A DNA stretch of 64,000 nucleotides. Origin: Synergistaceae bacterium (lineage in GTDB: Bacteria; Synergistota; Synergistia; Synergistales; Aminobacteriaceae). This document shows, one piece after another, positions 1 through 64,000 of the stretch. The notes beneath the pieces are model-generated. The model had not been told where the DNA came from. It made no database searches and saw only the letters and a list, made by a program, of their open reading frames with translations. The position numbers were made by a program, and so were the translations under genes. Position 1 is the first letter of the stretch; each line of letters begins with the position of its first letter. The DNA is taken from assembly GCA_017540085.1 (NCBI GenBank), contig JAFYBQ010000037.1, forward strand, positions 124,001 through 188,000, written 5' to 3'.

Positions 1-506
1 TTCTCACGGACATTACAGCAGCTTATGAGGGAGACCCAGCCGCGAAAAGCCCTGACGAAATAATTTTGGCCTACCCTGCTTTCACGGCAATAAGCGCGTA
101 CAGGACAGCCCACGAGCTTTATGTTATGGGAGTGCCGTTAGTCCCGCGAATCATAACCGAGTACGCTCACTGGCTCACGGGAATCGACATTCACCCGGGC
201 GCGGCAATCGGGGAATATTTCTTCATAGATCACGGAACAGGAGTCGTAATCGGCGAGACTTCAACAATCGGCAGGAGAGTCAAAATCTATCAGAATGTTA
301 CGATAGGCGCGAAAAGTTTTGACGTTTCCCCGGACGGCTCACTAGTGAAGGGGATAAAGCGTCATCCCGACATCGGCAATAATGTTGTGATTTACGCGGG
401 GGCGACTATATTGGGCGGTGATACGGTCATCGGGGACGACTGCGTAATAGGCGGAAATGTCTGGCTGACTCACTCTGTAGAGGCCGGGCAGGTTGTCGTT
501 AGGTGA
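1..506 (+). CDS. cysE: Serine O-acetyltransferase, C-terminal part (5' end outside window)
   Basis: Makes O-acetylserine from serine and acetyl-CoA, the precursor for cysteine; cytosolic. The frame is open from the window edge (first codon at position 3), so the start lies upstream and the TTG at 66 is internal. The visible 167 residues carry the left-handed beta-helix hexapeptide pattern of the family, with [31 protein letters not shown] and a late [10 protein letters not shown]. The spacing and the [10 protein letters not shown] segment resemble the EpsC/SrpH-type serine acetyltransferases. It ends in TGA at 504-506 and is followed immediately by a terminator hairpin. The family assignment is strong; the N-terminal helical domain cannot be seen. 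Confidence 0.9.
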
Positions 507-510
507 AATT

Positions 511-546
511 TTCCCTCCTGTATAATTTCTGCGGGAGGGATTTTTC
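511..546 (+). terminator. Terminator hairpin that also holds a -10 box and the next gene's SD
   Basis: TCCCTCC (512-518) can pair with GGAGGGA (534-540), followed by TTTTT (541-545). The loop contains TATAAT (521-526), and the 3' arm GGAGGG is the apparent Shine-Dalgarno for the TTG start at 547. Terminator, promoter and ribosome-binding site are therefore layered on about 35 bases. Confidence 0.7.
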
Positions 547-1341
547 TTGATTAATTACTGGACGGAGCAGAGCATAATTTTTGCGGGGCAGAGGAATTAT
601 CTTGACGAGCTATTCAGAGTATACCCGGTGAATCCTAACTTGCGCCGGGAGCTTTCACAGTCTCAGGCCGAAAAATTAATGTCGGCTTATGACTCACGCG
701 ACAACATAAGGCTTGTTGAAACTTTGCTTGACACTGAACTTTTCCCGCTGAAAGATTCGTATGTTCCTTTTCTCAGGCATGACAGGGGAGCGATAATGCG
801 GAATCCTCAGACGGTGAACAGGATAGCCGGAAATTTATACCAGATGGGAATCGATGCAATAATAGAAAAATGCACAGCCCCGAAAGAAACAAACAGGCAG
901 ATGGGGCCGATGTTCAAAAACTGGATAGCACGAAACGTTATCGGAGTCCCAATTCTGAATGACCCGGAAAAATTTTTGCACATGAATGACAACTGCATAC
1001 TAAATTCTTCAGACGCTTTAATGCAGGACTTCTCACAAAAATATTTGGGCTTCACACGCAACAAGGGAGTCGACTTTCTCGCAAAGTTTCACGGAAAATA
1101 TATCGCGGGCGAGGCAAAATTTCTGACAGATTTCGGAGGACATCAGAACGCGCAGTTTGATGACGCATTAAGCACACTTCACAGCTTCAGGCCGTCACGA
1201 TTTGACGTTATCCCCGTTGCAATTATTGACGGCGTAATCTACATCAGCAATCACAGCAAAATGCATGAATATATTTACCGTCACCCGCAGGATAATATCA
1301 TGTCCGCTCTAGTTCTCCGTGAATTTCTCTACTCACTGTAA
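547..1341 (+). CDS. Type II restriction endonuclease (PD-(D/E)XK, possibly Tsp45I-like)
   Basis: A 264-residue protein directly upstream of a DNA methyltransferase that starts at its stop codon, the usual arrangement of a type II restriction-modification pair. Near residues 178-192 it has KGVDFLAKFHGKYIAGEAKF-like spacing, in which VDF followed by GEAK fits the D...ExK metal-binding core of PD-(D/E)XK nucleases; FGGHQNAQFDDAL follows. The N-terminus (NYWTEQS, RNYLDELFRVYP) resembles restriction enzymes that I associate from memory with the Tsp45I group, so the recognition site cannot be stated. The start is TTG at 547, with GGAGGG seven bases upstream. Nuclease plus methylase pairing is well supported; the subfamily is not. 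Confidence 0.75.
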   Translation: MINYWTEQSIIFAGQRNYLDELFRVYPVNPNLRRELSQSQAEKLMSAYDSRDNIRLVETLLDTELFPLKDSYVPFLRHDRGAIMRNPQTVNRIAGNLYQMGIDAIIEKCTAPKETNRQMGPMFKNWIARNVIGVPILNDPEKFLHMNDNCILNSSDALMQDFSQKYLGFTRNKGVDFLAKFHGKYIAGEAKFLTDFGGHQNAQFDDALSTLHSFRPSRFDVIPVAIIDGVIYISNHSKMHEYIYRHPQDNIMSALVLREFLYSL

Positions 1342-1342
1342 A

Positions 1343-2440
1343 ATGCTCCGGCTTTCTTTTGACGGAAGATTATTGCGCGATGAAGTTCTGCAAAAAGCAC
1401 ACAGCACCGCCGCCAATATCAATATCACGCTTGACACGTCACAAAATTATCTCTTCATGGCCGAAAACTTTTCCGCATTGTCGCTCCTCCTGAAATATTA
1501 CACAGGAAAAATTGATCTCGTCTACACGGATCCGCCCTTCAACACGCAGAATGACTTTTACATTTCCGACACCCGCGCAAATTCCGTAAGCGCAGTGAAA
1601 TCCCGCAGAGCATACCCCGACAAGATGACCCGGGAAAAATTCCTTGCCTTTATGCGTGAGAGGCTCATACTGATTCATGAATTGCTGTCTGACAGAGGCT
1701 CGCTCTATCTTCACATTGACTGCAAGACCGGCCATTATGTGAAAATTATGCTTGATGAGATTTTCGGGGCTGAGAACTTCATGAATGACATTGCCCGCGT
1801 GAAATCGAATCCCAAGAACTTTTACCGCCGTGCATGGGGCAATGAGCGCGACATGATTCTATTTTACGTCAAGAAATCCGGCCTCAACATATGGAACGAC
1901 ATCAAAGCCCCCCTCAATGATTCCGAGATTCTGCGGCTTTTCCCGAAAACTGACACTGACGGAAGGCGATACACTACGATTCCTCTTCATGCCCCCGGCG
2001 AAACTCAGGGCGTTACCGGGCGGGCGTGGCGGAATATTCCCGTTCCACCCGGCCGACATTGGAGGACTGACCCGGCGAATTTTGACGCTCTCGACTCGCA
2101 GGGACTCATAGAGTGGTCAGCGTCAGGCAATCCCCGAATCAAAAAATACGCGGACGGTCACAGCGGCAGAAAGATTCAGGACGTGTGGACATTCAAAGAC
2201 CCTCAGAATCCCGTTTACCCTACGGAAAAGAATCATGACATGCTGAAATTGATTGTCGCTCAGTCATCGCTTAATGAAAGTATTGTGCTTGATCCTTTTG
2301 CCGGAAGCGGGGCTTTCCTAATGTGTGCTAATGAATTAGGCCGTAAGTTTATCGGGATTGACCAGTCAGAAGAGTCCGTGAAAGTTATCCGTGAGAGATT
2401 GAGAGATGATTATACGTTTGTTGATTTGGTGAAGGAGTAA
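1343..2440 (+). CDS. DNA methyltransferase (beta-class, N4/N6), partner of the upstream nuclease
   Basis: Transfers methyl from SAM to an exocyclic amino group of the target base, protecting host DNA from the nuclease at 547-1341. Motif IV (TDPPFNT) comes early, near residue 66 of the protein, and the SAM-binding motif I (LDPFAGSGAF) lies near the C-terminus, followed by GIDQSEES; this order defines beta-class enzymes. I chose ATG 1343, one base after the nuclease TAA, which suggests translational coupling. A GTG at 1319 would add eight residues and overlap the nuclease gene by 23 bases. Neither start has a strong SD. At about 365 residues it is complete. Confidence 0.88.
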   Translation: MLRLSFDGRLLRDEVLQKAHSTAANINITLDTSQNYLFMAENFSALSLLLKYYTGKIDLVYTDPPFNTQNDFYISDTRANSVSAVKSRRAYPDKMTREKFLAFMRERLILIHELLSDRGSLYLHIDCKTGHYVKIMLDEIFGAENFMNDIARVKSNPKNFYRRAWGNERDMILFYVKKSGLNIWNDIKAPLNDSEILRLFPKTDTDGRRYTTIPLHAPGETQGVTGRAWRNIPVPPGRHWRTDPANFDALDSQGLIEWSASGNPRIKKYADGHSGRKIQDVWTFKDPQNPVYPTEKNHDMLKLIVAQSSLNESIVLDPFAGSGAFLMCANELGRKFIGIDQSEESVKVIRERLRDDYTFVDLVKE

Positions 2441-2442
2441 AA

Positions 2443-2478
2443 TTTTCCCCCAGTCGTAAAAGGCCGGGGGATTTTTGT
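2443..2478. terminator. Bidirectional terminator between convergent genes
   Basis: CCCCC (2447-2451) pairs with GGGGG (2466-2470). It is flanked by AAAATTTT on one side and ATTTTTG on the other, so it can serve both the methyltransferase and the ABC ATPase gene. Confidence 0.75.
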
Positions 2479-2480
2479 TG

Positions 2481-3230
2481 TTACCGTCTCAATACTTTTG
2501 AGAGAAATTCTACCGTACGCGGCTGTTTCGGGTGATTGAACACCTCATCCGGCGTACCCTGCTCGCTGATTATTCCCTTGTCGATAAATAATACCCTGTG
2601 CGCGATTTTGTACGCGAATCCCATCTCATGAGTTACAAGATACATAGTCATTCCCAAGTCGGCAAGCTCCTGCATAACGTCAAGAACTTCACCGATCATT
2701 TCAGGGTCAAGCGCGCTCGTAGGCTCATCGAACAAAAGCACCTCTGGATTCATAGCCATAGCCCGGGCGATTGCGACTCTCTGCTTCTGCCCCCCCGATA
2801 ATCTGTCAGGCCATTCGTCTATCTTGTCGGCAAGTCCAACGCGGGCTAGGAGTTCGGCGGCTCTCACATCAGCTTCTTCCTGCGTCATGAGTTTTAGGTC
2901 GACAGGGGCAAGCGTCAAATTTTTCCTCACCGTCAAATGCGGGAAAAGGTGAAAATGCTGGAACACCATGCACATTTTACGCCGTACAAGATTTATGTTG
3001 CATGAAGGGGACGTAATATCTTCTCCGTTGAATGTGATTGTCCCGGACGTAGGCTCCTCCATTCGGTTAAGGCAGCGGAGGAATGTTGACTTTCCTGACC
3101 CTGAAGGCCCTATCACCGCGATTTTCTCGCCCTTCACTATTGATGTGCTTATTCCGTTTAGGACGTTAAGAGTCCGGCCGTCCTGAAGCACGAAAGTTTT
3201 GCGAAGGTCTTTCACTTCAATAACCGCCAT
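2481..3230 (-). CDS. Polar amino-acid ABC transporter, ATP-binding protein (GlnQ/HisP type)
   Basis: Hydrolyses ATP on the cytoplasmic face to drive amino-acid import with the permease 5 bases upstream and the binding protein beyond it. Walker A is GPSGSGKST (about residues 42-50), the signature is [14 protein letters not shown], Walker B is [13 protein letters not shown], and the switch histidine lies in LVTHEMGFA. The ERMEEPTSG-type loop and 249-residue length are typical of the GlnQ/HisP/ArtP group. It is the last gene of a three-gene operon, in order binding protein, permease, ATPase. The substrate cannot be fixed from the ATPase. Confidence 0.93.
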
Positions 3231-3234
3231 GTTA

Positions 3235-4038
3235 TTACCTCCTGCCCCGACTGAGCCACTGCTCCAGCTTTTTCACGAGCTTTGACAGTACCATTACCAT
3301 AATCAGATAGATTATCGCAACCATCACAAGCGGCTGTGAATGCTCAAGCGTCAGTGCCTGAATGTTCTGACCCGCCCGCGTAAGGTCATCAATCCCGATG
3401 TACCCGGCTATTGATGTCTCCTTCAGCAGTGCTATAAACTCGTTGAACAGCATCGGCACAACGTTGCGTAATGCCTGCGGTAATATAACGTGCCTCATTG
3501 ATGAGCCGTATGTCAGTCCCAATGACCGCGCCGCCTCCATCTGTCCCGCGTCAATCGACTCAATTCCGCCCCGGAAGATTTCCGCCACATATGCCCCGGA
3601 GTTAAGACCGAACGCAAGAATCGCAATGTACTGCGTGTTGAGATCCCTCGCTGAGGCAAATATAGTGAAGTTCCATATCAATAGCTGAACCATCGCAGGA
3701 GTCCCACGCAAAACGGTGATATATGTCTCCGCAAACTTGTTCAGAATCGGAATATGCACCCCGCCTTTGTACGCCACACGTATAACGCTCAGTATCAGCC
3801 CGACAATCACGCCGATTACAGTCGCGCCGGCCGTCATGAAGAGAGTCGACTTCAGGCCGTCAACAAGCATCATATAGCGGTCATCCTTCACGAAATTCTG
3901 ATAGAAACGCCTGTTGAAGTCCGCCCACGCCGAGGCCGTAAAGAATCCCGAACGCCACAGCAAATACAGCAGGAACGCTCCGACAATCCACAGCAGAAAA
4001 TCTCCGCGCCCCGCTCCGGGGTATGTCTTATTTCGCAT
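3235..4038 (-). CDS. Polar amino-acid ABC transporter, permease (HisM/GlnP type)
   Basis: Integral membrane subunit forming the amino-acid translocation path. The 267-residue sequence has an N-terminal hydrophobic segment ([14 protein letters not shown]), further membrane helices, and the EAA loop ([20 protein letters not shown], then [12 protein letters not shown]) that docks on the ATPase. The [12 protein letters not shown] segment is typical of the HisM/GlnP family. The ATG at 4038 lies inside the 3' end of the binding-protein gene (11-base overlap), which suggests tight translational coupling. The single permease gene implies a homodimeric channel. Confidence 0.92.
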
Positions 4039-4825
4039 AGTCTTCCGCCCGGATTAACGCTACCTGCTTCACGCCCGTAACGTAATTTTCGGAGAAGTCC
4101 ATATTCTCTTTGCGTTCGTCTGTTACGGTGATTCCCGCGCAAATCATATCAACTTTTCCTGTTGAGACGGCTGTGGGAAGAGCGTCAAAATTCATGTTGA
4201 TGATTACGAGTTCTTTGCCGAGCTTTTTGGCGATGTGGGCGCACATTTCGATGTCGATTCCTATGAAGCCGCTTCCGACTTTCAGCTCATAGGGGGCAAA
4301 TCCTGCCTCTGTCCCTACATAGAGCTTTCCGCCTTTCGCACCCTTGCTGAAGTCTATATCCTCCGGCTTGACCGCTGAATAGTCCCCGCCGATGTACTTG
4401 GCGAAAATGGTATCCATTGTTCCGTCAGCTTTCATTTCCGCAAGAATCTTGTTGACCTGTGAGACTAGCTCCGTATTTCCCTTCCTGAAGCCGATTGCGT
4501 AGCTCTCAACGCTCATAGGCTCGTCCATAATCGCGAGGCCGTCAATCTCATTCACGAATCTTTTCGCGGGCATTTCGTCCATGATTACGGCGCGGATTTT
4601 TCCCTGCCTTAGAGCCGCAACAGCGTCAACATATTTCTCGTATGTCGTGAGGAGATCCGCTTTCTTGTCGCCAAGCAGATCCTCGGCTATGTACTGGCCT
4701 GTTGTGCCTCTCTGAGCCGCGAGCCTTTCGCCTTTGAGCTGATCCGGGGACTTGAGCTTTTCACCCTCAGCAGACGCACAAACGCACAGCATTAACACGA
4801 ACATAAGCGCAAGAAACTTTTTCAT
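4028..4825 (-). CDS. Amino-acid ABC transporter substrate-binding protein with circularly permuted domain order
   Basis: Periplasmic binding protein of the SBP_bac_3 (GlnH-like) family, with an N-terminal signal peptide (residues 1-19, ending CASA). The order of the fold is unusual. Residues 25-147 (SPDQLKGERLAAQRGTTG through GTMDTIFAKYIGG) match what is normally the second half of such proteins. Residues 166-258 (GGKLYVGTEAGFAPYE, GFIGIDIEM, GKVDMICAGITVTDERK, MDFSENYVTG) match what is normally the first half. Each half is present once and total length (265) is normal, so this looks like a genuine circular permutation. It is first in the operon and overlaps the permease gene by 11 bases. Leader: TATAAT, TTTTCACA, GGAAGG, ATG. 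Confidence 0.9.
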   Translation of the reverse strand: MKKFLALMFVLMLCVCASAEGEKLKSPDQLKGERLAAQRGTTGQYIAEDLLGDKKADLLTTYEKYVDAVAALRQGKIRAVIMDEMPAKRFVNEIDGLAIMDEPMSVESYAIGFRKGNTELVSQVNKILAEMKADGTMDTIFAKYIGGDYSAVKPEDIDFSKGAKGGKLYVGTEAGFAPYELKVGSGFIGIDIEMCAHIAKKLGKELVIINMNFDALPTAVSTGKVDMICAGITVTDERKENMDFSENYVTGVKQVALIRAEDYAK

Positions 4826-4865
4826 GATAAGAACAGTCCTTCCTGTGAAAATTTTCCGGCAAATA

Positions 4866-4871
4866 ATTATA
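4866..4871 (-). promoter_or_regulatory. -10 box of the amino-acid transporter operon
   Basis: TATAAT on the minus strand, about 40 bases upstream of the binding-protein ATG, followed by AAAATTTTCACAGGAAGGA. I see no convincing -35 element. Confidence 0.45.
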
Positions 4872-4894
4872 GCCTAAATAGTAATGCGCGGGCA

Positions 4895-5386
4895 TTAAAG
4901 CTCCGTAACCCTCAGCGGCAACGACTCACCGTCAACCCCGGCAATCATTTCATGAACCGTCAAACCGTTCTCAGGGTGCCGCCAGCCATCCGGGACAATC
5001 TGACTCAGCGGCACAAGCACAAAAAGACGCTCCGGGATTCTCGCGTGCGGAATGTCCAAATCCTGCGAGTGAAATATAACGTCATCCATCAGCAGAATAT
5101 CAATGTCAATTTTCCTCGCGCCCCATCGGACTGACTCAACACGGCCAATTTCGCGCTCAAAATTTTTGACGGCCTTCAGGATTTCGTGAGGCTCATAATC
5201 TGACGGCGAGTCGATTCTCACGCAGGCGTTCAGGTAGTCAGGCTGTGCGACTCCTCCCCAGGGGGCTGTGCTGAATACGTCGCTTGACGCTGAGACATGG
5301 CCGAGTGATTCGAGTCTTCTGACTGCCTCGCGGAGATTCTGGAGACGATTGCCCAAATTTGAGCCTAACGCAAAATATATCTTCAC
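4895..5386 (-). CDS. folK: HPPK: 6-hydroxymethyl-7,8-dihydropterin pyrophosphokinase
   Basis: Transfers pyrophosphate from ATP to 6-hydroxymethyl-dihydropterin in folate synthesis; cytosolic. The 163-residue length is standard. Family landmarks are FALGSNLGNR at the N-terminus, the STAPWGGVAQPDYLNACV substrate loop, the metal-binding RWGARKIDIDILLM segment (two essential Asp) and IPHARIPERLFVL. No other folate gene is near. It is transcribed away from treB, with the two 5' ends sharing about 110 bases. The start MKIYFALGSN aligns with the family. Confidence 0.95.
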   Translation of the reverse strand: MKIYFALGSNLGNRLQNLREAVRRLESLGHVSASSDVFSTAPWGGVAQPDYLNACVRIDSPSDYEPHEILKAVKNFEREIGRVESVRWGARKIDIDILLMDDVIFHSQDLDIPHARIPERLFVLVPLSQIVPDGWRHPENGLTVHEMIAGVDGESLPLRVTEL

Positions 5387-5496
5387 GGAAAAATCACGCT
5401 CCCTTATGGAATATACTTACGGAAAAATTACACTGTCTGCAATATAATTATCACACTTCAAATTATCCCAAAAATTTTATATCGGAGGCGTTGCTC

Positions 5497-7428
5497 ATGG
5501 GCAAATTTTTGTCTGACGCAAAAGAGCTTCTCGCGGCCATAGGCGGGAAGGAAAATATCACGGCGGTCTCCCACTGCATAACCCGTATGCGGTTCGTTCT
5601 GACTGACCCGAAAATAGCGGACATGAAACGAATCGAGTCCATCAAGTCAGTAAAAGGGACATTCACGCAGGCCGGGCAGTTTCAGGTGATAATCGGGAAT
5701 GAAGTTGCTGACTTCTACAAAGATTTTGCGGAAGTGTCCGGGGTATCGGGAGTCTCAAAGTCTGAAGTAAAAGCGATGTCGAAACAGAATCAGAATATTC
5801 TTCAGCGACTCATGACATCAATCGCGGAGATATTCGCGCCGTTAATCCCTGCTATTGTTGTGGGCGGTCTCATTCTCGGCTTCAGGAATGTTATTGACAG
5901 CATGGAGATTTTTGGCGGTGCGACTCTCGTCAGCCAGAGTCAATTTTGGGCGGGCGTTGACCACTTTTTGTGGCTTCTCGGTGAGGCAGTGTTTCATGTC
6001 GGAATCCCTGTAGGAATCTGCTGGACTATCATGCGGAAGATGGGCGGTACGGAAATGCTCGGTATCATTCTCGGACTTACGCTCGTATCTTCACAGCTCA
6101 CGAACGCATACGCAGTAGCCGGAGCGATGGCAAACGGGACACTGAATCAGTGGAATTTCGGCTTCATTCAGGTGAACATGATCGGCTATCAGGCTCAAGT
6201 TCTCCCGGCAATGTTAGCGGCTTTCACATTGGCATACTTGGAGCGTTTCTTCAAGAAGATTATTCCGCAGGTCGTGCAGATGATTCTTGTACCGTTCTTC
6301 AGCTTATTGTTTGCGGTAATGGCGGCTCATTTCGTGCTTGGGCCAATCGGCTGGCGTATAGGCTCGTGGATTTCTGCGGCTGTCTACGCGGGAATATCGG
6401 GGTCATACCGCGTAATATTCGGGGCGGTGTTCGGGTTCTTCTACGCTCCCCTAGTCATTACGGGACTGCACCACATGAGCAACGCTATAGACATTCAGCT
6501 TATCGCGGATTTCGGCGGGACTATGCTTTGGCCTATGATAGCGTTGTCGAACATCGCACAGGGAAGCGCGGTGCTAGGTATGATTTTCCTTCAGCGTAAA
6601 AGCGCAAAGGCTAAGGAGCTTAATATTCCGTCCTGCATATCGTGTTATCTCGGTGTAACTGAGCCGGCCATGTTCGGAGTCAACCTGAAGTATGTATTTC
6701 CGTTCATCTGCGGTATGACTGGCTCATGTATCGCGGGAATCATCAGCACAGCAGCGAGTGTTACGGCGAGTGCTATAGGTGTCGGAGGATTGCCGGGTAT
6801 ACTGTCGATTCAGCCGGGGTCTATTGCGTGGTTTGCTATCTGCATGGCCGTTGCGGTGTGCGTACCGTTCGCGCTGACCTACGCCGCAGGAAAGCGCAGG
6901 GGAATCGACAAGGAAGCCGCTGACGAAGCGACAAAGGAAGCCGAATTAGAGCGGGCAAGGACGGAGCATAGGCCGATAGATTTCATGGCGTTCCTTACTG
7001 GGAAGACAGTCGCAATAAGTGAAGTGCCTGATGCTACATTTGCCGAAAAAGTTTTGGGCGACGGAATCGCGATAGAGCCGGAAGATAATATACTCGTCTC
7101 GCCTGTTGACGCTGTTGTGGAGAATCTCATGGAGGGCAGCAATCACGCAATAGGACTCGTTATGGATAACGGCCTCGAAATTCTGTTACACATTGGGCTT
7201 GACACTGTAGCAATGCAGGGAGATGGATTTGTCCTTCACGTTGCGGAGGGCGACAGGGTGAAAAAAGGCCAGGAGCTAATCTCGTTTGACCCGGAGAAAA
7301 TCAAAGCCGCAGGCCATCCCGTAACAACAATCATGGTAATCACGAATGACGCGGGATATGAGTCGTTCAAATTTGACGCGGGTATTCAGGTCAAAGCCGC
7401 CGAAAACGTTATAGCACACGCGGAGTAA
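5497..7428 (+). CDS. treB: Trehalose-type PTS permease EIIBC with fused EIIA
   Basis: Imports and phosphorylates a disaccharide, most likely trehalose to trehalose-6-phosphate. Domains in order: EIIB with the phospho-Cys in SHCITRMRF (C27) and the TreB-like VKGTFTQAGQFQVIIG; multi-span EIIC (about residues 100-470) including the GLHHMSNAID loop; C-terminal EIIA of the Glc type with LLHIGLDTV and FDPEKIKAAGHP. TreB of enteric bacteria lacks the EIIA part, so this version is self-contained. Start: ATG 5497 with GGAGG at 5484-5488; an upstream in-frame start at 5359 would overlap folK and lacks an SD. treC follows after five bases. Confidence 0.92.
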   Translation: MGKFLSDAKELLAAIGGKENITAVSHCITRMRFVLTDPKIADMKRIESIKSVKGTFTQAGQFQVIIGNEVADFYKDFAEVSGVSGVSKSEVKAMSKQNQNILQRLMTSIAEIFAPLIPAIVVGGLILGFRNVIDSMEIFGGATLVSQSQFWAGVDHFLWLLGEAVFHVGIPVGICWTIMRKMGGTEMLGIILGLTLVSSQLTNAYAVAGAMANGTLNQWNFGFIQVNMIGYQAQVLPAMLAAFTLAYLERFFKKIIPQVVQMILVPFFSLLFAVMAAHFVLGPIGWRIGSWISAAVYAGISGSYRVIFGAVFGFFYAPLVITGLHHMSNAIDIQLIADFGGTMLWPMIALSNIAQGSAVLGMIFLQRKSAKAKELNIPSCISCYLGVTEPAMFGVNLKYVFPFICGMTGSCIAGIISTAASVTASAIGVGGLPGILSIQPGSIAWFAICMAVAVCVPFALTYAAGKRRGIDKEAADEATKEAELERARTEHRPIDFMAFLTGKTVAISEVPDATFAEKVLGDGIAIEPEDNILVSPVDAVVENLMEGSNHAIGLVMDNGLEILLHIGLDTVAMQGDGFVLHVAEGDRVKKGQELISFDPEKIKAAGHPVTTIMVITNDAGYESFKFDAGIQVKAAENVIAHAE

Positions 7429-7433
7429 CAGCC

Positions 7434-9044
7434 ATGCAGGACAAATACAAATCTTCAGCCGTCTACCAGATCTACATCAAATCATTCTGCGACTCAAACG
7501 GAGACGGTATCGGCGACATCAACGGAATACGCGCAAAGCTCCCCTACATTCATTCGCTGGGAGTCAAATATATCTGGGTAACTCCTTTCTTCTGTTCACC
7601 GATGGCGGATAACGGCTATGATGTCTCAGACTATCGCAACGTTAATCCCATGTTCGGCACAATGGATGACTGCGAGAAAATGATAGCTGAGGCTGACGCG
7701 CTCGGAATGGGGTTCATGTTCGACATGGTATTCAATCACACATCGGACGAGCATGAATGGTTCAGGAAGGCACTTGCGGGAGACCCGAAATATATGGACT
7801 ACTACATTTTCCGGGACAACCCGCCGGAATGGACATCAGTTTTCGGGGGGTCAGCGTGGGAATTTTCGCCCTCAGTCGGGAAATATTACTTGCACTTGTT
7901 CCACAAAAAGCAGCCCGATTTGAACTGGGACAATCCGCAAGTCCGGGAGGAACTGAAAGACGTTGTGCGATTCTGGAAGGGGAAAGGCGTTAAGGGATTC
8001 CGCTTTGACGTTCTCAACCTAATATCAAAGCCCGCGAATCTTGAATCGCTTCCTGCGGGGGCTGGCGCGCAATTCTGCAAGGACGGCCCGCACATTCACG
8101 AGTATATACGCGAGCTTGCTGGGGACTCCGGGATTACGGACATGATTACGGTCGGCGAAATGTCGTCCACAACCCTCGAAAACTGCATACAGTACGCGAA
8201 TCCGTCAGGCTCTGAGCTTTCTATGTGCTTCAACTTCCATCATCTGAAGGTTGACTACAAGGACGGCGGGAAATGGACTCTAATGCCTCCCGATTTGCAC
8301 GAACTCCGAAAAATTTTCAGCACGTGGCAGGAAGGACTCTCGAACGCAGGAAGCTGGCAGGCTCTCTTCTGGTGCAATCACGATCAGCCGCGAATAGTCT
8401 CAAGATTCGGCGATGAGGGCGAATACTGGAGGCAGTCAGCAAAAATGCTCGCAACGTTCGTACACTTCATGAGGGGGACTCCGTATATATATCAGGGCGA
8501 GGAGCTTGGGATGACTAACGCACACTTCACGGACATAAAGCAGTATCAGGATGTCGAGTCGCTGAATTATTATCGGATTATGCGCGACAATGGAGTCTCC
8601 GAGTCTGACGCGCTGAAAGTCCTTGCCTCGAAATCACGCGACAACGCACGGACTCCAATGCAGTGGACTCCCGGCCATGAGGCAGGATTCACGGAGGGTA
8701 AATCATGGCTCAGTGTTACGGAGAATTTCACGGACATCAACGCCGAGTCAGAAGAGTCAGACCCCGACTCAATCCTCAATTACTATAGGCAGCTTGTGCA
8801 GCTCAGGAAGGATTACGCGGTAATCTCGGAAGGTGATGTGAAGTTCATTGACACGGGAAATGATAACGTCATCGGCTATGAGCGGAGATTGAACGGTGAA
8901 AGACTCGTAGTGCTGTGCAATTTCAGCGGGAGTGATGAGACTGTTACGGGCGTTGACGTGAAAGGCCGGGTGTTAATCGGGAATTATTCCGGCTCGCACA
9001 GGATGATGAAGCCGTATGAGGTTCTCGCGATTCTTGAGGGCTGA
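7434..9044 (+). CDS. treC: Trehalose-6-phosphate hydrolase (GH13)
   Basis: Cleaves imported trehalose-6-phosphate to glucose and glucose-6-phosphate in the cytosol. At 536 residues it has the GH13 motifs: DMVFNHTSDEH, GFRFDVLN with nucleophile D192, TVGEMSS with acid/base E242, and NHDQPR with D317. The N-terminal YQIYIKSFCDSNGDGIGDI is typical of the oligo-1,6-glucosidase/TreC subfamily. Coupling to the trehalose-type PTS picks TreC over other members. The five-base gap implies cotranscription, and a terminator follows. No TreR-type regulator is nearby. Confidence 0.92.
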   Translation: MQDKYKSSAVYQIYIKSFCDSNGDGIGDINGIRAKLPYIHSLGVKYIWVTPFFCSPMADNGYDVSDYRNVNPMFGTMDDCEKMIAEADALGMGFMFDMVFNHTSDEHEWFRKALAGDPKYMDYYIFRDNPPEWTSVFGGSAWEFSPSVGKYYLHLFHKKQPDLNWDNPQVREELKDVVRFWKGKGVKGFRFDVLNLISKPANLESLPAGAGAQFCKDGPHIHEYIRELAGDSGITDMITVGEMSSTTLENCIQYANPSGSELSMCFNFHHLKVDYKDGGKWTLMPPDLHELRKIFSTWQEGLSNAGSWQALFWCNHDQPRIVSRFGDEGEYWRQSAKMLATFVHFMRGTPYIYQGEELGMTNAHFTDIKQYQDVESLNYYRIMRDNGVSESDALKVLASKSRDNARTPMQWTPGHEAGFTEGKSWLSVTENFTDINAESEESDPDSILNYYRQLVQLRKDYAVISEGDVKFIDTGNDNVIGYERRLNGERLVVLCNFSGSDETVTGVDVKGRVLIGNYSGSHRMMKPYEVLAILEG

Positions 9045-9071
9045 GTCAGATTTTCAGGCGTAAAAGCAGGG

Positions 9072-9105
9072 GCGTTCCTTCAGATTTTGCGGGGACGCTC
9101 TTTTT
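9072..9105 (+). terminator. Terminator after treC
   Basis: GCGTTCC (9072-9078) pairs with GGGACGC (9092-9098), followed by TCTTTTT. A TACAAT -10 box for the next gene lies at 9112-9117, directly after the T-run. Confidence 0.7.
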
Positions 9106-9158
9106 GTGTAGTACAATACCTGAGAATTTCACACTTCAACGAAAGAAGGCTTTATCCC

Positions 9159-9986
9159 ATGAGGAAGACTGCAATAATTCTCGCCTTGATTCTTTGCTTT
9201 GCGGGCTGCGGTGAGTCTCTGCCTGCGTACGATAGCGAATCACGCCCCATTCTGATTCAGGGGGCAATGAAAATTGAGACTGACATACTGATTTCCGCGC
9301 TTGCTGAGTCTCATGACATCACTATAGAGCATTGGCATTACGTTGCCGGGAAAATTGACGGCTATCCCGTTATAGTGAGCGTAACGCGGTGCGGGGTCGA
9401 GAATGCTTCAGTGTCAACAGCACTTGCGATTGAGACATTCAGGCCGTGCGCTGTGATTAATCAGGGTACGGCGGGAGGACATGACCCGGCATTGAGGCGG
9501 GGCGATATTGTGATAGCGTCAGACTGTTTCAACTCTTCAGCATGGAAGGCAGGATCAAGCGCAAAAGGTGAGGGAGTAAATTACCGTGATATAAATCTTC
9601 TTGACGTTAATTTTTACGATGAGTACGAGAACGGAGAAGAGATTACGTTTCTTCCTGCTGACGAAAAGCTGAAGGCTTCCGCGCTCGCTGTGAAGGGGAA
9701 ATATTCAGGCGGGAAAATTGCTGTAGGACGTATTGCGACTTCTGACTCATGGGAGAACAGAGTCGACCGTATATTATTCTTTCACGAGAAATTCGGCTCA
9801 TCGTGCGAGGAAATGGAGACATTCGCGGCGGCTAAGGTGTGCAGGATTTACGGCGTTCCGTTCTTGGGCGTGCGTGTAATCTCAAATTCTGAGCTTACAG
9901 GTGAAGAATTTATACCGAAACTCGGCCATGACTGCCAGGAATTTGTGATTGAGGTTGTGAAAAATTACATCAGGGAGATGAATTAA
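9159..9986 (+). CDS. Lipoprotein of the MTA/SAH nucleosidase (PNP/UDP) family
   Basis: A 275-residue phosphorylase-superfamily protein with MTAN landmarks: ILIQGAMKIETDIL, VINQGTAGGHDPALRRGDIVI, the purine/ribose site SSCEEMETFAAAKVC and VISNSE. MTA/SAH nucleosidases cleave adenine from methylthioadenosine or S-adenosylhomocysteine. Unusually, the N-terminus is a lipoprotein signal (MRKTAIILALILCFAGC, with lipobox Cys17), so the enzyme is predicted outside the inner membrane, where these substrates are not expected. The start is ATG 9159 with AGAAGG upstream; an earlier in-frame ATG overlaps the terminator. It overlaps the next gene by one base (TAATG). Confidence 0.85.
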   Translation: MRKTAIILALILCFAGCGESLPAYDSESRPILIQGAMKIETDILISALAESHDITIEHWHYVAGKIDGYPVIVSVTRCGVENASVSTALAIETFRPCAVINQGTAGGHDPALRRGDIVIASDCFNSSAWKAGSSAKGEGVNYRDINLLDVNFYDEYENGEEITFLPADEKLKASALAVKGKYSGGKIAVGRIATSDSWENRVDRILFFHEKFGSSCEEMETFAAAKVCRIYGVPFLGVRVISNSELTGEEFIPKLGHDCQEFVIEVVKNYIREMN

Positions 9987-11032
9987 TGCAGAGGATAAAA
10001 TTTGAGACTGACTACCAGGAGGGAGCATCGCCGGAAATTTTAGAGCGTTTACTCTCAACGAACCTCGAACAGACATCAGGCTACGGCGAGGACTCTCACT
10101 GTTCCCGCGCAAAAGAGTTAATACGCCGCGAGATAGGCAGGCCGGAGTCGGCGGTCTACTTCATGGCCGGAGGGACTCAGACTAACACAACGGTGATAAA
10201 GCATTTGCTGACCCCCTGCGAGGGAGTAATAGCGACCTCAACGGGACATATAAACGTCCACGAGTCCGGCGCGGTTGAGTCGACAGGCCACAAAGTTTTG
10301 ACGCTTCCGAGTCATGACGGATTACTTGACGCAGGAGACTTTCGGCAGTACATGGAGGCGTTCACCGTTGACCCGACAAATGCACACATGGTACAGCCGG
10401 GGCTTGTCTACGTGTCGTACTCGTCAGAATTGGGAACGGTCTACAGTAAATCACAGCTCACGGAAATACGGCGGGTATGTGATGATTACGGGCTGAAACT
10501 TTTTCTTGACGGCGCGAGGCTCGGAACGGGATTAACGTCTAGTGTGTCCGACATGGCAATGAATGATATTGCGGACTTGTGCGATGTGTTTTATATCGGC
10601 GGTACAAAGAACGGGGCGTTACTCGGCGAGGCTGTAGTTTTCCCGAACCCTGAAGCGGTAAATCTCCGGCACTTTACGACAATAATCAAACAGCAGGGCG
10701 GACTCCTCGCAAAAGGTAGGCTGTTAGGGATTCAGTTTGAAGTGTTGTTTGAGGACGGACTATTTTACAGGAATGCAGAACACGCGAATATTCAGGCCAT
10801 GAAAATCAAGCGGGCATTCACGGATAAAAGTATACCGTTCCTGATAGATTCACCGACAAATCAGCAGTTCCCGATTCTGACACGTCAGCAGAATGAATCA
10901 CTGTCCGCGAAATTCAGCTATGAGTCGTGGCAGCCGTTAGAGGACGGACGATTAGCGGTAAGATTCTGCACGAGCTGGGCAACAACTGATGACAGTATCA
11001 ATGAACTAATACAGGCAATCAATCAACTATAG
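9986..11032 (+). CDS. ltaE: Low-specificity L-threonine aldolase / beta-eliminating lyase family
   Basis: A PLP enzyme, predicted to cleave threonine or allo-threonine to glycine and acetaldehyde. The 348-residue sequence shows fold-type I features: AGGTQTNTTVIKHLL (cofactor phosphate loop), FLDGARLGTGLT (Asp on the pyridine nitrogen) and YIGGTKNGALLGEAVVF with PLP lysine K208. Producing glycine would suit the glycine reductase genes nearby, though that link is an inference. It starts on the stop codon of the lipoprotein gene (TAATG). Related beta-eliminating lyases cannot be excluded from sequence alone. Confidence 0.85.
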   Translation: MQRIKFETDYQEGASPEILERLLSTNLEQTSGYGEDSHCSRAKELIRREIGRPESAVYFMAGGTQTNTTVIKHLLTPCEGVIATSTGHINVHESGAVESTGHKVLTLPSHDGLLDAGDFRQYMEAFTVDPTNAHMVQPGLVYVSYSSELGTVYSKSQLTEIRRVCDDYGLKLFLDGARLGTGLTSSVSDMAMNDIADLCDVFYIGGTKNGALLGEAVVFPNPEAVNLRHFTTIIKQQGGLLAKGRLLGIQFEVLFEDGLFYRNAEHANIQAMKIKRAFTDKSIPFLIDSPTNQQFPILTRQQNESLSAKFSYESWQPLEDGRLAVRFCTSWATTDDSINELIQAINQL

Positions 11033-11040
11033 GAGGAAAA

Positions 11041-13707
11041 ATGACAACAAGGAAACGAAACAGGAATTTAGACAAGAGCTACACGCCGGACAACATAGAG
11101 CAGAAATGGTACGCGGAATGGGTTTCTCACGGCCTCTTCAACGCGGAAATTAACCCTGACGCAAAAGCATTCTCAATCGTAATCCCCCCGCCTAACGTAA
11201 CAGGCTCTCTTCATGTGGGACACGCATTCGATCACACATTTCAGGATATTATGTGCCGTACAAAGCGCATGGAGGGCTACAGCGTGTTGTGGCTTCCCGG
11301 AACTGACCACGCCGGAATAGCGACTCAAAATGTCGTCGAGAAAGATTTGGCCAAGAAGGGAATCTCACGCTATGACCTTGGCCGGGATGAGTTCGTCAAA
11401 AAGGTGTGGGAATGGAAGAAAGTTTACGGCTCACGAATCATTGAGCAGATGAAGAGACTCGGCAACTCGTGCGACTGGAGGCGGGAAAGATTTACGCTTG
11501 ACGAGGGATTATCGCGGGCAGTAAGGGCGGTATTTGTCCGTCTCTACAACAAGGGGCTAATCTACAGGGGGAAATACATCGTCAACTGGTGTCCCCGCTG
11601 TGCGACTGCAATATCAGATCTTGAAGTCGAATATGAAGACCAGCCCGGAAATTTCTACTACGTACAGTACCCATTGACGGACGCAGAAGGCTATATCCTC
11701 GTAGCAACGACACGCCCCGAAACGATAATAGGCGATGTAGCAATAGCAGTACACCCCCGCTCAGAGAAATACAAGCACTTAATCGGGAAGCATGTACGAG
11801 TCCCGCTCACTGACAGAGTGATTCCCATCATCGAGGACAACATGGTAGACCCTGAATTTGGCACGGGCTGTGTGAAGATTACGCCGGCGCATGACCCGAA
11901 TGATTTTCTTGTCGGACTGAATCACAATCTCGAACAAATACAGGTAATCGACTCTCGCGGAATAATGAACGAGAATGCCGGAAAGTATCAGGGTATGACA
12001 ATCGAGGAAGCCCGAAAAGAATCGGTGAAAGATTTGGAGTCGCTTGGCCTCCTCGTGAAGACAGAGAAAATCACGCATTCTGTAGGACACTGCCAGCGTT
12101 GCGGGACAACCGTTGAGCCGTATTTGTCGGAGCAGTGGTTCGTGAAGACTAAGCCCCTCGCCGAACGCGGAGTCCAGGCGGTGAAGGATGGCCGAATAAA
12201 GTGGACTCCGTCCCAGTGGGAGAAGACATACTTTAACTGGATGGAGAATATCCGGGACTGGTGCATATCCCGCCAGCTTTGGTGGGGACACAGGATTCCC
12301 GCGTGGGAGTGCAAAGACTGCGGGCATATCACTGTCGCCGAAATTGACCCTACAGAATGCGAGCATTGCCACAGCAAGAATATACAGCAGGAGAGCGATG
12401 TTCTTGATACGTGGTTCAGCTCTGCATTGTGGCCTTTCTCGACAATGGGATGGCCTGACGATGCCCCGGAGCTGAAATATTTTTATCCCACGTCATTAAT
12501 GGTAACGGGATTCGACATAATATTTTTCTGGGTTGCGCGAATGATTATGATGGGCCTCGAATTTATGGGCGATGTTCCATTCCGGGACGTGTACATTCAT
12601 TCGCTGATTCGAGACGAGCACGGAAAGAAGATGAGCAAGACAAAAGGCAACGTGATAGATCCTCTCGTGATGATCGAGAAATACGGAGCTGACGCGCTGA
12701 GGATGACACTTGCGGCATTGTCTGTGCAGGGGCGTGATATTCTCCTGTCGTCAACACGAATCGAGACATACAGATTTTTCATGAATAAATTGTGGAACGC
12801 CTCACGCTTTGCGCTGATGAATCTTGATGACGATGTGAGAGAGATTGACCCGATTCAGCTTCAGCTTCACGACAAATTCATTCTCACCCGGACTCAGGAA
12901 ATGGCGCGGAGTGTCCGTGAGCAGATAGACTCCTACGACATAGGGACGGCGGCGCGGGGACTCTATGATTTCGTGTGGGGCGATTTGTGCGACTGGTACG
13001 TGGAGATGTCAAAGCCTGCGCTGAAGGGCGACGAGGGCGACGCGAGGAAGCACACGACTCAGGGCGTAATCGAGCATGTATTCAGGACAGTATTGCCGCT
13101 CCTGCACCCGTTTGTGCCGTTCATCACTGAGGAATTGTGGGCGGCGTTCGGGTTTAACGACGACTATATAATGCGGTCTTCATGGCCTGAGCCTGTGAGG
13201 GAGTACGAGTTTTCCGGGGCTGTTGACGAAATGCGAGTCCTGCAGGAAACCGTGAGGACTCTGCGAAATCTCCGGGCAGAAGCTCACGTCCCCCCGCAGA
13301 AGAGACTAGCCCGCTCCGTGATTCGTGTTGCGGGTAATACTAAGACCGCTGAAATTTTGCGTGCGTCATTGAATCAGGTTGAGGGACTCTGCAAGGTTGA
13401 CAGCGTGATTCTTGAGGAGCCTTCGCCGGAATGGTCATACGGGCCTTCATTGTCGAGCGTCTGCGGTGATGCTGAAGTGAAATTGCCTGTGGGTGATGTT
13501 CTTGACGTGCCGGAAGAGATTTCGAGGCTTGAGAAAGAAATAGCGTCAATCATGAAGGCTGTTGCGTCAAGCGAGGCGAGACTCAGCAAGGCGGATTTTG
13601 TCGCCCGTGCGCCCGCTGAAGTTGTCGAGAAGGAACGCGGGAAAGTCGCAGAAGGTAAAGCGCAGATTGAGAGACTCAAAGCCAATCTTGAGAGTTTGAG
13701 CAAGTAA
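11041..13707 (+). CDS. valS: Valyl-tRNA synthetase
   Basis: Charges tRNA-Val. The 888-residue class I synthetase has the HIGH-type motif (PPPNVTGSLHVGH, ending at residue 61), the editing domain (ATTRPETIIGDVAIAVHP), zinc-type Cys pairs (CQRCGTTV, CKDCG...CEHC) and a C-terminal coiled coil rich in Glu, Lys and Arg from about residue 815. The KMSKS loop reads KMSKT (530-534), a conservative variant. GGAGG lies just upstream of the ATG. It follows the aldolase gene by eight bases and may share its transcript. Confidence 0.97.
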   Translation: MTTRKRNRNLDKSYTPDNIEQKWYAEWVSHGLFNAEINPDAKAFSIVIPPPNVTGSLHVGHAFDHTFQDIMCRTKRMEGYSVLWLPGTDHAGIATQNVVEKDLAKKGISRYDLGRDEFVKKVWEWKKVYGSRIIEQMKRLGNSCDWRRERFTLDEGLSRAVRAVFVRLYNKGLIYRGKYIVNWCPRCATAISDLEVEYEDQPGNFYYVQYPLTDAEGYILVATTRPETIIGDVAIAVHPRSEKYKHLIGKHVRVPLTDRVIPIIEDNMVDPEFGTGCVKITPAHDPNDFLVGLNHNLEQIQVIDSRGIMNENAGKYQGMTIEEARKESVKDLESLGLLVKTEKITHSVGHCQRCGTTVEPYLSEQWFVKTKPLAERGVQAVKDGRIKWTPSQWEKTYFNWMENIRDWCISRQLWWGHRIPAWECKDCGHITVAEIDPTECEHCHSKNIQQESDVLDTWFSSALWPFSTMGWPDDAPELKYFYPTSLMVTGFDIIFFWVARMIMMGLEFMGDVPFRDVYIHSLIRDEHGKKMSKTKGNVIDPLVMIEKYGADALRMTLAALSVQGRDILLSSTRIETYRFFMNKLWNASRFALMNLDDDVREIDPIQLQLHDKFILTRTQEMARSVREQIDSYDIGTAARGLYDFVWGDLCDWYVEMSKPALKGDEGDARKHTTQGVIEHVFRTVLPLLHPFVPFITEELWAAFGFNDDYIMRSSWPEPVREYEFSGAVDEMRVLQETVRTLRNLRAEAHVPPQKRLARSVIRVAGNTKTAEILRASLNQVEGLCKVDSVILEEPSPEWSYGPSLSSVCGDAEVKLPVGDVLDVPEEISRLEKEIASIMKAVASSEARLSKADFVARAPAEVVEKERGKVAEGKAQIERLKANLESLSK

Positions 13708-13715
13708 TGAGAGAT

Positions 13716-13773
13716 TCCCCCGGTGATTCGCGGCCGTTCACATTAGGGCGGTGCCTGCACCGGGGATAATTTT
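13716..13773 (+). terminator. Terminator after valS
   Basis: CCCCGGTG (ending at 13725) can pair with CACCGGGG (13758-13765), followed by ATAATTTT. The loop is long (about 32 bases) and GC-rich. Confidence 0.55.
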
Positions 13774-13841
13774 GCGGCCATGTTCAACGATATTTTAGGG
13801 ACAATCAGAGATTCAGAGGGCAGAAATTTTTACGAGGTGTC

Positions 13842-13898
13842 GTGTTAGATCCTTTCATGGGTTCGGGAACAACATGCGCGGCGGCTAAGAATCTCGGA
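13842..13898 (+). pseudogene. Fragment of a DNA methyltransferase (motif I region only)
   Basis: In frame from 13842 the codons read VLDPFMGSGTTCAAAKNLG, an almost ideal SAM-binding motif I of beta-class DNA methyltransferases. In intact genes this is followed by a segment like RKFIGIE. Here the frame runs straight into the grdB terminator, and a stop lies just upstream in a neighbouring frame. No start, no motif IV and no further similarity are visible in the 130 bases on either side. It is most simply the leftover of a deleted restriction-modification locus between valS and grdB. Confidence 0.65.
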
Positions 13899-13906
13899 AA
13901 GACAGA

Positions 13907-13942
13907 AATCCCCCCGACTTTTTGCCGAGGGGATAATTTTTT
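13907..13942 (-). terminator. Terminator after grdB
   Basis: On the minus strand ATCCCCTCGGC pairs with GTCGGGGGGAT around an A-rich loop, directly after the grdB stop (TAG, 13944-13946). The plus-strand side ends in ATAATTTTTT, so it could work in both directions. Confidence 0.65.
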
Positions 13943-13943
13943 G

Positions 13944-15248
13944 CTACTCTGTGAAAACTGTCTGCTCTGTGATTTCCGTCTGCAATGCCTTCAAAGCCCG
14001 CTCAACGAGTCCGCGCCGTAAAGTTTTCTCCTCTTCAGGCGTTCTTGTCGGGTCTCCTAACGGGTGAGGTATTGCGATTGTCGGGACGATTCTGTTTGCG
14101 CCGACTGTCTGCGAGATCGGGACTATCGTGCACATATGGACTACCGGGAGTTTGCGCTCAATTTCTTTTACCATCGTTGCCCCGCAACGTGTGCAGGTTC
14201 CTCAGGTTGACGTGAGAATGACCGCCGTAACTCCGTCAGCTACGAGCCTGTTTGCGATTTCCGCGCCGAATTTCTTTGCGTTTGCGACAGCCGTACCATT
14301 TCCGACAGTGGTATAGAACTTGTTGTGAAGTTTGCCGATTGCGCCCTCTCTTTCGAGGTCTCTCAATACGTCAACAGGAAGCACCCTGTCCGCGTCCTGG
14401 TCAGCATATGTAGCGTCATACCCTCCGTGAGCCGTGCAATATTTCTCGCTCGTGAGGTCATTTACGCCGGTGATGTCATATTCTCCGAACTTGCTCGCGC
14501 TTGAGGCTTCAATGTGATCCGGGTTGCCTTTGGGACAGATTCCGCCGGACGTAACGAGGGCGATTACTGCGTGTTTCATGTCCTTCACTGCGGGCTGAGG
14601 GTCTACGCGGTCAAAAACGGGCATTTTGTACTCAGTCTCGAAAGGTTCACCCTTAATCTTTGCCGCGAACATATCAACGCATCTTTCCGCCGCTAATTTC
14701 CCGTAGAACATATTTTTGCGGATACCCCGCTCAATATATCCTTCCTCTGACGGTTTGCCGATTGCCTCGCCTTTGAGGAGTTTCAGCGCAAGTTTTGCCA
14801 TCGCGGGGACGGCCTTACGCATTCCTGCGGCTGAGTCCGGGGTCTCGATTATCCACGCGGATTTCTTGTACATTTCCGCGCCGGGGTTCTCCGGGTACAT
14901 TCCTGATATTACGGGGATTGAGAATGCCTTTGCTACTGCCTCGCACATTGCACCGCACGCAGTACCGTAACGCCCGGCATTGAACGCAGGCCCGGCAATG
15001 AATGCGTCAGGCTTGTATTCTTTCATCATGCCGAGAATTTTTGCGCTTGCCTCGTCCATGTTGCTGGCGAAATACGAGTCTCCGCAAATCACGGTAGCTA
15101 CTATTTCGGCCTCGCCTTTGAACGCCGCATTGAGAGCCATACCCGGCCCGACGATTCCCGCGCGTATTTCGGGCTGATAGTCTGCTTTCTCTTCTCCGCC
15201 TATGCCCGCGTAAAACTGATTGATGTAGTGTACTATTCTGTATGCCAT
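13944..15248 (-). CDS. grdB: Glycine reductase complex component B, selenoprotein subunit GrdB (UGA = selenocysteine)
   Basis: Substrate-specific subunit of glycine reductase. It binds glycine with GrdE and passes the carboxymethyl group to selenoprotein A. The reading frame is interrupted by TGA at 14202-14204 (codon 349) in the context TST-U-GTCTRCGATMVKEIE, exactly the U-x-x-C-x-x-C position of known GrdB proteins, and similarity continues to the TAG at 13944. It must be annotated as one 434-residue selenoprotein, not two ORFs. A 6-bp hairpin follows the UGA at SECIS distance. Start: ATG 15248 (MAYRIVHYINQF) with AAGGAGG upstream; a longer frame to 15302 overlaps grdE. It is last in the grdX-grdE-grdB operon. 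Confidence 0.95.
14174..14190 (-). promoter_or_regulatory. Predicted bacterial SECIS hairpin
   Basis: On the minus strand CGTTGC-GGG-GCAACG (14189-14175) forms a perfect 6-bp stem with a GGG loop. It starts 12 bases after the in-frame UGA of grdB, so its loop lies about 19 bases from the UGA. This is consistent with SelB-dependent selenocysteine insertion, where apical Gs are typical. Confidence 0.6.
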
Positions 15249-15261
15249 TTTTCCCACCTCC

Positions 15262-16554
15262 TTAAAGCGTGTATGCTCCGAGTTTCGTATAGCCAAGCTC
15301 ACTTGTTGCGCCCGTGATGGCCTGAAGCTCTACGGTGATTGAGCCGTCCTCAGCAAGCGAACCCTGCCAGCCTCCCGCGATAACGTTTGCTTCTTCAGCA
15401 TAGCCGATGACTTTCGACATGGCCGGAAGGTGTATAACCTCGTTCGCGTTTCCGGCCGTAACACATGCGTTGCCTTCGGGACATGAGTCGGCCAAAGACT
15501 GACTCGCGCCGTCCTGCCCGGCGTATTCGTCCGTGAGTAACGCTGTCTTGATTCCGAGCTGCTCACATTTCCGGCAGTTCATGATGAGATCCGCGTCAGG
15601 ATTCCCGAATCCCTCCTCCGTAATCACAACACCGTCAAGCCCTAACATAGCGGCCAATTTCGCGGCGTATGATGAGCTTCTGCGCTTGTCGGCAAGTGTT
15701 ACGTTCTCGTTTGTTACGATGACTGCCACAAAGTTGAAATCTTTTCCGTGCCTCTTGAGCATGTCAGCTATTACGGGGTTGTTCAGGTGTGAATACGTGC
15801 TGTTCTTGTCGCAGGCTGATACGCAGTTCCCCGAAACTATTGCGCCGTCCATTACCTCAAGCGGTGAGATGATTGTCGGAAGTATGCGCTTAACATCAAC
15901 GCCGTAAAGATACGTGTCATGCAGTAATCCCTGTGTCTGAAGCATGTAGATGTATCCGACTTTCGGGAGTCCGGGAAATTCATTCATTGCCTCGCGGATT
16001 GTGGGACGCTCGTAGACTTCAACCGAGTCAGCTTTGCACCCGGCGCAGGCTTTTGCGAGATATGCGGCTGTCTTGAGTCCGGCCAAACGGCAAGCCTTCT
16101 CGTAGTCGTGCTTGTCCATATTCGGGTCTGAAGGCTCAAGAACAAGTACAACGTTGCAGGTTTTCGAGTACGGCGTGTAATCCGCTCCCGGCCCGGACAT
16201 GTCTATTATTCCTTCCTGAAAGCGTACGAGCTTCCCCGTTGTGAGAACAGCGCACCCGGATAACACTAACGTTTGACCCTCGCCGACCGTCTCAACATCG
16301 CTGATCATTCCGGGGAACACCTGACCTTTTCCCGAAATTTTCCATCGCGGTTCGATTACGTCCTTCACGGGCATTATTCTTGTTGACTCGCCGGGCATCG
16401 CAATATCGACATCAATATTTTTCCCTAAAAGCGGGTCTTCCGATATGAGCGCGAGAATTTCGGCCTTGTTCACGGTCAGTATTCCATTCTCAAAGCCGGT
16501 TTTCTCTCCTAACTTCAGGCCGTTCACTTTCAGCCTGTGCAGCTCAAGTTTCAT
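15262..16554 (-). CDS. grdE: Glycine reductase component B proprotein (alpha/beta subunits)
   Basis: Precursor that self-cleaves into two subunits, the second carrying a pyruvoyl group that forms a Schiff base with glycine. The 430 residues resemble clostridial GrdE along their length: FPGMISDVETVG, FQEGIIDMSGPGADYTP, LQTQGLLHDTYLYGVD, and the cleavage site SGNCVSACDKN with N243-C244. The C-terminal part has EEGFGNPDADLIMN and TDEYAG. The start MKLELHRLKVNG aligns with the family. It lies between grdX and grdB with short gaps. GrdA, GrdC and GrdD, needed for a full glycine reductase, are not in this window. Sarcosine or betaine paralogues are less likely given the similarity. Confidence 0.93.
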   Translation of the reverse strand: MKLELHRLKVNGLKLGEKTGFENGILTVNKAEILALISEDPLLGKNIDVDIAMPGESTRIMPVKDVIEPRWKISGKGQVFPGMISDVETVGEGQTLVLSGCAVLTTGKLVRFQEGIIDMSGPGADYTPYSKTCNVVLVLEPSDPNMDKHDYEKACRLAGLKTAAYLAKACAGCKADSVEVYERPTIREAMNEFPGLPKVGYIYMLQTQGLLHDTYLYGVDVKRILPTIISPLEVMDGAIVSGNCVSACDKNSTYSHLNNPVIADMLKRHGKDFNFVAVIVTNENVTLADKRRSSSYAAKLAAMLGLDGVVITEEGFGNPDADLIMNCRKCEQLGIKTALLTDEYAGQDGASQSLADSCPEGNACVTAGNANEVIHLPAMSKVIGYAEEANVIAGGWQGSLAEDGSITVELQAITGATSELGYTKLGAYTL

Positions 16555-16557
16555 GAT

Positions 16558-16974
16558 TTATACCTCCTTCACTCTTAATGACGGGGCATCGCAGAGTCTC
16601 TCATCTCTGATTAACCCGTAACGCCCAAGACTCTCCCTCATCAGTTCCGCGTCAATATATGCGTAATCAGCCCGCGTTAATGCGTCCAAACTTTTCGGCG
16701 TGATAATTTCTGCTGACTGGTATACGTTCACTGCTGACTCAATAACTGAAAGGGAGTCCAAATCTACAGCACCCGGAATCACATCAACGATTACGGATCT
16801 ATACGGCTGGTGATTGGGTCTGAGATTGCCGCAAAGGGGATGGGTTAAGATTATGCTTCCTGAATGCACAAGCCCGCGAACATGAATCAGAACATCAAGC
16901 GATGATCCGTCAACGTATTCTGATGATTTCGCGCTGTCGTGAAGTCCTGCATTGTTTGTGATAAGTCTTAACAT
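16558..16974 (-). CDS. grdX: GrdX family protein
   Basis: Small protein of unknown biochemical function that often opens glycine reductase operons. The 138-residue product begins MLRLITNNAGLHD, typical of GrdX, and contains HVRGLVHSGSIILTHPLCGNLRPN. I chose ATG 16974, preceded by GAGGAGGG. An upstream in-frame start at 17046 would put coding sequence inside the riboswitch and has no SD. It is followed after three bases by grdE. Regulation: first gene behind the glycine riboswitch. Confidence 0.85.
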   Translation of the reverse strand: MLRLITNNAGLHDSAKSSEYVDGSSLDVLIHVRGLVHSGSIILTHPLCGNLRPNHQPYRSVIVDVIPGAVDLDSLSVIESAVNVYQSAEIITPKSLDALTRADYAYIDAELMRESLGRYGLIRDERLCDAPSLRVKEV

Positions 16975-17014
16975 CTCTAACCCTCCTCGAACTTTCTTCA
17001 TCTGTTGCCATAAG

Positions 17015-17122
17015 CAAGCGGCTTCAGAAGTCCTGTCCGAATACATTTTTTCTGCCTGAGAGTTTCGCGTTTGACTGCTTGCACCTTCGGCGGCCTGTTA
17101 TGGCTCTCTCGTGTATTCTTCG
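17015..17122 (-). ncRNA. Glycine riboswitch (gcvT-type aptamer)
   Basis: Minus-strand sequence has the conserved landmarks in order: GAGAGAGCC (about 17112-17104), GCCGCCGAAGGTGCAAGC (about 17094-17078), ACTCTCAGGCAG (17062-17051) and GGACAGGACTTCTG (about 17038-17025). The GAGAG and CTCTC segments pair to close the aptamer. I see one clear aptamer, not the usual tandem pair. It lies between a TATAAT box and grdX and has no strong downstream terminator, so glycine probably switches on grdXEB expression at translation or through a structure I cannot resolve. Confidence 0.88.
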
Positions 17123-17139
17123 TTCAGGGTTACAAGGGA

Positions 17140-17145
17140 ATTATA
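17140..17145 (-). promoter_or_regulatory. -10 box of the grdX-grdE-grdB operon
   Basis: Minus-strand TATAAT (context CATCGGGTATAATTCCC), about 20 bases upstream of the riboswitch 5' end. No good -35 is seen at 17 bp spacing. Confidence 0.55.
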
Positions 17146-17204
17146 CCCGATGTAACAATTTACTGCTATGCGAAATATACCGCTTGTTGTTACGAACGAC
17201 AGAA

Positions 17205-17245
17205 GGAAAAGTGCTGCCCCCGTAAAATTTTGAGACAGCACAAAA
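17205..17245 (-). terminator. Terminator after the AGCS symporter gene
   Basis: Minus-strand GTGCTG pairs with CAGCAC around a 19-base loop, followed by TTTTCC. It separates the symporter transcript from the riboswitch-controlled operon. Confidence 0.55.
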
Positions 17246-17249
17246 TCTT

Positions 17250-18662
17250 CTAGCCCTTCAGAAATTCCTGCTGACTGTAGGATTTCCCCTCGTTGTATTC
17301 TCGCAGGAGTCTGGCTACCTTGTTGCTTAGGAATAATATTGCGATAAGGTTCGGGATTACCATTATTCCGTTGAAGAAGTCAGAAAGCTCCCAGACGAGA
17401 TCGATTTTCAGGACGCTTCCCACGAATATGAACGCCATCACAAGAAGCTGATACGGCAATAACGCTTTGGCCCCGAAAAGATAGCGTATATTCGTCTCGC
17501 CGAAATAGTACCAGCCTATGACAGTCGAGAACGCAAAGAACAATAAGCACACCGCAATGAATGAATATCCGTATGAGCCGAGGAAGTGTTCAGAGAATGC
17601 CGCCTGCACTAGCGATATTCCCCGGAGATTCGCGCCGCCTTCAACAAAATTCTTGTCGAGGACTCCCGAACTCATTACCGCAAACACTGTGATGTTCAGA
17701 ACGACAAACGTATCAATGAACACCGCGATGATTCCGAGTACGCCCTGTTCAACGGGATGAGAGACATTCGCGACCGCGTGAGCGTGAGGAGTCGATCCCA
17801 TTCCGGCCTCGTTCGAGAAGAGTCCCCGTGCGATTCCGTAGCGCGCCGCCTGTGAGACTGCGACTCCGGCCATGCCTCCCCAGACAGCTTTGGGAGCGAA
17901 TGCACACGAGAATATTTCACCGAATACCGCCGGGAGATGATGGAAGTTGATGACGATTAACGCGAGTCCCACAGCAACATACAGAATGGCCATCAGCGGC
18001 ACAAGTTTTTCTGTTACTGAGGCTATGCGCTTGACCCCTCCGATGAATATCAATCCCGCAACGACTGCAAGGACTCCCCCGATAATCTTTGTGTCAATAC
18101 CGAATGCGCCATTGAAAGCATCACTTATTGAATTAGCCTGCACCATATTGCCCATGAAGCCGAGTGCTAATATTATAGAGACGGCGAAAAAGCCCGCGAG
18201 GAATTTCGCGAAAGGATTATTGCCCAATCCCCGCGAAATGTAATACGCAGGCCCGCCGACAATTTGCCCTGTCTCGTCTCTTTCCCTGTACAACTGAGCG
18301 AGGCAGGCTTCAGCGAAATTCGTGGCCATTCCGAAAAAAGCCGCAACCCACATCCAGAAGATTGCGCCCGGTCCGCCCGACACAAGAGCAGTCATAGCCC
18401 CGGCAAGATTGCCCGTTCCCACCTGAGCCGCGATTGCCGTCGCAAGTGCCTGGAATGATGTCATCCCGTGCGACCCGGCAGCCTCTCCGAAGAATGAGAA
18501 GTTGCCGAACAATTTCCGGCAGGCTGTCCCGAATTTTGTGATCTGGACGAAACCAAGCCGGAGCGTGAAATACAAGCCCGTTCCGCACAATAACGGAATG
18601 AGGAAACTTGTACCCCAGAGAAAGCCGTTAGCGTCTGATACGATTCTTAACAGCTCATCCAT
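17250..18662 (-). CDS. Alanine/glycine:cation symporter (AGCS family)
   Basis: Na+- or H+-coupled uptake of glycine or alanine across the inner membrane. The 470-residue protein has about ten hydrophobic segments and family motifs: FQALATAIAAQVGTGNLAGA, GGPGAIFWMWVAAFFGMATNFAE, GGPAYYISRGLG, and IARGLFSNEAGMGSTPHAHA. Its place directly upstream of the glycine-riboswitch operon suggests that it feeds glycine to glycine reductase. It has its own leader (AATATATTCACAGGGAGG before the ATG) and its own terminator, and no riboswitch of its own is visible. Confidence 0.93.
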   Translation of the reverse strand: MDELLRIVSDANGFLWGTSFLIPLLCGTGLYFTLRLGFVQITKFGTACRKLFGNFSFFGEAAGSHGMTSFQALATAIAAQVGTGNLAGAMTALVSGGPGAIFWMWVAAFFGMATNFAEACLAQLYRERDETGQIVGGPAYYISRGLGNNPFAKFLAGFFAVSIILALGFMGNMVQANSISDAFNGAFGIDTKIIGGVLAVVAGLIFIGGVKRIASVTEKLVPLMAILYVAVGLALIVINFHHLPAVFGEIFSCAFAPKAVWGGMAGVAVSQAARYGIARGLFSNEAGMGSTPHAHAVANVSHPVEQGVLGIIAVFIDTFVVLNITVFAVMSSGVLDKNFVEGGANLRGISLVQAAFSEHFLGSYGYSFIAVCLLFFAFSTVIGWYYFGETNIRYLFGAKALLPYQLLVMAFIFVGSVLKIDLVWELSDFFNGIMVIPNLIAILFLSNKVARLLREYNEGKSYSQQEFLKG

Positions 18663-18715
18663 AATGAAAATAACCTCCCTGTGAATATATTTTTGATGAT
18701 TGAAAAATTAAGACA

Positions 18716-18758
18716 ATAAAAACAGGCTCAGGAAAAATTTTCGTTCTCCCAAGCCTGT
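18716..18758 (-). terminator. Terminator after the dus/TSCPD operon
   Basis: Minus-strand ACAGGCT (18758-18752) pairs with AGCCTGT (18728-18722), followed by TTTTTATT. Confidence 0.75.
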
Positions 18759-18856
18759 ATTGCTCACAATATTTTCTGCGTTATGACCGCACCGACACCC
18801 CGGCCGGATTTTTCTTTCGCGTCATATACGCTTCAACGTCATGAATTTTATTGTCC

Positions 18857-19174
18857 TCATGCTATGATTATAGCACGTTTCCTCCGCCTTTCTCCCGCCT
18901 TCACCGCTTCTGCTTCAAATATTTCTCTCTGCTGTTCTCTGCGCTCTATCGTATGCTGTTCTATTTCCTTCTTCTGACGGGCTTTCTTCCTCAGCTCCGC
19001 CGCCTGTCTCATGGACTCGTTGTGCGCGTCTATCGTCTTCATTAATGCGTCATGCCTGCTTGCCTCTGCTGCCTCGTAAAACTCTTCTGCCTCCTCTTGC
19101 GTCTCAGGGATTCGGCCTTCATATTTCGGTGGGAGATTGTCCCATATGCTTGTGTAGCGGGTATCTATCTTCAT
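18857..19174 (-). CDS. Small highly charged protein, function unknown
   Basis: A 105-residue protein not recognised from any family. From about residue 20 it is rich in Glu, Arg, Lys and Gln (TQEEAEEFYEAAEASR, RKKARQKKEIEQHTIERREQ) and is predicted to be a long helix or coiled coil. The ATG (19174) overlaps the stop of the TSCPD gene as ATGA, which supports translation as the third gene after dus. An upstream extension to 19261 is possible but would overlap the preceding gene. The name given here is description only. Confidence 0.6.
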   Translation of the reverse strand: MKIDTRYTSIWDNLPPKYEGRIPETQEEAEEFYEAAEASRHDALMKTIDAHNESMRQAAELRKKARQKKEIEQHTIERREQQREIFEAEAVKAGERRRKRAIIIA

Positions 19175-19446
19175 GAGGCTATCCTGTGTTCGCTGAGACC
19201 GATTGCCTGCTCGATGGCTTGGGCTAACTGGTCGGCGCATGATGTCATACGATGCCCGCATGTGTTCCCCCGGAGGATTTCCGCTGTAAGTGCCGCGTCT
19301 GAACCCTCAACGAGTTTGGCGATGGCCTTCAAATTTCCATTGCACCCTCCGAGAAAGTTAAGGCTGTAGATTCTCCCGTCCTCAATGTCAAACGTTATCA
19401 GTTTCGCGCAGACTCCCTCAGTCTGAAATTCATAGTGTTCTCTCAT
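19171..19446 (-). CDS. TSCPD / four-cysteine domain protein (TIGR03905-like)
   Basis: A 91-residue protein with four cysteines (13, 35, 63 and 70) in the contexts EGVCAKLI, FLGGCNGNLKAIAKLVEG and NTCGHRMTSCADQLAQAI. This matches the stand-alone TSCPD family related to the C-terminal zinc-type domain of class II ribonucleotide reductases. No biochemical role is established for the stand-alone form. Its start overlaps the dus stop by four bases and its stop overlaps the next start, so three genes are translationally coupled. Confidence 0.82.
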   Translation of the reverse strand: MREHYEFQTEGVCAKLITFDIEDGRIYSLNFLGGCNGNLKAIAKLVEGSDAALTAEILRGNTCGHRMTSCADQLAQAIEQAIGLSEHRIAS

Positions 19447-20375
19447 TCCGTTACAATTCCTTTCTGCAATATGCTTGTTATCTCGTCAAGTGTTGCTGAT
19501 GTCATAGCTTTCTGTCTCAGTTCCGCCGAGCCTCGCTCATTCCGCAGAATGCTCCCGGCAAATCGTTTCATGAGTACAACCGCTTTGTGTTCACCTGAAA
19601 TTTCGTACATATCACGTGCGAATTTTAACAGCTCCGAAATTTTTTCATCACGAGTCCTGAATTGCCCGCTCCATTCCTCAAACATAAACGGATTTCCGAA
19701 CGCCCCCCGCGCTATCATTACCCCGGCACAGCCCATCGATAAATATTCCTCAATGTCATTCACTGACCGAACATCACCGCTTGCGCTTATCATTCCGGGA
19801 AATTCGGCGCAAGATTGAGAGATTATACTCCTGTCCGCAATACCCTCGTAACGCTGTGAAGGTGTACGGCCATGTATGCAGACATTATCAGCCCCCGCAG
19901 AAATTATCACGTCAGCAAAACGCAATGTATCATCGTCATCATCAAGCCGTCTCATTTTCACCCACACAGGAAGGCCGAGAGTCTTCAATCCTTTCACCAT
20001 ATCCGCGGCGAGTCCGGGCTTTTTGAGAATCGCAGAGCCGCAGCCGTTCTTTGTGATCTTCGGCATAGGGCAGGCCATGTTGATTCCGAACGCCGAGAAT
20101 TTAGCGCAGTGTTTCATGACGGCTTCACCGCCGGAAACGAGGACTCCCGCGTCATTCGCGAATAACTGAACGACTAACGGCCCTTCACGTTCTGAGGACG
20201 CTAACATGTCGAAAGTTTTTGCGTTGTCCCGGACTAATCCCGCGCATGAAATCATCTCCGTGTGAGTCAGGGAAGCTCCGTGAGAAGCGAAAAATTCACG
20301 CACAGGAAGAGTCGTTACGCCCGCAAGAGGTGCAAGAAACAATTTCCCCGCTAAATCGAGTCCGCCAATCCTCAA
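19443..20375 (-). CDS. dus: tRNA-dihydrouridine synthase
   Basis: FMN enzyme reducing uridine to dihydrouridine in tRNA. The 310 residues have the TIM-barrel landmarks LAPLAGVTTLPVREF, VQLFANDA, INMACPMPKITKNGCGSAIL (with the catalytic Cys), VKMRRL, CIHGRTPSQRYEG and VMIARGAFGNP. These resemble the DusB group, but the paralogue cannot be fixed. It sits one base downstream of coaX and is coupled to the TSCPD gene by ATGA. Confidence 0.93.
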   Translation of the reverse strand: MRIGGLDLAGKLFLAPLAGVTTLPVREFFASHGASLTHTEMISCAGLVRDNAKTFDMLASSEREGPLVVQLFANDAGVLVSGGEAVMKHCAKFSAFGINMACPMPKITKNGCGSAILKKPGLAADMVKGLKTLGLPVWVKMRRLDDDDDTLRFADVIISAGADNVCIHGRTPSQRYEGIADRSIISQSCAEFPGMISASGDVRSVNDIEEYLSMGCAGVMIARGAFGNPFMFEEWSGQFRTRDEKISELLKFARDMYEISGEHKAVVLMKRFAGSILRNERGSAELRQKAMTSATLDEITSILQKGIVTE

Positions 20376-21143
20376 TTAACCGTTCACCCGCTCAAATATC
20401 ATCTTCAAGCCCTCAAGAGTCAGCCACTTGTCGACAATATCAATACGCCGCGAGAGCCTCGACATAAATCCAGCATGGCCGCCAGTCGCCACAACCTTTG
20501 CGCCCTTCATGCCCGGCTCATCGTGAATCATGTCTATGATTCTGTCAGTGAGTCCGGCGTTCCCGAAAAGAATCCCCGACTGTATAGCCTCTTCCGTTGA
20601 ACGCCCTATGACGCTTTCGGGGATGTTCAGTGCTACCTGCGGGAGTTTTGCGGCCTTCGAGAATAGCGCGGAGATTCCCGAATTTAGGCCGGGGGCGATC
20701 GCTCCTCCCATGTATTCGCCGGAGGGTGAAACAACATCGAACGTTATCGCGGTGCCATAGTCAGCAACAATTAACGGCTGTCCGTATTTCTCGCGGCCTG
20801 CGACTGCGTTCACGATTCTGTCTGCTCCTACCTCGCGGGGATTACAGCACAAAATATTCATGCCCGTGTCTGTCATCCCGTTCACCTGAAGAGGAACAAC
20901 CGCAAAATATTTCTTGATGGCCTCGATTATCGGTATGTCGAGAGACGGTACTACGCTCGCGAATGCCGCGCCGTGAATGTCGGAAGGCTTGAGGCCCTTT
21001 GTGCTGATGAGATTCAGAAGGTACACGCCTAACTCATCATGAGTGCGTAAAGTCGATGAGAGTCGCCAGTGCGCTGTGAGATTTTCGCCGTCATAAATCC
21101 CCGCGGCTGTCGTTGTGTTTCCTGTGTCGATTACGAGTAACAA
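20376..21143 (-). CDS. coaX: Type III pantothenate kinase
   Basis: Phosphorylates pantothenate, the first step of CoA synthesis. The 255 residues show the ASKHA-fold features of CoaX: LLVIDTGNTTTAAGIYDG (phosphate 1 loop), NPREVGADRIVNAVAG, VADYGTAITFDVVSPSGEYMGGAIAPGL and VVATGGHAG. It needs a monovalent cation and is not feedback-inhibited by CoA, as known for the family. It is first in the coaX-dus-TSCPD-hypothetical cluster. Confidence 0.95.
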   Translation of the reverse strand: MLLVIDTGNTTTAAGIYDGENLTAHWRLSSTLRTHDELGVYLLNLISTKGLKPSDIHGAAFASVVPSLDIPIIEAIKKYFAVVPLQVNGMTDTGMNILCCNPREVGADRIVNAVAGREKYGQPLIVADYGTAITFDVVSPSGEYMGGAIAPGLNSGISALFSKAAKLPQVALNIPESVIGRSTEEAIQSGILFGNAGLTDRIIDMIHDEPGMKGAKVVATGGHAGFMSRLSRRIDIVDKWLTLEGLKMIFERVNG

Positions 21144-21170
21144 TTTTATTCACGCTCCGTTTTGTGTAGG

Positions 21171-21725
21171 TTACTTTATGCGTTTGAGGGCTTCTTTTGC
21201 GGAGTTTGCTATGTATTCGTTTTCTTGCTCTGCTGCTTTCTGATACCATTTGCGGGCTTCATGAAGATTTTTCGGTACACCGTTGCCGTTTTCGTACATA
21301 TACCCCAGATAGTATTGCGCCGAAGCATTCCCCTGTTCAGCGGCTTTGCGATACCATTTCAAGGCCTCCGCGTAATCCTGCTTCACGTAGTACATCGCCC
21401 CCAGATTGTTTTGTGCGACAGCTCTGCCCATTTCAGCAAGTTTCTTCACTTCATCAAATGGTAGCGAATTTATATCCTCAAACAGCATTCTCAATTTTCC
21501 CTGAAGATTCGCAACATCAATATTACCCTGCTTCATCTGTGTGAGAATTACCCCGCTGATTTCCCGCTCATATCCCGGCTCAATGTTCCCATATTCCACG
21601 CAGTTCACAGCCTCGTCCTTATCGCCCAGCGCGAAATACACTATCCCCGCAAAGAGATTACTCTGCCAATCTCCCGGAGCCGTATAATCCCTCAGCGTTT
21701 CAACAAACCCCCTAAGCTCATTCAC
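21171..21725 (-). CDS. Sel1/TPR-repeat protein, probably the C-terminal half of a split gene
   Basis: A 184-residue protein with two Sel1-like repeats (AQNNLGAMYYVKQDYAEALK and ASAQYYLGYMYENGNGVPKN segments), i.e. a helical solenoid for protein binding. The first 100 residues have TPR-like character. Its GTG start (21725) lies in the same reading frame as the upstream gene, with only a TAA and three codons between them, and it lacks its own signal peptide. Either it is translated by re-initiation (AAGGTG upstream) or it is the distal part of one gene interrupted by a nonsense codon. Confidence 0.65.
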   Translation of the reverse strand: MNELRGFVETLRDYTAPGDWQSNLFAGIVYFALGDKDEAVNCVEYGNIEPGYEREISGVILTQMKQGNIDVANLQGKLRMLFEDINSLPFDEVKKLAEMGRAVAQNNLGAMYYVKQDYAEALKWYRKAAEQGNASAQYYLGYMYENGNGVPKNLHEARKWYQKAAEQENEYIANSAKEALKRIK

Positions 21726-21734
21726 CTTATCACC

Positions 21735-22616
21735 TTAAGGCACTCCCTTTTCCGCAAGCTCACGTATTCTGTACTTCACGGCCTCAAGTTTGTACGGGTC
21801 ATAATTCAGCACTGGCCGCCAAACTTCATTGAACCTGTCGAAACACTTCCGGCATTCCTGAGAGTTTCCCGCCCTCATGGCCGAGTCAGCACGGAAAAAC
21901 CAATACGGCGGATACACCTTGAATTTTCGCTCAATGAAGGTCAGACGGCCTAAACGTTTTGCGGGGTCTTGTGCCTCCATTGCCGCGAGAAACTCACGTA
22001 TATTTTCCTGCGTGAGGCGGTATTCATTCGGGAGGTGATACTTGCTGATGAGTCCCCACGACAAATTGAGGAGGGTTGACTGGAGGCGGTTGCAGTCTTC
22101 AAGCTCCTGACGTGTGAGCTTCCACGACTCTGACGAAATTTCGCGGTGAATCTGCTCCTTTGAGGCTTGATAGTCATAGTAGCCAGTGCCGACAGATGAC
22201 GCAGCAGACACAATCATACTTGCTACCCAGCCCCACAACGAATCATTTTCCGGCGCACGAACATTCTCGAAGCCTTTTGACATTGAGCGGTAATATGCTT
22301 CCTGCTCGCGGTGCTTTTGACTCTCTTTGAGGCGTTTCAAGTCTTCCTGCCTGAGACGCTTTCCGCTGATGAACGATAAAAGCTCATCGAACAGACTCCG
22401 AATCTCCGGGTCGCCCTCAATGTTTCCGATTGCGAGTCGGTTGATGATGTTCTCGTACTCCCAATCAAGAACCGTCCTGTCCTGCGTTGTGAGTATCCTG
22501 TTGACCGATACGATAGCCATGTTCAGCGCAAGCATTGTGTGCTGAGGGTCATATTCCGCATGTGATGGTGAAGAGACGAAAATGACAGCGATAACCGCAA
22601 CAATAATTTTCCGCAT
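21735..22616 (-). CDS. Secreted helical protein of unknown function, probably N-terminal half of a split gene
   Basis: A 293-residue protein with signal peptide (MRKIIVAVIAVIFVSSPSHA) and then a mostly helical, charged sequence with one short hydrophobic stretch (LWGWVASMIVSAASSVGTG). The C-terminal 70 residues (WFFRADSAMRAGNSQECRKCFDRF) resemble tetratricopeptide helices. The frame ends in TAA at 21735-21737 and then stays open into the Sel1-repeat ORF. I do not recognise the family. If joined, the product would be a 481-residue exported TPR/Sel1 protein. Confidence 0.6.
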   Translation of the reverse strand: MRKIIVAVIAVIFVSSPSHAEYDPQHTMLALNMAIVSVNRILTTQDRTVLDWEYENIINRLAIGNIEGDPEIRSLFDELLSFISGKRLRQEDLKRLKESQKHREQEAYYRSMSKGFENVRAPENDSLWGWVASMIVSAASSVGTGYYDYQASKEQIHREISSESWKLTRQELEDCNRLQSTLLNLSWGLISKYHLPNEYRLTQENIREFLAAMEAQDPAKRLGRLTFIERKFKVYPPYWFFRADSAMRAGNSQECRKCFDRFNEVWRPVLNYDPYKLEAVKYRIRELAEKGVP

Positions 22617-22619
22617 GAT

Positions 22620-23891
22620 TTATTCCCCTTCCTCTTTCTGCGCGTTAATGCTTCCCGCTACGTAGCCCGTACTCCAGCAAACTTGAAGATTGAATCCCCC
22701 GGAAGGCCCGTTGAGGTCTAACACTTCTCCGGCAAAGTATAAATTATCACACAGCTTTGATTTCATTGTTGACGGGTCAATCTCCTTCAGGCTGACTCCT
22801 CCGCGAGTCGTTACGGCGTTCCCGAATCCCCACAGGCCGTTGACGTTCATGCGTATGTCCTTCAGCAATGTTACTGTGTCAAAAATTTCTTCCTCGCTCA
22901 TGTAGTCCGTAGGCTTCTCGGCGGGAACGTCTGACAGCTCAAGAAACAGTGATACCATTTTCGCGGGGACTAATGACCGAACAAGCCCGTAGAATTTCCC
23001 GTGCCCGGAATGTTTCGCGATGTCCCGTCTGATTCTCGCCGTCAAAATTTCGGGCGTTAATGTCGGTTTCATGTCGAGGGAGAATTGAAGCTCCGTGTCT
23101 GTTCCGTCTGTGCGTTTCTGCCAGTCGGGAATGAATCGGCTAATGTCCATTACGATTGGCCCGCTGACCCCGAAATTCGTGAACTCCATCTCCCCGAATC
23201 TTTCGGCGACATTTTTCCCGTCAGCAATGACTGTGAGTCGGACATTCCGCAGATCGCACCCGCTTGCGAGTTTCGGCCATGTCTCGCGGGTTCGGACTGG
23301 GACCAACGCGGGGTAAAGCGGCGTGATTGTGTGGCCTGCCTGCTGTGCGAAAGTGTATCCGTCTCCTGTTGACCCTGTTTTAGGGTACGACTTTCCCCCG
23401 GTGGCGATGATGTATTTGTCTGCGGTGTACTCGCTGTTTTCCGTGATGACAAAATCAACATGGCCGGAGCGAATCTTGAGGGCTTTAACGGGAGTAGAGC
23501 GCATTATTTTGACTCCGTTTTTCCGGCACTGCATGAGGAGGGAGTCTAATACGCGCTGGCTTCCTCCTTCTTTCGGGAAGATTCTTTTTCCGCGCTCCTC
23601 GACAAATTTCACTCCTATGTGGCTGAAATATTCGCGTGTCCTAAGAGGGCCGAACTTGCTGAAGGCTGAGTGCAGAAATTTACCGTTTTCCCCGTAATGT
23701 GATATGAATATGTCCATGTCTGACTCTGCGTTTGTGAAATTGCAGCGTCCTTTTCCCGACAGAAGCAATTTATTTCCGAGTGAGTGATTTTTTTCGAGGA
23801 TTGCGGCTATTTGTCCGAGTGATGACGAACGTATAGCCGCCATTAATCCCGCGGGGCCTCCGCCGATTATGAGAGTGTCGAAATGTTCCAT
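22620..23891 (-). CDS. HI0933/BaiN-family FAD-dependent oxidoreductase
   Basis: A flavoprotein of the widespread HI0933 family (often labelled aminoacetone oxidase family or BaiN); physiological substrate unknown. The 423 residues start with the dinucleotide-binding fold FDTLIIGGGPAGLMAA, followed by LLLSGKGRCNFTNAE, YIIATGGKSYPKTGSTGDGY, and the C-terminal FAGEVLDLNGPSGGFNLQ with WSTGYVAG, all characteristic. I chose ATG 23891; an in-frame extension to 23957 is possible but unconserved in character. TTATAC lies immediately upstream of the ATG with almost no leader, so the mRNA may be nearly leaderless. Confidence 0.9.
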   Translation of the reverse strand: MEHFDTLIIGGGPAGLMAAIRSSSLGQIAAILEKNHSLGNKLLLSGKGRCNFTNAESDMDIFISHYGENGKFLHSAFSKFGPLRTREYFSHIGVKFVEERGKRIFPKEGGSQRVLDSLLMQCRKNGVKIMRSTPVKALKIRSGHVDFVITENSEYTADKYIIATGGKSYPKTGSTGDGYTFAQQAGHTITPLYPALVPVRTRETWPKLASGCDLRNVRLTVIADGKNVAERFGEMEFTNFGVSGPIVMDISRFIPDWQKRTDGTDTELQFSLDMKPTLTPEILTARIRRDIAKHSGHGKFYGLVRSLVPAKMVSLFLELSDVPAEKPTDYMSEEEIFDTVTLLKDIRMNVNGLWGFGNAVTTRGGVSLKEIDPSTMKSKLCDNLYFAGEVLDLNGPSGGFNLQVCWSTGYVAGSINAQKEEGE

Positions 23892-23959
23892 GTATAATTG
23901 TCTGCTACGTAAAAAGTGTAATGATATGCTGTGTACACTCTTTCGAGTTTTCCTCATTC

Positions 23960-24160
23960 TTTCCGTAATTGTTACGGCATTTCCTGCCCTCGTTCGCGAT
24001 GTTTCCTGCTACTAGAGTTTGTACGGCAGTCCAGAGGCTTTGACTTCCCCCCTAGCCGAAGGTAGCCACATTTCTGTGGATTTTGTGATGCCTGTCCAGC
24101 ACCTGACATTACGCAGCAGATTAACCCTCCCTAATTCTTTTGTCAAGCGTGCCTTTCAGA
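23960..24160 (-). mobile_element. Possible decayed end of an IS200/IS605-type element
   Basis: The 420-base gap between the flavoprotein and tolC genes has no intact ORF. On the minus strand a broken frame reads GEVKASGLPYKL, two stops, then QETSRTRAGN, reminiscent of TnpB C-termini. The segment holds short perfect hairpins (CCACA/TGTGG at about 24069-24082 and CCGTAA/TTACGG at about 23968-23982), as seen at ends of such elements. No transposase core remains. This is a weak pattern match offered as the best explanation for the gap. Confidence 0.3.
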
Positions 24161-24256
24161 ACATTTTTCCTCACCGTTTCACTCTATTTGCCTATTTAGG
24201 TATTTCTCCTGAAGTTTTCTGATATTCTAGCATGGGCGATTCTGAGATAACCCGCA

Positions 24257-24285
24257 TTTACGCTCAATCCTCAATGTGTCATAAT
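24257..24285 (+). promoter_or_regulatory. Promoter of the tolC-like operon
   Basis: TTTACG (24257-24262) and CATAAT (24280-24285) are separated by 17 bases, with TGTG just before the -10. This is the best sigma-70-type promoter in the window. Confidence 0.6.
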
Positions 24286-24316
24286 AATTAGCAAAATATT
24301 TCATCATTCAGAAGGT

Positions 24317-25711
24317 GTGAAACTCATCGTGCGAATCCATCGTAATCAAAAATTTATCGGCGCGCTGATTCTGGGAGTCATGCTTATGATTCCTCATCCT
24401 TGTTCCGCGTCAGTCTCTATGACTCTGCCTCAGTACCTGCGCGAAATTCTCCTCAACAACCACACATTAAGGGCGGGCATGAAGAATATCGAGGCAAGTT
24501 ATTATTCCGTGCTTGCGTCAGTGGCGTACCAGCGTCCGACAACATCAGGGACATTCACAGGGGCATACACGACAAAGCAGACATCCGGGAACGCCTCGCA
24601 GGAGAATGTTTTTGCCGGGAACATCGGACTCCGTCTCACTCAGCGAATCGACATCAGCGGAAGCTACAAGCTCGACGAACAGCAGAATATACTGGGCTAC
24701 GAGGTGTCCCGCGCAAATTTCGACAACAACATTAACACCCTCATAGCTGCGGCTGAGGAAACATGGTGGAGTGCAGTGCTTGCCCGCGAGAACATGAAGC
24801 TACAGCATGAAATTTTGTTACAGCGTTCAGAGAATCACCGCGTTACAGTCGAGAAATACAATCAGGAGCTTGTCCCGAAACTTGACATCGTTCGCAGTGA
24901 AGCGCAGGTAGTAGCCGCTGAGACACTAGAGAAGACCGCCGAGACTACATACTTGAATCTCATCGCGGAATTGTCGCTCATGGCAGGAGGGCTTGACGTT
25001 GAGCCTGTCGACGAACAATTGAAGGTGCCGGAATTTGATGTAGCCCTTAATTTTGAGGACGCATTAGAATACCGCCCTGATGTCAGAGCCGCAAGACTCA
25101 ATCTCGAACGCGCCCGACTCGTGAAGAAGCTCACCGCTAAAGGAATGTCCCCGACTCTTGATTTCGCGTTCCAGTTCACACCGTGGTCAGACCCGGAGTC
25201 TTACGCCACGCCGAATAAATATCAGGCAGGAGCGTCCATCTCAATGAATTTTCCCATCACTGACGGAAAAGCCACAAAGTATAGAGTCCTCAACACTGAC
25301 CGCCTAATTCAGGCCGCAGAGTCAAGCCTAAGCGCACTGAAAGAACAAACGCGCCGGGACATAGCCGTAGCCATGAACAACTGGCGGAACGCCTCAGCCG
25401 CAGAGCATGACAAACAGCGTCAGGTAGAACGCGCAGAAGAGGAACTCAGAATCACGGAATTGATGTACGCCGAGGGAATGGGAGCGCAGATTGACCTGAT
25501 AAACGCTCAGACGGCGTACCAGTCTGTGAGAACGGAATATCTTGACGCGGTGAAAGATATGTATGTTGCTCTTGTGGCCATGCGGAAGGCTGTCGGGGAT
25601 TACTCGCCTGACGAAAATGGAGACTGGAGAGAAGCTCTTGAACGTTACGGCAAGGGGAATGATATTGTCGGCGAACTTGGACTCAAAAATCTGAGGACTA
25701 CCAAAAAATGA
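24317..25711 (+). CDS. TolC-family outer membrane efflux protein
   Basis: A 464-residue TolC/OEP protein: signal peptide ending CSA (about residue 31), then two repeats of long helices with beta segments (SGTFTGAYTTKQ, RIDISGSYKL, LDFAFQFTPWSD, AGASISMNFPI) and heptad-rich helices. TolC trimers form outer-membrane export ducts for tripartite pumps or type I secretion. No inner-membrane pump or adaptor is adjacent. The start is uncertain: GTG 24317 has an SD too close and GTG 24329 one rather far. The gene overlaps the next by four bases. Confidence 0.88.
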   Translation: MKLIVRIHRNQKFIGALILGVMLMIPHPCSASVSMTLPQYLREILLNNHTLRAGMKNIEASYYSVLASVAYQRPTTSGTFTGAYTTKQTSGNASQENVFAGNIGLRLTQRIDISGSYKLDEQQNILGYEVSRANFDNNINTLIAAAEETWWSAVLARENMKLQHEILLQRSENHRVTVEKYNQELVPKLDIVRSEAQVVAAETLEKTAETTYLNLIAELSLMAGGLDVEPVDEQLKVPEFDVALNFEDALEYRPDVRAARLNLERARLVKKLTAKGMSPTLDFAFQFTPWSDPESYATPNKYQAGASISMNFPITDGKATKYRVLNTDRLIQAAESSLSALKEQTRRDIAVAMNNWRNASAAEHDKQRQVERAEEELRITELMYAEGMGAQIDLINAQTAYQSVRTEYLDAVKDMYVALVAMRKAVGDYSPDENGDWREALERYGKGNDIVGELGLKNLRTTKK

Positions 25712-26316
25712 AGACGTATAAATTTATAGCCGCGGCATTAATATTTGTATTTCTCACGGGGTCATGCTCGGTTTTTCCGAGAGCAAAGAAGAAAAATACC
25801 GCCAAAGCTCCGCAGTCCCAGCCCGCAAAGACTCAGCCCCTGAAAGACCCCGGCGTGAAAGCCCGAAATATTTACGCCCTTTTCACGCAGAAAAATCCCA
25901 GGCTTGAGCCGTCAAGCGCGGGAAAATACGCCGAGTACGTCATAGAGGCCGCCGGAAAATTCGGGCAGGATCCCTACGTCATAGCCGCAATAATCGTCCA
26001 TGAGTCGACCGTCAACAACAAAGCCGTCTCAAAGGGAGGCGATTACGGGCTTATGCAGGTTCGGTGGAAAGTCCACGAGAAAGCCATAAAGCAGAGATTC
26101 CCGAAAGTGAAGCGGGCAAATGACATGTTTGACCCAAGAACTAATATAATGTTCGGGACTGAAATTTTTGCTGACGGAATGAAAAGATCCGGCAATGACA
26201 CCGGGAAGGGACTCCTGCGTTACAGTGCCGGGAACACAAAGCTGCGCGACAAAGTTCTTGCTACAGTGAAGGAGCTGCGCACGAAAGAGAACGCACAGAA
26301 AAAGAAGGGGAAATAG
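25708..26316 (+). CDS. Lytic transglycosylase-like lipoprotein (SLT domain)
   Basis: Predicted peptidoglycan-cleaving lipoprotein. Lipobox LTGSC near residue 20, then a Lys/Pro/Ala/Gln-rich linker (about 25-50) that could span the periplasm, then the Slt catalytic core: IIVHESTVNNKAVSKGGDYGLMQV with catalytic Glu (HES) and the GLMQ motif, and a late LRYSAGN. A basic tail (KKKGK) ends the protein. At 202 residues it is a compact transglycosylase. It lies between the tolC-like gene (ATGA overlap) and the Synergist-CTERM gene, so the three form an envelope operon. Confidence 0.87.
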   Translation: MKTYKFIAAALIFVFLTGSCSVFPRAKKKNTAKAPQSQPAKTQPLKDPGVKARNIYALFTQKNPRLEPSSAGKYAEYVIEAAGKFGQDPYVIAAIIVHESTVNNKAVSKGGDYGLMQVRWKVHEKAIKQRFPKVKRANDMFDPRTNIMFGTEIFADGMKRSGNDTGKGLLRYSAGNTKLRDKVLATVKELRTKENAQKKKGK

Positions 26317-26320
26317 TTTC

Positions 26321-27433
26321 ATGATACGCAAAATAACAATGTCATTAATGATTCTGCTTATGCTCTGCGGAATATCAAGTGCCGATTTCGTGTACATGAC
26401 TTCAGCCGGGCATCTTGGAGCCATAAAGATTAGTGCCTCAAGCGACATTGAAGCACTGCCATTGCAGTACACCGGGAATGTGTCATCTCCTTTCCTCGCG
26501 TCATACTGGAACGGGAGAGCCACAGATATTATGCTCATTGACAGAAACGCGGCGGCATCAGGCGACAGGGCATATATATTCACTCCCGGCAACATGGAGA
26601 ATTTTACGAGAAGCGCGGACATTGCCGGGGTATACGGCACAGGAATCGCGGCATATGCTGATAACGGCTACAGTCTTTTTCTAGGCGCAGGGTCAACGCT
26701 GTATGAGGTCAGCACATCATCATTCAGGGTGCTTAACTCTTTCGACTGTGCGGAGATAGTCAGCCGGGATGGGTATAGCACGGAGATAGAAGCCCTCAGA
26801 GTAGATTCGCTGATACACGTTATAGCCTCATCGGGTGAAAAACAGAAATACGCACGCTTTGACGGCCAACTGAAAAAGAACAAAGACCTTTTCATGAGCG
26901 CGGACTTGAGCGCGGGAGCGTCTGCAATGCTCACGACTTCTACAGCCTGGCCAATTATCGGACATTCATCAGGCATTGACGCTATGAGAAGCGACAAGAA
27001 ACTTTACCTGACAATAAGCACAGATTATCCGGTCAAAGCAATGTGCCCGGACAGCGGCTCGGATTTCTTTTTCTCCACGCAGTATTATGACGGAAGCAAT
27101 TATGTGAACACAATCATGCATTCAGCTTCCCGGACCGAGTTCACGCCAATGACAATAACATCATCGGGGCAGGATTTCAGGCTTCTGCGGGATAACAGCC
27201 ATATGGAAACATTTGCGGCCATGACGGACGAGGGCATACGGATAATATCATATGCTGACAGGCGCACATTCTCGCGTGAATTTACCTCGTCAGACTTGGG
27301 CGGGACTCTTGCTGGGATTGCGGCGGCTTCTGTCTCAGGCTACAACGCTAACTCGTCATCAAGCGGCTGTGATTCGCTGTATGCGGGAATGATTCTGCTT
27401 GCTGTGATTCCGTTTGTGATGAGGCGGAAATAG
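26321..27433 (+). CDS. Secreted protein with Synergist-CTERM sorting signal
   Basis: A 370-residue protein with signal peptide (about 1-20, ending SSA), a beta-rich body with no recognised domain, and a C-terminal tripartite tail: NSSSSGCDSLYAG, a hydrophobic segment (MILLAVIPFVM) and RRK. This is the Synergist-CTERM form, a putative surface-sorting signal restricted to Synergistota. The body has repeated short strands suggesting a propeller-like or solenoid fold, which is only an impression. It is the third gene of the tolC-like operon and is followed by a terminator. Confidence 0.85.
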   Translation: MIRKITMSLMILLMLCGISSADFVYMTSAGHLGAIKISASSDIEALPLQYTGNVSSPFLASYWNGRATDIMLIDRNAAASGDRAYIFTPGNMENFTRSADIAGVYGTGIAAYADNGYSLFLGAGSTLYEVSTSSFRVLNSFDCAEIVSRDGYSTEIEALRVDSLIHVIASSGEKQKYARFDGQLKKNKDLFMSADLSAGASAMLTTSTAWPIIGHSSGIDAMRSDKKLYLTISTDYPVKAMCPDSGSDFFFSTQYYDGSNYVNTIMHSASRTEFTPMTITSSGQDFRLLRDNSHMETFAAMTDEGIRIISYADRRTFSREFTSSDLGGTLAGIAAASVSGYNANSSSSGCDSLYAGMILLAVIPFVMRRK

Positions 27434-27450
27434 CGCGGAGGATTTCATAT

Positions 27451-27487
27451 TGTCCCCTCGGATTTATGCCGGGGGGATATTTTTTTG
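27451..27487 (+). terminator. Terminator after the Synergist-CTERM gene
   Basis: TCCCCTCGG (27453-27461) pairs with CCGGGGGGA (27469-27477), followed by TATTTTTTT. TACAAT (27498-27503), the likely -10 of cysS, follows closely. Confidence 0.8.
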
Positions 27488-27529
27488 GGCGTGAGTGTAC
27501 AATATTCATGAAATTAATCCCGAAAGGAT

Positions 27530-28966
27530 ATGAAAATTTTGAGCCTCGTACTATTCAACGACCTCACCCGAAAAAAAGAAGCCTTCACTCCCATAAAGCC
27601 CGGTCATGTGAGCTTCTATTCCTGCGGGCCGACGGTCTACGATTTCTTTCACATAGGAAACGCCCGGCCGTTTATCGTGTTTGACGTGCTAAGGCGATGG
27701 CTACAGCATGAGGGCTATGATGTAACGTTCGTGCAGAATTTCACCGACATTGACGACAAAATGATTCACCGCGCTAACCGTGAGGGCATCACAGTCGCAC
27801 AACTCGCCGAGAGATTCATAGCCGAGTACAACAAAGACGCGGACGCACTCGGAATCCGCCGGCCTGATGTCGCCCCCCGCGCAACTGAGCATATCCCCGA
27901 AATCATAGCGACAATTCAGCGCATAATCGACAACGGACACGCATACGAGTCAAACGGTGATGTATATTTCGACATAAAGAGCTGGCCTAAATACGGCTCA
28001 CTGTGCAAGCAGAATCTTGAAGACCTCGAAGCAGGCGCAAGAATCGAACCGGGCGAAAAGAAAAAAGATCCCCTCGATTTCGCGCTGTGGAAGGCAGAGA
28101 AGCCCGGCGAACCTTCCTGGCCGAGTCCCTGGGGCAATGGCCGCCCAGGCTGGCACATAGAATGCTCCGCGATGTCATCAAAATATCTCGGCGACAACAT
28201 AGACATTCATTCGGGCGGAGTAGATCTGATGTTCCCGCACCACGAGAACGAAGCCGCACAGAGCGAGGCCGCGTCAGGGTCGGGAAAACCTTTCGTCAAC
28301 TACTGGCTTCACAACGGCTTTCTGCTGATTGACAGTGAGAAGATGGCAAAGTCCCTCGGAAATTTCGTTACAGCAAGAGACGCGCTCAAGAAATATCCTC
28401 CGTTAGCGATAAGATTCTTCATGTTGAGCGCACATTACAGGAGTCCGATAAACTTCACGCCGGAGTCATTAGAGCAGTCAGCAGCAGGAGTTGAACGTCT
28501 CAGAAATTGCCGGATCGATCTCGATTTCGCCGCAAAGAATCGAGTCGGCGACTCAGATTTCGACATGGCCGGATTCGAGTCCCAGCTTTCAGACCTGCAC
28601 ACGAAATTCACGGAGGCCATGAATGACGACTTCAACACCGCCGCCGCAATGGGAATCTTGTTTGATGTGGTATATCTCATCAACACAAGCCTGAAGGAGA
28701 ATGAGACGCTCCCGGAAAAATTCTTCACCCTCTCGAAAAATGCCCTCGATGAATACGACTCTGTACTCGGCGTAATCGGCAGTGATGACGCAGAAACGGA
28801 ACATGACGCGGAGTCCGCCGAAATTGAGAGGCTCATACAGGAACGTACAGAGGCAAGAAAAGCGAAAAACTTTGCCCGTTCTGATGAGATTCGCGACTCG
28901 CTCAAAGCGCGGGGGATTGTGCTTGAGGACACTCCGCAGGGAACGAAATGGAAGAGGGAGCTGTAG
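27530..28966 (+). CDS. cysS: Cysteinyl-tRNA synthetase
   Basis: Charges tRNA-Cys. The 478-residue class I enzyme has the zinc ligand region YSCGPTVYDFFHIGNARPF (HIGH motif as HIGN), FVQNFTDIDDKMI, WHIECSAMS with zinc Cys, HSGGVDLMFPHHENE, and the KMSKS loop as KMAKSLGNF. The C-terminal domain ends typically (RDSLKARGIVLEDTPQGTKW). The ATG is preceded by GAAAGGA. The next gene begins directly after its TAG. Confidence 0.97.
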   Translation: MKILSLVLFNDLTRKKEAFTPIKPGHVSFYSCGPTVYDFFHIGNARPFIVFDVLRRWLQHEGYDVTFVQNFTDIDDKMIHRANREGITVAQLAERFIAEYNKDADALGIRRPDVAPRATEHIPEIIATIQRIIDNGHAYESNGDVYFDIKSWPKYGSLCKQNLEDLEAGARIEPGEKKKDPLDFALWKAEKPGEPSWPSPWGNGRPGWHIECSAMSSKYLGDNIDIHSGGVDLMFPHHENEAAQSEAASGSGKPFVNYWLHNGFLLIDSEKMAKSLGNFVTARDALKKYPPLAIRFFMLSAHYRSPINFTPESLEQSAAGVERLRNCRIDLDFAAKNRVGDSDFDMAGFESQLSDLHTKFTEAMNDDFNTAAAMGILFDVVYLINTSLKENETLPEKFFTLSKNALDEYDSVLGVIGSDDAETEHDAESAEIERLIQERTEARKAKNFARSDEIRDSLKARGIVLEDTPQGTKWKREL

Positions 28967-30226
28967 ATGATTAAGCTGTTATTTGTGAGAAGGTTTATGC
29001 CGCTTTTCTGGACTCAGTTTCTAGGGGCGTTCAATGATAATTTCTTCAAGAGCGCGTTAATGATGCTCATAACGTACCGAATCGGGGACGCTGCCGGGGT
29101 TGACCCTCGAATCCTCGTCAACGCCGCCGCCGGGATATTCATTCTGCCGTTTTTCGTGTTTGCCCCGACTGCCTCAGACCTTGCGGACAAGTACGACCGT
29201 TCGGACTTAATGCGCTGGGTGAAATTCGCTGAGATTGTCGTGATGTCGTGCGCGCTGTTCGGGTTCTGGCTGGGAAATGTCTGGGTGCTAATGTTCGTGC
29301 TGTTCATGATGGGAGCGCAGTCAGCATTCTTCAGTCCGGCAAAATACAGCATACTTCCTCAGCACCTGCGGGAAGACGAGCTTATAGCGGGCAACGGCCT
29401 GATTCAGATGGGTACGTACCTTGCGATTCTCTCCGGGACAATCGCGGGCGGCCTGGTGATTCTGCGTGAGAATGGAATATACTGGGTCGGCGGACTCGCT
29501 GTAACAATTGCGGCACTGGGCTGGCTGTTCTCGATGTTCATTCCTCCCACGAAACCTATTGACCCGTCGCGCGTTGTGTCATTCAGAATCGTGAAGAGGA
29601 CTGCGGAAATGTTTGCTGACGTTTACCCGATGAGGAAAGTTTTCGGCTCAATGCTGGCTATTTCGTGGTTCTGGCTTGTAGGCTCTGTGTTCCTGGCGCA
29701 GTTCCCGACATACGCCCGGACGATTCTGGGAGCTGATGAGAGCGTTGCAACGTCATTCCTTGCTATATTCTCGTGCGGAATCGGAGTCGGCTCGATGTTC
29801 TGCGACTCACTGCTGAAAGGCAAAGTTACGTCAAAATATGTTCCTGCCGCCGCCTACGGAATAGCAATAGCGAGCGTTTTATTGTGGTACGTCAGCAGCC
29901 GTCCTCCTGTGCCTGAAGGGACTCCGATAATTGACGCATGGACGTTCTTCACGCGCCCGGAGAATTTCATGATTACCGCGTGCTTGTTCGTGATAGCTTT
30001 CTGCGGGGGGCTGTACATTGTGCCGTTATACGCCGTAATGCAGACTGAAGCGGGCGACAAGGTGTCAGGTGTCATAGCCTGCTCGAACATCTCGGACTCT
30101 GTGTTCATGGCACTGGCCGCAGTGGGTGCGAGCGTGTTAATCACAATGGGCCTGAGCATTCCGCAATTGTTCCTGACGATGGGGCCGACAACGTTTATTG
30201 TTGGTTTGCTTGTGGGACTGATATAG
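28967..30226 (+). CDS. MFS transporter, LplT-like (lysophospholipid type)
   Basis: A 419-residue, roughly 12-span major facilitator protein. The start FWTQFLGAFNDNFFKSALMMLITY and FSPAKYSILPQHLREDELIAGNGLIQMGTYLAILSG segments (broken here by residue limit) closely resemble LplT and the transporter half of Aas fusions, which flip lysophospholipids for re-acylation. No acyltransferase gene is adjacent, so the substrate is an inference. The ATG directly abuts the cysS stop codon, suggesting cotranscription; a terminator follows. Confidence 0.85.
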   Translation: MIKLLFVRRFMPLFWTQFLGAFNDNFFKSALMMLITYRIGDAAGVDPRILVNAAAGIFILPFFVFAPTASDLADKYDRSDLMRWVKFAEIVVMSCALFGFWLGNVWVLMFVLFMMGAQSAFFSPAKYSILPQHLREDELIAGNGLIQMGTYLAILSGTIAGGLVILRENGIYWVGGLAVTIAALGWLFSMFIPPTKPIDPSRVVSFRIVKRTAEMFADVYPMRKVFGSMLAISWFWLVGSVFLAQFPTYARTILGADESVATSFLAIFSCGIGVGSMFCDSLLKGKVTSKYVPAAAYGIAIASVLLWYVSSRPPVPEGTPIIDAWTFFTRPENFMITACLFVIAFCGGLYIVPLYAVMQTEAGDKVSGVIACSNISDSVFMALAAVGASVLITMGLSIPQLFLTMGPTTFIVGLLVGLI

Positions 30227-30237
30227 GGAGAAGAAAT

Positions 30238-30276
30238 GCCCTGTCTTTTTCGGGAGGCGGGGCGTTTTTTTTTGCG
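30238..30276 (+). terminator. Terminator after the MFS gene
   Basis: GCCCTGTC (30238-30245) pairs with GGCGGGGC (30256-30263), eight pairs with two G-U, followed by a run of nine T. Confidence 0.75.
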
Positions 30277-30358
30277 GAAAAAACTGACTCACAAAACTAT
30301 TTGCAGTTTAGGAAATCAGTTGTTAAGATCACTCACGAATTTTTCGCGGGAGTGTTGC

Positions 30359-31234
30359 GTGTTGTATTTCGCTTCGATAAAACCTTTTTTCACTGATGAT
30401 GATTCAGCATTGTATTTGTCTGATGCGTTTCTTGCGCTTGAAGATATGCGCCCGAAAAGTGTCGACATGATTTTTGCTGATCCTCCATATTTTTTGTCAA
30501 ACGGCGGATTTTCATGTAGCGGGGGAAAAAGGGTATCAGTCAATAAAGGCAACTGGGACAAATTAGAATCCACAGAGCAAAAACACGACTTCAACCGCAG
30601 ATGGATCCGTTTATGCCGGAACGTTCTCAAACCTGACGGAACTATATGGATTACGGGGACTCTTCACAATATTTATTCCGTTGGCATGGCACTAGAACAG
30701 GAAGGCTTCAAGATAATGAACAATATAACATGGCAGAAGACGAACCCGCCCCCTAATCTTTCATGCAGGTACTTCACGCACAGCACAGAGACTATTTTAT
30801 GGGCGAAAAAAAACGGCAAGGCACGGCATTACTTCAATTATGACCTGATGAAGGAATTGAACGGAGGCCGACAGATGAAAGACGTTTGGACAGGGACATT
30901 AACGCCGGCAAGTGAAAAGACGCAGGGGAAACACCCAGCGCAGAAGCCTTTGTACATTCTCGAACGCATAATAATGGCCTCAACACGCGAGGGGGAATTA
31001 GTGCTTGATCCTTTCTGTGGGTCATCAACAACGGGAGTCGCCTGCAAGAAATTGGGACGCAGGTATATCGGCATAGACAACAATCCGGAGTACATAAATT
31101 TATCTGTAAGGAGGCTGACAAATTCATGCGCGGAAGAATTTTCGAGGAATGGTTCTCTACTTTCAGAGCGTCAATTAACACTTATGATTACTACTCTGAC
31201 TTCAGGAAGATATGCAAAAATGCCCGTAAACTGA
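30359..31234 (+). CDS. DNA adenine methyltransferase, DpnA/HinfI-like (beta class)
   Basis: Methylates the recognition site of the overlapping DpnII-type nuclease, probably GATC. Motif IV (FADPPYFLSNGGFSCSGG, D41 in this numbering) precedes motif I (LDPFCGSSTTGVA), with a KHPAQKPLYILERI segment between, as in M.DpnA and M.HinfI. I chose GTG 30359, with GGGAG six bases upstream; a longer frame to 30236 runs into the previous terminator. The last 36 or so residues are encoded in the region that also encodes the nuclease N-terminus in another frame (109-base overlap). The DpnM-type alpha methylase of classical DpnII systems is absent. Confidence 0.9.
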   Translation: MLYFASIKPFFTDDDSALYLSDAFLALEDMRPKSVDMIFADPPYFLSNGGFSCSGGKRVSVNKGNWDKLESTEQKHDFNRRWIRLCRNVLKPDGTIWITGTLHNIYSVGMALEQEGFKIMNNITWQKTNPPPNLSCRYFTHSTETILWAKKNGKARHYFNYDLMKELNGGRQMKDVWTGTLTPASEKTQGKHPAQKPLYILERIIMASTREGELVLDPFCGSSTTGVACKKLGRRYIGIDNNPEYINLSVRRLTNSCAEEFSRNGSLLSERQLTLMITTLTSGRYAKMPVN

Positions 31235-31971
31235 GAGACGAGATTAATATTCTTAACCTGCTTGTGAAGGCAGAAAATATAGAGTCGGAATTTGTGCGTA
31301 TCCTCAAGAAATACCCTGAATGCCTCAGAGCTGTACCCATTCTCTTGGCTGTCAGGAGCTATGAAATTTTCTGTCGGGAGGAAGACGTAGAATTAACTTA
31401 TCGCTTCGACAAGATGACACAAACCCCGGAGCAGTACGCTTACTTCATGCACAAAACCGGGCTGTTTGACTTGATACAGAATCACATTATCCATGATCTT
31501 AACGACTATGTTACGGGAGTCGAAACGGGACTTGATTCAAACGGTCGCAAAAACAGGGGCGGGCATCAGATGGAACACCTTGTAGAATCCTTCCTCAAGA
31601 AATCCGGCGTAACCTATTGCCGCGAAATCAAAACAGCCAAGCTCGCAAAGCAATTCGGAATCACCCTCCCCGAATCTTTCGCCAAAAGTAAACGCTGGGA
31701 CTTCGCCGCCAAAACTCCCGACCATGTCTGCGCGATTGAGACAAATTTCTACACCGACAGAGGCTCAAAGCTCACCGAAACCGCAAGAAGTTACCGCCTA
31801 ATAGCAGAACAAGCCCGCGGCATTCCCTGCTTCACATTCATATGGATAACTGACGGAAAAGGCTGGGAGTCCGCAAAGTCTGAACTTCACGAGACATTCT
31901 CCGAGCTTGATACCCTCTTCAACATCTCAGACCTCGAAAACGGAGTCCTATCCGAAATTTTCCGCCCGTAA
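31126..31971 (+). CDS. Type II restriction endonuclease, DpnII family
   Basis: Cuts unmethylated sites, GATC in characterised family members. The 281-residue protein has the DpnII N-terminal pattern (FEEWFSTFRASINTYDYYSDF, INILNLLVKAENIESEF, AVPILLAVR) and the conserved core KNRGGHQMEHLVESFLKKSG, KSKRWDFAAKT, AIETNFYTDRGSKLTETARSY (broken here) and FTFIWITDGKGW. The WDF...ETNFY stretch fits the PD-(D/E)XK core. It begins inside the methyltransferase gene. No controller protein gene is seen. Confidence 0.92.
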   Translation: MRGRIFEEWFSTFRASINTYDYYSDFRKICKNARKLRDEINILNLLVKAENIESEFVRILKKYPECLRAVPILLAVRSYEIFCREEDVELTYRFDKMTQTPEQYAYFMHKTGLFDLIQNHIIHDLNDYVTGVETGLDSNGRKNRGGHQMEHLVESFLKKSGVTYCREIKTAKLAKQFGITLPESFAKSKRWDFAAKTPDHVCAIETNFYTDRGSKLTETARSYRLIAEQARGIPCFTFIWITDGKGWESAKSELHETFSELDTLFNISDLENGVLSEIFRP

Positions 31972-32003
31972 AAAAATCCTCCCCCGCTCACACAAGGAAG
32001 GAC
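31972..32003 (-). terminator. Terminator after rny-ymdB
   Basis: Minus-strand TCCTTCC pairs with GGGGAGGA, followed by TTTTTTT. It lies about 33 bases beyond the ymdB stop and directly after the nuclease stop on the other strand. Confidence 0.65.
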
Positions 32004-32035
32004 TCATTTCTGCCATCAGCACCCCAGCTACATTC

Positions 32036-32836
32036 CTACGTCAAATCATCCGCCGGAAGCTGTATCCTCTCAATGCCTACAGCAAGCCCGGTGTCCTCGT
32101 CAATGTCAATAATTACTCCGTTGAACGCCGCACCCGATTCGCTGGCCTCGAATTTGCACGGAAGACCGTCAATGAATTTCGGCATGACTGACTCATAGCT
32201 CACGCCTAATATACCGTCATGGCCGCCCGTCATACCAGCGTCAGAAATATACGCCGTGCCTTTCGGGAAAATCCTTTCGTCCGCCGTCTGAACATGCGTA
32301 TGTGTCCCGACAACCGCGCTCACACGCCCGTCAAGATAGTACGCCATCGCCTGCTTCTCGCTCGTGGCCTCCGCGTGAAAGTCCACGAATATCGGCAGAT
32401 TGTCCCCGCCCTGTGATTTGAGGTCGTATATCAGCCTGTCAGCACAGTAAAACGGGGAGTCTATCGGCGGCAAAAACACCTGCCCCTGAAGATTCAGAAT
32501 GCCCAGCCTTTTGCCCTTGCGTTCGATTATGCCATGACCGCGCCCGGGACATGACGGGGGATAATTCGCCGGGCGGAATACTCTCGTCTCAGCGTCAAGA
32601 ACGGGGAAAAATTGCGGCTTGTCCCAGATGTGATTGCCGCTTGTCATAGCGTCAACCCCTAACTCTATGAAGCCGTCAAATATTCTGTCGGTCATCCCTT
32701 TTCCGTGTGCGGCGTTCTCGCAGTTTACGATGACAAAATCAAACGGGCCGTGTTCCCGCCGTATTACAGGCAGCGCATAAGCAAGAGCCTTCCTGCCCGT
32801 GTTCCATGAAACATCGCCGGAAAATAGTATCCTCAT
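32036..32836 (-). CDS. ymdB: YmdB-family metallophosphoesterase
   Basis: Calcineurin-like phosphoesterase; characterised Bacillus YmdB hydrolyses 2',3'-cyclic nucleotides. The 266 residues contain the metal-site motifs FSGDVSWNTGR, VNCENAAHGKGMT, TSGNHIWDK, VDFHAEATSEK and GTHTHVQTAD, and the family hallmark SDAGMTGGHDGILG. The start overlaps the rny stop by four bases, the conserved rny-ymdB arrangement that points to a shared role in RNA turnover. Confidence 0.94.
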   Translation of the reverse strand: MRILFSGDVSWNTGRKALAYALPVIRREHGPFDFVIVNCENAAHGKGMTDRIFDGFIELGVDAMTSGNHIWDKPQFFPVLDAETRVFRPANYPPSCPGRGHGIIERKGKRLGILNLQGQVFLPPIDSPFYCADRLIYDLKSQGGDNLPIFVDFHAEATSEKQAMAYYLDGRVSAVVGTHTHVQTADERIFPKGTAYISDAGMTGGHDGILGVSYESVMPKFIDGLPCKFEASESGAAFNGVIIDIDEDTGLAVGIERIQLPADDLT

Positions 32837-34362
32837 TTCGCAAACTCCGCCGCTTTCGTCTCACGTGTTACGCTGACTTTGATTTGCCCGGGGTATTTCA
32901 GCTCGGCTTCTACCCTTCTTGCTATGTCGAACGCTAATTTATGCACTGTCCCGTCATCTGTCCTTTCTGCGTTGAGCATTACGCGGACTTCTCTGCCCGC
33001 CTGCATTGCGTAAGCCTTTGTTACGCCGTCAAAACTCTGCGCGATTTCCTCTAACTTTTCGAGCCGCTTAATGTATGCGTCAAGACTCTCACGCCTTGCA
33101 CCAGGACGGGACGCGCTTATAGCGTCAGCAACAGACACAATCACTTCATACACCGAGCTTACTTCGAGATTGTCATGATGGCTTGCGATACAGCTCACTA
33201 TTTCGGGACGCTCGCCGAGTCTCCGCGCCAAGTCAGCACCTATTTCAGCGTGAGGGCCTTCCGTCTGTCGGTCGATAGCTTTCCCGATGTCGTGAAGGAG
33301 TCCTCCCCGCCGGGCTAATTCCTCGTCAAGCCCTAACTCCGCGGCAATTATTCCGGCAATCTGCGCCACCTCTATGCTGTGGGACAAAACATTCTGCCCG
33401 TAGCTGTAACGGAATTTCAGCTGGCCGATCGTCCGTACAAGCTCGTTGTTCATGTTCTTTATACCGAGTTCAAGAATGACATTCTCGCCCTCCGTAATCA
33501 TTTCGTCGTCAATATCGCGGGCGGCCTTCTCGATTAACTCCTCGATACGTGCGGGGTGAATGCGTCCGTCAACAACCATCCTCTCCATAGCTCTGCGGGC
33601 GATCTCTCGGCGTATAGGGTCAAAGCTGGAAAGTGTTACTGCTTCGGGGGTGTCGTCTATGATGAGGTCTACTCCTGTGAGGCTCTCGAATGTCCTGATG
33701 TTGCGTCCTTCGCGGCCAATTATGCGGCCCTTCATTTCTTCTGACGGGAGCGGCACAACGCTAATGCTTGACTCCCCGGCACTTTCTACAACACATCGCT
33801 GCATTGCGCCTATGATGATGTCGCGTGATTTTCGGTCTGCTTCCCGCTGGTACTGCTCTTCAAGTTCTTTGAGCCTGAGTCCGAGAAAGTGCTTTGCGTC
33901 TGCTTCTGTGCGGGCTAAAAGAATTTCCTGCGCCTGCTCGCGGGTCATGGCGGCTACTTCCTGTAGTTTCTCTTCCTGCTGCTGTATTGCGGCTTCGAGG
34001 TCTGAGCGGCGTTTTTCGATTTCCTCCTGCCGGGATTTGAGTTCGTCTTCTTTTCGGGTTACGCGGTCAATTTTCTTGTCGAGGTTGTCCTCTTTCTGTT
34101 CGAGTTTTCGCTCTGTCCGCTGAATTTCGAGCCTGCGCTCTTTGATGTCCTTCTGCGCTTCCTGCCTGAGTCGGGTTACTTCCTCGCGGGTCTCGGTAAT
34201 TTTTGCCTGCTTGATCCGTTCGGAATTTTCTTCTGCTTCCCGGAGCATGTTGGAGATTTGGTTCTTCACGCCGTTCACTTTGGCATTGTCCCACGCCCTT
34301 AACACCGCATATGCCAGTCCGGAGCCGGCAATGAAGGCTAATACTGCTAATGCTAGTTGCAT
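32833..34362 (-). CDS. rny: Ribonuclease Y
   Basis: Membrane-anchored endoribonuclease initiating mRNA decay. Order: N-terminal transmembrane helix (LALAVLAFIAGSGLAYAVL), long coiled coil (about residues 35-190, Glu/Lys/Arg/Gln rich), KH domain (GRIIGREGRNIRTFESLTGVD region) and HD domain (LLHDIGKAIDRQ, HAEIGADLAR, CIASHHDN). 509 residues is normal. I chose ATG 34362, which places the membrane helix at the N-terminus; an ORF extension to 34437 has no SD. AGAAAGGA precedes the ATG. Confidence 0.95.
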   Translation of the reverse strand: MQLALAVLAFIAGSGLAYAVLRAWDNAKVNGVKNQISNMLREAEENSERIKQAKITETREEVTRLRQEAQKDIKERRLEIQRTERKLEQKEDNLDKKIDRVTRKEDELKSRQEEIEKRRSDLEAAIQQQEEKLQEVAAMTREQAQEILLARTEADAKHFLGLRLKELEEQYQREADRKSRDIIIGAMQRCVVESAGESSISVVPLPSEEMKGRIIGREGRNIRTFESLTGVDLIIDDTPEAVTLSSFDPIRREIARRAMERMVVDGRIHPARIEELIEKAARDIDDEMITEGENVILELGIKNMNNELVRTIGQLKFRYSYGQNVLSHSIEVAQIAGIIAAELGLDEELARRGGLLHDIGKAIDRQTEGPHAEIGADLARRLGERPEIVSCIASHHDNLEVSSVYEVIVSVADAISASRPGARRESLDAYIKRLEKLEEIAQSFDGVTKAYAMQAGREVRVMLNAERTDDGTVHKLAFDIARRVEAELKYPGQIKVSVTRETKAAEFAK

Positions 34363-34604
34363 GATTGAAGTTATCCTTTCTGTGTGTAAGTGATGAAATT
34401 TATATTCCCAAAAAAAGAAGGGGTGCTGATTAATCATTCTCGTAATTGGGCAGATATTAAAAAAATTTTACCATAACCACACGAAAAGACTCCTGCTTAT
34501 AATTGCGTGTCCGTGCTGTGCTTCTCTAAGTCCGGGTATACAATTAAGCTCACGAGTTGAAACGGGAGAGCCGCCGAAAGAGGATACGCCCCCGCTTTTC
34601 CCCG

Positions 34605-35393
34605 CTAAAGCTCATGATACATCGGCTTCATTTTCTCGAACGTGCAGAACCTCCGAAACCCTATATCCCGCAGAATATCCCGCGCCTGACTCACATGGTC
34701 ATAAATATATTCCGGCGAATGTGAGTCGCTCCCAAGCGTGATAATTTCCCCGCCCATGTCATGATAGAGCGTCAGAATCTCCAGGCACGGCTGTGTGTCT
34801 TTGAGACCGTATCGCCATGAGGCCGTGTTCATCTCGATACCCTTCCCGCTGTCTATGACGGCCGATAATATTTCGGCTATTATGTCTTGCGCCTTCCTGA
34901 ACGGATATTCCCCGGCCATGTCGTAACGCCTCATCAAATCCATGTGAGCCAGCACAGAATAATCACGATACGAGCGCACTACCCTCAATAATTCCTCGTA
35001 GTAGCCCCGGTTGTATTCGTCCTGAGTTTTTCCCGATTGATATTCCTGATTCCAGAAGCATTTGTTTCCGACCTGATGGACGCTCAAGAGTATAAAGTCA
35101 AGATCATCCCGGTACTTCTCGCACAGTGATTCATACTGCCCTGTTGTGTGAGACTGGACTCCGCACTCAAGCCCCGCCCGTATTGTGATTCTGTCCGCGT
35201 ATTTCTGCCTCAGTCCGTCAATCTCCGCAAAGTACAGCGGGTAATCTATATCTTCATACCTCACGCCGTAATCTACATGATCCGTGAAGCAGATCTCATC
35301 AAGCCCAAGCTCGCACGCCTGAAGAACCTGACGCTCCATAGGTATATTGCTGTCCTCGCTGTAATAGCTGTGAATATGATAATCGCACTTCAT
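34605..35393 (-). CDS. PHP-domain phosphatase, histidinol-phosphatase (HisK) family
   Basis: Metal-dependent phosphoesterase. The 262 residues begin KCDYHIHSYYSEDSN, the PHP metal-binding motif, followed by ICFTDHVDYG, LECGVQ, SVHQVGNKCF, LAHMDLMRRYD and TLGSDSHSPEYI. This set is characteristic of HisK-type histidinol-phosphate phosphatases. No other histidine-biosynthesis gene is nearby, so another sugar or amino-acid phosphate is possible. Start: ATG 35393 with GGAGG upstream. It follows the YdjM-like gene by about 45 bases. Confidence 0.87.
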   Translation of the reverse strand: MKCDYHIHSYYSEDSNIPMERQVLQACELGLDEICFTDHVDYGVRYEDIDYPLYFAEIDGLRQKYADRITIRAGLECGVQSHTTGQYESLCEKYRDDLDFILLSVHQVGNKCFWNQEYQSGKTQDEYNRGYYEELLRVVRSYRDYSVLAHMDLMRRYDMAGEYPFRKAQDIIAEILSAVIDSGKGIEMNTASWRYGLKDTQPCLEILTLYHDMGGEIITLGSDSHSPEYIYDHVSQARDILRDIGFRRFCTFEKMKPMYHEL

Positions 35394-35437
35394 ATTTGTT
35401 TCCTCCGCAGCAAAATCAAGAATGAGTGAATATCCTG

Positions 35438-35977
35438 CTATATGCTCCTCCACAGGGCAAGCAGGAAATCAACAAAACTGGATACCGTAAACGTCCTTAC
35501 CATGAACGCAATCAATGAAATTCCGACACAGCATAGGACAAAATTTTTCTCGCCCCGGCTCATTTCGCCGATTTTTTTCGACATGTGGAATACGTGCATT
35601 CCCACGCTCCTTTTCCAGGGGAGCAGGAAAGGCACTGTACCGCACCACGCATCCTCCAAGATATGCAGAACACATCCCATCAGCCAGAAGCCAGCGCATG
35701 ACCACACATCAAGATGGGCATTCCTCCCGTCAACAAGAACTGACAGACGCGGCACAATCCAGTGAGACCGCTCAAAGCACACCAGTGCCATAACAAGCCA
35801 CGGAACAAACCAGTGTGTGTAACGTCTGTGATACCTGTTGCGCCTCTTCCCGAATATCACATACTCAGACGAATCCGGGAACGTGCTGCCCAAAAAGCTG
35901 AATGTCGCCGCCAATGGAGACCCAGTAGCACCCAGCACAAACGCAAACGTAGAAAGCCTATGCCCCTTCCCCGTCAT
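35438..35977 (-). CDS. YdjM-like membrane protein (DUF457, membrane-bound hydrolase family)
   Basis: A 179-residue integral membrane protein with N-terminal MTGKGHRLSTFAFVLG, GSTFPDSSEYVIFG and RYHRRYTHWFVPWLV, followed by LMGCVLHILEDAWCGTVPFL. The spaced His/Asp residues (HR, PDS, RRxTHW, HILED) are the putative metal site of the LexA-regulated YdjM family, sometimes called membrane-bound metal-dependent hydrolases; activity is unproven. Its start overlaps the znuB stop (ATGA), so it is cotranscribed with the metal transporter. Confidence 0.78.
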   Translation of the reverse strand: MTGKGHRLSTFAFVLGATGSPLAATFSFLGSTFPDSSEYVIFGKRRNRYHRRYTHWFVPWLVMALVCFERSHWIVPRLSVLVDGRNAHLDVWSCAGFWLMGCVLHILEDAWCGTVPFLLPWKRSVGMHVFHMSKKIGEMSRGEKNFVLCCVGISLIAFMVRTFTVSSFVDFLLALWRSI

Positions 35978-36783
35978 GGCCGTACCCCCGAATATATTTT
36001 CATGAGCATTAATATTGTTACGTTCGACAGAATCACGCCCGCCCCCGCCGGTATGCTGAAGACGAACGACACAGCCAGCCCCGCCAAAAACGCAATCACC
36101 GATATTACGCCCGAAATCACGACAAGAGAACGGAAGCCCCGCGCTATTATTTTCGCAGACACCGCCGGAAGGATTATCACTCCCGAAATTAACAGCGTTC
36201 CCGTTATCCTCATTCCCGCGACAACTACAAGAGCCGTCAAGACTGATACGACAAATTGATACATGGCCGTGTTGATTCCCAGAGTCCTCGCGTAATCCGC
36301 GCTGTATGTTATGAGAAACAAGCGATTATAGAGAATCACGAATGACGAAATCACAACAGCCGCCAAAAACACCGCAATCCACAAATCCGAGTTGCTCACA
36401 GCAAGAACGCTCCCGAAAAGATACGCGCTCATATTCGAGGATTTCCCCGTGAGTGATGACACCGCTATACCGAAAGCCAGTGCCGCTGAGGATGCTATTG
36501 CTATTGCCGTGTCGCCCGCCGTGCGGTATTTCCTGCTGACGTACATAATGACGAATGAGGCCGCTATCACTGAGGGAGCCGCAATATACATCGGCTGAAT
36601 GTTCAGTGCTGACGACAGAGACAATGACGCAAAACCGATCTCAGACAGGCCATGACCGATTAAGGCATAATGTTTCAGGACGAGAATCACTCCCAGCACT
36701 GACGCGCATAACGATATGAGAGTCCCCGCAATCAATGCCCTGTAAGCAAACGGATACGACAGAATTTCGAGAAGGTCATTCAT
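35974..36783 (-). CDS. znuB: Zinc/manganese-type ABC transporter permease
   Basis: Membrane subunit of a divalent-metal importer of the ZnuB/MntB family. The 269 residues form about eight helices. Family signatures are LGVILVLKHYALIGHGLSEIGFASL and SSNMSAYLFGSVLAVSNSDLW. I chose ATG 36783, preceded by TTTCACACGGAGGA, the leader pattern seen before many genes here, although it lies inside the ATPase gene's 3' end (8-base overlap). Zinc is the likeliest substrate from the binding protein's histidines, but manganese cannot be excluded. Confidence 0.9.
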   Translation of the reverse strand: MNDLLEILSYPFAYRALIAGTLISLCASVLGVILVLKHYALIGHGLSEIGFASLSLSSALNIQPMYIAAPSVIAASFVIMYVSRKYRTAGDTAIAIASSAALAFGIAVSSLTGKSSNMSAYLFGSVLAVSNSDLWIAVFLAAVVISSFVILYNRLFLITYSADYARTLGINTAMYQFVVSVLTALVVVAGMRITGTLLISGVIILPAVSAKIIARGFRSLVVISGVISVIAFLAGLAVSFVFSIPAGAGVILSNVTILMLMKIYSGVRP

Positions 36784-37432
36784 GATTGAGTCCTCCGTGT
36801 GAAATATCACTTGCGATTTTCCCGTGAGAGATTCGAATCACGCGGCCTTCAGGGATTCCGTCAATGTCGGAAATGTCATGCGTAACCATAACGACCGCGC
36901 ACCCGTCCGAAAGAAGCCCCCGCAGTATCGTGAAGAGTCTCTCATGCGTATGAGCGTCGAGTCCCGCGCAAGGCTCATCAAGCAGCAGCAATTCAGGATT
37001 CCCGCATATAGCCCGCGCCAAGAATACCCGCCGCAACTGCCCGCCGGAGAGAGTCCGAATCTCACTGCCCGAAATCCCGCCGATGTTCAGCGCATTCATG
37101 GCCGACTCTGCCTGCTCCCGGTCTTTACGTGTGTGGAATAATTTTCCCGGACGCTGAGTCCCCGTCAAAACAATCTCACGAACACGCGCAGGAAAATCCC
37201 GGTCAGCGTCTTCATACTGCGGAACGTATGACATTCTCGGAGTCCTCACGAGAGTCCCTGACGAAAGCTGAAGAAGCCCGGCGATTCCCTTCATGAGAGT
37301 CGATTTCCCGGAGCCGTTAGAGCCTGTGATGAATATCATCTCGCCGGCATTGGCCGAAAGTGATACCCCGTCAACCGTCGCAATGTCCCCGTACTTTATG
37401 ACAGCGTTATTCAGCCGCAGGCACTCAGTCAT
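36776..37432 (-). CDS. znuC: Zinc/manganese-type ABC transporter ATP-binding protein
   Basis: ATPase of the metal importer. The 218-residue protein is compact. Walker A is TGSNGSGKSTLM, the signature LSGGQLRRVFLARA, Walker B LLLLDEPCAGLDAHTHERL, and the switch His lies in MVTHDISD. YVPQYEDADRDFP is typical of the ZnuC/MntA group. It overlaps znuA at its 5' end and znuB at its 3' end by eight bases each. Confidence 0.92.
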   Translation of the reverse strand: MTECLRLNNAVIKYGDIATVDGVSLSANAGEMIFITGSNGSGKSTLMKGIAGLLQLSSGTLVRTPRMSYVPQYEDADRDFPARVREIVLTGTQRPGKLFHTRKDREQAESAMNALNIGGISGSEIRTLSGGQLRRVFLARAICGNPELLLLDEPCAGLDAHTHERLFTILRGLLSDGCAVVMVTHDISDIDGIPEGRVIRISHGKIASDISHGGLNHE

Positions 37433-38249
37433 TCATGGCCTCAGAAATATTCCTGTAGTTGTCATTCATGATTTTCAGGAACGTAATATCATCGTCAGGC
37501 ACAAAATGACCCGTCCCGAAAGTGAGAAGCTCCGCGCCTGTCTCATCGCTTATCGTCCGGGCAACATCACCAGCCCCGTTGATGTCCGTGAAAATATAGC
37601 GTACTTTATCCTGCTGAATGTGCCTGATTATGTCCGACATTCTCCGCAAGGACGGTTCATTCTCGCCTTCATACGCGCTGAGATACTCGAACCCGTAACG
37701 CCTCACGAAATATCCGGCGGAAAATTCCCCTGCGAAAATTAACGGTCTAGGCTTCCTCATGGCCGAAAATTTCCCGTCAAGCTCTCTGAGTCCGGCGCAT
37801 AATGTCTCAGCGTTGCGGGCATATTCTGATGAGTTGCCCGGGTCAGCCTCAGACAGTCCGCGCAGAATGTTCATCACCATTTTTTGAGCAAGCGACAAAT
37901 CAAGCCATATATGCGGGTCATTGTCGGTCAATTCTATTCCGTCTGAAGCGTCAATACTCCGTGTGTCTTTGAGGGACTGCGAGACTTTCACCGCCCAAGG
38001 CTCCATCAATGCACCCGTGAATATGAACACGTCCGAGTCATTCAGAGTCTTAATGTCGCGGGGAGACGGCTCATATTCGTGAGGCTCAGTTCCGGGCGGA
38101 AGGAGTAATTCTACGTCAGCAAGAGTCCCGGCAATGCTCCGTGTGAAATCGTAGACGGGAAAAAGGCTGCATGTTACGGAAATTTCAGCATGTGAGGCCG
38201 AAGCCGTGAGAGAGAAAAGCACAAGTAATATTAGAGTTTTAAGTTTCAT
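37425..38249 (-). CDS. znuA: Zinc-type ABC transporter substrate-binding protein
   Basis: Cluster A-I metal-binding protein in the periplasm. Signal peptide residues 1-20 or so (LLVLFSLTASASHA). Metal-site and family motifs: VTCSLFPVYDFTRSIAG, LLPPGTEPHEYEPSPRDI, DPHIWLDLSLAQKM, and the late FGTGHFVPDDDITFLKIM. The His-rich loop of enterobacterial ZnuA is missing. It is first in the operon znuA-znuC-znuB-ydjM-like and diverges from cobU with only about 45 bases between starts; no clear Zur palindrome is seen there. Confidence 0.9.
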   Translation of the reverse strand: MKLKTLILLVLFSLTASASHAEISVTCSLFPVYDFTRSIAGTLADVELLLPPGTEPHEYEPSPRDIKTLNDSDVFIFTGALMEPWAVKVSQSLKDTRSIDASDGIELTDNDPHIWLDLSLAQKMVMNILRGLSEADPGNSSEYARNAETLCAGLRELDGKFSAMRKPRPLIFAGEFSAGYFVRRYGFEYLSAYEGENEPSLRRMSDIIRHIQQDKVRYIFTDINGAGDVARTISDETGAELLTFGTGHFVPDDDITFLKIMNDNYRNISEAMND

Positions 38250-38293
38250 CAGCAAAATTCCTGAAGGAAAAATTTTAGAGTATTATAGCAGAC

Positions 38294-38830
38294 ATGTTGA
38301 TATTGATTTTCGGAAGTGCGTCAAGCGGGAAAAGCCGTTACGCGGAGTCGAGGCTGTCAGAATTACCCGGGAGTCCAAAAATTTATGCGGCTGTCTCAGA
38401 AGTATACGATGACGAAATGAGAGAGCGAGTCAGAATCCATCAGGCAATGAGAGCGGGAAAAGGCTTCATGACGATAGAGCGTCCCAGAAATTTGGCGGGC
38501 ATGAATATTCCTGCGGGGGCTTCCGTGATGATTGAGAGCCTCACAGCGTGGACGGCCAACGAAATGTTTTCCCCTGAAGGCGTGAAGAGTCCCGGCCATG
38601 TTGCGGGGAAGGTGTACGGCGATTTGCGGGTGATAATGTCGCGGGTGAAAGGTGCCGTGATTGTTGCTGACGATATATTTTCGGACGGCGGAGAATATAA
38701 CGCTCTCACGGAAAATTACGTGAAGGCACTTGCGGATTTGCTTGTGAAAATTGCGGCTGAGGCTGACGAGGTTATAGAAATTATTGCGGGAATGCCTGTA
38801 TTCTACAAAAGGCGGGCGGATAAATTATAA
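38294..38830 (+). CDS. cobU: Adenosylcobinamide kinase/guanylyltransferase (CobU/CobP)
   Basis: Phosphorylates adenosylcobinamide and adds GMP in cobalamin nucleotide-loop assembly. The 178-residue protein opens with the P-loop LILIFGSASSGKSRYAE and has RVRIHQAMRAGKGF, matching the guanylylated-His region of CobU (HxxxR-type), and VIVADDIFSDGG, which parallels the conserved NE/D metal region. No other cobalamin gene is in the window, so this is an isolated salvage gene or its partners lie elsewhere. Sequence is somewhat divergent. Confidence 0.82.
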   Translation: MLILIFGSASSGKSRYAESRLSELPGSPKIYAAVSEVYDDEMRERVRIHQAMRAGKGFMTIERPRNLAGMNIPAGASVMIESLTAWTANEMFSPEGVKSPGHVAGKVYGDLRVIMSRVKGAVIVADDIFSDGGEYNALTENYVKALADLLVKIAAEADEVIEIIAGMPVFYKRRADKL

Positions 38831-38860
38831 TATCACCAAATTTTTTGACGGCGTAACAAT

Positions 38861-39373
38861 ATGAATGATCGCAAACTCACACTGAACAATGAAGAGTCCT
38901 CAGACTATGCGAACTTAGTCAGCCAGATTCTTGCGAGGGTAAGCAACTTGTCCCCCGCAGGTTTTGAGCAGCTTGTTACGGATTTATTGATACGCATGGG
39001 CTACGAGGTCTTCAAGAACGCCAAACGCCGAACGAGTCCCGGAGCGATTCAGGGGATAATCATTGAGGATCGCCCCGGCTATAACCCGATATATATTCAG
39101 ACGCGGAAACTTGAGAGAGGCAGCATAATAACAAGCTGGAACATGCAGAGTTTCGGCGACGCTGTAGAGCGAAAAGCGGGGCGCGGACTCCTCGTAACAA
39201 ACGCTTCATTCTCAAAGCCCGCGCAGGATTACGCGAAGGAGAAACGTATCATCCTCATAGACGGCCATATATTAGCCCGCCTGATGATCGTGCATAATTT
39301 CTGCATCAATGTCCGCGAGGTCGTAGAGGTGAAATCGCTTGACCCCTCGGCCTTCAGCGACTACGAAATCTGA
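38861..39373 (+). CDS. Mrr-like restriction-endonuclease-fold protein with altered active site
   Basis: A 170-residue protein with the Mrr catalytic-domain framework: LSPAGFEQLVTDLLIRMGYE, a following G..GIIIEDRPGYNPIYIQT, FGDAVERKAGRGLLVTNASFSKPAQDYA and ILIDGHILARLMI. In active Mrr the centre reads GDGGIDG...QAK. Here it reads SPGAIQG...QTRK, so the catalytic Asp is Gln and the Lys is Arg followed by Lys. The N-terminal winged-helix domain of full Mrr is also missing. It may bind DNA without cutting, or be decaying. Its 3' end overlaps glf on the opposite strand by 13 bases. Confidence 0.8.
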   Translation: MNDRKLTLNNEESSDYANLVSQILARVSNLSPAGFEQLVTDLLIRMGYEVFKNAKRRTSPGAIQGIIIEDRPGYNPIYIQTRKLERGSIITSWNMQSFGDAVERKAGRGLLVTNASFSKPAQDYAKEKRIILIDGHILARLMIVHNFCINVREVVEVKSLDPSAFSDYEI

Positions 39374-40464
39374 GACGCAATCTCAAGCGCACGCAGTAAT
39401 GCCGCGTCCATGTCGTAATATTTGTACTCGCCGAGTCTCCCCGCGAATATCACATCAGGACATTTTTCCCGCGCAAGCTCCTTGTACTGTTCACATAATG
39501 TATTGTTCCGCTCATTGTTGACGGGATAATACGGCTCCGTTCCCGGCCTCCATTCCGCGCTGTATTCGTGCGTCAATACGGTGTCTTCTGTTTCAAGTCC
39601 GGGGTAAAAGTGCTTATGCTCAATCGTCCGCATGTAGGGTATATCTTTGTCCGTCCAATTTATTACCGCGTTGCCCTGAAAATTTCTGACTCCCTTCATG
39701 AGTTCATGCTCAAATCTTAATGTCCTGTATTCAAGATGTCCGAGACTGTAATCAAAATATTCGTCAATCTGCCCGGTGAAAACAACTTTTCCCGCAAGCC
39801 CGTCAAAATTCCCCCTGTCAGAAAAATAATCACAGCTCAGTCGGACATCACAGCCTTCAAGAAGTTTCCGTATTATCTCCGTGAAGCCGTCAACAGGAAT
39901 CCCCTGATACAATGCGTTGAAATAATTGTTGTCGTAAGTGTAGCGGACTGGGAGACGCTTTATGATGAACGCGGGAAGCTCACTGCATGGCCGCCCCCAT
40001 TGCTTTTCGGTGTAGCCCTTTATGAGGCGTTCATAGATGTCGCGGCCGACGAGGCTTATTGCCTGCTCCTCAAGATTACGGGGATTCGTTATGCCTGACT
40101 CGCGCCTCTGGGACTCGATTTTTTCGCGGGCTTCTTCAGGGGTAAATACGCCCCACATTTTGTTGAATGTCCACATGCTGAAGGGCAATGAATATATTTC
40201 CCCCTTGTAGTTTGCGACAGGTGAGTTTGTGAATCTGTTGAAGTCGGCAAAATTGTTGACATAATTCCAGGCTGCCCGGCTGTTTGTGTGGAAGATATGC
40301 GCCCCGTAAACATGGACATGAATCCCGCTGATGTTCTCGGTGAAAATATTTCCGGCGATGTGATTCCGTTTATCGATGACAAGGACGGACTTCCCCCGGC
40401 TGTGAAGCTCATGTGCAATCACCGAGCCTGTGAGTCCTGCTCCGACAATGAGACAGTCATACAT
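39361..40464 (-). CDS. glf: UDP-galactopyranose mutase
   Basis: FAD enzyme converting UDP-galactopyranose to UDP-galactofuranose for surface glycans. The 367 residues start MYDCLIVGAGLTGSVIAHEL (FAD fold), then NHIAGNIFTE, HVYGAHIFHTNS, LPFSMWTFNKMWG, GYTEKQWGRP (substrate/FAD loop), VNWTD-like INWTDKDIPYMRTIEHKHF and FAGRLGEYKYYDMD, all family hallmarks. Start ATG 40464 with GGAG upstream. With the flippase at 53885 and GalT at 42588 it suggests a galactose-containing polysaccharide. Confidence 0.95.
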   Translation of the reverse strand: MYDCLIVGAGLTGSVIAHELHSRGKSVLVIDKRNHIAGNIFTENISGIHVHVYGAHIFHTNSRAAWNYVNNFADFNRFTNSPVANYKGEIYSLPFSMWTFNKMWGVFTPEEAREKIESQRRESGITNPRNLEEQAISLVGRDIYERLIKGYTEKQWGRPCSELPAFIIKRLPVRYTYDNNYFNALYQGIPVDGFTEIIRKLLEGCDVRLSCDYFSDRGNFDGLAGKVVFTGQIDEYFDYSLGHLEYRTLRFEHELMKGVRNFQGNAVINWTDKDIPYMRTIEHKHFYPGLETEDTVLTHEYSAEWRPGTEPYYPVNNERNNTLCEQYKELAREKCPDVIFAGRLGEYKYYDMDAALLRALEIASQIS

Positions 40465-40518
40465 GAAATTTTCGCTCCTTTTTGGGATTATTGTTTTCAC
40501 GCATAATTTACCACAAAG

Positions 40519-40647
40519 TTATTCAGTATTGCTGCGGTGAAATATATACATCAGGAAATCTTTTGCAGCGACAACGAGAAGCCACAGCAGATATACAGCT
40601 CCTCCGAGAAGCCAAACGCCAACAATACACCCAACACACTCTTCCAT
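40519..40647 (-). CDS. Possible small membrane peptide
   Basis: A 42-residue ORF inside the 390-base gap between glf and the response regulator. It starts MEECVGCIVGVWLLGG, forms one hydrophobic helix (about residues 7-29) and ends KDFLMYIFHRSNTE, with basic and polar residues. GGGAG lies 11 bases before the ATG, a spacing common in this window. An in-frame extension to 40734 is possible. No homology is recognised, and the rest of the gap shows nothing else convincing. Confidence 0.35.
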   Translation of the reverse strand: MEECVGCIVGVWLLGGAVYLLWLLVVAAKDFLMYIFHRSNTE

Positions 40648-40854
40648 TCTCAGAATATCTCCCTGTCTCAGAAATTGGAAATACGGCCGGCAGAGTGAAG
40701 GGCGAATGCGTGTCCTTAATGAGTGCTGTTTCAAATAAAGCCCGCCGTACTCCTAGTAGAAAGTTTACACTACATAATCCGCTGTAAAATATTTCGTAGC
40801 ATATGTGGTATTATTTCGGGCATATTTCGGTTTTAAGCAAGGCAAGTGATTTGT

Positions 40855-41552
40855 ATGTATGATATAGCACTCTGCGAGAACTCTCCCTCTGACGCGGTAG
40901 AGCTTCAGAATATCCTTGATGACTATGAAGAAATATCACACGAAGAACTGAGAGTAAAGCACTTCATCACCGCAGAATCCCTCATGCAGTCGATTACATC
41001 AGAAGGCTACAGGCCCGATATAATTTTCACTGACATAAATCTTCCGGGCATTTCAGGAATAGAAGCCGCAAAAAGACTCAGGGCGGGGAATTTTCCCGGA
41101 AATGTCATATTCATTACAGCCTCAGAGAATTACGCCCTTGACGCTTGGGAATTATGCGCCCGGCAATATATCATAAAGCCTGCGACAAAGGACAAAATAT
41201 TTTCCGCACTCGGCAGAATTTTTCCCGCAAGAAAATTTATCATCGTCAGGCAAAGAAAAGCCGTCCGCAAAATTTTCCTGAATGAGATTCTATACTGCGA
41301 GACGCACGAAAAGTATCAGGCAATAATTACGCGGTCTGAAGAAATTTCTGTGAGGATTACGGCGCGGGACATGAGAAAACTTATTGCCCCCACCGCAAGA
41401 GTAATTTTACTGAATTAGGGTCAGCATATCTCATTAATCTTGAGAATGTGAGAATGCTTGAGGAAGGGAAAATTATTTTTGACGGAGGAAAGGAGCTGAG
41501 TATTTCGCAGAGGAGATTCCGAAAGGTCAAGCGCGATTTCCTCAGCATGTGA
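40855..41552 (+). pseudogene. LytTR-family response regulator, frameshifted in the DNA-binding domain
   Basis: Response regulator receiver domain (phospho-acceptor Asp in DIIFTDINLPG, conserved Lys in YIIKPATKD) followed by a LytTR DNA-binding domain. The open frame ends at TAG 41416-41418 within LytTR. In the -1 frame the rest continues perfectly from about 41408: TELGSAYLINLENV, MLEEGKIIF, ELSISQRRFRKVKRDFL, ending TGA 41550-41552. Adding one T to the TTTT at 41405-41408 would restore a single protein ending as the family does. The start is probably ATG 40855 (MYDIALCENS). No sensor kinase is adjacent. It could be a real lesion or a sequencing error. Confidence 0.8.
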
Positions 41553-41586
41553 AGAAAGAAGCCCCCCGGCGTTTTCGGGAGGCTCA
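41553..41586. terminator. Terminator between response regulator and aldose epimerase genes
   Basis: GCCCCCCG (41561 on) pairs with CGGGAGGC (41576-41583). The minus-strand side is followed by TTCTTTCTT, so it mainly ends the galT operon. Confidence 0.6.
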
Positions 41587-41610
41587 CGGATTTAGCACCC
41601 GCCGAAAATT

Positions 41611-42591
41611 TCACTCCGAGAATTTCAGCCTCACAGAATGCTTCACGCTCCCATACGGTGAAAGCGTCATCAGCCGTCCTTCTCTGCGTTCGCGTTCACG
41701 TCCCATAATGTAGCACGTTGACGGCTCAAGCCCTAAAACGTAATCGCCGCTCTTCATGTTCTTCCACTGCGCCAAAATCGGCAGGGTGTCAAGCGACCAC
41801 GAAAGCTCCGCCGAAATTCCCAGCTCAGGATTCTTCAGCCGCGCAAATGCTTCCGTCTCCATCTCGTTGAAGAATACCTGCTCTTCCTCGCCGTCAATAG
41901 GTTTGCAGAACGTACACTGACTCGCAAGTCCCTTCTCCGCGTAGGGAGTCCTCGGAGTTACCTTGCGTTTTTCGGGAAGCTCAAGCACCGCCGACTCACT
42001 CAGCATAGGCCAGCCGAAATTCATGTGATACAGCATCATATATTCTGCGGGTTCGGGCGTAAGGTTCGTTATTTCGTCCTCAAGCAGAATTTCACTTTTC
42101 CACGCCGGAATCGTGTAACGCCGTCTCACGCTGAAGCAGTATTTTCCCTGCGCCGTTTCTCTGACTTCACCGCCCACGAAAATATTATCCCCATCGCTGT
42201 AACCGTAGAGTCCTTTCGCGCTGAGTCCGTGAAAGCGTCCGTGCAATGGGTGAAATTCTCCGTTGTCGACATTCTCCGGGCCTGCCGATAACATTCCGCA
42301 CGTGAAGAGCATTCCGCCCGGAAAATAGCGGTCAAATTCGCCGTGAACAGGCAGAAATCTTGCGGGCGAGTCGTAGCCGTTCTTTGTCGTGTAATTGATG
42401 TTGACCCCCCGGAATTTTACCCGGCCGATATCGAGTCCTGAGTCCGGGAGAATGTCAAGCTCAAGCCCTCCCGCTGTCGTAACCTGGTACATTGCGATTC
42501 CCCGTGCGTTGCCCTCGTCAAGAATAACACGCCGCACTCCGTAAACCTGCTCTTCATTGCCGACATAAGCGCGAAAATCTTTTGTCATCAT
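41611..42591 (-). CDS. Aldose 1-epimerase-like protein (DUF4432)
   Basis: A 326-residue galactose-mutarotase-fold protein. Family features are LDILPDSGLDIGRVKFRGVNINY, FPGGMLFTCGMLSAGPEN, HPLHGRFHGLSAKG, YMMLYHMNFGWPML and LGLEPSTCYIMGRERER. DUF4432 members are predicted sugar epimerases without firmly known substrates. Its start overlaps the galT stop by four bases, which favours a role in galactose mutarotation. TTTTCACAGGAGG precedes the ATG. Confidence 0.85.
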   Translation of the reverse strand: MMTKDFRAYVGNEEQVYGVRRVILDEGNARGIAMYQVTTAGGLELDILPDSGLDIGRVKFRGVNINYTTKNGYDSPARFLPVHGEFDRYFPGGMLFTCGMLSAGPENVDNGEFHPLHGRFHGLSAKGLYGYSDGDNIFVGGEVRETAQGKYCFSVRRRYTIPAWKSEILLEDEITNLTPEPAEYMMLYHMNFGWPMLSESAVLELPEKRKVTPRTPYAEKGLASQCTFCKPIDGEEEQVFFNEMETEAFARLKNPELGISAELSWSLDTLPILAQWKNMKSGDYVLGLEPSTCYIMGRERERREGRLMTLSPYGSVKHSVRLKFSE

Positions 42592-44084
42592 CTCAATACC
42601 TCCTGTGAAAATTTGTCGAATGCCGCTAAACCTTCCGGCGTTCTCTTGTACACTCCGCTGTCCGTCAATACCTGCGTGAATACATGCCCGACTTCATCGC
42701 GCAGCATATTCCGCACATTTTCTTCACCCGCAAGACCGTCATATTTCGCCCTGAGTCCCCTGTACCATTTCTCGTGGGCTTCAAGCTCTGACGGGAGAGT
42801 CTCTTTTCCCTCAAGCCATGCCGAGCGGATTCGCTCCAACGCATTTTTGAGACGGGCGGGAAGTACTGCGAGTCCCATTACTTCAATCAGCCCGATATTT
42901 TCCTTCTTGATGTGATGGACTTCCGCATGAGGATGGAATATGCCTAGGGGATGTTCCGCGCTTGTCCTGTTGTTACGGAGGACTAAATCAAGCTCGTAAT
43001 CTTCACCGTTCATTCGTGCGATGGGCGTTATTGTGTTGTGCGGCTCACCGTCAGAATACGCGAGAATCCCGGCGGACTCGTCTGTGTATTCGCGCCATGC
43101 AGACAAAATTTTATCCGCGAGATTCACGAGTGCTTCAGGCTTCCGTGAACGGAGTCGTATTGCTGACATCGGCCACTTTACGCGCCCCGCTGTGATTTCG
43201 GGATTGCCTGTTGTGTATTCCTTCTCGACAGGAGCGACAGCCATCGCGAAAGTGTATCGCCCGCCCTGATAGTGATCGTGCGAGAGAATAGAGCCTCCTA
43301 CAATGGGAAGGTCAGCGTTTGACCCTATGAAGTAGTGCGGGAACATTGACACGAACGCAAAGAGATTCCCGAACGTCTCACGCGAAATCAGCATAGGCAC
43401 GTGATTTTCGTCGAGGACAATGCAGTGTTCATTGTAGTAGCTGTACGGGGAGTACTGGAAGTACCATCTTTTTCCCTGCAATGTTAGCGGAATGAGCCTG
43501 ATATTTTGCCGTGCGGGGTGTGCGTGATGACCGTAGAAGCCTTCATTTTCGCGGCACAATAAGCATTTGGGATAGCCTGTTGATTTTATTGTTTTGGCCT
43601 TTGCGATGTCGCGGGGATCTTTTTCGGGCTTTGACAGGTTGATGGTGATGTCTAATTCGCCGTAGTCTGTCGCTGTCTTCCAACAAATATTTTTGGCGGT
43701 GCGCTCTGAGCGTATGTAGTTTGACGAGACTCCCAGCCTGTAGAAGTAATCCGTAGCTTTGACGGGCGACTCGGCCATGAGAGTCCCGAACTCCGCAATA
43801 ACATCTGACGGACGCGGGGTCAGTGCGCCCATTAATTCGGTGTCGAGGAGATCGCGTTCTGTCTCTGTGTTCTCGATGATGTGATTTTCTGCTGACCAGT
43901 CGAGAATCTCAGCGAGGATTGAGTCGGGGGAAGCGGTGAAATTTTCGGTGATTGTCTCAGGCTCAAACGAGTTAATGCCAAGTATGCCGATTAATGAATT
44001 TGCCGCCCACGTAGAATCCTCCGGGGCGATGAGTTTGTGATAAAGCGCAAAATTTATCAGCCTGTTTATATGACGGTTGACCAT
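42588..44084 (-). CDS. galT: UDP-glucose--hexose-1-phosphate uridylyltransferase (GalT type 2)
   Basis: Exchanges UMP between UDP-glucose and galactose-1-phosphate in the Leloir pathway. The 498-residue length and sequence place it in the Gram-positive-type GalT2 family: CLLCRENEGFYGHHAHPARQN, YFQYSPYSYYNEHCIVL, and the active-site HxHxQ in GGSILSHDHYQGGRYTFAM. FHPHAEVHHIKKENIGLIEVMG closes the catalytic region. Leader: TAAAAT, TTTTCACACAAAGGAGG, ATG. galK and galE are not in this window. Confidence 0.93.
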   Translation of the reverse strand: MVNRHINRLINFALYHKLIAPEDSTWAANSLIGILGINSFEPETITENFTASPDSILAEILDWSAENHIIENTETERDLLDTELMGALTPRPSDVIAEFGTLMAESPVKATDYFYRLGVSSNYIRSERTAKNICWKTATDYGELDITINLSKPEKDPRDIAKAKTIKSTGYPKCLLCRENEGFYGHHAHPARQNIRLIPLTLQGKRWYFQYSPYSYYNEHCIVLDENHVPMLISRETFGNLFAFVSMFPHYFIGSNADLPIVGGSILSHDHYQGGRYTFAMAVAPVEKEYTTGNPEITAGRVKWPMSAIRLRSRKPEALVNLADKILSAWREYTDESAGILAYSDGEPHNTITPIARMNGEDYELDLVLRNNRTSAEHPLGIFHPHAEVHHIKKENIGLIEVMGLAVLPARLKNALERIRSAWLEGKETLPSELEAHEKWYRGLRAKYDGLAGEENVRNMLRDEVGHVFTQVLTDSGVYKRTPEGLAAFDKFSQEVLR

Positions 44085-44160
44085 TGCGGGAATGCCTCCT
44101 TTGTGTGAAAATTTTTCGTGGGAAATTCTGAGGCTATTTTACCGCAGGGAACGCGAAATT

Positions 44161-45441
44161 TTAGCGTGCTGTTACTGTTTCTATACCCCTTTCGAGCGCG
44201 AAAAGCTCATCAAGTTTCATAGGCCGCCCGAAATAATACCCCTGCGCCTTGTCGAAACCTATAGACCTCAGATATTCAAGCTGTCCGGCTGTCTCGACTC
44301 CTTCCGCAAGTGCCTGCATTCCCATAAGCCTGGCCATCTGTAAATTTGAGCTGATTATGTATTTTGCCTTCTCTGACTTCCGAATGTCGAATCCGTTAAG
44401 AAATTTCATGTCGAATTTTATCGTGTCAAAATTGTAATCCTTCAGAACGTTCAATGACGAATACCCCGACCCAAAGTCATCCATCCATATCTCATAGCCC
44501 ATTGCCCTGAAACGCTCAATCCCAAGATTAAGCACCGTCATGTCCTCGTCGTTAATGCTCTCGGTAAGCTCAATATTCATCATGTTACGGGGAATTTTGC
44601 TGACTGTTACGGCGGACTCTATCTCGCGTATTATGTCGCAAAGCTCAAAATCAAGCCGCGACAAATTGACCGACAAAGGCACAACGGGAAGCCCTGCCTC
44701 ATTCCTGAGCCTGTAATCACCGCATACTTTCTTGACGGCGTAAATGTCGAGCTTGTGAATCTCCCTGTAATTTTCGAGGGTAGGTATAAATTCGTTAGGG
44801 GGGATTATTCCTTTCTCCGGGTCATTCCACCGTGCTAAAGCCTCAGCCCCGCAGATTTTCCCCGTTGAGAGTCTCACAATCGGCTGATACAGGACAGTGA
44901 TATATCCGTTCGACATGGCCGAGTCCAGCGTGTCAAGAATATGCTGCTGAAGCTCAAGCTCTCGGCTCATTCCGTCATGGAACATGCACGAGCTGACAGA
45001 ATGATTTTTGCGGATTGAGTCGCAGGCCAGTTTTGCCCTGTCGCATGATGAGCGTATGTCGTCATCATCAGACGGGAAATATATCCCCGCCCTTAGCCGT
45101 AACGTAACATCCTCATGAAGCGCGTACAAATATTCCTGAACCGCGCCGATATTCATCTCAGCTACAGCCCAGTCAGTAAGCACTATGAAATTGTCGTCCG
45201 AGAATCTCGCTATGAGGCTGTCCCCGAAAGTGTCAGGTGAGAAAACGCCGCCCAGAATCAAAGCAATCTCCCTCAGAATGTCATCGCCGCGCCCGAATCC
45301 GAAACGCTTGTTGAACATCTTGAAGTTGTCGAGATTGAACCATATGACAGCAAGCCCCCCCGCCGTGATTTTCCCCGCCTGCCTGTGAAATTCGTTGCGT
45401 GTGAGAAGACCGGTGAGCCTGTCTTTTTCCGGGCAGCCCAT
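44161..45441 (-). CDS. Diguanylate phosphodiesterase: degenerate GGDEF plus intact EAL
   Basis: A soluble 426-residue c-di-GMP protein. The N-terminal GGDEF domain (about 1-155) has RFSDDNF where GG[DE]EF is expected, so cyclase activity is unlikely. The EAL domain (about 175-420) keeps the key residues: AEALARW, SVNLSR, NIELTES, MDDFGSGYSS, IKFDMKF, ALAEGVET and KAQGYYFGRP, so it should hydrolyse c-di-GMP. No transmembrane or sensor domain is present. It stands alone between galT and the PPC-domain gene. Confidence 0.9.
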   Translation of the reverse strand: MGCPEKDRLTGLLTRNEFHRQAGKITAGGLAVIWFNLDNFKMFNKRFGFGRGDDILREIALILGGVFSPDTFGDSLIARFSDDNFIVLTDWAVAEMNIGAVQEYLYALHEDVTLRLRAGIYFPSDDDDIRSSCDRAKLACDSIRKNHSVSSCMFHDGMSRELELQQHILDTLDSAMSNGYITVLYQPIVRLSTGKICGAEALARWNDPEKGIIPPNEFIPTLENYREIHKLDIYAVKKVCGDYRLRNEAGLPVVPLSVNLSRLDFELCDIIREIESAVTVSKIPRNMMNIELTESINDEDMTVLNLGIERFRAMGYEIWMDDFGSGYSSLNVLKDYNFDTIKFDMKFLNGFDIRKSEKAKYIISSNLQMARLMGMQALAEGVETAGQLEYLRSIGFDKAQGYYFGRPMKLDELFALERGIETVTAR

Positions 45442-45451
45442 GAAGTGATAA

Positions 45452-45895
45452 TCAGTCTATGAACTCGAAAAGGTTTAAGCCGACTTCCTCATTCATTTTC
45501 CGCTCTACTGTGAATCCGTTTGCGCCGCCGTCTGAAATGTCGTCAACAATCATCTCGCAGGTTGCGCTGACTCTGGCCGAGCTTAAATGCCCCCCGAAAA
45601 CATTTCCGTGAACATCGCCCGCGCTCATGTGTATATGAGGGTAAAATTTTCCGTTTTTGGTCGTTACTGTTCCCCAGAGGCTTGTTATTTCGGCGGGGAA
45701 GGTGAAATGATTTGAGTGATACTTCTTTTCCTTAACGTCAAACAGTCCCACAATGAAATCATCAACCGCTCCCAGTGCTTTCACTTCAGCAAGGGTGATT
45801 TTCTCGGACTCACAAAAATTTTTCAGGGACGACATAATTTCCTCGCCTCTGTCAATGCGGACAAAGTATTTATTTCCGAATCTCCTGAACTGCAT
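45452..45895 (-). CDS. PPC-domain (DUF296) protein
   Basis: A 147-residue stand-alone PPC domain: FVRIDRGEEIMSSLKNFCE, ITLAEVKALGAVDDFIVGLFD, PHIHMSAGDVHGNVFGGHL and CEMIVDD. The His residues of HIH and HG...GGH form a presumed metal site in bacterial members, which are trimeric; their function is not established. It has its own TATAAT (45932-45937) and a TCACAGGAGG leader. Confidence 0.88.
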   Translation of the reverse strand: MQFRRFGNKYFVRIDRGEEIMSSLKNFCESEKITLAEVKALGAVDDFIVGLFDVKEKKYHSNHFTFPAEITSLWGTVTTKNGKFYPHIHMSAGDVHGNVFGGHLSSARVSATCEMIVDDISDGGANGFTVERKMNEEVGLNLFEFID

Positions 45896-45931
45896 AATGA
45901 CTCCTCCTGTGATTTTGGGTGATTACGCACA

Positions 45932-45937
45932 TTATAA
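45932..45937 (-). promoter_or_regulatory. -10 box of the PPC-domain gene
   Basis: Minus-strand TATAAT, about 9 bases beyond the T-run of the preceding terminator and 37 bases upstream of the ATG. Confidence 0.45.
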
Positions 45938-45944
45938 TACAGCA

Positions 45945-45982
45945 GAAAAAATGCGCCCCTCCATATTTCAGGAAGAGCGCAA
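45945..45982 (-). terminator. Terminator beyond the nifJ 3'-end copy
   Basis: Minus-strand GCGCTCTTCC pairs with GGAGGGGCGC around TGAAATAT, followed by ATTTTTTC. Probably the original nifJ terminator, now separated from nifJ by the phosphorylase gene. Confidence 0.75.
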
Positions 45983-46007
45983 GAATTTTCCTTTGTGTGA
46001 GTTACTG

Positions 46008-46082
46008 CTACTTTGCTTCCGCTGAGATTGCTCCCATTTCAGCAAGTGCTTTATACGTGAGATAACGCTCTCTTGCTTCGGC
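46008..46082 (-). repeat. Detached second copy of the nifJ 3' end
   Basis: 75 bases encoding the last 24 residues of NifJ ([16 protein letters not shown]...SAEAK) and its TAG stop. Compared with 46927-47001 it differs at nine positions, all third-codon and all synonymous. It has no start and is entered only from the phosphorylase stop codon. It marks the downstream edge of the phosphorylase insertion. Confidence 0.88.
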
Positions 46083-46858
46083 TATGTCTCTAACGGCAAA
46101 TGACGCTCTAATAGATATTTCGTGAAATGACTGCTGTTATATGCTGCAAATTTCTGGTACTTGTCGCTCTTATCCTCGTTTGCGTAATCACATATCCCCT
46201 TGATGATTATTGCTTTTGGTGAGGGAGCTGAAAAATGCACAGCTGAATAAATCACACTGTAGGATTCCATGTCTAAACCTATTGTTGACGGGAATAACGG
46301 CAATACACGTTTAAGGACAAATTTATTGTTCGCCACTATCGCACTTCCGCACGCCATCGGCCCTATGTAAATATTAAACTCGTTGTCATCGCGTCCGATT
46401 GTGCTCCTAATTACAGAAAGAATTGATTTGTCAACTGCTATGCTTCGTGGTCTGGGAAGAAATCCTAAATCACCGAAACGCATCTCAGATTTATACGGCC
46501 CTACAAATTTTCCCGTTGAGTAATCCCACACAATATCAGGAACAAGTATATCCCCGTATATTTGCTCTATTCCCTCGCCAATTCCGGCTGCTATACCGCA
46601 CATTATCAGGTAACGGGGACGGAAATTTGATATTACCTTCGCACATAACAAAGCTGATGAGGTCATGCCCATTACCTCCTGTTGTGCCGTTATCAGTTTG
46701 TACTTTTTTTCCTCACGCGTAAATTCTGTCTGATAGTATGTCTGACTGTCTCCGGGAATTTTCACTTTGTCCCATTCATCATAGAGACTGAGAACTGATT
46801 CTGTCTCAATTTCTACTGCTGTCAATATTGCCGCTGTCGTCTGGTATCCTTCAGTCAT
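46082..46858 (-). CDS. Phosphorylase-superfamily (PNP/UDP) nucleosidase-like protein
   Basis: A 258-residue nucleoside phosphorylase/nucleosidase-fold protein with AAILTAVEIETESVL, LIMCGIAAGIG, YGDILVPDIVWDYSTGKF, IGPMACGSAIVAN, IGLDMESYSVIYSA and IIIKGICDYANEDKSDKYQKF. The last motif is typical of PNP domains used as effectors in defence or sensor proteins, but here it stands alone. The gene sits between nifJ and a detached copy of the nifJ 3' end, so it looks inserted. ATG 46858 seems the best start (a TTG at 46870 is possible); no good SD is visible, and the AGCCGGG/CCCGGCT hairpin lies just upstream. Confidence 0.82.
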   Translation of the reverse strand: MTEGYQTTAAILTAVEIETESVLSLYDEWDKVKIPGDSQTYYQTEFTREEKKYKLITAQQEVMGMTSSALLCAKVISNFRPRYLIMCGIAAGIGEGIEQIYGDILVPDIVWDYSTGKFVGPYKSEMRFGDLGFLPRPRSIAVDKSILSVIRSTIGRDDNEFNIYIGPMACGSAIVANNKFVLKRVLPLFPSTIGLDMESYSVIYSAVHFSAPSPKAIIIKGICDYANEDKSDKYQKFAAYNSSHFTKYLLERHLPLET

Positions 46859-46869
46859 TTTTCTCAGCA

Positions 46870-46898
46870 AAGCCGGGCATAATCGCTTACACCCGGCT
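46870..46898 (-). terminator. Terminator-like hairpin after nifJ
   Basis: Minus-strand AGCCGGG pairs with CCCGGCT around a 14-base loop, followed only by TTTGCTG. It could attenuate read-through from nifJ into the phosphorylase gene. Confidence 0.45.
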
Positions 46899-46926
46899 GT
46901 TAATTTCTTACTGTGTTACGTTGATA

Positions 46927-50616
<3,690 letters not shown>

Positions 50617-50764
50617 TTATGCGCTGTGAAATATTCTACTACAAGTGAAAAATATTTACACACTGCTTTTACTGGGAATTTCAGCGGGATATATGGAGAT
50701 TGAGCCGTGTTTGATAAAATTCTCTGTACATACAAAAGTTTCACACAGGAGGATTCATTTTCAC

Positions 50765-50878
50765 ATGTTCAGAAATTCAGGGGCAGGGAAATTTTTACCC
50801 GTGTCAAATCTGTCTTCCTGCTCTCTGATTTATCGTGTCAAAAGAAAGGAGATAATGAAAAAAATTGCGGCTGGATAA
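50765..50878 (+). CDS. Possible 37-residue leader peptide before the acyl-CoA synthetases
   Basis: Within the 308-base gap after nifJ, TTTCACACAGGAGG (50739-50752) followed 12 bases later by ATG matches the leader seen before many real genes here. The ORF encodes MFRNSGAGKFLPVSNLSS, a short polar stretch, then basic residues ending MKKIAAG, and stops at 50878, inside the next gene, whose TTG start (50865) it overlaps in another frame. Function, if any, could be coupling of downstream translation. No homology recognised. Confidence 0.4.
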   Translation: MFRNSGAGKFLPVSNLSSCSLIYRVKRKEIMKKIAAG

Positions 50879-52364
50879 AATTATGGATAAATATTTGTCC
50901 TCAAAGCCTGAGGATAATTGCTGCTGGTTCAATGGCGGATGGATTAGCCGTAAAGATTTCGCGGTGCTTGCTGACAGGTGTACTGAAATGCTGCGGGATT
51001 CGGGATTCTCGGAGGGTCAGCGGCTTGCAGTACTCATGCCGAACTCACCCATGACTCTTGCGGTGATTCTTGCGTGCTGGAGGCTCGGCGGAGTTTTCTG
51101 CCCGCTCAACGAGAAGACCGGGGAAATTTCCCTGCTGAAGACTCTTGACCTGCTGAAGCCGTTTGCGGTGATACTGTCTGAAGGCGTGAAGAGTGATTTA
51201 GAGTCAGCCCTCACAAAAGCGGAATGGCCTTGCGTGAGACTGGGCAACGAAAAATTTTCGGGCGCGGAGAAATTCGCAGGCAAGACTCAGACTGCGGACG
51301 ATTACGACAAAACATTAGCTGTAATATTCTCCACGTCAGGCACAACAGGAGACCCTAAAGCCGTACCTCTCACACACGCCAACATTCTCGACAACATCAA
51401 CGCCTGCCTCGAACACGTTACAGACCTCAAGCCGGAAGACTCCCTGCTGAACGTCCTACCGAATTTTCACGCATTCGGCTTCACAATCTGCTGCGTGTTA
51501 CCGTTTGTGCTGGGCGCGACTCAGGTAGTCGTTACGGGCTTCATGCCTCCGTCAAACGTCATCAAGGCTGTGGAGGCGACTCACCCTACTGTGCTTCTTC
51601 TCGTTCCGACAATGCTGGGATTTGTCGCGTCATATCTCGAAAAGCAGGGCAAAAAGTTATCGGGCATAAAGTTATTGATTGCCGGGGGCGACAGGTACAA
51701 CCCGAAAATTGACGACAGAGTCACGGCGGCTTTCGGCGTTCCTGTGATTGAGGGCTACGGAATCACGGAATGTTCTCCCGTTTTGGCGGTCAACCCGAAT
51801 CCCTCTGTCCGCAAACTCGGCACTGTCGGGCCAGCATTGCCGCGCTTTGAGTTACAGCTGAGAAGTGAGTCGGGAGAAATTCAGAGCATACCGGGCGAGG
51901 GCGTTTTGTGGACGCGGGGGCCTTCCGTTACAGCAGGCTACTACCACGCGCCCGAAATCAACAAGGAGCGATTCATTGACGGCTGGTTCAACACGGGCGA
52001 CTATGTTCAGATTGACGCGGACGGCTACATCAAGATTCTTGACCGAGTTACGGACATCATCATAGTTGGAGGGTTCAACGTCTACCCGCAGGAGGTTGAA
52101 GCGATTCTTGCCGAACATCCCGCCGTCAACATGGCCGTAGTTGTCGGAATGCCCAACGACATTAGCGGGGAAGTCCCGAAAGCATACGTGATTAAGCAGC
52201 AGGGAGCGGAAGTAACAGAAGGGGAATTAGTGAAATTCTGCAAAGAGAGATTATCACACTACAAAGTCCCGCGTAGTGTTGAGTTTGTCGACAGCCTTCC
52301 GATTTCGGCGACAGGGAAAATTTTGCGGCGCGTTCTGCGTCAGAAAGAAAGGGAGAAAAATTAA
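50865..52364 (+). CDS. Acyl-CoA synthetase (AMP-forming), copy 1
   Basis: ATP-dependent activation of a carboxylic acid to its CoA thioester. The 499-residue ANL-family protein has the P-loop STSGTTGDPKAVPLTH, GYGITECSPVLAVN, the adenylate-binding FNTGDYVQID, the hinge DRVTDIIIVGGFNVYPQEVE and catalytic Lys in TGKILRRVLR. Substrate is not determinable; medium- or long-chain fatty acids are usual for this branch. The TTG start is supported by alignment with the next gene (MRLDKIMD versus MRLENIIM). It overlaps that gene as TAATG. Confidence 0.9.
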   Translation: MRLDKIMDKYLSSKPEDNCCWFNGGWISRKDFAVLADRCTEMLRDSGFSEGQRLAVLMPNSPMTLAVILACWRLGGVFCPLNEKTGEISLLKTLDLLKPFAVILSEGVKSDLESALTKAEWPCVRLGNEKFSGAEKFAGKTQTADDYDKTLAVIFSTSGTTGDPKAVPLTHANILDNINACLEHVTDLKPEDSLLNVLPNFHAFGFTICCVLPFVLGATQVVVTGFMPPSNVIKAVEATHPTVLLLVPTMLGFVASYLEKQGKKLSGIKLLIAGGDRYNPKIDDRVTAAFGVPVIEGYGITECSPVLAVNPNPSVRKLGTVGPALPRFELQLRSESGEIQSIPGEGVLWTRGPSVTAGYYHAPEINKERFIDGWFNTGDYVQIDADGYIKILDRVTDIIIVGGFNVYPQEVEAILAEHPAVNMAVVVGMPNDISGEVPKAYVIKQQGAEVTEGELVKFCKERLSHYKVPRSVEFVDSLPISATGKILRRVLRQKEREKN

Positions 52365-53851
52365 TGCGCCTCGAAAATATCATCATGCCTAGGCTTGAAG
52401 AAAACCCCTCCGAGAATTGCTGCTGGTGGGACGGAAAATGGCATACCCACAAAGACCTTCTCTCACTCATCAGCAACTGTGAGAACGTATTACGGGCTTC
52501 AGGCTTCACACGCGGTCAGAAACTTGTCGTAATGCTCAGAAATTCTCCGCTCATCCCTGCATTGTCGCTCGCTGTGTGGAAACTCGGCGGGATATTCTGC
52601 CCCCTCAACGAGAAAGCCGGACTCGAATCGCTGACGGGGACTCTTGACCTGATTCAGCCTTTCGCGGTAATCGCAGAGCATGAGATTCCCGGCCTCATGG
52701 ATAAATGGCCGTTCATTACGTGTTCGCTTGACAGTGTGAGCCTTCCTGCGTTCACGGGAAAAACTCAGAGTCCCGAATCTGACTCGCTGGCCGTGATTTT
52801 CGCCACTTCAGGCACGACAGGACTCCCGAAAGCCGTCCCATTAACACACGAAAATTTAGCGTCAAACTGTCAGGCCGTCCGCGACACTGTAACAAGCATG
52901 AGCGGAAAAGATACATTCCTCACGGTGCTGCCTAACTTCCATTCATTTGGCTACACTGTAACGATAATCCTTCCGCTTACGATGGGCGGAAAGCTGGCTA
53001 TTGCTCCGTCATTCCTTCCGCCGACACCGACAATACGCGCCATAACAGAGGCGAAAATTGATGTGATGTTCGTAGTCCCGGCAATAATGTCGTTCCTTAT
53101 GATGTCGGTTGAGAAAGGGAAAATGCCCCCCGAACCCCTAGCCCGTATCCGCATAATCTGCACGGGAGGCGACAAGCTGAATCCCAATGTGCATAAGCAG
53201 GCGTTAAAGTTTCTTGGGCGCGACATAATGGAGGGCTACGGCCTCACGGAAACCTCCCCGGTTATCTGCGTCAATCATGACTGCGTTACACAGAAAACGG
53301 GCAGCATCGGCCCCGTTATTCCCGGCTATGAGTACAAGCTCAAGACACGCGAAGGGGAAGACACGACAGAACGCGAGGGAGTATTGTGGGTGAAAGGGCC
53401 GTCCGTAACTCCCGGCTACCTTCACGCCCCGGAGATTACCGCCGAGAGATTCGACGCTGAAGGCTTCCTGAACACCGGCGACTATGTGAGGCTTGAGACT
53501 CATGACGGCGAAGAATATGTGTATATTCTTGACCGGGTTACGGATATTATCATTGTCGGGGGCTTCAACGTTTACCCGCAGGAAGTCGAGAAAGTTTTGG
53601 CCGAACATCCTGCGGTGCGTCAGGCTGTTGTTGTGGGAATGCCTCACGACATAAACGGTCAGATTCCCAAGGCGTATATCATGCTTGAGGACGGAGCAAA
53701 AACGGACGAGCGCGAAATAATCAAGTACGCAAAAGAACACCTCGCACATTTCAAAGTTCCGAGAAGGGTAGAATTTGTTACGGAGTTTCCTCTTTCAGGG
53801 ACAGGGAAAATTCTGCGGAGAGTCCTGCGGGACAGAGCCGCCGGGAAATAA
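52364..53851 (+). CDS. Acyl-CoA synthetase (AMP-forming), copy 2
   Basis: A 495-residue paralogue of the preceding gene, alignable throughout: ATSGTTGLPKAVPLTH, LTVLPNFHSFGYTV, EGYGLTETSPVICVN, LNTGDYVRLE, RVTDIIIVGGFNVYPQEVEK and LSGTGKILRRVLRD. Residues lining the acyl pocket differ between the two, so they probably act on different acids or form a heteromer. It arose by tandem duplication and is cotranscribed with copy 1. Confidence 0.9.
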   Translation: MRLENIIMPRLEENPSENCCWWDGKWHTHKDLLSLISNCENVLRASGFTRGQKLVVMLRNSPLIPALSLAVWKLGGIFCPLNEKAGLESLTGTLDLIQPFAVIAEHEIPGLMDKWPFITCSLDSVSLPAFTGKTQSPESDSLAVIFATSGTTGLPKAVPLTHENLASNCQAVRDTVTSMSGKDTFLTVLPNFHSFGYTVTIILPLTMGGKLAIAPSFLPPTPTIRAITEAKIDVMFVVPAIMSFLMMSVEKGKMPPEPLARIRIICTGGDKLNPNVHKQALKFLGRDIMEGYGLTETSPVICVNHDCVTQKTGSIGPVIPGYEYKLKTREGEDTTEREGVLWVKGPSVTPGYLHAPEITAERFDAEGFLNTGDYVRLETHDGEEYVYILDRVTDIIIVGGFNVYPQEVEKVLAEHPAVRQAVVVGMPHDINGQIPKAYIMLEDGAKTDEREIIKYAKEHLAHFKVPRRVEFVTEFPLSGTGKILRRVLRDRAAGK

Positions 53852-53855
53852 GCAT

Positions 53856-53890
53856 ATTGCCTCCTCAGAATAACGGGGAGGCTTTTATTT
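53856..53890. terminator. Bidirectional terminator between synthetase and flippase genes
   Basis: GCCTCC (53859-53864) pairs with GGAGGC (53877-53882), followed by TTTTATTTT. The convergent flippase gene ends inside it. Confidence 0.75.
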
Positions 53891-55300
53891 TGCGCGGAAT
53901 TTTGCGAGCTTGGCTGATGATTTCTTCCACAAAGTTATGATAATGTTTTTGTTCAGCGCGGTGAAAAATATTATGCTCATGATGATATTTGCTGCGTCAA
54001 GATATATATTCCTCACAAAGCAAAGCGCGCACATAAGCGAGAGGAACAGCACGACAAAAATCACGTGCTTCTTGTCATATCTAATGCTGACCATTTTCCT
54101 GCATTCCTTCATTCTGACTGCACCAACAACGGCATAGCTTACCACTGTTGAGACTGAAGCGGCATATATCCCGATAAACTTAATCAGCGCAAGATTTATA
54201 GTGAGGTTGCATATTGCGGCCATAAATGTTGTGGTCGCTATTCCTTTCGTGTTTTTGTTGGCAGTGTAAATTCCTCCGAGAAAAGCACTGATTATACTGA
54301 AGAATGAAGCCATGAACAGAATTGGCATCTGATTGTAAGCGTCAGAGTAATCACCGCGCACGAGGATTGCGAAAAGCACGGGTGTTGAAGCGATTATCAG
54401 CCCTAGCAGCCCGGCCATGAGGTCAAAAATTCCCCTGAACATGTAAGTGTAGTACTCTGACCTGTCTTTGTCCTTCATTGCCAGACTGGCATTCTCAGTC
54501 CATGCCATAGAGAAAGTGCCGTTAGCGATATTCAGGAGGTGCGGTATTTTGTGGGCTACGGCGTAGGCGGCATTGGCGGGAAGACCTATGAACGAGACAA
54601 TGAGGAATCTGTCTGAGGCATGAATTATCCACCATGCAAGGCTGTTGAAGACACTCGGCCATGAATATGAAAGCAGCTGCTTTATCTTTTCCGCGCTGAA
54701 CAGAGACAGGTCTATGAGGCTGAATATTCTGAGCCTGTACATCAGGAAACACATTGACGAGGCCGACGCAAGAAGCACGGAAGCTATTGCACCGGGGAGT
54801 CCGGCACGGAACAGCCAGAGAAGTATAATTATGAACAGCACCTTGAACGAGGCATTTATAACGGAGCTTAACGAGTAATCCAGATTGTTTCCCAGCCCAC
54901 GCGTGAAAAGACCCATTGTATTGTTGGCGAGGCTTACGGACATATAGACGCAGGCCAGAAGTCGCACTGAGGGCTTTCCCGGAATGAAGAAGAAAAACGG
55001 AATCAGCGTAACTAGAGACATGACAGCGGTAAAAATCACGGTGTTTGAGATAATGCTTCTGATTTCGGGGAGATTCTTCCGGGCATCGATAAGGTAACGG
55101 AATGCTGCTGACCTGATGCTTAGGGTGGTAATAGGAAGCACCATCGAAAACACCACGAAAACAAGGTCAAATATTCCGTACTCAATTTTCGTCAAGCAGC
55201 CTGTCAGCACTGGAAGCGTGATGAAGACTCCGAACTTGGGCAGTATAGTTCCCAAGGAGAAAATCAATGTATTTTTCAGTAGATTTACCTGCCTGCTCAA
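53885..55300 (-). CDS. Polysaccharide flippase (Wzx/MATE-like)
   Basis: A 471-residue, 12-14-span membrane protein of the polysaccharide biosynthesis/MOP superfamily, which flips lipid-linked oligosaccharides. Typical features are N-terminal LLKNTLIFSLGTILPKFGVF, TLPVLTGCLTKIEYGIFDLV, the central HKIPHLLNIANGTFSMAW, and C-terminal GIYTANKNTKGIA. With glf it points to export of a surface glycan. No glycosyltransferases are nearby, so substrate is unknown. Confidence 0.88.
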   Translation of the reverse strand: MSRQVNLLKNTLIFSLGTILPKFGVFITLPVLTGCLTKIEYGIFDLVFVVFSMVLPITTLSIRSAAFRYLIDARKNLPEIRSIISNTVIFTAVMSLVTLIPFFFFIPGKPSVRLLACVYMSVSLANNTMGLFTRGLGNNLDYSLSSVINASFKVLFIIILLWLFRAGLPGAIASVLLASASSMCFLMYRLRIFSLIDLSLFSAEKIKQLLSYSWPSVFNSLAWWIIHASDRFLIVSFIGLPANAAYAVAHKIPHLLNIANGTFSMAWTENASLAMKDKDRSEYYTYMFRGIFDLMAGLLGLIIASTPVLFAILVRGDYSDAYNQMPILFMASFFSIISAFLGGIYTANKNTKGIATTTFMAAICNLTINLALIKFIGIYAASVSTVVSYAVVGAVRMKECRKMVSIRYDKKHVIFVVLFLSLMCALCFVRNIYLDAANIIMSIIFFTALNKNIIITLWKKSSAKLAKFRAK

Positions 55301-55383
55301 CGGGAAATATTTTCCTCCTGAATAATATAAATTGGTGTGATAATTTTATCGCGGATTATAACATGACAGGAGGACGATTTTTT

Positions 55384-56151
55384 ATGATAACAGCGACATT
55401 CAACGTCAACTCCGTACGGACACGCCTGCCGATTTTGGAGCGGTGGCTGAAAATTTTCGCGCCTGATTTCCTCTTCATGCAGGAGACAAAGACTCAGGAT
55501 GAATTTTTCCCGGCTCTAGCGTTTCAGGAATTTGGCTACAGGTCATATTATCACGGGGGAAAAAGCTATAACGGTGTGGCGGCTCTCGTGAAGAATGACA
55601 TTGATGATGTCGATGTGTCATTCGGATTTGACGGCGGGGAATTTGACACAAGGGTAATGACTCTCAGGCACAAAAATTTCACCGTCCTTAATACTTACGT
55701 TCCTCAGGGGAAATCCATCGATCACCATGACTTTCAGGTGAAGAAGGAATTTCTCGCCCGCGTCAAAAATATCATTGAGCGCGAAAAGGATGGCCTGTTC
55801 CTGTGGCTCGGTGATTTGAACGTTGCGCCGGAGCCTGAAGACGTGAATCACCCGGAGGCAAAGCGGAATCATGCGTGCTTCAGCGATGAGATACGGCAAA
55901 TTTTCCGGGACACAAAAAACGGCCTAATTGATGTATTGAGGCTGTTCGACAAAAATCCCGGTGTGTATACTTTCTACGATTACCGCGTGAAAAGTGCTGT
56001 TGACCGCAATATAGGCTGGCGGATTGATCACATGCTTGCGTCTCCGAAACTGGCGGACTTGGCCGAGTTTTGCCGACCTGACATTGAGCCGCGTAAATGG
56101 GAGTGTCCATCGGATCATGTTCCCCTTATTGCGGGATTCAAAATTCAGTGA
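55384..56151 (+). CDS. xth: Exodeoxyribonuclease III (AP endonuclease)
   Basis: Removes 3' blocks and cleaves at AP sites in base-excision repair. The 255 residues show the ExoIII pattern: ATFNVNSVRTRLPIL, LFMQETKTQDEFFP with catalytic Glu, VLNTYVPQG, LWLGDLNVAPEPEDV with Asp/Asn, NIGWRIDHMLAS and SDHVPLIAGF with catalytic His. I chose ATG 55384, with AGGAGG ten bases upstream; the longer frame to 55267 would overlap the flippase gene. Confidence 0.95.
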   Translation: MITATFNVNSVRTRLPILERWLKIFAPDFLFMQETKTQDEFFPALAFQEFGYRSYYHGGKSYNGVAALVKNDIDDVDVSFGFDGGEFDTRVMTLRHKNFTVLNTYVPQGKSIDHHDFQVKKEFLARVKNIIEREKDGLFLWLGDLNVAPEPEDVNHPEAKRNHACFSDEIRQIFRDTKNGLIDVLRLFDKNPGVYTFYDYRVKSAVDRNIGWRIDHMLASPKLADLAEFCRPDIEPRKWECPSDHVPLIAGFKIQ

Positions 56152-56250
56152 GTGCTTGAAAATTATATGCCGAATGTTAAACTGTCCAACGCTGACTATT
56201 AGCACAAAGTATCAGCTACCAATACAGCAAACAGCAGTCTGTTCAGCAAA

Positions 56251-56856
56251 ATGGATCCGGCAAAATATCCCTATATAGCAAGATATGACGTGTCCCAGGA
56301 TAACCGCATAAAGATAGCAACACACGCTAAGGCAACAATGTCCGCCGCCTATGTCAAAGATTTGTATGAGGAATTTGCATCATATCTCAGATCTGCGCTT
56401 GCTGAAGCGTTCTCGAACATGAAAGCATCACCCGGACGCATAGTAGGAGATCTATCCAAGCTGAATATGTCCCTGAAAGATATTCTTACTTACGCTCAGA
56501 GCGGCGATATTGTCGGTGAAGTCATTAACCTAATATTTCAGGGGCTGGAGAGCGAACGAAGTACCATAAAACTGATTGGGAAAGTTTGCGGCAGGCTAGG
56601 GCTTGAAGTCCGGCAGAATATCATTGAGGAAGCTGTATATTATCTCGAAATCAGGCACAAGCTAGTTCACGCTGACGGCTTTGCTGATGATAAATTCAAG
56701 GCGGAGCATAAAAAGCTGAAATACACCGCTGATTCGTATATTGACCTGACATACAGCACACTAACCGCAATGCGGCAGAAAGTCTCCGCGCTGGTTGAGG
56801 CGATAGACGATGAGGCAATCACAAAGCAAATATTAAGACCTCACACAGAACCGTAG
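56251..56856 (+). CDS. HEPN-like protein of unknown function
   Basis: A 201-residue, all-helical soluble protein. The C-terminal half contains VRQNIIEEAVYYLEIRHKLVHADG, in which RHKLVH fits the R-x4-H motif of HEPN ribonuclease-like domains used in toxin-antitoxin and defence systems. No antitoxin (MNT) gene adjoins it: xth lies upstream and gltX is convergent. The SD before the ATG is poor. The fold call rests on one motif and helical context, so it is tentative. Confidence 0.6.
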   Translation: MDPAKYPYIARYDVSQDNRIKIATHAKATMSAAYVKDLYEEFASYLRSALAEAFSNMKASPGRIVGDLSKLNMSLKDILTYAQSGDIVGEVINLIFQGLESERSTIKLIGKVCGRLGLEVRQNIIEEAVYYLEIRHKLVHADGFADDKFKAEHKKLKYTADSYIDLTYSTLTAMRQKVSALVEAIDDEAITKQILRPHTEP

Positions 56857-56898
56857 CAGAAAAAAATCCCCCCTCGTTCACTGCAAGGGGGGACTTCT
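56856..56898. terminator. Bidirectional terminator between HEPN-like gene and gltX
   Basis: TCCCCCCT (56857-56864) pairs with AGGGGGGA (56886-56893), with AAAAAA on one side and CTTCTTT on the other. Confidence 0.75.
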
Positions 56899-58233
56899 TT
56901 ATATCAGCCCGAAATATTCAAGCCTCTTCCGGCATTCCTCGCGTCCCATAAGTTCGGCGACCTCGAAAATTCCCGGGCTTACCTTCATTCCAGTCAGCGC
57001 AAAACGCAAAGGCATCGCGTAATCCTTCATCTTTGCCCCTTCATGACTCCCAATCCATGACCTTGCAGCCTCTTCAAGCTCTCCGGCCTTCCAGTTTTCA
57101 TGAGTGAGTATCTCAGACATAAACGGCTTCAGCTTCTCACGGTCAACGCCTTCCGCGCTCCATCTCGATTTCACAGGTTCAAACGACACAAAATAGTCGG
57201 CAAACTCTGACATCTCTTTTGCCGTGCGCCCCCTTCCGGCCATGAGCGTCAATGCGTCCTCAAGATATTTCACGCCCCTCTCAGCTTCGACAGCCTCAAC
57301 AGGGAGTCCCGCCTCAACCCAGAAAGGACGAACCATCGACAGCCTTACGGAAGGGGATAACGCCTTCAAGTGTTCCTGATTGATGTAGTTCAGCTTGTCG
57401 AAATCGAACACTGCCGCCTTTCTTGTTACCCGTGAAAGCTCGAACAGACTCGCCGCTTCATCTCTCGTGAAAATCTCTTTGTCGTCCCCCGCTGACCATC
57501 CCAATAACGCAAGGAAGTTGAACATTGAGTCAGGCATGTAGCCCATATCCCTGTACTCGTATATGCTTGTGGCTCCGTGCCGCTTGCTGAGTTTCTTTTT
57601 GTCGCGTCCCAAAATCATGGGAAGGTGCGCAAATTCGGGAACGTCCCAGCCTAACGCACGGTAAATCAAAATCTGCTTGGGCGTGTTCGAGATATGATCT
57701 TCCCCCCTGATTACGTGCGTGATATTCATGAGGTGATCGTCAACAACAACAGCATAGTTATACGTCGGCATTCCGTCGCTCTTAATGATTACTATGTCTT
57801 TGAGCTTGTCCGAGTCTTTCTCCCTGAGTCCGTCGCTCATAACGTCAATTTGTCCGTACACTATATCACGGAACGATATATCCTGCCCCGGCTCAACGCG
57901 GAAAATTATCGCGTCCCCGTCCCTGTACGCTTTGCCCATGTCAACAAGCTGATTAGCGTAGTCCCGGTAAATGCCGAGTCTCTCGGACTGTCTGTAAGGC
58001 CCGTAATCCCCGCCGATGTCAGGCCCCTCGTCCCAGTCAAGACCAAGCCAGACCATCCCGGACATGATTGTCTGCTCGTATTCTTTCGTTGAGCGGGCAA
58101 GGTCTGTATCCTCAATGCGGAGAATGAATTTCCCGTGATTGTGCCGCGCCCAGAGCCAATTGAACAGCGCAGTATGCCCCCCGCCTATGTGAAGCGCGCC
58201 TGTTGGACTCGGAGCGAATCTTACACGTACCAT
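56899..58233 (-). CDS. gltX: Glutamyl-tRNA synthetase
   Basis: Charges tRNA-Glu. The 444-residue class I enzyme starts VRVRFAPSPTGALHIGGGHTA (HIGH motif as HIGG), has RIEDTDLARSTKE, the KMSKS loop as KKLSKRHGATS and YINQEHLK. I chose ATG 58233, preceded by CACAGGGAGG; the frame extends to 58386 but that part overlaps rlmB and has no family character. TATAAT at 58274-58279 overlaps the rlmB stop codon. Confidence 0.96.
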   Translation of the reverse strand: MVRVRFAPSPTGALHIGGGHTALFNWLWARHNHGKFILRIEDTDLARSTKEYEQTIMSGMVWLGLDWDEGPDIGGDYGPYRQSERLGIYRDYANQLVDMGKAYRDGDAIIFRVEPGQDISFRDIVYGQIDVMSDGLREKDSDKLKDIVIIKSDGMPTYNYAVVVDDHLMNITHVIRGEDHISNTPKQILIYRALGWDVPEFAHLPMILGRDKKKLSKRHGATSIYEYRDMGYMPDSMFNFLALLGWSAGDDKEIFTRDEAASLFELSRVTRKAAVFDFDKLNYINQEHLKALSPSVRLSMVRPFWVEAGLPVEAVEAERGVKYLEDALTLMAGRGRTAKEMSEFADYFVSFEPVKSRWSAEGVDREKLKPFMSEILTHENWKAGELEEAARSWIGSHEGAKMKDYAMPLRFALTGMKVSPGIFEVAELMGREECRKRLEYFGLI

Positions 58234-58274
58234 AATTTTGCCTCCCTGTGTGAAATGTTTTGCTGACGTGAGAA

Positions 58275-59015
58275 TTATACCGCGTTCACTCTCGCCCACT
58301 CGAATATGCCCAAGGCCGCCGCAACGCTCGCATTCAGTGAGCTGACTCCCTCCTGCTTTATGGGAATCTTCCTGAGAATGTCGCATGTGTTACGCACAAG
58401 CCGCGAAAGCCCCTCGCCTTCAGCACCGACAACAAGCGCACAGCGTCCGGGCAAATTTTCCGCCCATAATGACTCGCCCGTGTTAGCGTCAAGCCCTACA
58501 GCCCAGAAATTTGACTCCTTGAAGCGTTCAATAGTCTGCGTGATGTTGCTGACGGGGATTAACGGAAGACGCAATGATGCTCCCGCGCTGGTCTTTATCA
58601 CGGTGTCATTCGGGACTGCGGATCTTCTTTTCGCGTAAACGACGCATGACGCTCCGCCCGCTTCCGCCGAACGTATCACCGCACCGAGGTTATGCGGGTC
58701 TTCTATGTGATCAAGTATCACGGCGAGGCAGGGTGATTTCGGGTCAACAGTCTTCAGGAAGTCTTCAAGCCCTAGGGTTTTGGCCTGAGTGAGACGGCAT
58801 ATTACGCCCTGATGTTTTTCCCCGCCTGAAAGTTTGTCGAGTGCTTCGGGTGCGGCTATCTGCCACGGAACATTAGCGGCTCTTGCCATGTCGAGAAGCT
58901 CATCGAGGAACGGAGGCCGGACATTGTTGGCGACAATGAGCTTGGCGCACCGGGACGGCGATTTTGTGAGGAGGTCTGTTACGGGTTTGCGCCCCCTGCA
59001 AATATCATCGGTCAT
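58275..59015 (-). CDS. rlmB: 23S rRNA 2'-O-ribose methyltransferase, RlmB/TrmH family
   Basis: SPOUT methyltransferase; RlmB modifies G2251 of 23S rRNA. The 246 residues have an N-terminal substrate-binding domain (CRGRKPVTDLLTKSP) and the SpoU core with the knot motifs: AVILDHIEDPHNLGAVIRSAEAGG, ALVVGAEGEGLSRLV and IKQEGVSSLNASVAAAL. TrmH-type tRNA methylases share this core, but the GxxxV...L N-terminus favours RlmB. TATAAT and TTTCACAC precede the ATG. Confidence 0.9.
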   Translation of the reverse strand: MTDDICRGRKPVTDLLTKSPSRCAKLIVANNVRPPFLDELLDMARAANVPWQIAAPEALDKLSGGEKHQGVICRLTQAKTLGLEDFLKTVDPKSPCLAVILDHIEDPHNLGAVIRSAEAGGASCVVYAKRRSAVPNDTVIKTSAGASLRLPLIPVSNITQTIERFKESNFWAVGLDANTGESLWAENLPGRCALVVGAEGEGLSRLVRNTCDILRKIPIKQEGVSSLNASVAAALGIFEWARVNAV

Positions 59016-59039
59016 GTTTTGCCTTCTTTCGTGTGAAAT

Positions 59040-59078
59040 TTTTTGTGAACGCTGAGATTATACGCTGTTGATATAATG
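59040..59078. promoter_or_regulatory. Divergent -10 boxes for rlmB and copA
   Basis: TATAAT on the minus strand (59057-59062) faces rlmB, and TATAAT on the plus strand (59072-59077) faces copA, ten bases apart, so the two promoters overlap and may compete. Confidence 0.5.
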
Positions 59079-59111
59079 CTCCCATCACACAAGAAAAGGC
59101 CGTGAATATTA

Positions 59112-61343
59112 ATGTCAGAGCAATATAACGTTACAGGCATGAGCTGCGCGGCATGTTCAGCCCGGGTAGAAAGAGCCGTCAAGAAAGTCCCGGGCGTAAC
59201 TTCCTGCGCCGTGAGCCTCCTCACTAACTCCATGACCGTTGAAGGCACTGCGGACTCCTCCGCCGTAATCGCCGCAGTCGAGAAAGCCGGGTACGGTGCC
59301 TCCCTGAAAGTCCCGGATGCCCCGCAGGTCTCACACTCACAGGAGGAAGACGCATTAGCAGACCGCGAGACTCCCGCCCTGAAACGCCGACTGATTTTTT
59401 CGCTGGCATTCCTAGCCGGGTTAATGTATTTCTCTATGGGACATATGCTGAATCTTCCCCTGCCGGAATTTTTTGCAGGCAATCATATAGCGCAGGGACT
59501 CGCTCAAATGATTCTCGCCGCAATAATCATGATCATCAACCAGAAATTTTTTGTGTCGGGATTCTCGTCTCTCCTTCACGCAGGGCCTAACATGGATACG
59601 CTTGTTGCTATGGGTTCGTTTGCGTCATTCTCGTGGAGCGTTTACGTTCTCTTCATGATGACAAAGGGCGGGGCGTTCTCGGTTCATGATTTCTACTTTG
59701 AATCAGCCGGAATGATTCTGACACTAATCACTGTCGGCAAAATGTTAGAGGCTCGCTCAAAGGGACGCACTACGGACGCGCTAAAGAGCCTCATGAAATT
59801 ATCACCCAAAACAGCAACGATACTTCACGGGGGAAAAGAACACGTTATCCCGGTCGAGCAGGTTACGAGGGGTATGATATTCATCGTCAAGCCCGGCGAG
59901 AATATCCCGGTTGACGGAATAATCACAGAGGGAAATACAGCCGTCAATGAGTCAGCCCTCACAGGAGAAAGCATACCCGCAGACAAAGCCCCCGGCGACT
60001 CAGTCTCAGCAGGAACGGTGAATCAGTCAGGCTACATTAAGTGCGAGGCAACAAGAGTCGGCCATGACACTACATTGTCGCAGATTATACGCATGGTGAG
60101 CGATGCCGCCGCCACAAAAGCACCCGTAGCAAAAATCGCCGATAAAGTCTGCGGTGTATTCGTCCCGTCAGTGATAGTGATTGCCGTGTGTGTCGTAATC
60201 GGATGGATTATCGCGGGAAAATCTTTCGGCGATGCTCTGTCTTACGGTATAGCAGTCCTCGTGATTAGCTGCCCCTGCGCGTTAGGGCTTGCGACTCCCG
60301 TTGCTGTTATGGTCGGGAACGGTGTCGGAGCGAAAAACGGTATACTCTTCAAGACAGCCTCAGCACTTGAGGAGACCGGGAAAATCACAGCCGCGGCACT
60401 CGACAAAACCGGGACAATCACAAGCGGTGAGCCTAAAGTTACAGACATATTCACGTGCGGGGATTTCCTAGAAGAAGAGTTAGTGAAGTTCGCATACTCC
60501 CTAGAGTCCAAAAGCGAGCACCCGTTAGCAAAAGCCGTAGTATCTTACGCAAAGGAAAAGGGCATAAACTTTCAGGAAGTCAGAAACTTTCAGGCACTCC
60601 CCGGAAACGGACTGACAGCGAGTCTCAATGACGGCTCAACACTCACAGGCGGAAGCGTGAAGTTTATCGGGGAAAAATTTTCGGTCAGCGAGAGACTTAC
60701 CCGCGAGGCTGAAAGATTTTCGGAGGCCGGGAAAACTCCGTTAATGTTCGTGAAGGGTGATGAGGTCATCGGGATTATAGCCGTTGCCGACACAATCAAG
60801 CCCGACAGCAAAGAGGCCGTGAAAGAATTGCAGGGAATGGGAATCCGAGTCGTAATGCTCACGGGCGACAATGAGCGCACAGCCAAAGCAGTCGGCCATG
60901 AAGCCGGAGTCGATGAGGTCATAGCGGGAGTCCTGCCTGATGGAAAAGAGTCCGTGATACGCGAATTGCAGAAGGCCGGACGTGTCGCAATGGTAGGGGA
61001 CGGAATTAATGACGCTCCCGCATTGACTCGCGCTGACATAGGAATAGCCATCGGCGCGGGGACTGACATAGCCATTGACGCGGCTGACGTTGTACTCATG
61101 AAAAGCTCGCTGAAGGATGTAGCCTCAGCCGTGAGACTCAGCCGGGCGACTCTGCGAAACATCCGGCAAAATCTCTTCTGGGCGTTCGTCTATAACGTAA
61201 TCGGGATTCCATTGGCGGCGGGTTTGTACGGATTGAAGTTAGATCCCATGTTCGGAGCGGCGGCAATGAGCCTGTCAAGTTTCTGTGTCGTAACAAACGC
61301 ATTGAGGCTGAATCTTTTTGACGTTCACGGAGGCCGGAAATGA
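59112..61343 (+). CDS. copA: Copper-exporting P-type ATPase
   Basis: Pumps Cu+ out of the cytosol. One N-terminal heavy-metal domain (GMSCAACSARVERAV, Cys12 and Cys15), about eight membrane helices, the ion-site CPC in VISCPCALGLATPVAVMVG, the phosphorylated Asp in ALDKTGTITSGEP, the TGES-type loop (SALTGESIPADK), and VAMVGDGINDAPAL. The 743 residues are typical of bacterial CopA with one HMA. No CopY/CueR regulator or chaperone adjoins. Overlaps the next gene by four bases. Confidence 0.94.
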   Translation: MSEQYNVTGMSCAACSARVERAVKKVPGVTSCAVSLLTNSMTVEGTADSSAVIAAVEKAGYGASLKVPDAPQVSHSQEEDALADRETPALKRRLIFSLAFLAGLMYFSMGHMLNLPLPEFFAGNHIAQGLAQMILAAIIMIINQKFFVSGFSSLLHAGPNMDTLVAMGSFASFSWSVYVLFMMTKGGAFSVHDFYFESAGMILTLITVGKMLEARSKGRTTDALKSLMKLSPKTATILHGGKEHVIPVEQVTRGMIFIVKPGENIPVDGIITEGNTAVNESALTGESIPADKAPGDSVSAGTVNQSGYIKCEATRVGHDTTLSQIIRMVSDAAATKAPVAKIADKVCGVFVPSVIVIAVCVVIGWIIAGKSFGDALSYGIAVLVISCPCALGLATPVAVMVGNGVGAKNGILFKTASALEETGKITAAALDKTGTITSGEPKVTDIFTCGDFLEEELVKFAYSLESKSEHPLAKAVVSYAKEKGINFQEVRNFQALPGNGLTASLNDGSTLTGGSVKFIGEKFSVSERLTREAERFSEAGKTPLMFVKGDEVIGIIAVADTIKPDSKEAVKELQGMGIRVVMLTGDNERTAKAVGHEAGVDEVIAGVLPDGKESVIRELQKAGRVAMVGDGINDAPALTRADIGIAIGAGTDIAIDAADVVLMKSSLKDVASAVRLSRATLRNIRQNLFWAFVYNVIGIPLAAGLYGLKLDPMFGAAAMSLSSFCVVTNALRLNLFDVHGGRK

Positions 61344-61753
61344 TTAGGCGCGTAATAGTGTGCGTGATTTTTCTGCTGACTGCTGAATGCGCGTGTGCTG
61401 ACGTTGAAGACTTCCGATATTTTTCGCTGAATGTCCCGGAAGGGTGGACGGCAAACGAGTCCGGCGATGTCGTGAGCGTGAATGCTGATGACCGCTCCGG
61501 CTCACTCACAATTACGGCGGGCAGTCCCCGCGGGGAATCGATTCACGGCCTTGCGCTGAAATTTTCGCGTGAGCTTCACGGCACTGACCCTGTGAGCGAT
61601 GACGATGGCGGATACAGTTTCGAGTTCAACAACGGAATCAGCCAGGCAACAATAGCGGGCGATGAGGATTTCTACATGCTCATTATCGGCACTGGCTTTG
61701 TCAACAACGCTGAGACACTCGGAGAAATTCTCAGCTCCCTTGAAATGAAGTAG
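61340..61753 (+). CDS. Small secreted protein of unknown function
   Basis: A 137-residue protein with signal peptide (about 1-20, IVCVIFLLTAECACA). The mature part, YFSLNVPEGWTANESGDVVSV then SLTITAGSPRG and a late YMLIIGTG, resembles small PsbP/DcrB-like beta-sandwich proteins found in many envelopes, with no known enzymatic role. It begins inside the copA stop (ATGA), so it is translationally coupled to copper export, which hints at but does not prove a role in metal stress. Confidence 0.7.
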   Translation: MIRRVIVCVIFLLTAECACADVEDFRYFSLNVPEGWTANESGDVVSVNADDRSGSLTITAGSPRGESIHGLALKFSRELHGTDPVSDDDGGYSFEFNNGISQATIAGDEDFYMLIIGTGFVNNAETLGEILSSLEMK

Positions 61754-61802
61754 CAAATAATATAATCTGTCTCCAAAACTCAAAGGAGGAAATATTACAG
61801 CA

Positions 61803-62693
61803 ATGAAGCAATTTATGTTAGGACTGCTAATCATCGCGCTGTCTGTCAGCATAGCAGGCTTATCACTCGCGGAGGAGTCTCAGAGCATCGGCCTTCATGG
61901 AGTCGGGAACGCCCGGGAGCTTGGCGGGTATTCAGTCTCAGGAGGCAGGACGGTCAAGCACGGAGTCTTTCTCCGCACAGCGGCTTTGCACGGGGCAACA
62001 AGCGCGGACATCAGCAGGCTTCAGGACGATTATCACCTTTCTGTTGTCGCAGATCTCCGGCTGACACTCGAAAGGAACGCCGCCCAGGATCCCGAAATTC
62101 CCGGCGCGAAAAATATTCATCTGCCAATCTTTGACGAGAAAGCCATGATGGAAATACAGCAGAAATATATCGAGGAGCATGGCGTGAAAATCAACCTGTC
62201 CGACAAAATAGAGACACTGAAACTCGCTGTCAATTCGGGAATCCTGACAGATCATTTATACATTGACCTTCTTTCAGGCTCTCAGGGAAAAGAAAGCTAC
62301 GGCAGAATGTTCCGGGAAATTCTAGCCCTCCCGGAAGGAAAATCATTCCTCTTCCACTGCACCCAGGGCAAAGACAGAACCGGGATTGCGGCTATGCTGA
62401 TTCTTTCGGCTCTCGGTGCTGACGAGGATACAATCATGGCCGATTACATGCTGACTAACGCATTCAACGCAAAACTGATTGCGGCTGAACGGGAAATGCT
62501 CACAGCCCGTGGCATAAGCGGAGATGATCTCGACAGATTCATGAAGGCTATGGACGAGGTTGACCCGCAGTATATGATTAACGCGCTGAACTGGCTGAAG
62601 GAAAATTATTCCTCCGTAACAGGCTACATCACAAAGGAACTCGGAGTAACTGAAGAACAGCTTGACACTCTGAGAGCAAGATTTCTCGAATAA
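61803..62693 (+). CDS. Secreted tyrosine/serine protein phosphatase (Y_phosphatase3 family)
   Basis: A 296-residue protein with N-terminal signal peptide (about 1-23). The mature part starts HGVGNARELGGYSVSGGRTVK, typical of the family, and contains the P-loop HCTQGKDRTGIAAM with catalytic Cys and Arg, preceded by VVADLRLTLER. Related enzymes such as MptpB and Listeria LipA act on phosphotyrosine or phosphoinositides. Export suggests extracytoplasmic targets. It has its own GGAGG about nine bases before the ATG. Confidence 0.9.
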   Translation: MKQFMLGLLIIALSVSIAGLSLAEESQSIGLHGVGNARELGGYSVSGGRTVKHGVFLRTAALHGATSADISRLQDDYHLSVVADLRLTLERNAAQDPEIPGAKNIHLPIFDEKAMMEIQQKYIEEHGVKINLSDKIETLKLAVNSGILTDHLYIDLLSGSQGKESYGRMFREILALPEGKSFLFHCTQGKDRTGIAAMLILSALGADEDTIMADYMLTNAFNAKLIAAEREMLTARGISGDDLDRFMKAMDEVDPQYMINALNWLKENYSSVTGYITKELGVTEEQLDTLRARFLE

Positions 62694-62706
62694 AGGAGCA
62701 GTAGCA

Positions 62707-63885
62707 ATGTCAGCAACAAAAACGTTATATCTTGAAGGCCGAATTGACTCCAACAACGCCGCCGAAACAGAAAAATCCCTCCTCACGTCAGCAGAAGAAT
62801 CCCCCGGCGCAGAAATCATCATTGACGCGGAAAAACTCACCTACATTTCCTCAGCCGGACTCCGAGTCCTAATGAAGCTCCGTAAACTCTCGCCGACTCC
62901 CCTGAAGATTCTTAACGCCTCGAATGATGTCTACAACATTATGGAGGTTACCGGGTTCACAGAGCTGTTTGATGTCCGCAAGAAGCTCCGGGAAATTTCG
63001 GTTGACGGCTGCGAGTTCATAGGCTCAGGCGGTTACGGGAAAGTTTACAGGCTCGACGCTGAGACTATCGCCAAAATCTACAACCCCGGACTCACACTCG
63101 AATTTGTCGAACGCGAGCGCAATATCTCACAGAAAGCCTTTCTCATGGGAGTCCCGACAGCAATATCATATGACGCTGTGAAATGCGGGGACTCTTTCGG
63201 CGTTGTCTATGAAATGCTTGACGCTGAGACAGTCGCGCAGATCATCAGCAGAGACCCGGCGAGAATCCCGGAATTGTGCCGGAAGAGCGCGGAACTCCTC
63301 AAGAGGCTTCACCAGATTGTCCCGGGCAAAGACTCAGGACTCCCAAGCCGAAAGCAGGAAGCATTAGCATGGCTCGACTCCGTGTCAGGCTCGCTGACAG
63401 ACGAGGAAGCCGGAAAGATTCGGGCGTTCATTGACAGCATTCCCGACAGAAATACATTCCTTCACGGCGACTTCAACTCGAAAAATATCATGGTGAGGGA
63501 CGGAGAATTTCAGCTAATCGACATAGGGGACGCGGCTATAGGCCACCCGGTTTTTGACGTTGTAGGACTCATGCTGGCGTATATTATCCTTCCCAAGACA
63601 CAGGTAGGAAGGTTTACCCCCGAACAGCGGCGCGGGCTTCTGGGATTCGATTTCGATTACGCCCCGGAAGTATGGCGGACAATGTGCGGTACATATTTTG
63701 GGCTTTCCTCACAGGCAGAAATTGACGCTCAGACACAGATTCTCATGCCCTGCTGCAACTTCATGATGTCATGGCACGGCTTCCGGCTTCTCGGAAATGA
63801 CCCGGAAATGATCGGCTCTCTCATAAAATCCGTCAAAGAACGCCTAATCCCCGCAATCGAAAACGCAGCACCCCTCAATTTCTGA
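62707..63885 (+). CDS. STAS domain fused to an APH/choline-kinase-like domain
   Basis: A 392-residue two-domain protein. Residues 1-100 form a STAS (anti-sigma-antagonist) domain with the phosphorylatable Ser in LTYISSAGLRVLMKL. From about 105 a protein-kinase-like fold follows: GSGGYGKVYRLDAETIAKIY, then LHGDFNSKNIMVRDGEF with catalytic Asp and LIDIGDAAIGHPVFDVVG with the metal Asp. This resembles the TIGR02172-type family. The fusion suggests self-phosphorylation or control of a sigma/anti-sigma switch, which is inference. It starts 13 bases after the phosphatase gene, so kinase and phosphatase are cotranscribed. Confidence 0.85.
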   Translation: MSATKTLYLEGRIDSNNAAETEKSLLTSAEESPGAEIIIDAEKLTYISSAGLRVLMKLRKLSPTPLKILNASNDVYNIMEVTGFTELFDVRKKLREISVDGCEFIGSGGYGKVYRLDAETIAKIYNPGLTLEFVERERNISQKAFLMGVPTAISYDAVKCGDSFGVVYEMLDAETVAQIISRDPARIPELCRKSAELLKRLHQIVPGKDSGLPSRKQEALAWLDSVSGSLTDEEAGKIRAFIDSIPDRNTFLHGDFNSKNIMVRDGEFQLIDIGDAAIGHPVFDVVGLMLAYIILPKTQVGRFTPEQRRGLLGFDFDYAPEVWRTMCGTYFGLSSQAEIDAQTQILMPCCNFMMSWHGFRLLGNDPEMIGSLIKSVKERLIPAIENAAPLNF

Positions 63886-63896
63886 GACACAAAAAA

Positions 63897-63936
63897 AGCG
63901 GTCAGCCCAAAAACGGAACTGGCCGCAAATCTTTTC
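63897..63936. terminator. Bidirectional terminator at the end of the STAS-kinase operon
   Basis: GCGGTCAG (63898-63905) pairs with CTGGCCGC (63919-63926), with A-rich and TCTTTT flanks. It serves the plus-strand operon and the convergent serpin gene. Confidence 0.75.
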
Positions 63937-63943
63937 CCCCAGT

Positions 63944-64000
63944 CTACATAAATGACTGGTAGCCCATGAACAATATCGCCCCGGTTGCATTGTCCGTGAT
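63944..64000 (-). CDS. C-terminal end of a serpin (rest outside window)
   Basis: The minus strand from the window edge reads ITDNATGAILFMGYQSFM then TAG (63944-63946). Asp-Asn/Lys-x-x-Gly-x-Ile-Leu-Phe-Met-Gly is the conserved C-terminal strand of serpin protease inhibitors. Only 18 residues are visible, so the reactive loop and completeness cannot be judged. Bacterial serpins in gut species often inhibit host or community proteases. Confidence 0.75.
   Translation of the reverse strand: MTDNATGAILFMGYQSFM

Follow-up and report, generated by a model that had tools for sequence, protein, structure and literature searches.

The locus analysed here raises the question of whether the substrate-binding protein (SBP) of an otherwise ordinary amino-acid ABC transporter can carry the two halves of its fold in reverse order and, if so, how such a protein would work and arise. 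The locus lies near the start of a 64,000-nucleotide stretch of DNA (the window) from a Synergistaceae bacterium. An earlier note, made from the letters of the window alone, had placed a 265-residue SBP_bac_3 protein on the minus strand at 4028-4825 and had claimed that its second half precedes its first, with each half present once. The gene has the position, strand and length given there, with its ATG at 4825 and its stop at 4028, and phmmer, Pfam and NCBIfam searches agree on the half order.

Half order and operon

In a phmmer search of the PDB sequences, residues 10-105 of AncQR (4zv1) aligned with residues 166-260 of the query and residues 106-232 with residues 21-146; the other printed PDB alignments had the same two-block swapped pattern. 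Each half on its own scored ~66 bits against AncQR, which excludes chance as the source of the half matches. The tandem protein GlnP (6h30) covered query residues 17-250 with the C-half of domain 1 and then the N-half of domain 2, which is exactly the behaviour expected of a permutant. PF00497 (SBP_bac_3) scored 115.4 bits (gathering cut-off 26.4) in two stretches, and the best-scoring of these, residues 169-261, sat on the start of the model. The best NCBIfam models, those for lysine/arginine/ornithine and for glutamine, likewise matched in two stretches, with scores far below their cut-offs.

Profiles of the separate halves found one C-half (residues 28-145) followed by one N-half (165-259). 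As a control, the same profiles were run on ordinary SBPs from this and related genomes, and gave the N-half and then the C-half. In the canonical SBP_bac_3 order the lobe-1 half comes first and is followed by a short N-to-C joint; the 265-residue protein departs from this and, because its half order is reversed, is classed as a permuted variant rather than as a canonical member. A truncated tandem protein was ruled out, as each half is present in a single copy and the signal peptide stands ahead of the swapped half.

The SBP, a BPD_transp_1 permease and a GlnQ-like ATPase are encoded in one operon (Table 1), which is the composition of a type I amino-acid ABC importer. The reading adopted here, with a probability of about 0.9, is that the SBP_bac_3 fold has undergone natural circular permutation in this protein, which serves as the SBP subunit of the three-gene importer. 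Its signal peptide has no lipobox in the window copy. The normally C-terminal half contains lobe 2, the second hinge strand (ESYAIGFRKG), the C-terminal helices of lobe 1 and Asp83 (D83); the normally N-terminal half contains the core of lobe 1, Arg238 (R238) and the first hinge strand (VKQVALIRAED), which is now the C-terminal strand. Beyond the operon, the plus strand of the window encodes a probable type II restriction-modification pair (547-2440), comprising a Tsp45I-family endonuclease and an N6/N4 DNA methylase in overlapping genes.

Table 1. Coordinates of the SBP, its segments and its operon partners in the window
Feature	Position	Strand	Basis or remark
SBP_bac_3 protein, circularly permuted, 265 aa	4028..4825	-	phmmer, Pfam, model
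Sec signal peptide, residues 1-19 (...CVCASA, then EG)	4769..4825	-	sequence inspection; residues 1-20 low pLDDT; cleavage site putative
Residues 20-146, normally C-terminal half	4388..4768	-	phmmer 21-146 to AncQR 106-232; profile 28-145
Junction linker GGDYSAVKPEDIDFSKGA, residues 147-164, 18 aa	4334..4387	-	old C-terminus joined to old N-terminus
Residues 165-265, normally N-terminal half	4031..4333	-	phmmer 166-260 to AncQR 10-105; profile 165-259
Permease (BPD_transp_1)	3235..4038	-	Pfam; 11-bp overlap with SBP gene; order kept in orthologous loci
ATPase, GlnQ/HisP type (ABC_tran)	2481..3230	-	Pfam, NCBIfam, orthologous loci

Predicted fold and hinge

The structure was predicted with AlphaFold2 from an input of 36 natural permuted sequences. 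A model that failed to close into one protein had been named in the earlier note as grounds for rejecting the permutation; the prediction was a single confident fold (mean pLDDT 92.7, pTM 0.84), with a well-defined linker (147-164; pLDDT 86-95). Along the chain the model places lobe 2 (from residue 24), a hinge strand (105-114), the lobe-1 C-terminal helices (118-146) and the linker, followed by the lobe-1 core (167-244) and a terminal hinge strand (249-259). Closure of the lobes and the number of crossovers were read off the confidence values, the secondary structure and homology with known SBP topology. On that basis the cut would coincide with the first hinge crossing, leaving one covalent crossing between the lobes instead of two, with strand 105-114 as the putative sole link.

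In an ordinary type II SBP two strands run between the lobes, and hinge motion is central to ligand capture and hand-over. A conserved and apparently working SBP with one crossing would thus be a natural experiment on how much hinge is required. The question is directly testable, since there are ordinary and permuted proteins that are ~56% identical and lie in similar operons (L184 and L159, respectively).

The halves might instead pair between two chains, so that the working unit would be a strand-exchanged dimer. The sequence is compatible with such an arrangement, and exchange is conceivable for a chain cut at the hinge, but the monomer model is confident throughout, the linker included, and each unit of the tandem relatives described below keeps an internal linker of fixed length. 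A dimer of this kind is accordingly considered very improbable, and the monomeric permutant is retained.

With both Foldseek and VIA-align, the first-ranked PDB match to the model was OpuAC of Bacillus subtilis (2b4l; Z 13.5 over 216 residues at 4.3 Å, residues 17-265 of the model on residues 5-264 of the chain). Natural circular permutation among the glycine-betaine-binding proteins, 2B4L among them, was reported in 2008, with ProX and molybdate-binding proteins as the permutation partners of OpuAC (PMC2395249), and this accounts for its top rank. OpuAC is therefore, like the window protein, a type II SBP permutant with the same chain order, matched end to end; it differs in sequence family and ligand class, and the two are 14% identical in the structural alignment. 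The window protein does not belong to the OpuAC family by sequence, PF00497 being the only Pfam family matched at E ≤0.001. The permuted topology was thus already known in a sister SBP family.

SBP_bac_3 chains ranked lower (Z ≤11.6, mostly over ~175 residues at 9-16% identity). The aligners are order-dependent and cannot place a permuted model on GlnH in its true register; these lower-ranked matches probably reflect the internal pseudo-symmetry of the fold. GlnH, HisJ, ArgT and other SBP_bac_3 proteins are homologous to the window protein in both halves and share its binding-site residues and operon type. They have the opposite half order, whereas the window protein lacks the N-to-C hinge joint and has a new 18-residue joint between the old termini.

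Conservation, selection and tandem relatives

The permease, the ATPase or both lie directly downstream of the SBP gene in 23/23 loci that carry the closest orthologues in other genomes, one of them from a ‘Clostridiaceae’ MAG (metagenome-assembled genome); where one of the two is not tagged, this may reflect a contig end or the simple motif test that was used. A survey of Synergistota orthologues for the same half order had been proposed in the earlier note, and the swapped order recurs, with at least one permuted protein in each of the 25 same-genus genomes tested. Strong matches (E ≤1e-75) were present in 49 of 188 Synergistota genomes. These represent 5 of 63 genera, every one of which belongs to the same family as the window. 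Most of the relatives that have names are rumen MAGs labelled ‘Synergistaceae’ or ‘Fretibacterium’, and metagenome assembly seems to be the source of most of the genomes concerned. The ‘Clostridiaceae’ MAG carries a closely related operon (L095), with 61% identity and a lipoprotein signal.

An assembly error that swapped the halves, named in the earlier note as a second ground for rejection, would be conceivable in a genome of 42 contigs. It is refuted by the recurrence of the swapped order in dozens of separately assembled genomes: 25/25 of the same genus, further genera and the clostridial MAG, at 61-86% identity. The genome of the window itself encodes two permuted paralogues, 58% and 42% identical to the window protein, and all three share one cut site and linker. 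The chance of a misassembly is regarded as negligible.

For each half, comparison with the three closest orthologues tested gave a dN/dS ratio of ~0.04-0.12, which indicates purifying selection on both. In positions aligned with AncQR, all of 36 permuted proteins keep R238 and at least 90% of them keep D83, so the arginine and aspartate expected of an amino-acid-binding SBP_bac_3 protein are both present; R238 is taken to be the carboxylate-binding arginine of the family and D83 its amine-binding aspartate. A degenerating, non-functional remnant would show the permuted order too, if a tandem gene had lost its outer halves. The low dN/dS in both halves, the conserved binding residues, the confident fold and a frame and operon intact across the genus make a remnant hardly credible. 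The proposal in the earlier note that the permuted protein is probably functional gains support from these sequence data, namely the conserved operon, the purifying selection and the retention of R238 and D83.

Just a few SBPs of this genome have the ordinary half order. Besides the three paralogues it encodes about eight divergent orphan proteins with swapped halves; L011, L012, L014, L017 and L018 (contigs C21, C7, C37 and C36) are such orphans with a shortened N-half, several of them in tandem clusters. The TEER-type arginine motif is absent from them, so any ligand they bind is probably a different one. In the same genome (G000, contig C11) a single open frame (L009:1-1902) joins a sodium:alanine symporter (Na_Ala_symp) to an SBP_bac_3 domain of ordinary order, and the next gene is sensor-kinase-like.

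Outside the window, contig C6 of this genome encodes a protein of 2260 residues (L021:4644-11426) with a signal peptide, eight C-half/N-half units and a permease domain; the next gene is a 364-residue ATPase with a C-terminal extension. A TnpB-like gene (OrfB_IS605/Cas12f1-like TNB; L021:3282-4577) lies just upstream. Tandem arrays of permuted units are common across the genus, and the fused protein has 2, 6, 7, 8 or 12 units in its other genomes, the twelve-unit form having 3249 residues (G005, L253:3857-13603). Fused relatives with one to three units occur in clostridial genomes, and one with four in a MAG labelled Methylobacter; the fused protein L260 has two units.

Within the units of these tandem relatives the C-to-N gap was 17.7 ± 1.0 residues (n=75), and the 18-residue linker of the window protein has this fixed length. 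The N-to-C gap between units was 18.2 ± 6.0 residues (range 10-49, n=62), a difference in variance with a Levene p of 1e-10; in ordinary SBPs it is the N-to-C gap that is fixed, at 8.5 ± 1.0. The first half in a complete array is a C-half and the last an N-half. The fixed C-to-N gap, the variable gap between units and the ends of the arrays together indicate that the folding domain is the permuted C-half plus N-half unit.

GlnPQ of Lactococcus lactis has two tandem domains of ordinary order in GlnP (PMC8025302). The relatives of the window protein resemble it in their permease fusion, tandem domains and GlnQ-like ATPase partner, and differ in carrying 1-12 domains in permuted order; the window protein itself, being encoded separately from its permease, is not a fusion of this type.

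A working scheme can be proposed from these features. The fixed linker of ~18 residues would join the old termini, which lie next to each other in lobe 1, and the new termini would open at the first hinge strand. Each lobe would then be a contiguous segment (lobe 2 at ~24-104, lobe 1 at ~118-259), and only strand 105-114 would cross covalently between them where two strands normally do. Like an ordinary amino-acid SBP, the secreted protein would clamp an alpha-amino acid between its lobes, with R238 contributed by lobe 1 and D83 by lobe 2, and the closed clamshell would dock on the permease dimer, with ATP driving uptake. As to its origin, an SBP gene duplicated in frame and in tandem could have lost its outer halves, as the earlier note proposed, or a single unit could have been cut out of a permuted array. 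We infer the ligand, the transport function and the route of permutation.

Spread, cut sites and origins

Restriction of the permutants to Synergistota was ruled out by their occurrence in the clostridial phylum, where 13 of 348 genomes had a match at E ≤1e-35, one of them (L158) an ordinary tandem protein. At the same threshold matches were more frequent in one clostridial order, with 36 of 146 genomes, although half-matches and proteins of ordinary order are counted among these. Searches of viral contigs and plasmids found no relative. The solo permutants of the clostridia fall into three groups by cut site: at or near the hinge (L155, L156, L159-L162), ~24 model positions into the C-half (L163, L164) and ~62-68 positions into it (L157, L242, L246-L251). 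A permease comes after the permutant in each of the contexts L199-L204, and an ATPase follows in all of these contigs except one.

A maximum-likelihood tree was built from 67 domains with their halves restored to the ordinary order. L159 and L161 were sister to the ordinary protein L184 (support 100/100, 56-57% identity), and L156 with L163/L164 grouped with the ordinary L174 (100/98). Forcing all permuted domains into a single clade was rejected (delta lnL 154, AU p 1.9e-5). Read cautiously, the tree suggests at least three independent origins of permutation in the family; the group of L156, L163 and L174 could represent two events, or one and a reversion. The nesting of L174 among permutants would also be compatible with a single ancient permutation followed by reversions to the ordinary order throughout, but rejection of the single clade, the different cut sites of the lineages and the sister relationship of the L159 group with L184 make this improbable.

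In the best tree the window clade stood apart from the fused clade, which speaks against origin of the window gene by excision of a unit from an already permuted array rather than by direct duplication and loss. Joining the two clades was not rejected (AU p 0.29), and permuted arrays are common in the genus, so excision is held as a tentative possibility.

It seems likely that permutation has recurred among amino-acid SBPs, in at least three events at no fewer than three cut sites, yielding working SBPs of which one class has a single crossing, and that one permuted lineage was expanded into chains that are fused to a permease and hold up to twelve domains. With repeated permutation at different sites, the family would be a rare case in which the origin and survival of circular permutants can be studied in replicate. 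Were the permease to act as a dimer, the twelve-domain chains would give up to 24 binding domains per transporter. To our knowledge, no ABC importer has larger substrate-binding arrays than these many-domain fused relatives would have.

The statement in the earlier note that the family holds no characterised example is matched by a search of the open-access full-text literature (subscription papers lie mostly outside its coverage), in which no natural permutant of an amino-acid SBP was found; the related glycine-betaine-binding proteins had already been reported as permuted (PMC2395249). As far as that search goes, permutation in the amino-acid-binding family and its recurrence with different cut sites are new. 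The same holds for the finding that permutants predominate over other SBPs in one bacterial lineage, and for the permease fusions with many units. Such permutants are easily overlooked, because annotation that is blind to half order labels them plain SBP_bac_3.

Two of the fused chains call for a remark. The four-unit permuted transporter of the MAG labelled Methylobacter (L132, JAQTLI010000017.1) was the sole match in its phylum (1/349), the other 348 genomes searched having none, and its contig may for that reason be misbinned. A clostridial protein of 910 residues (L264:3722-6451) is a single chain that contains permuted SBP, permease and ABC ATPase domains.
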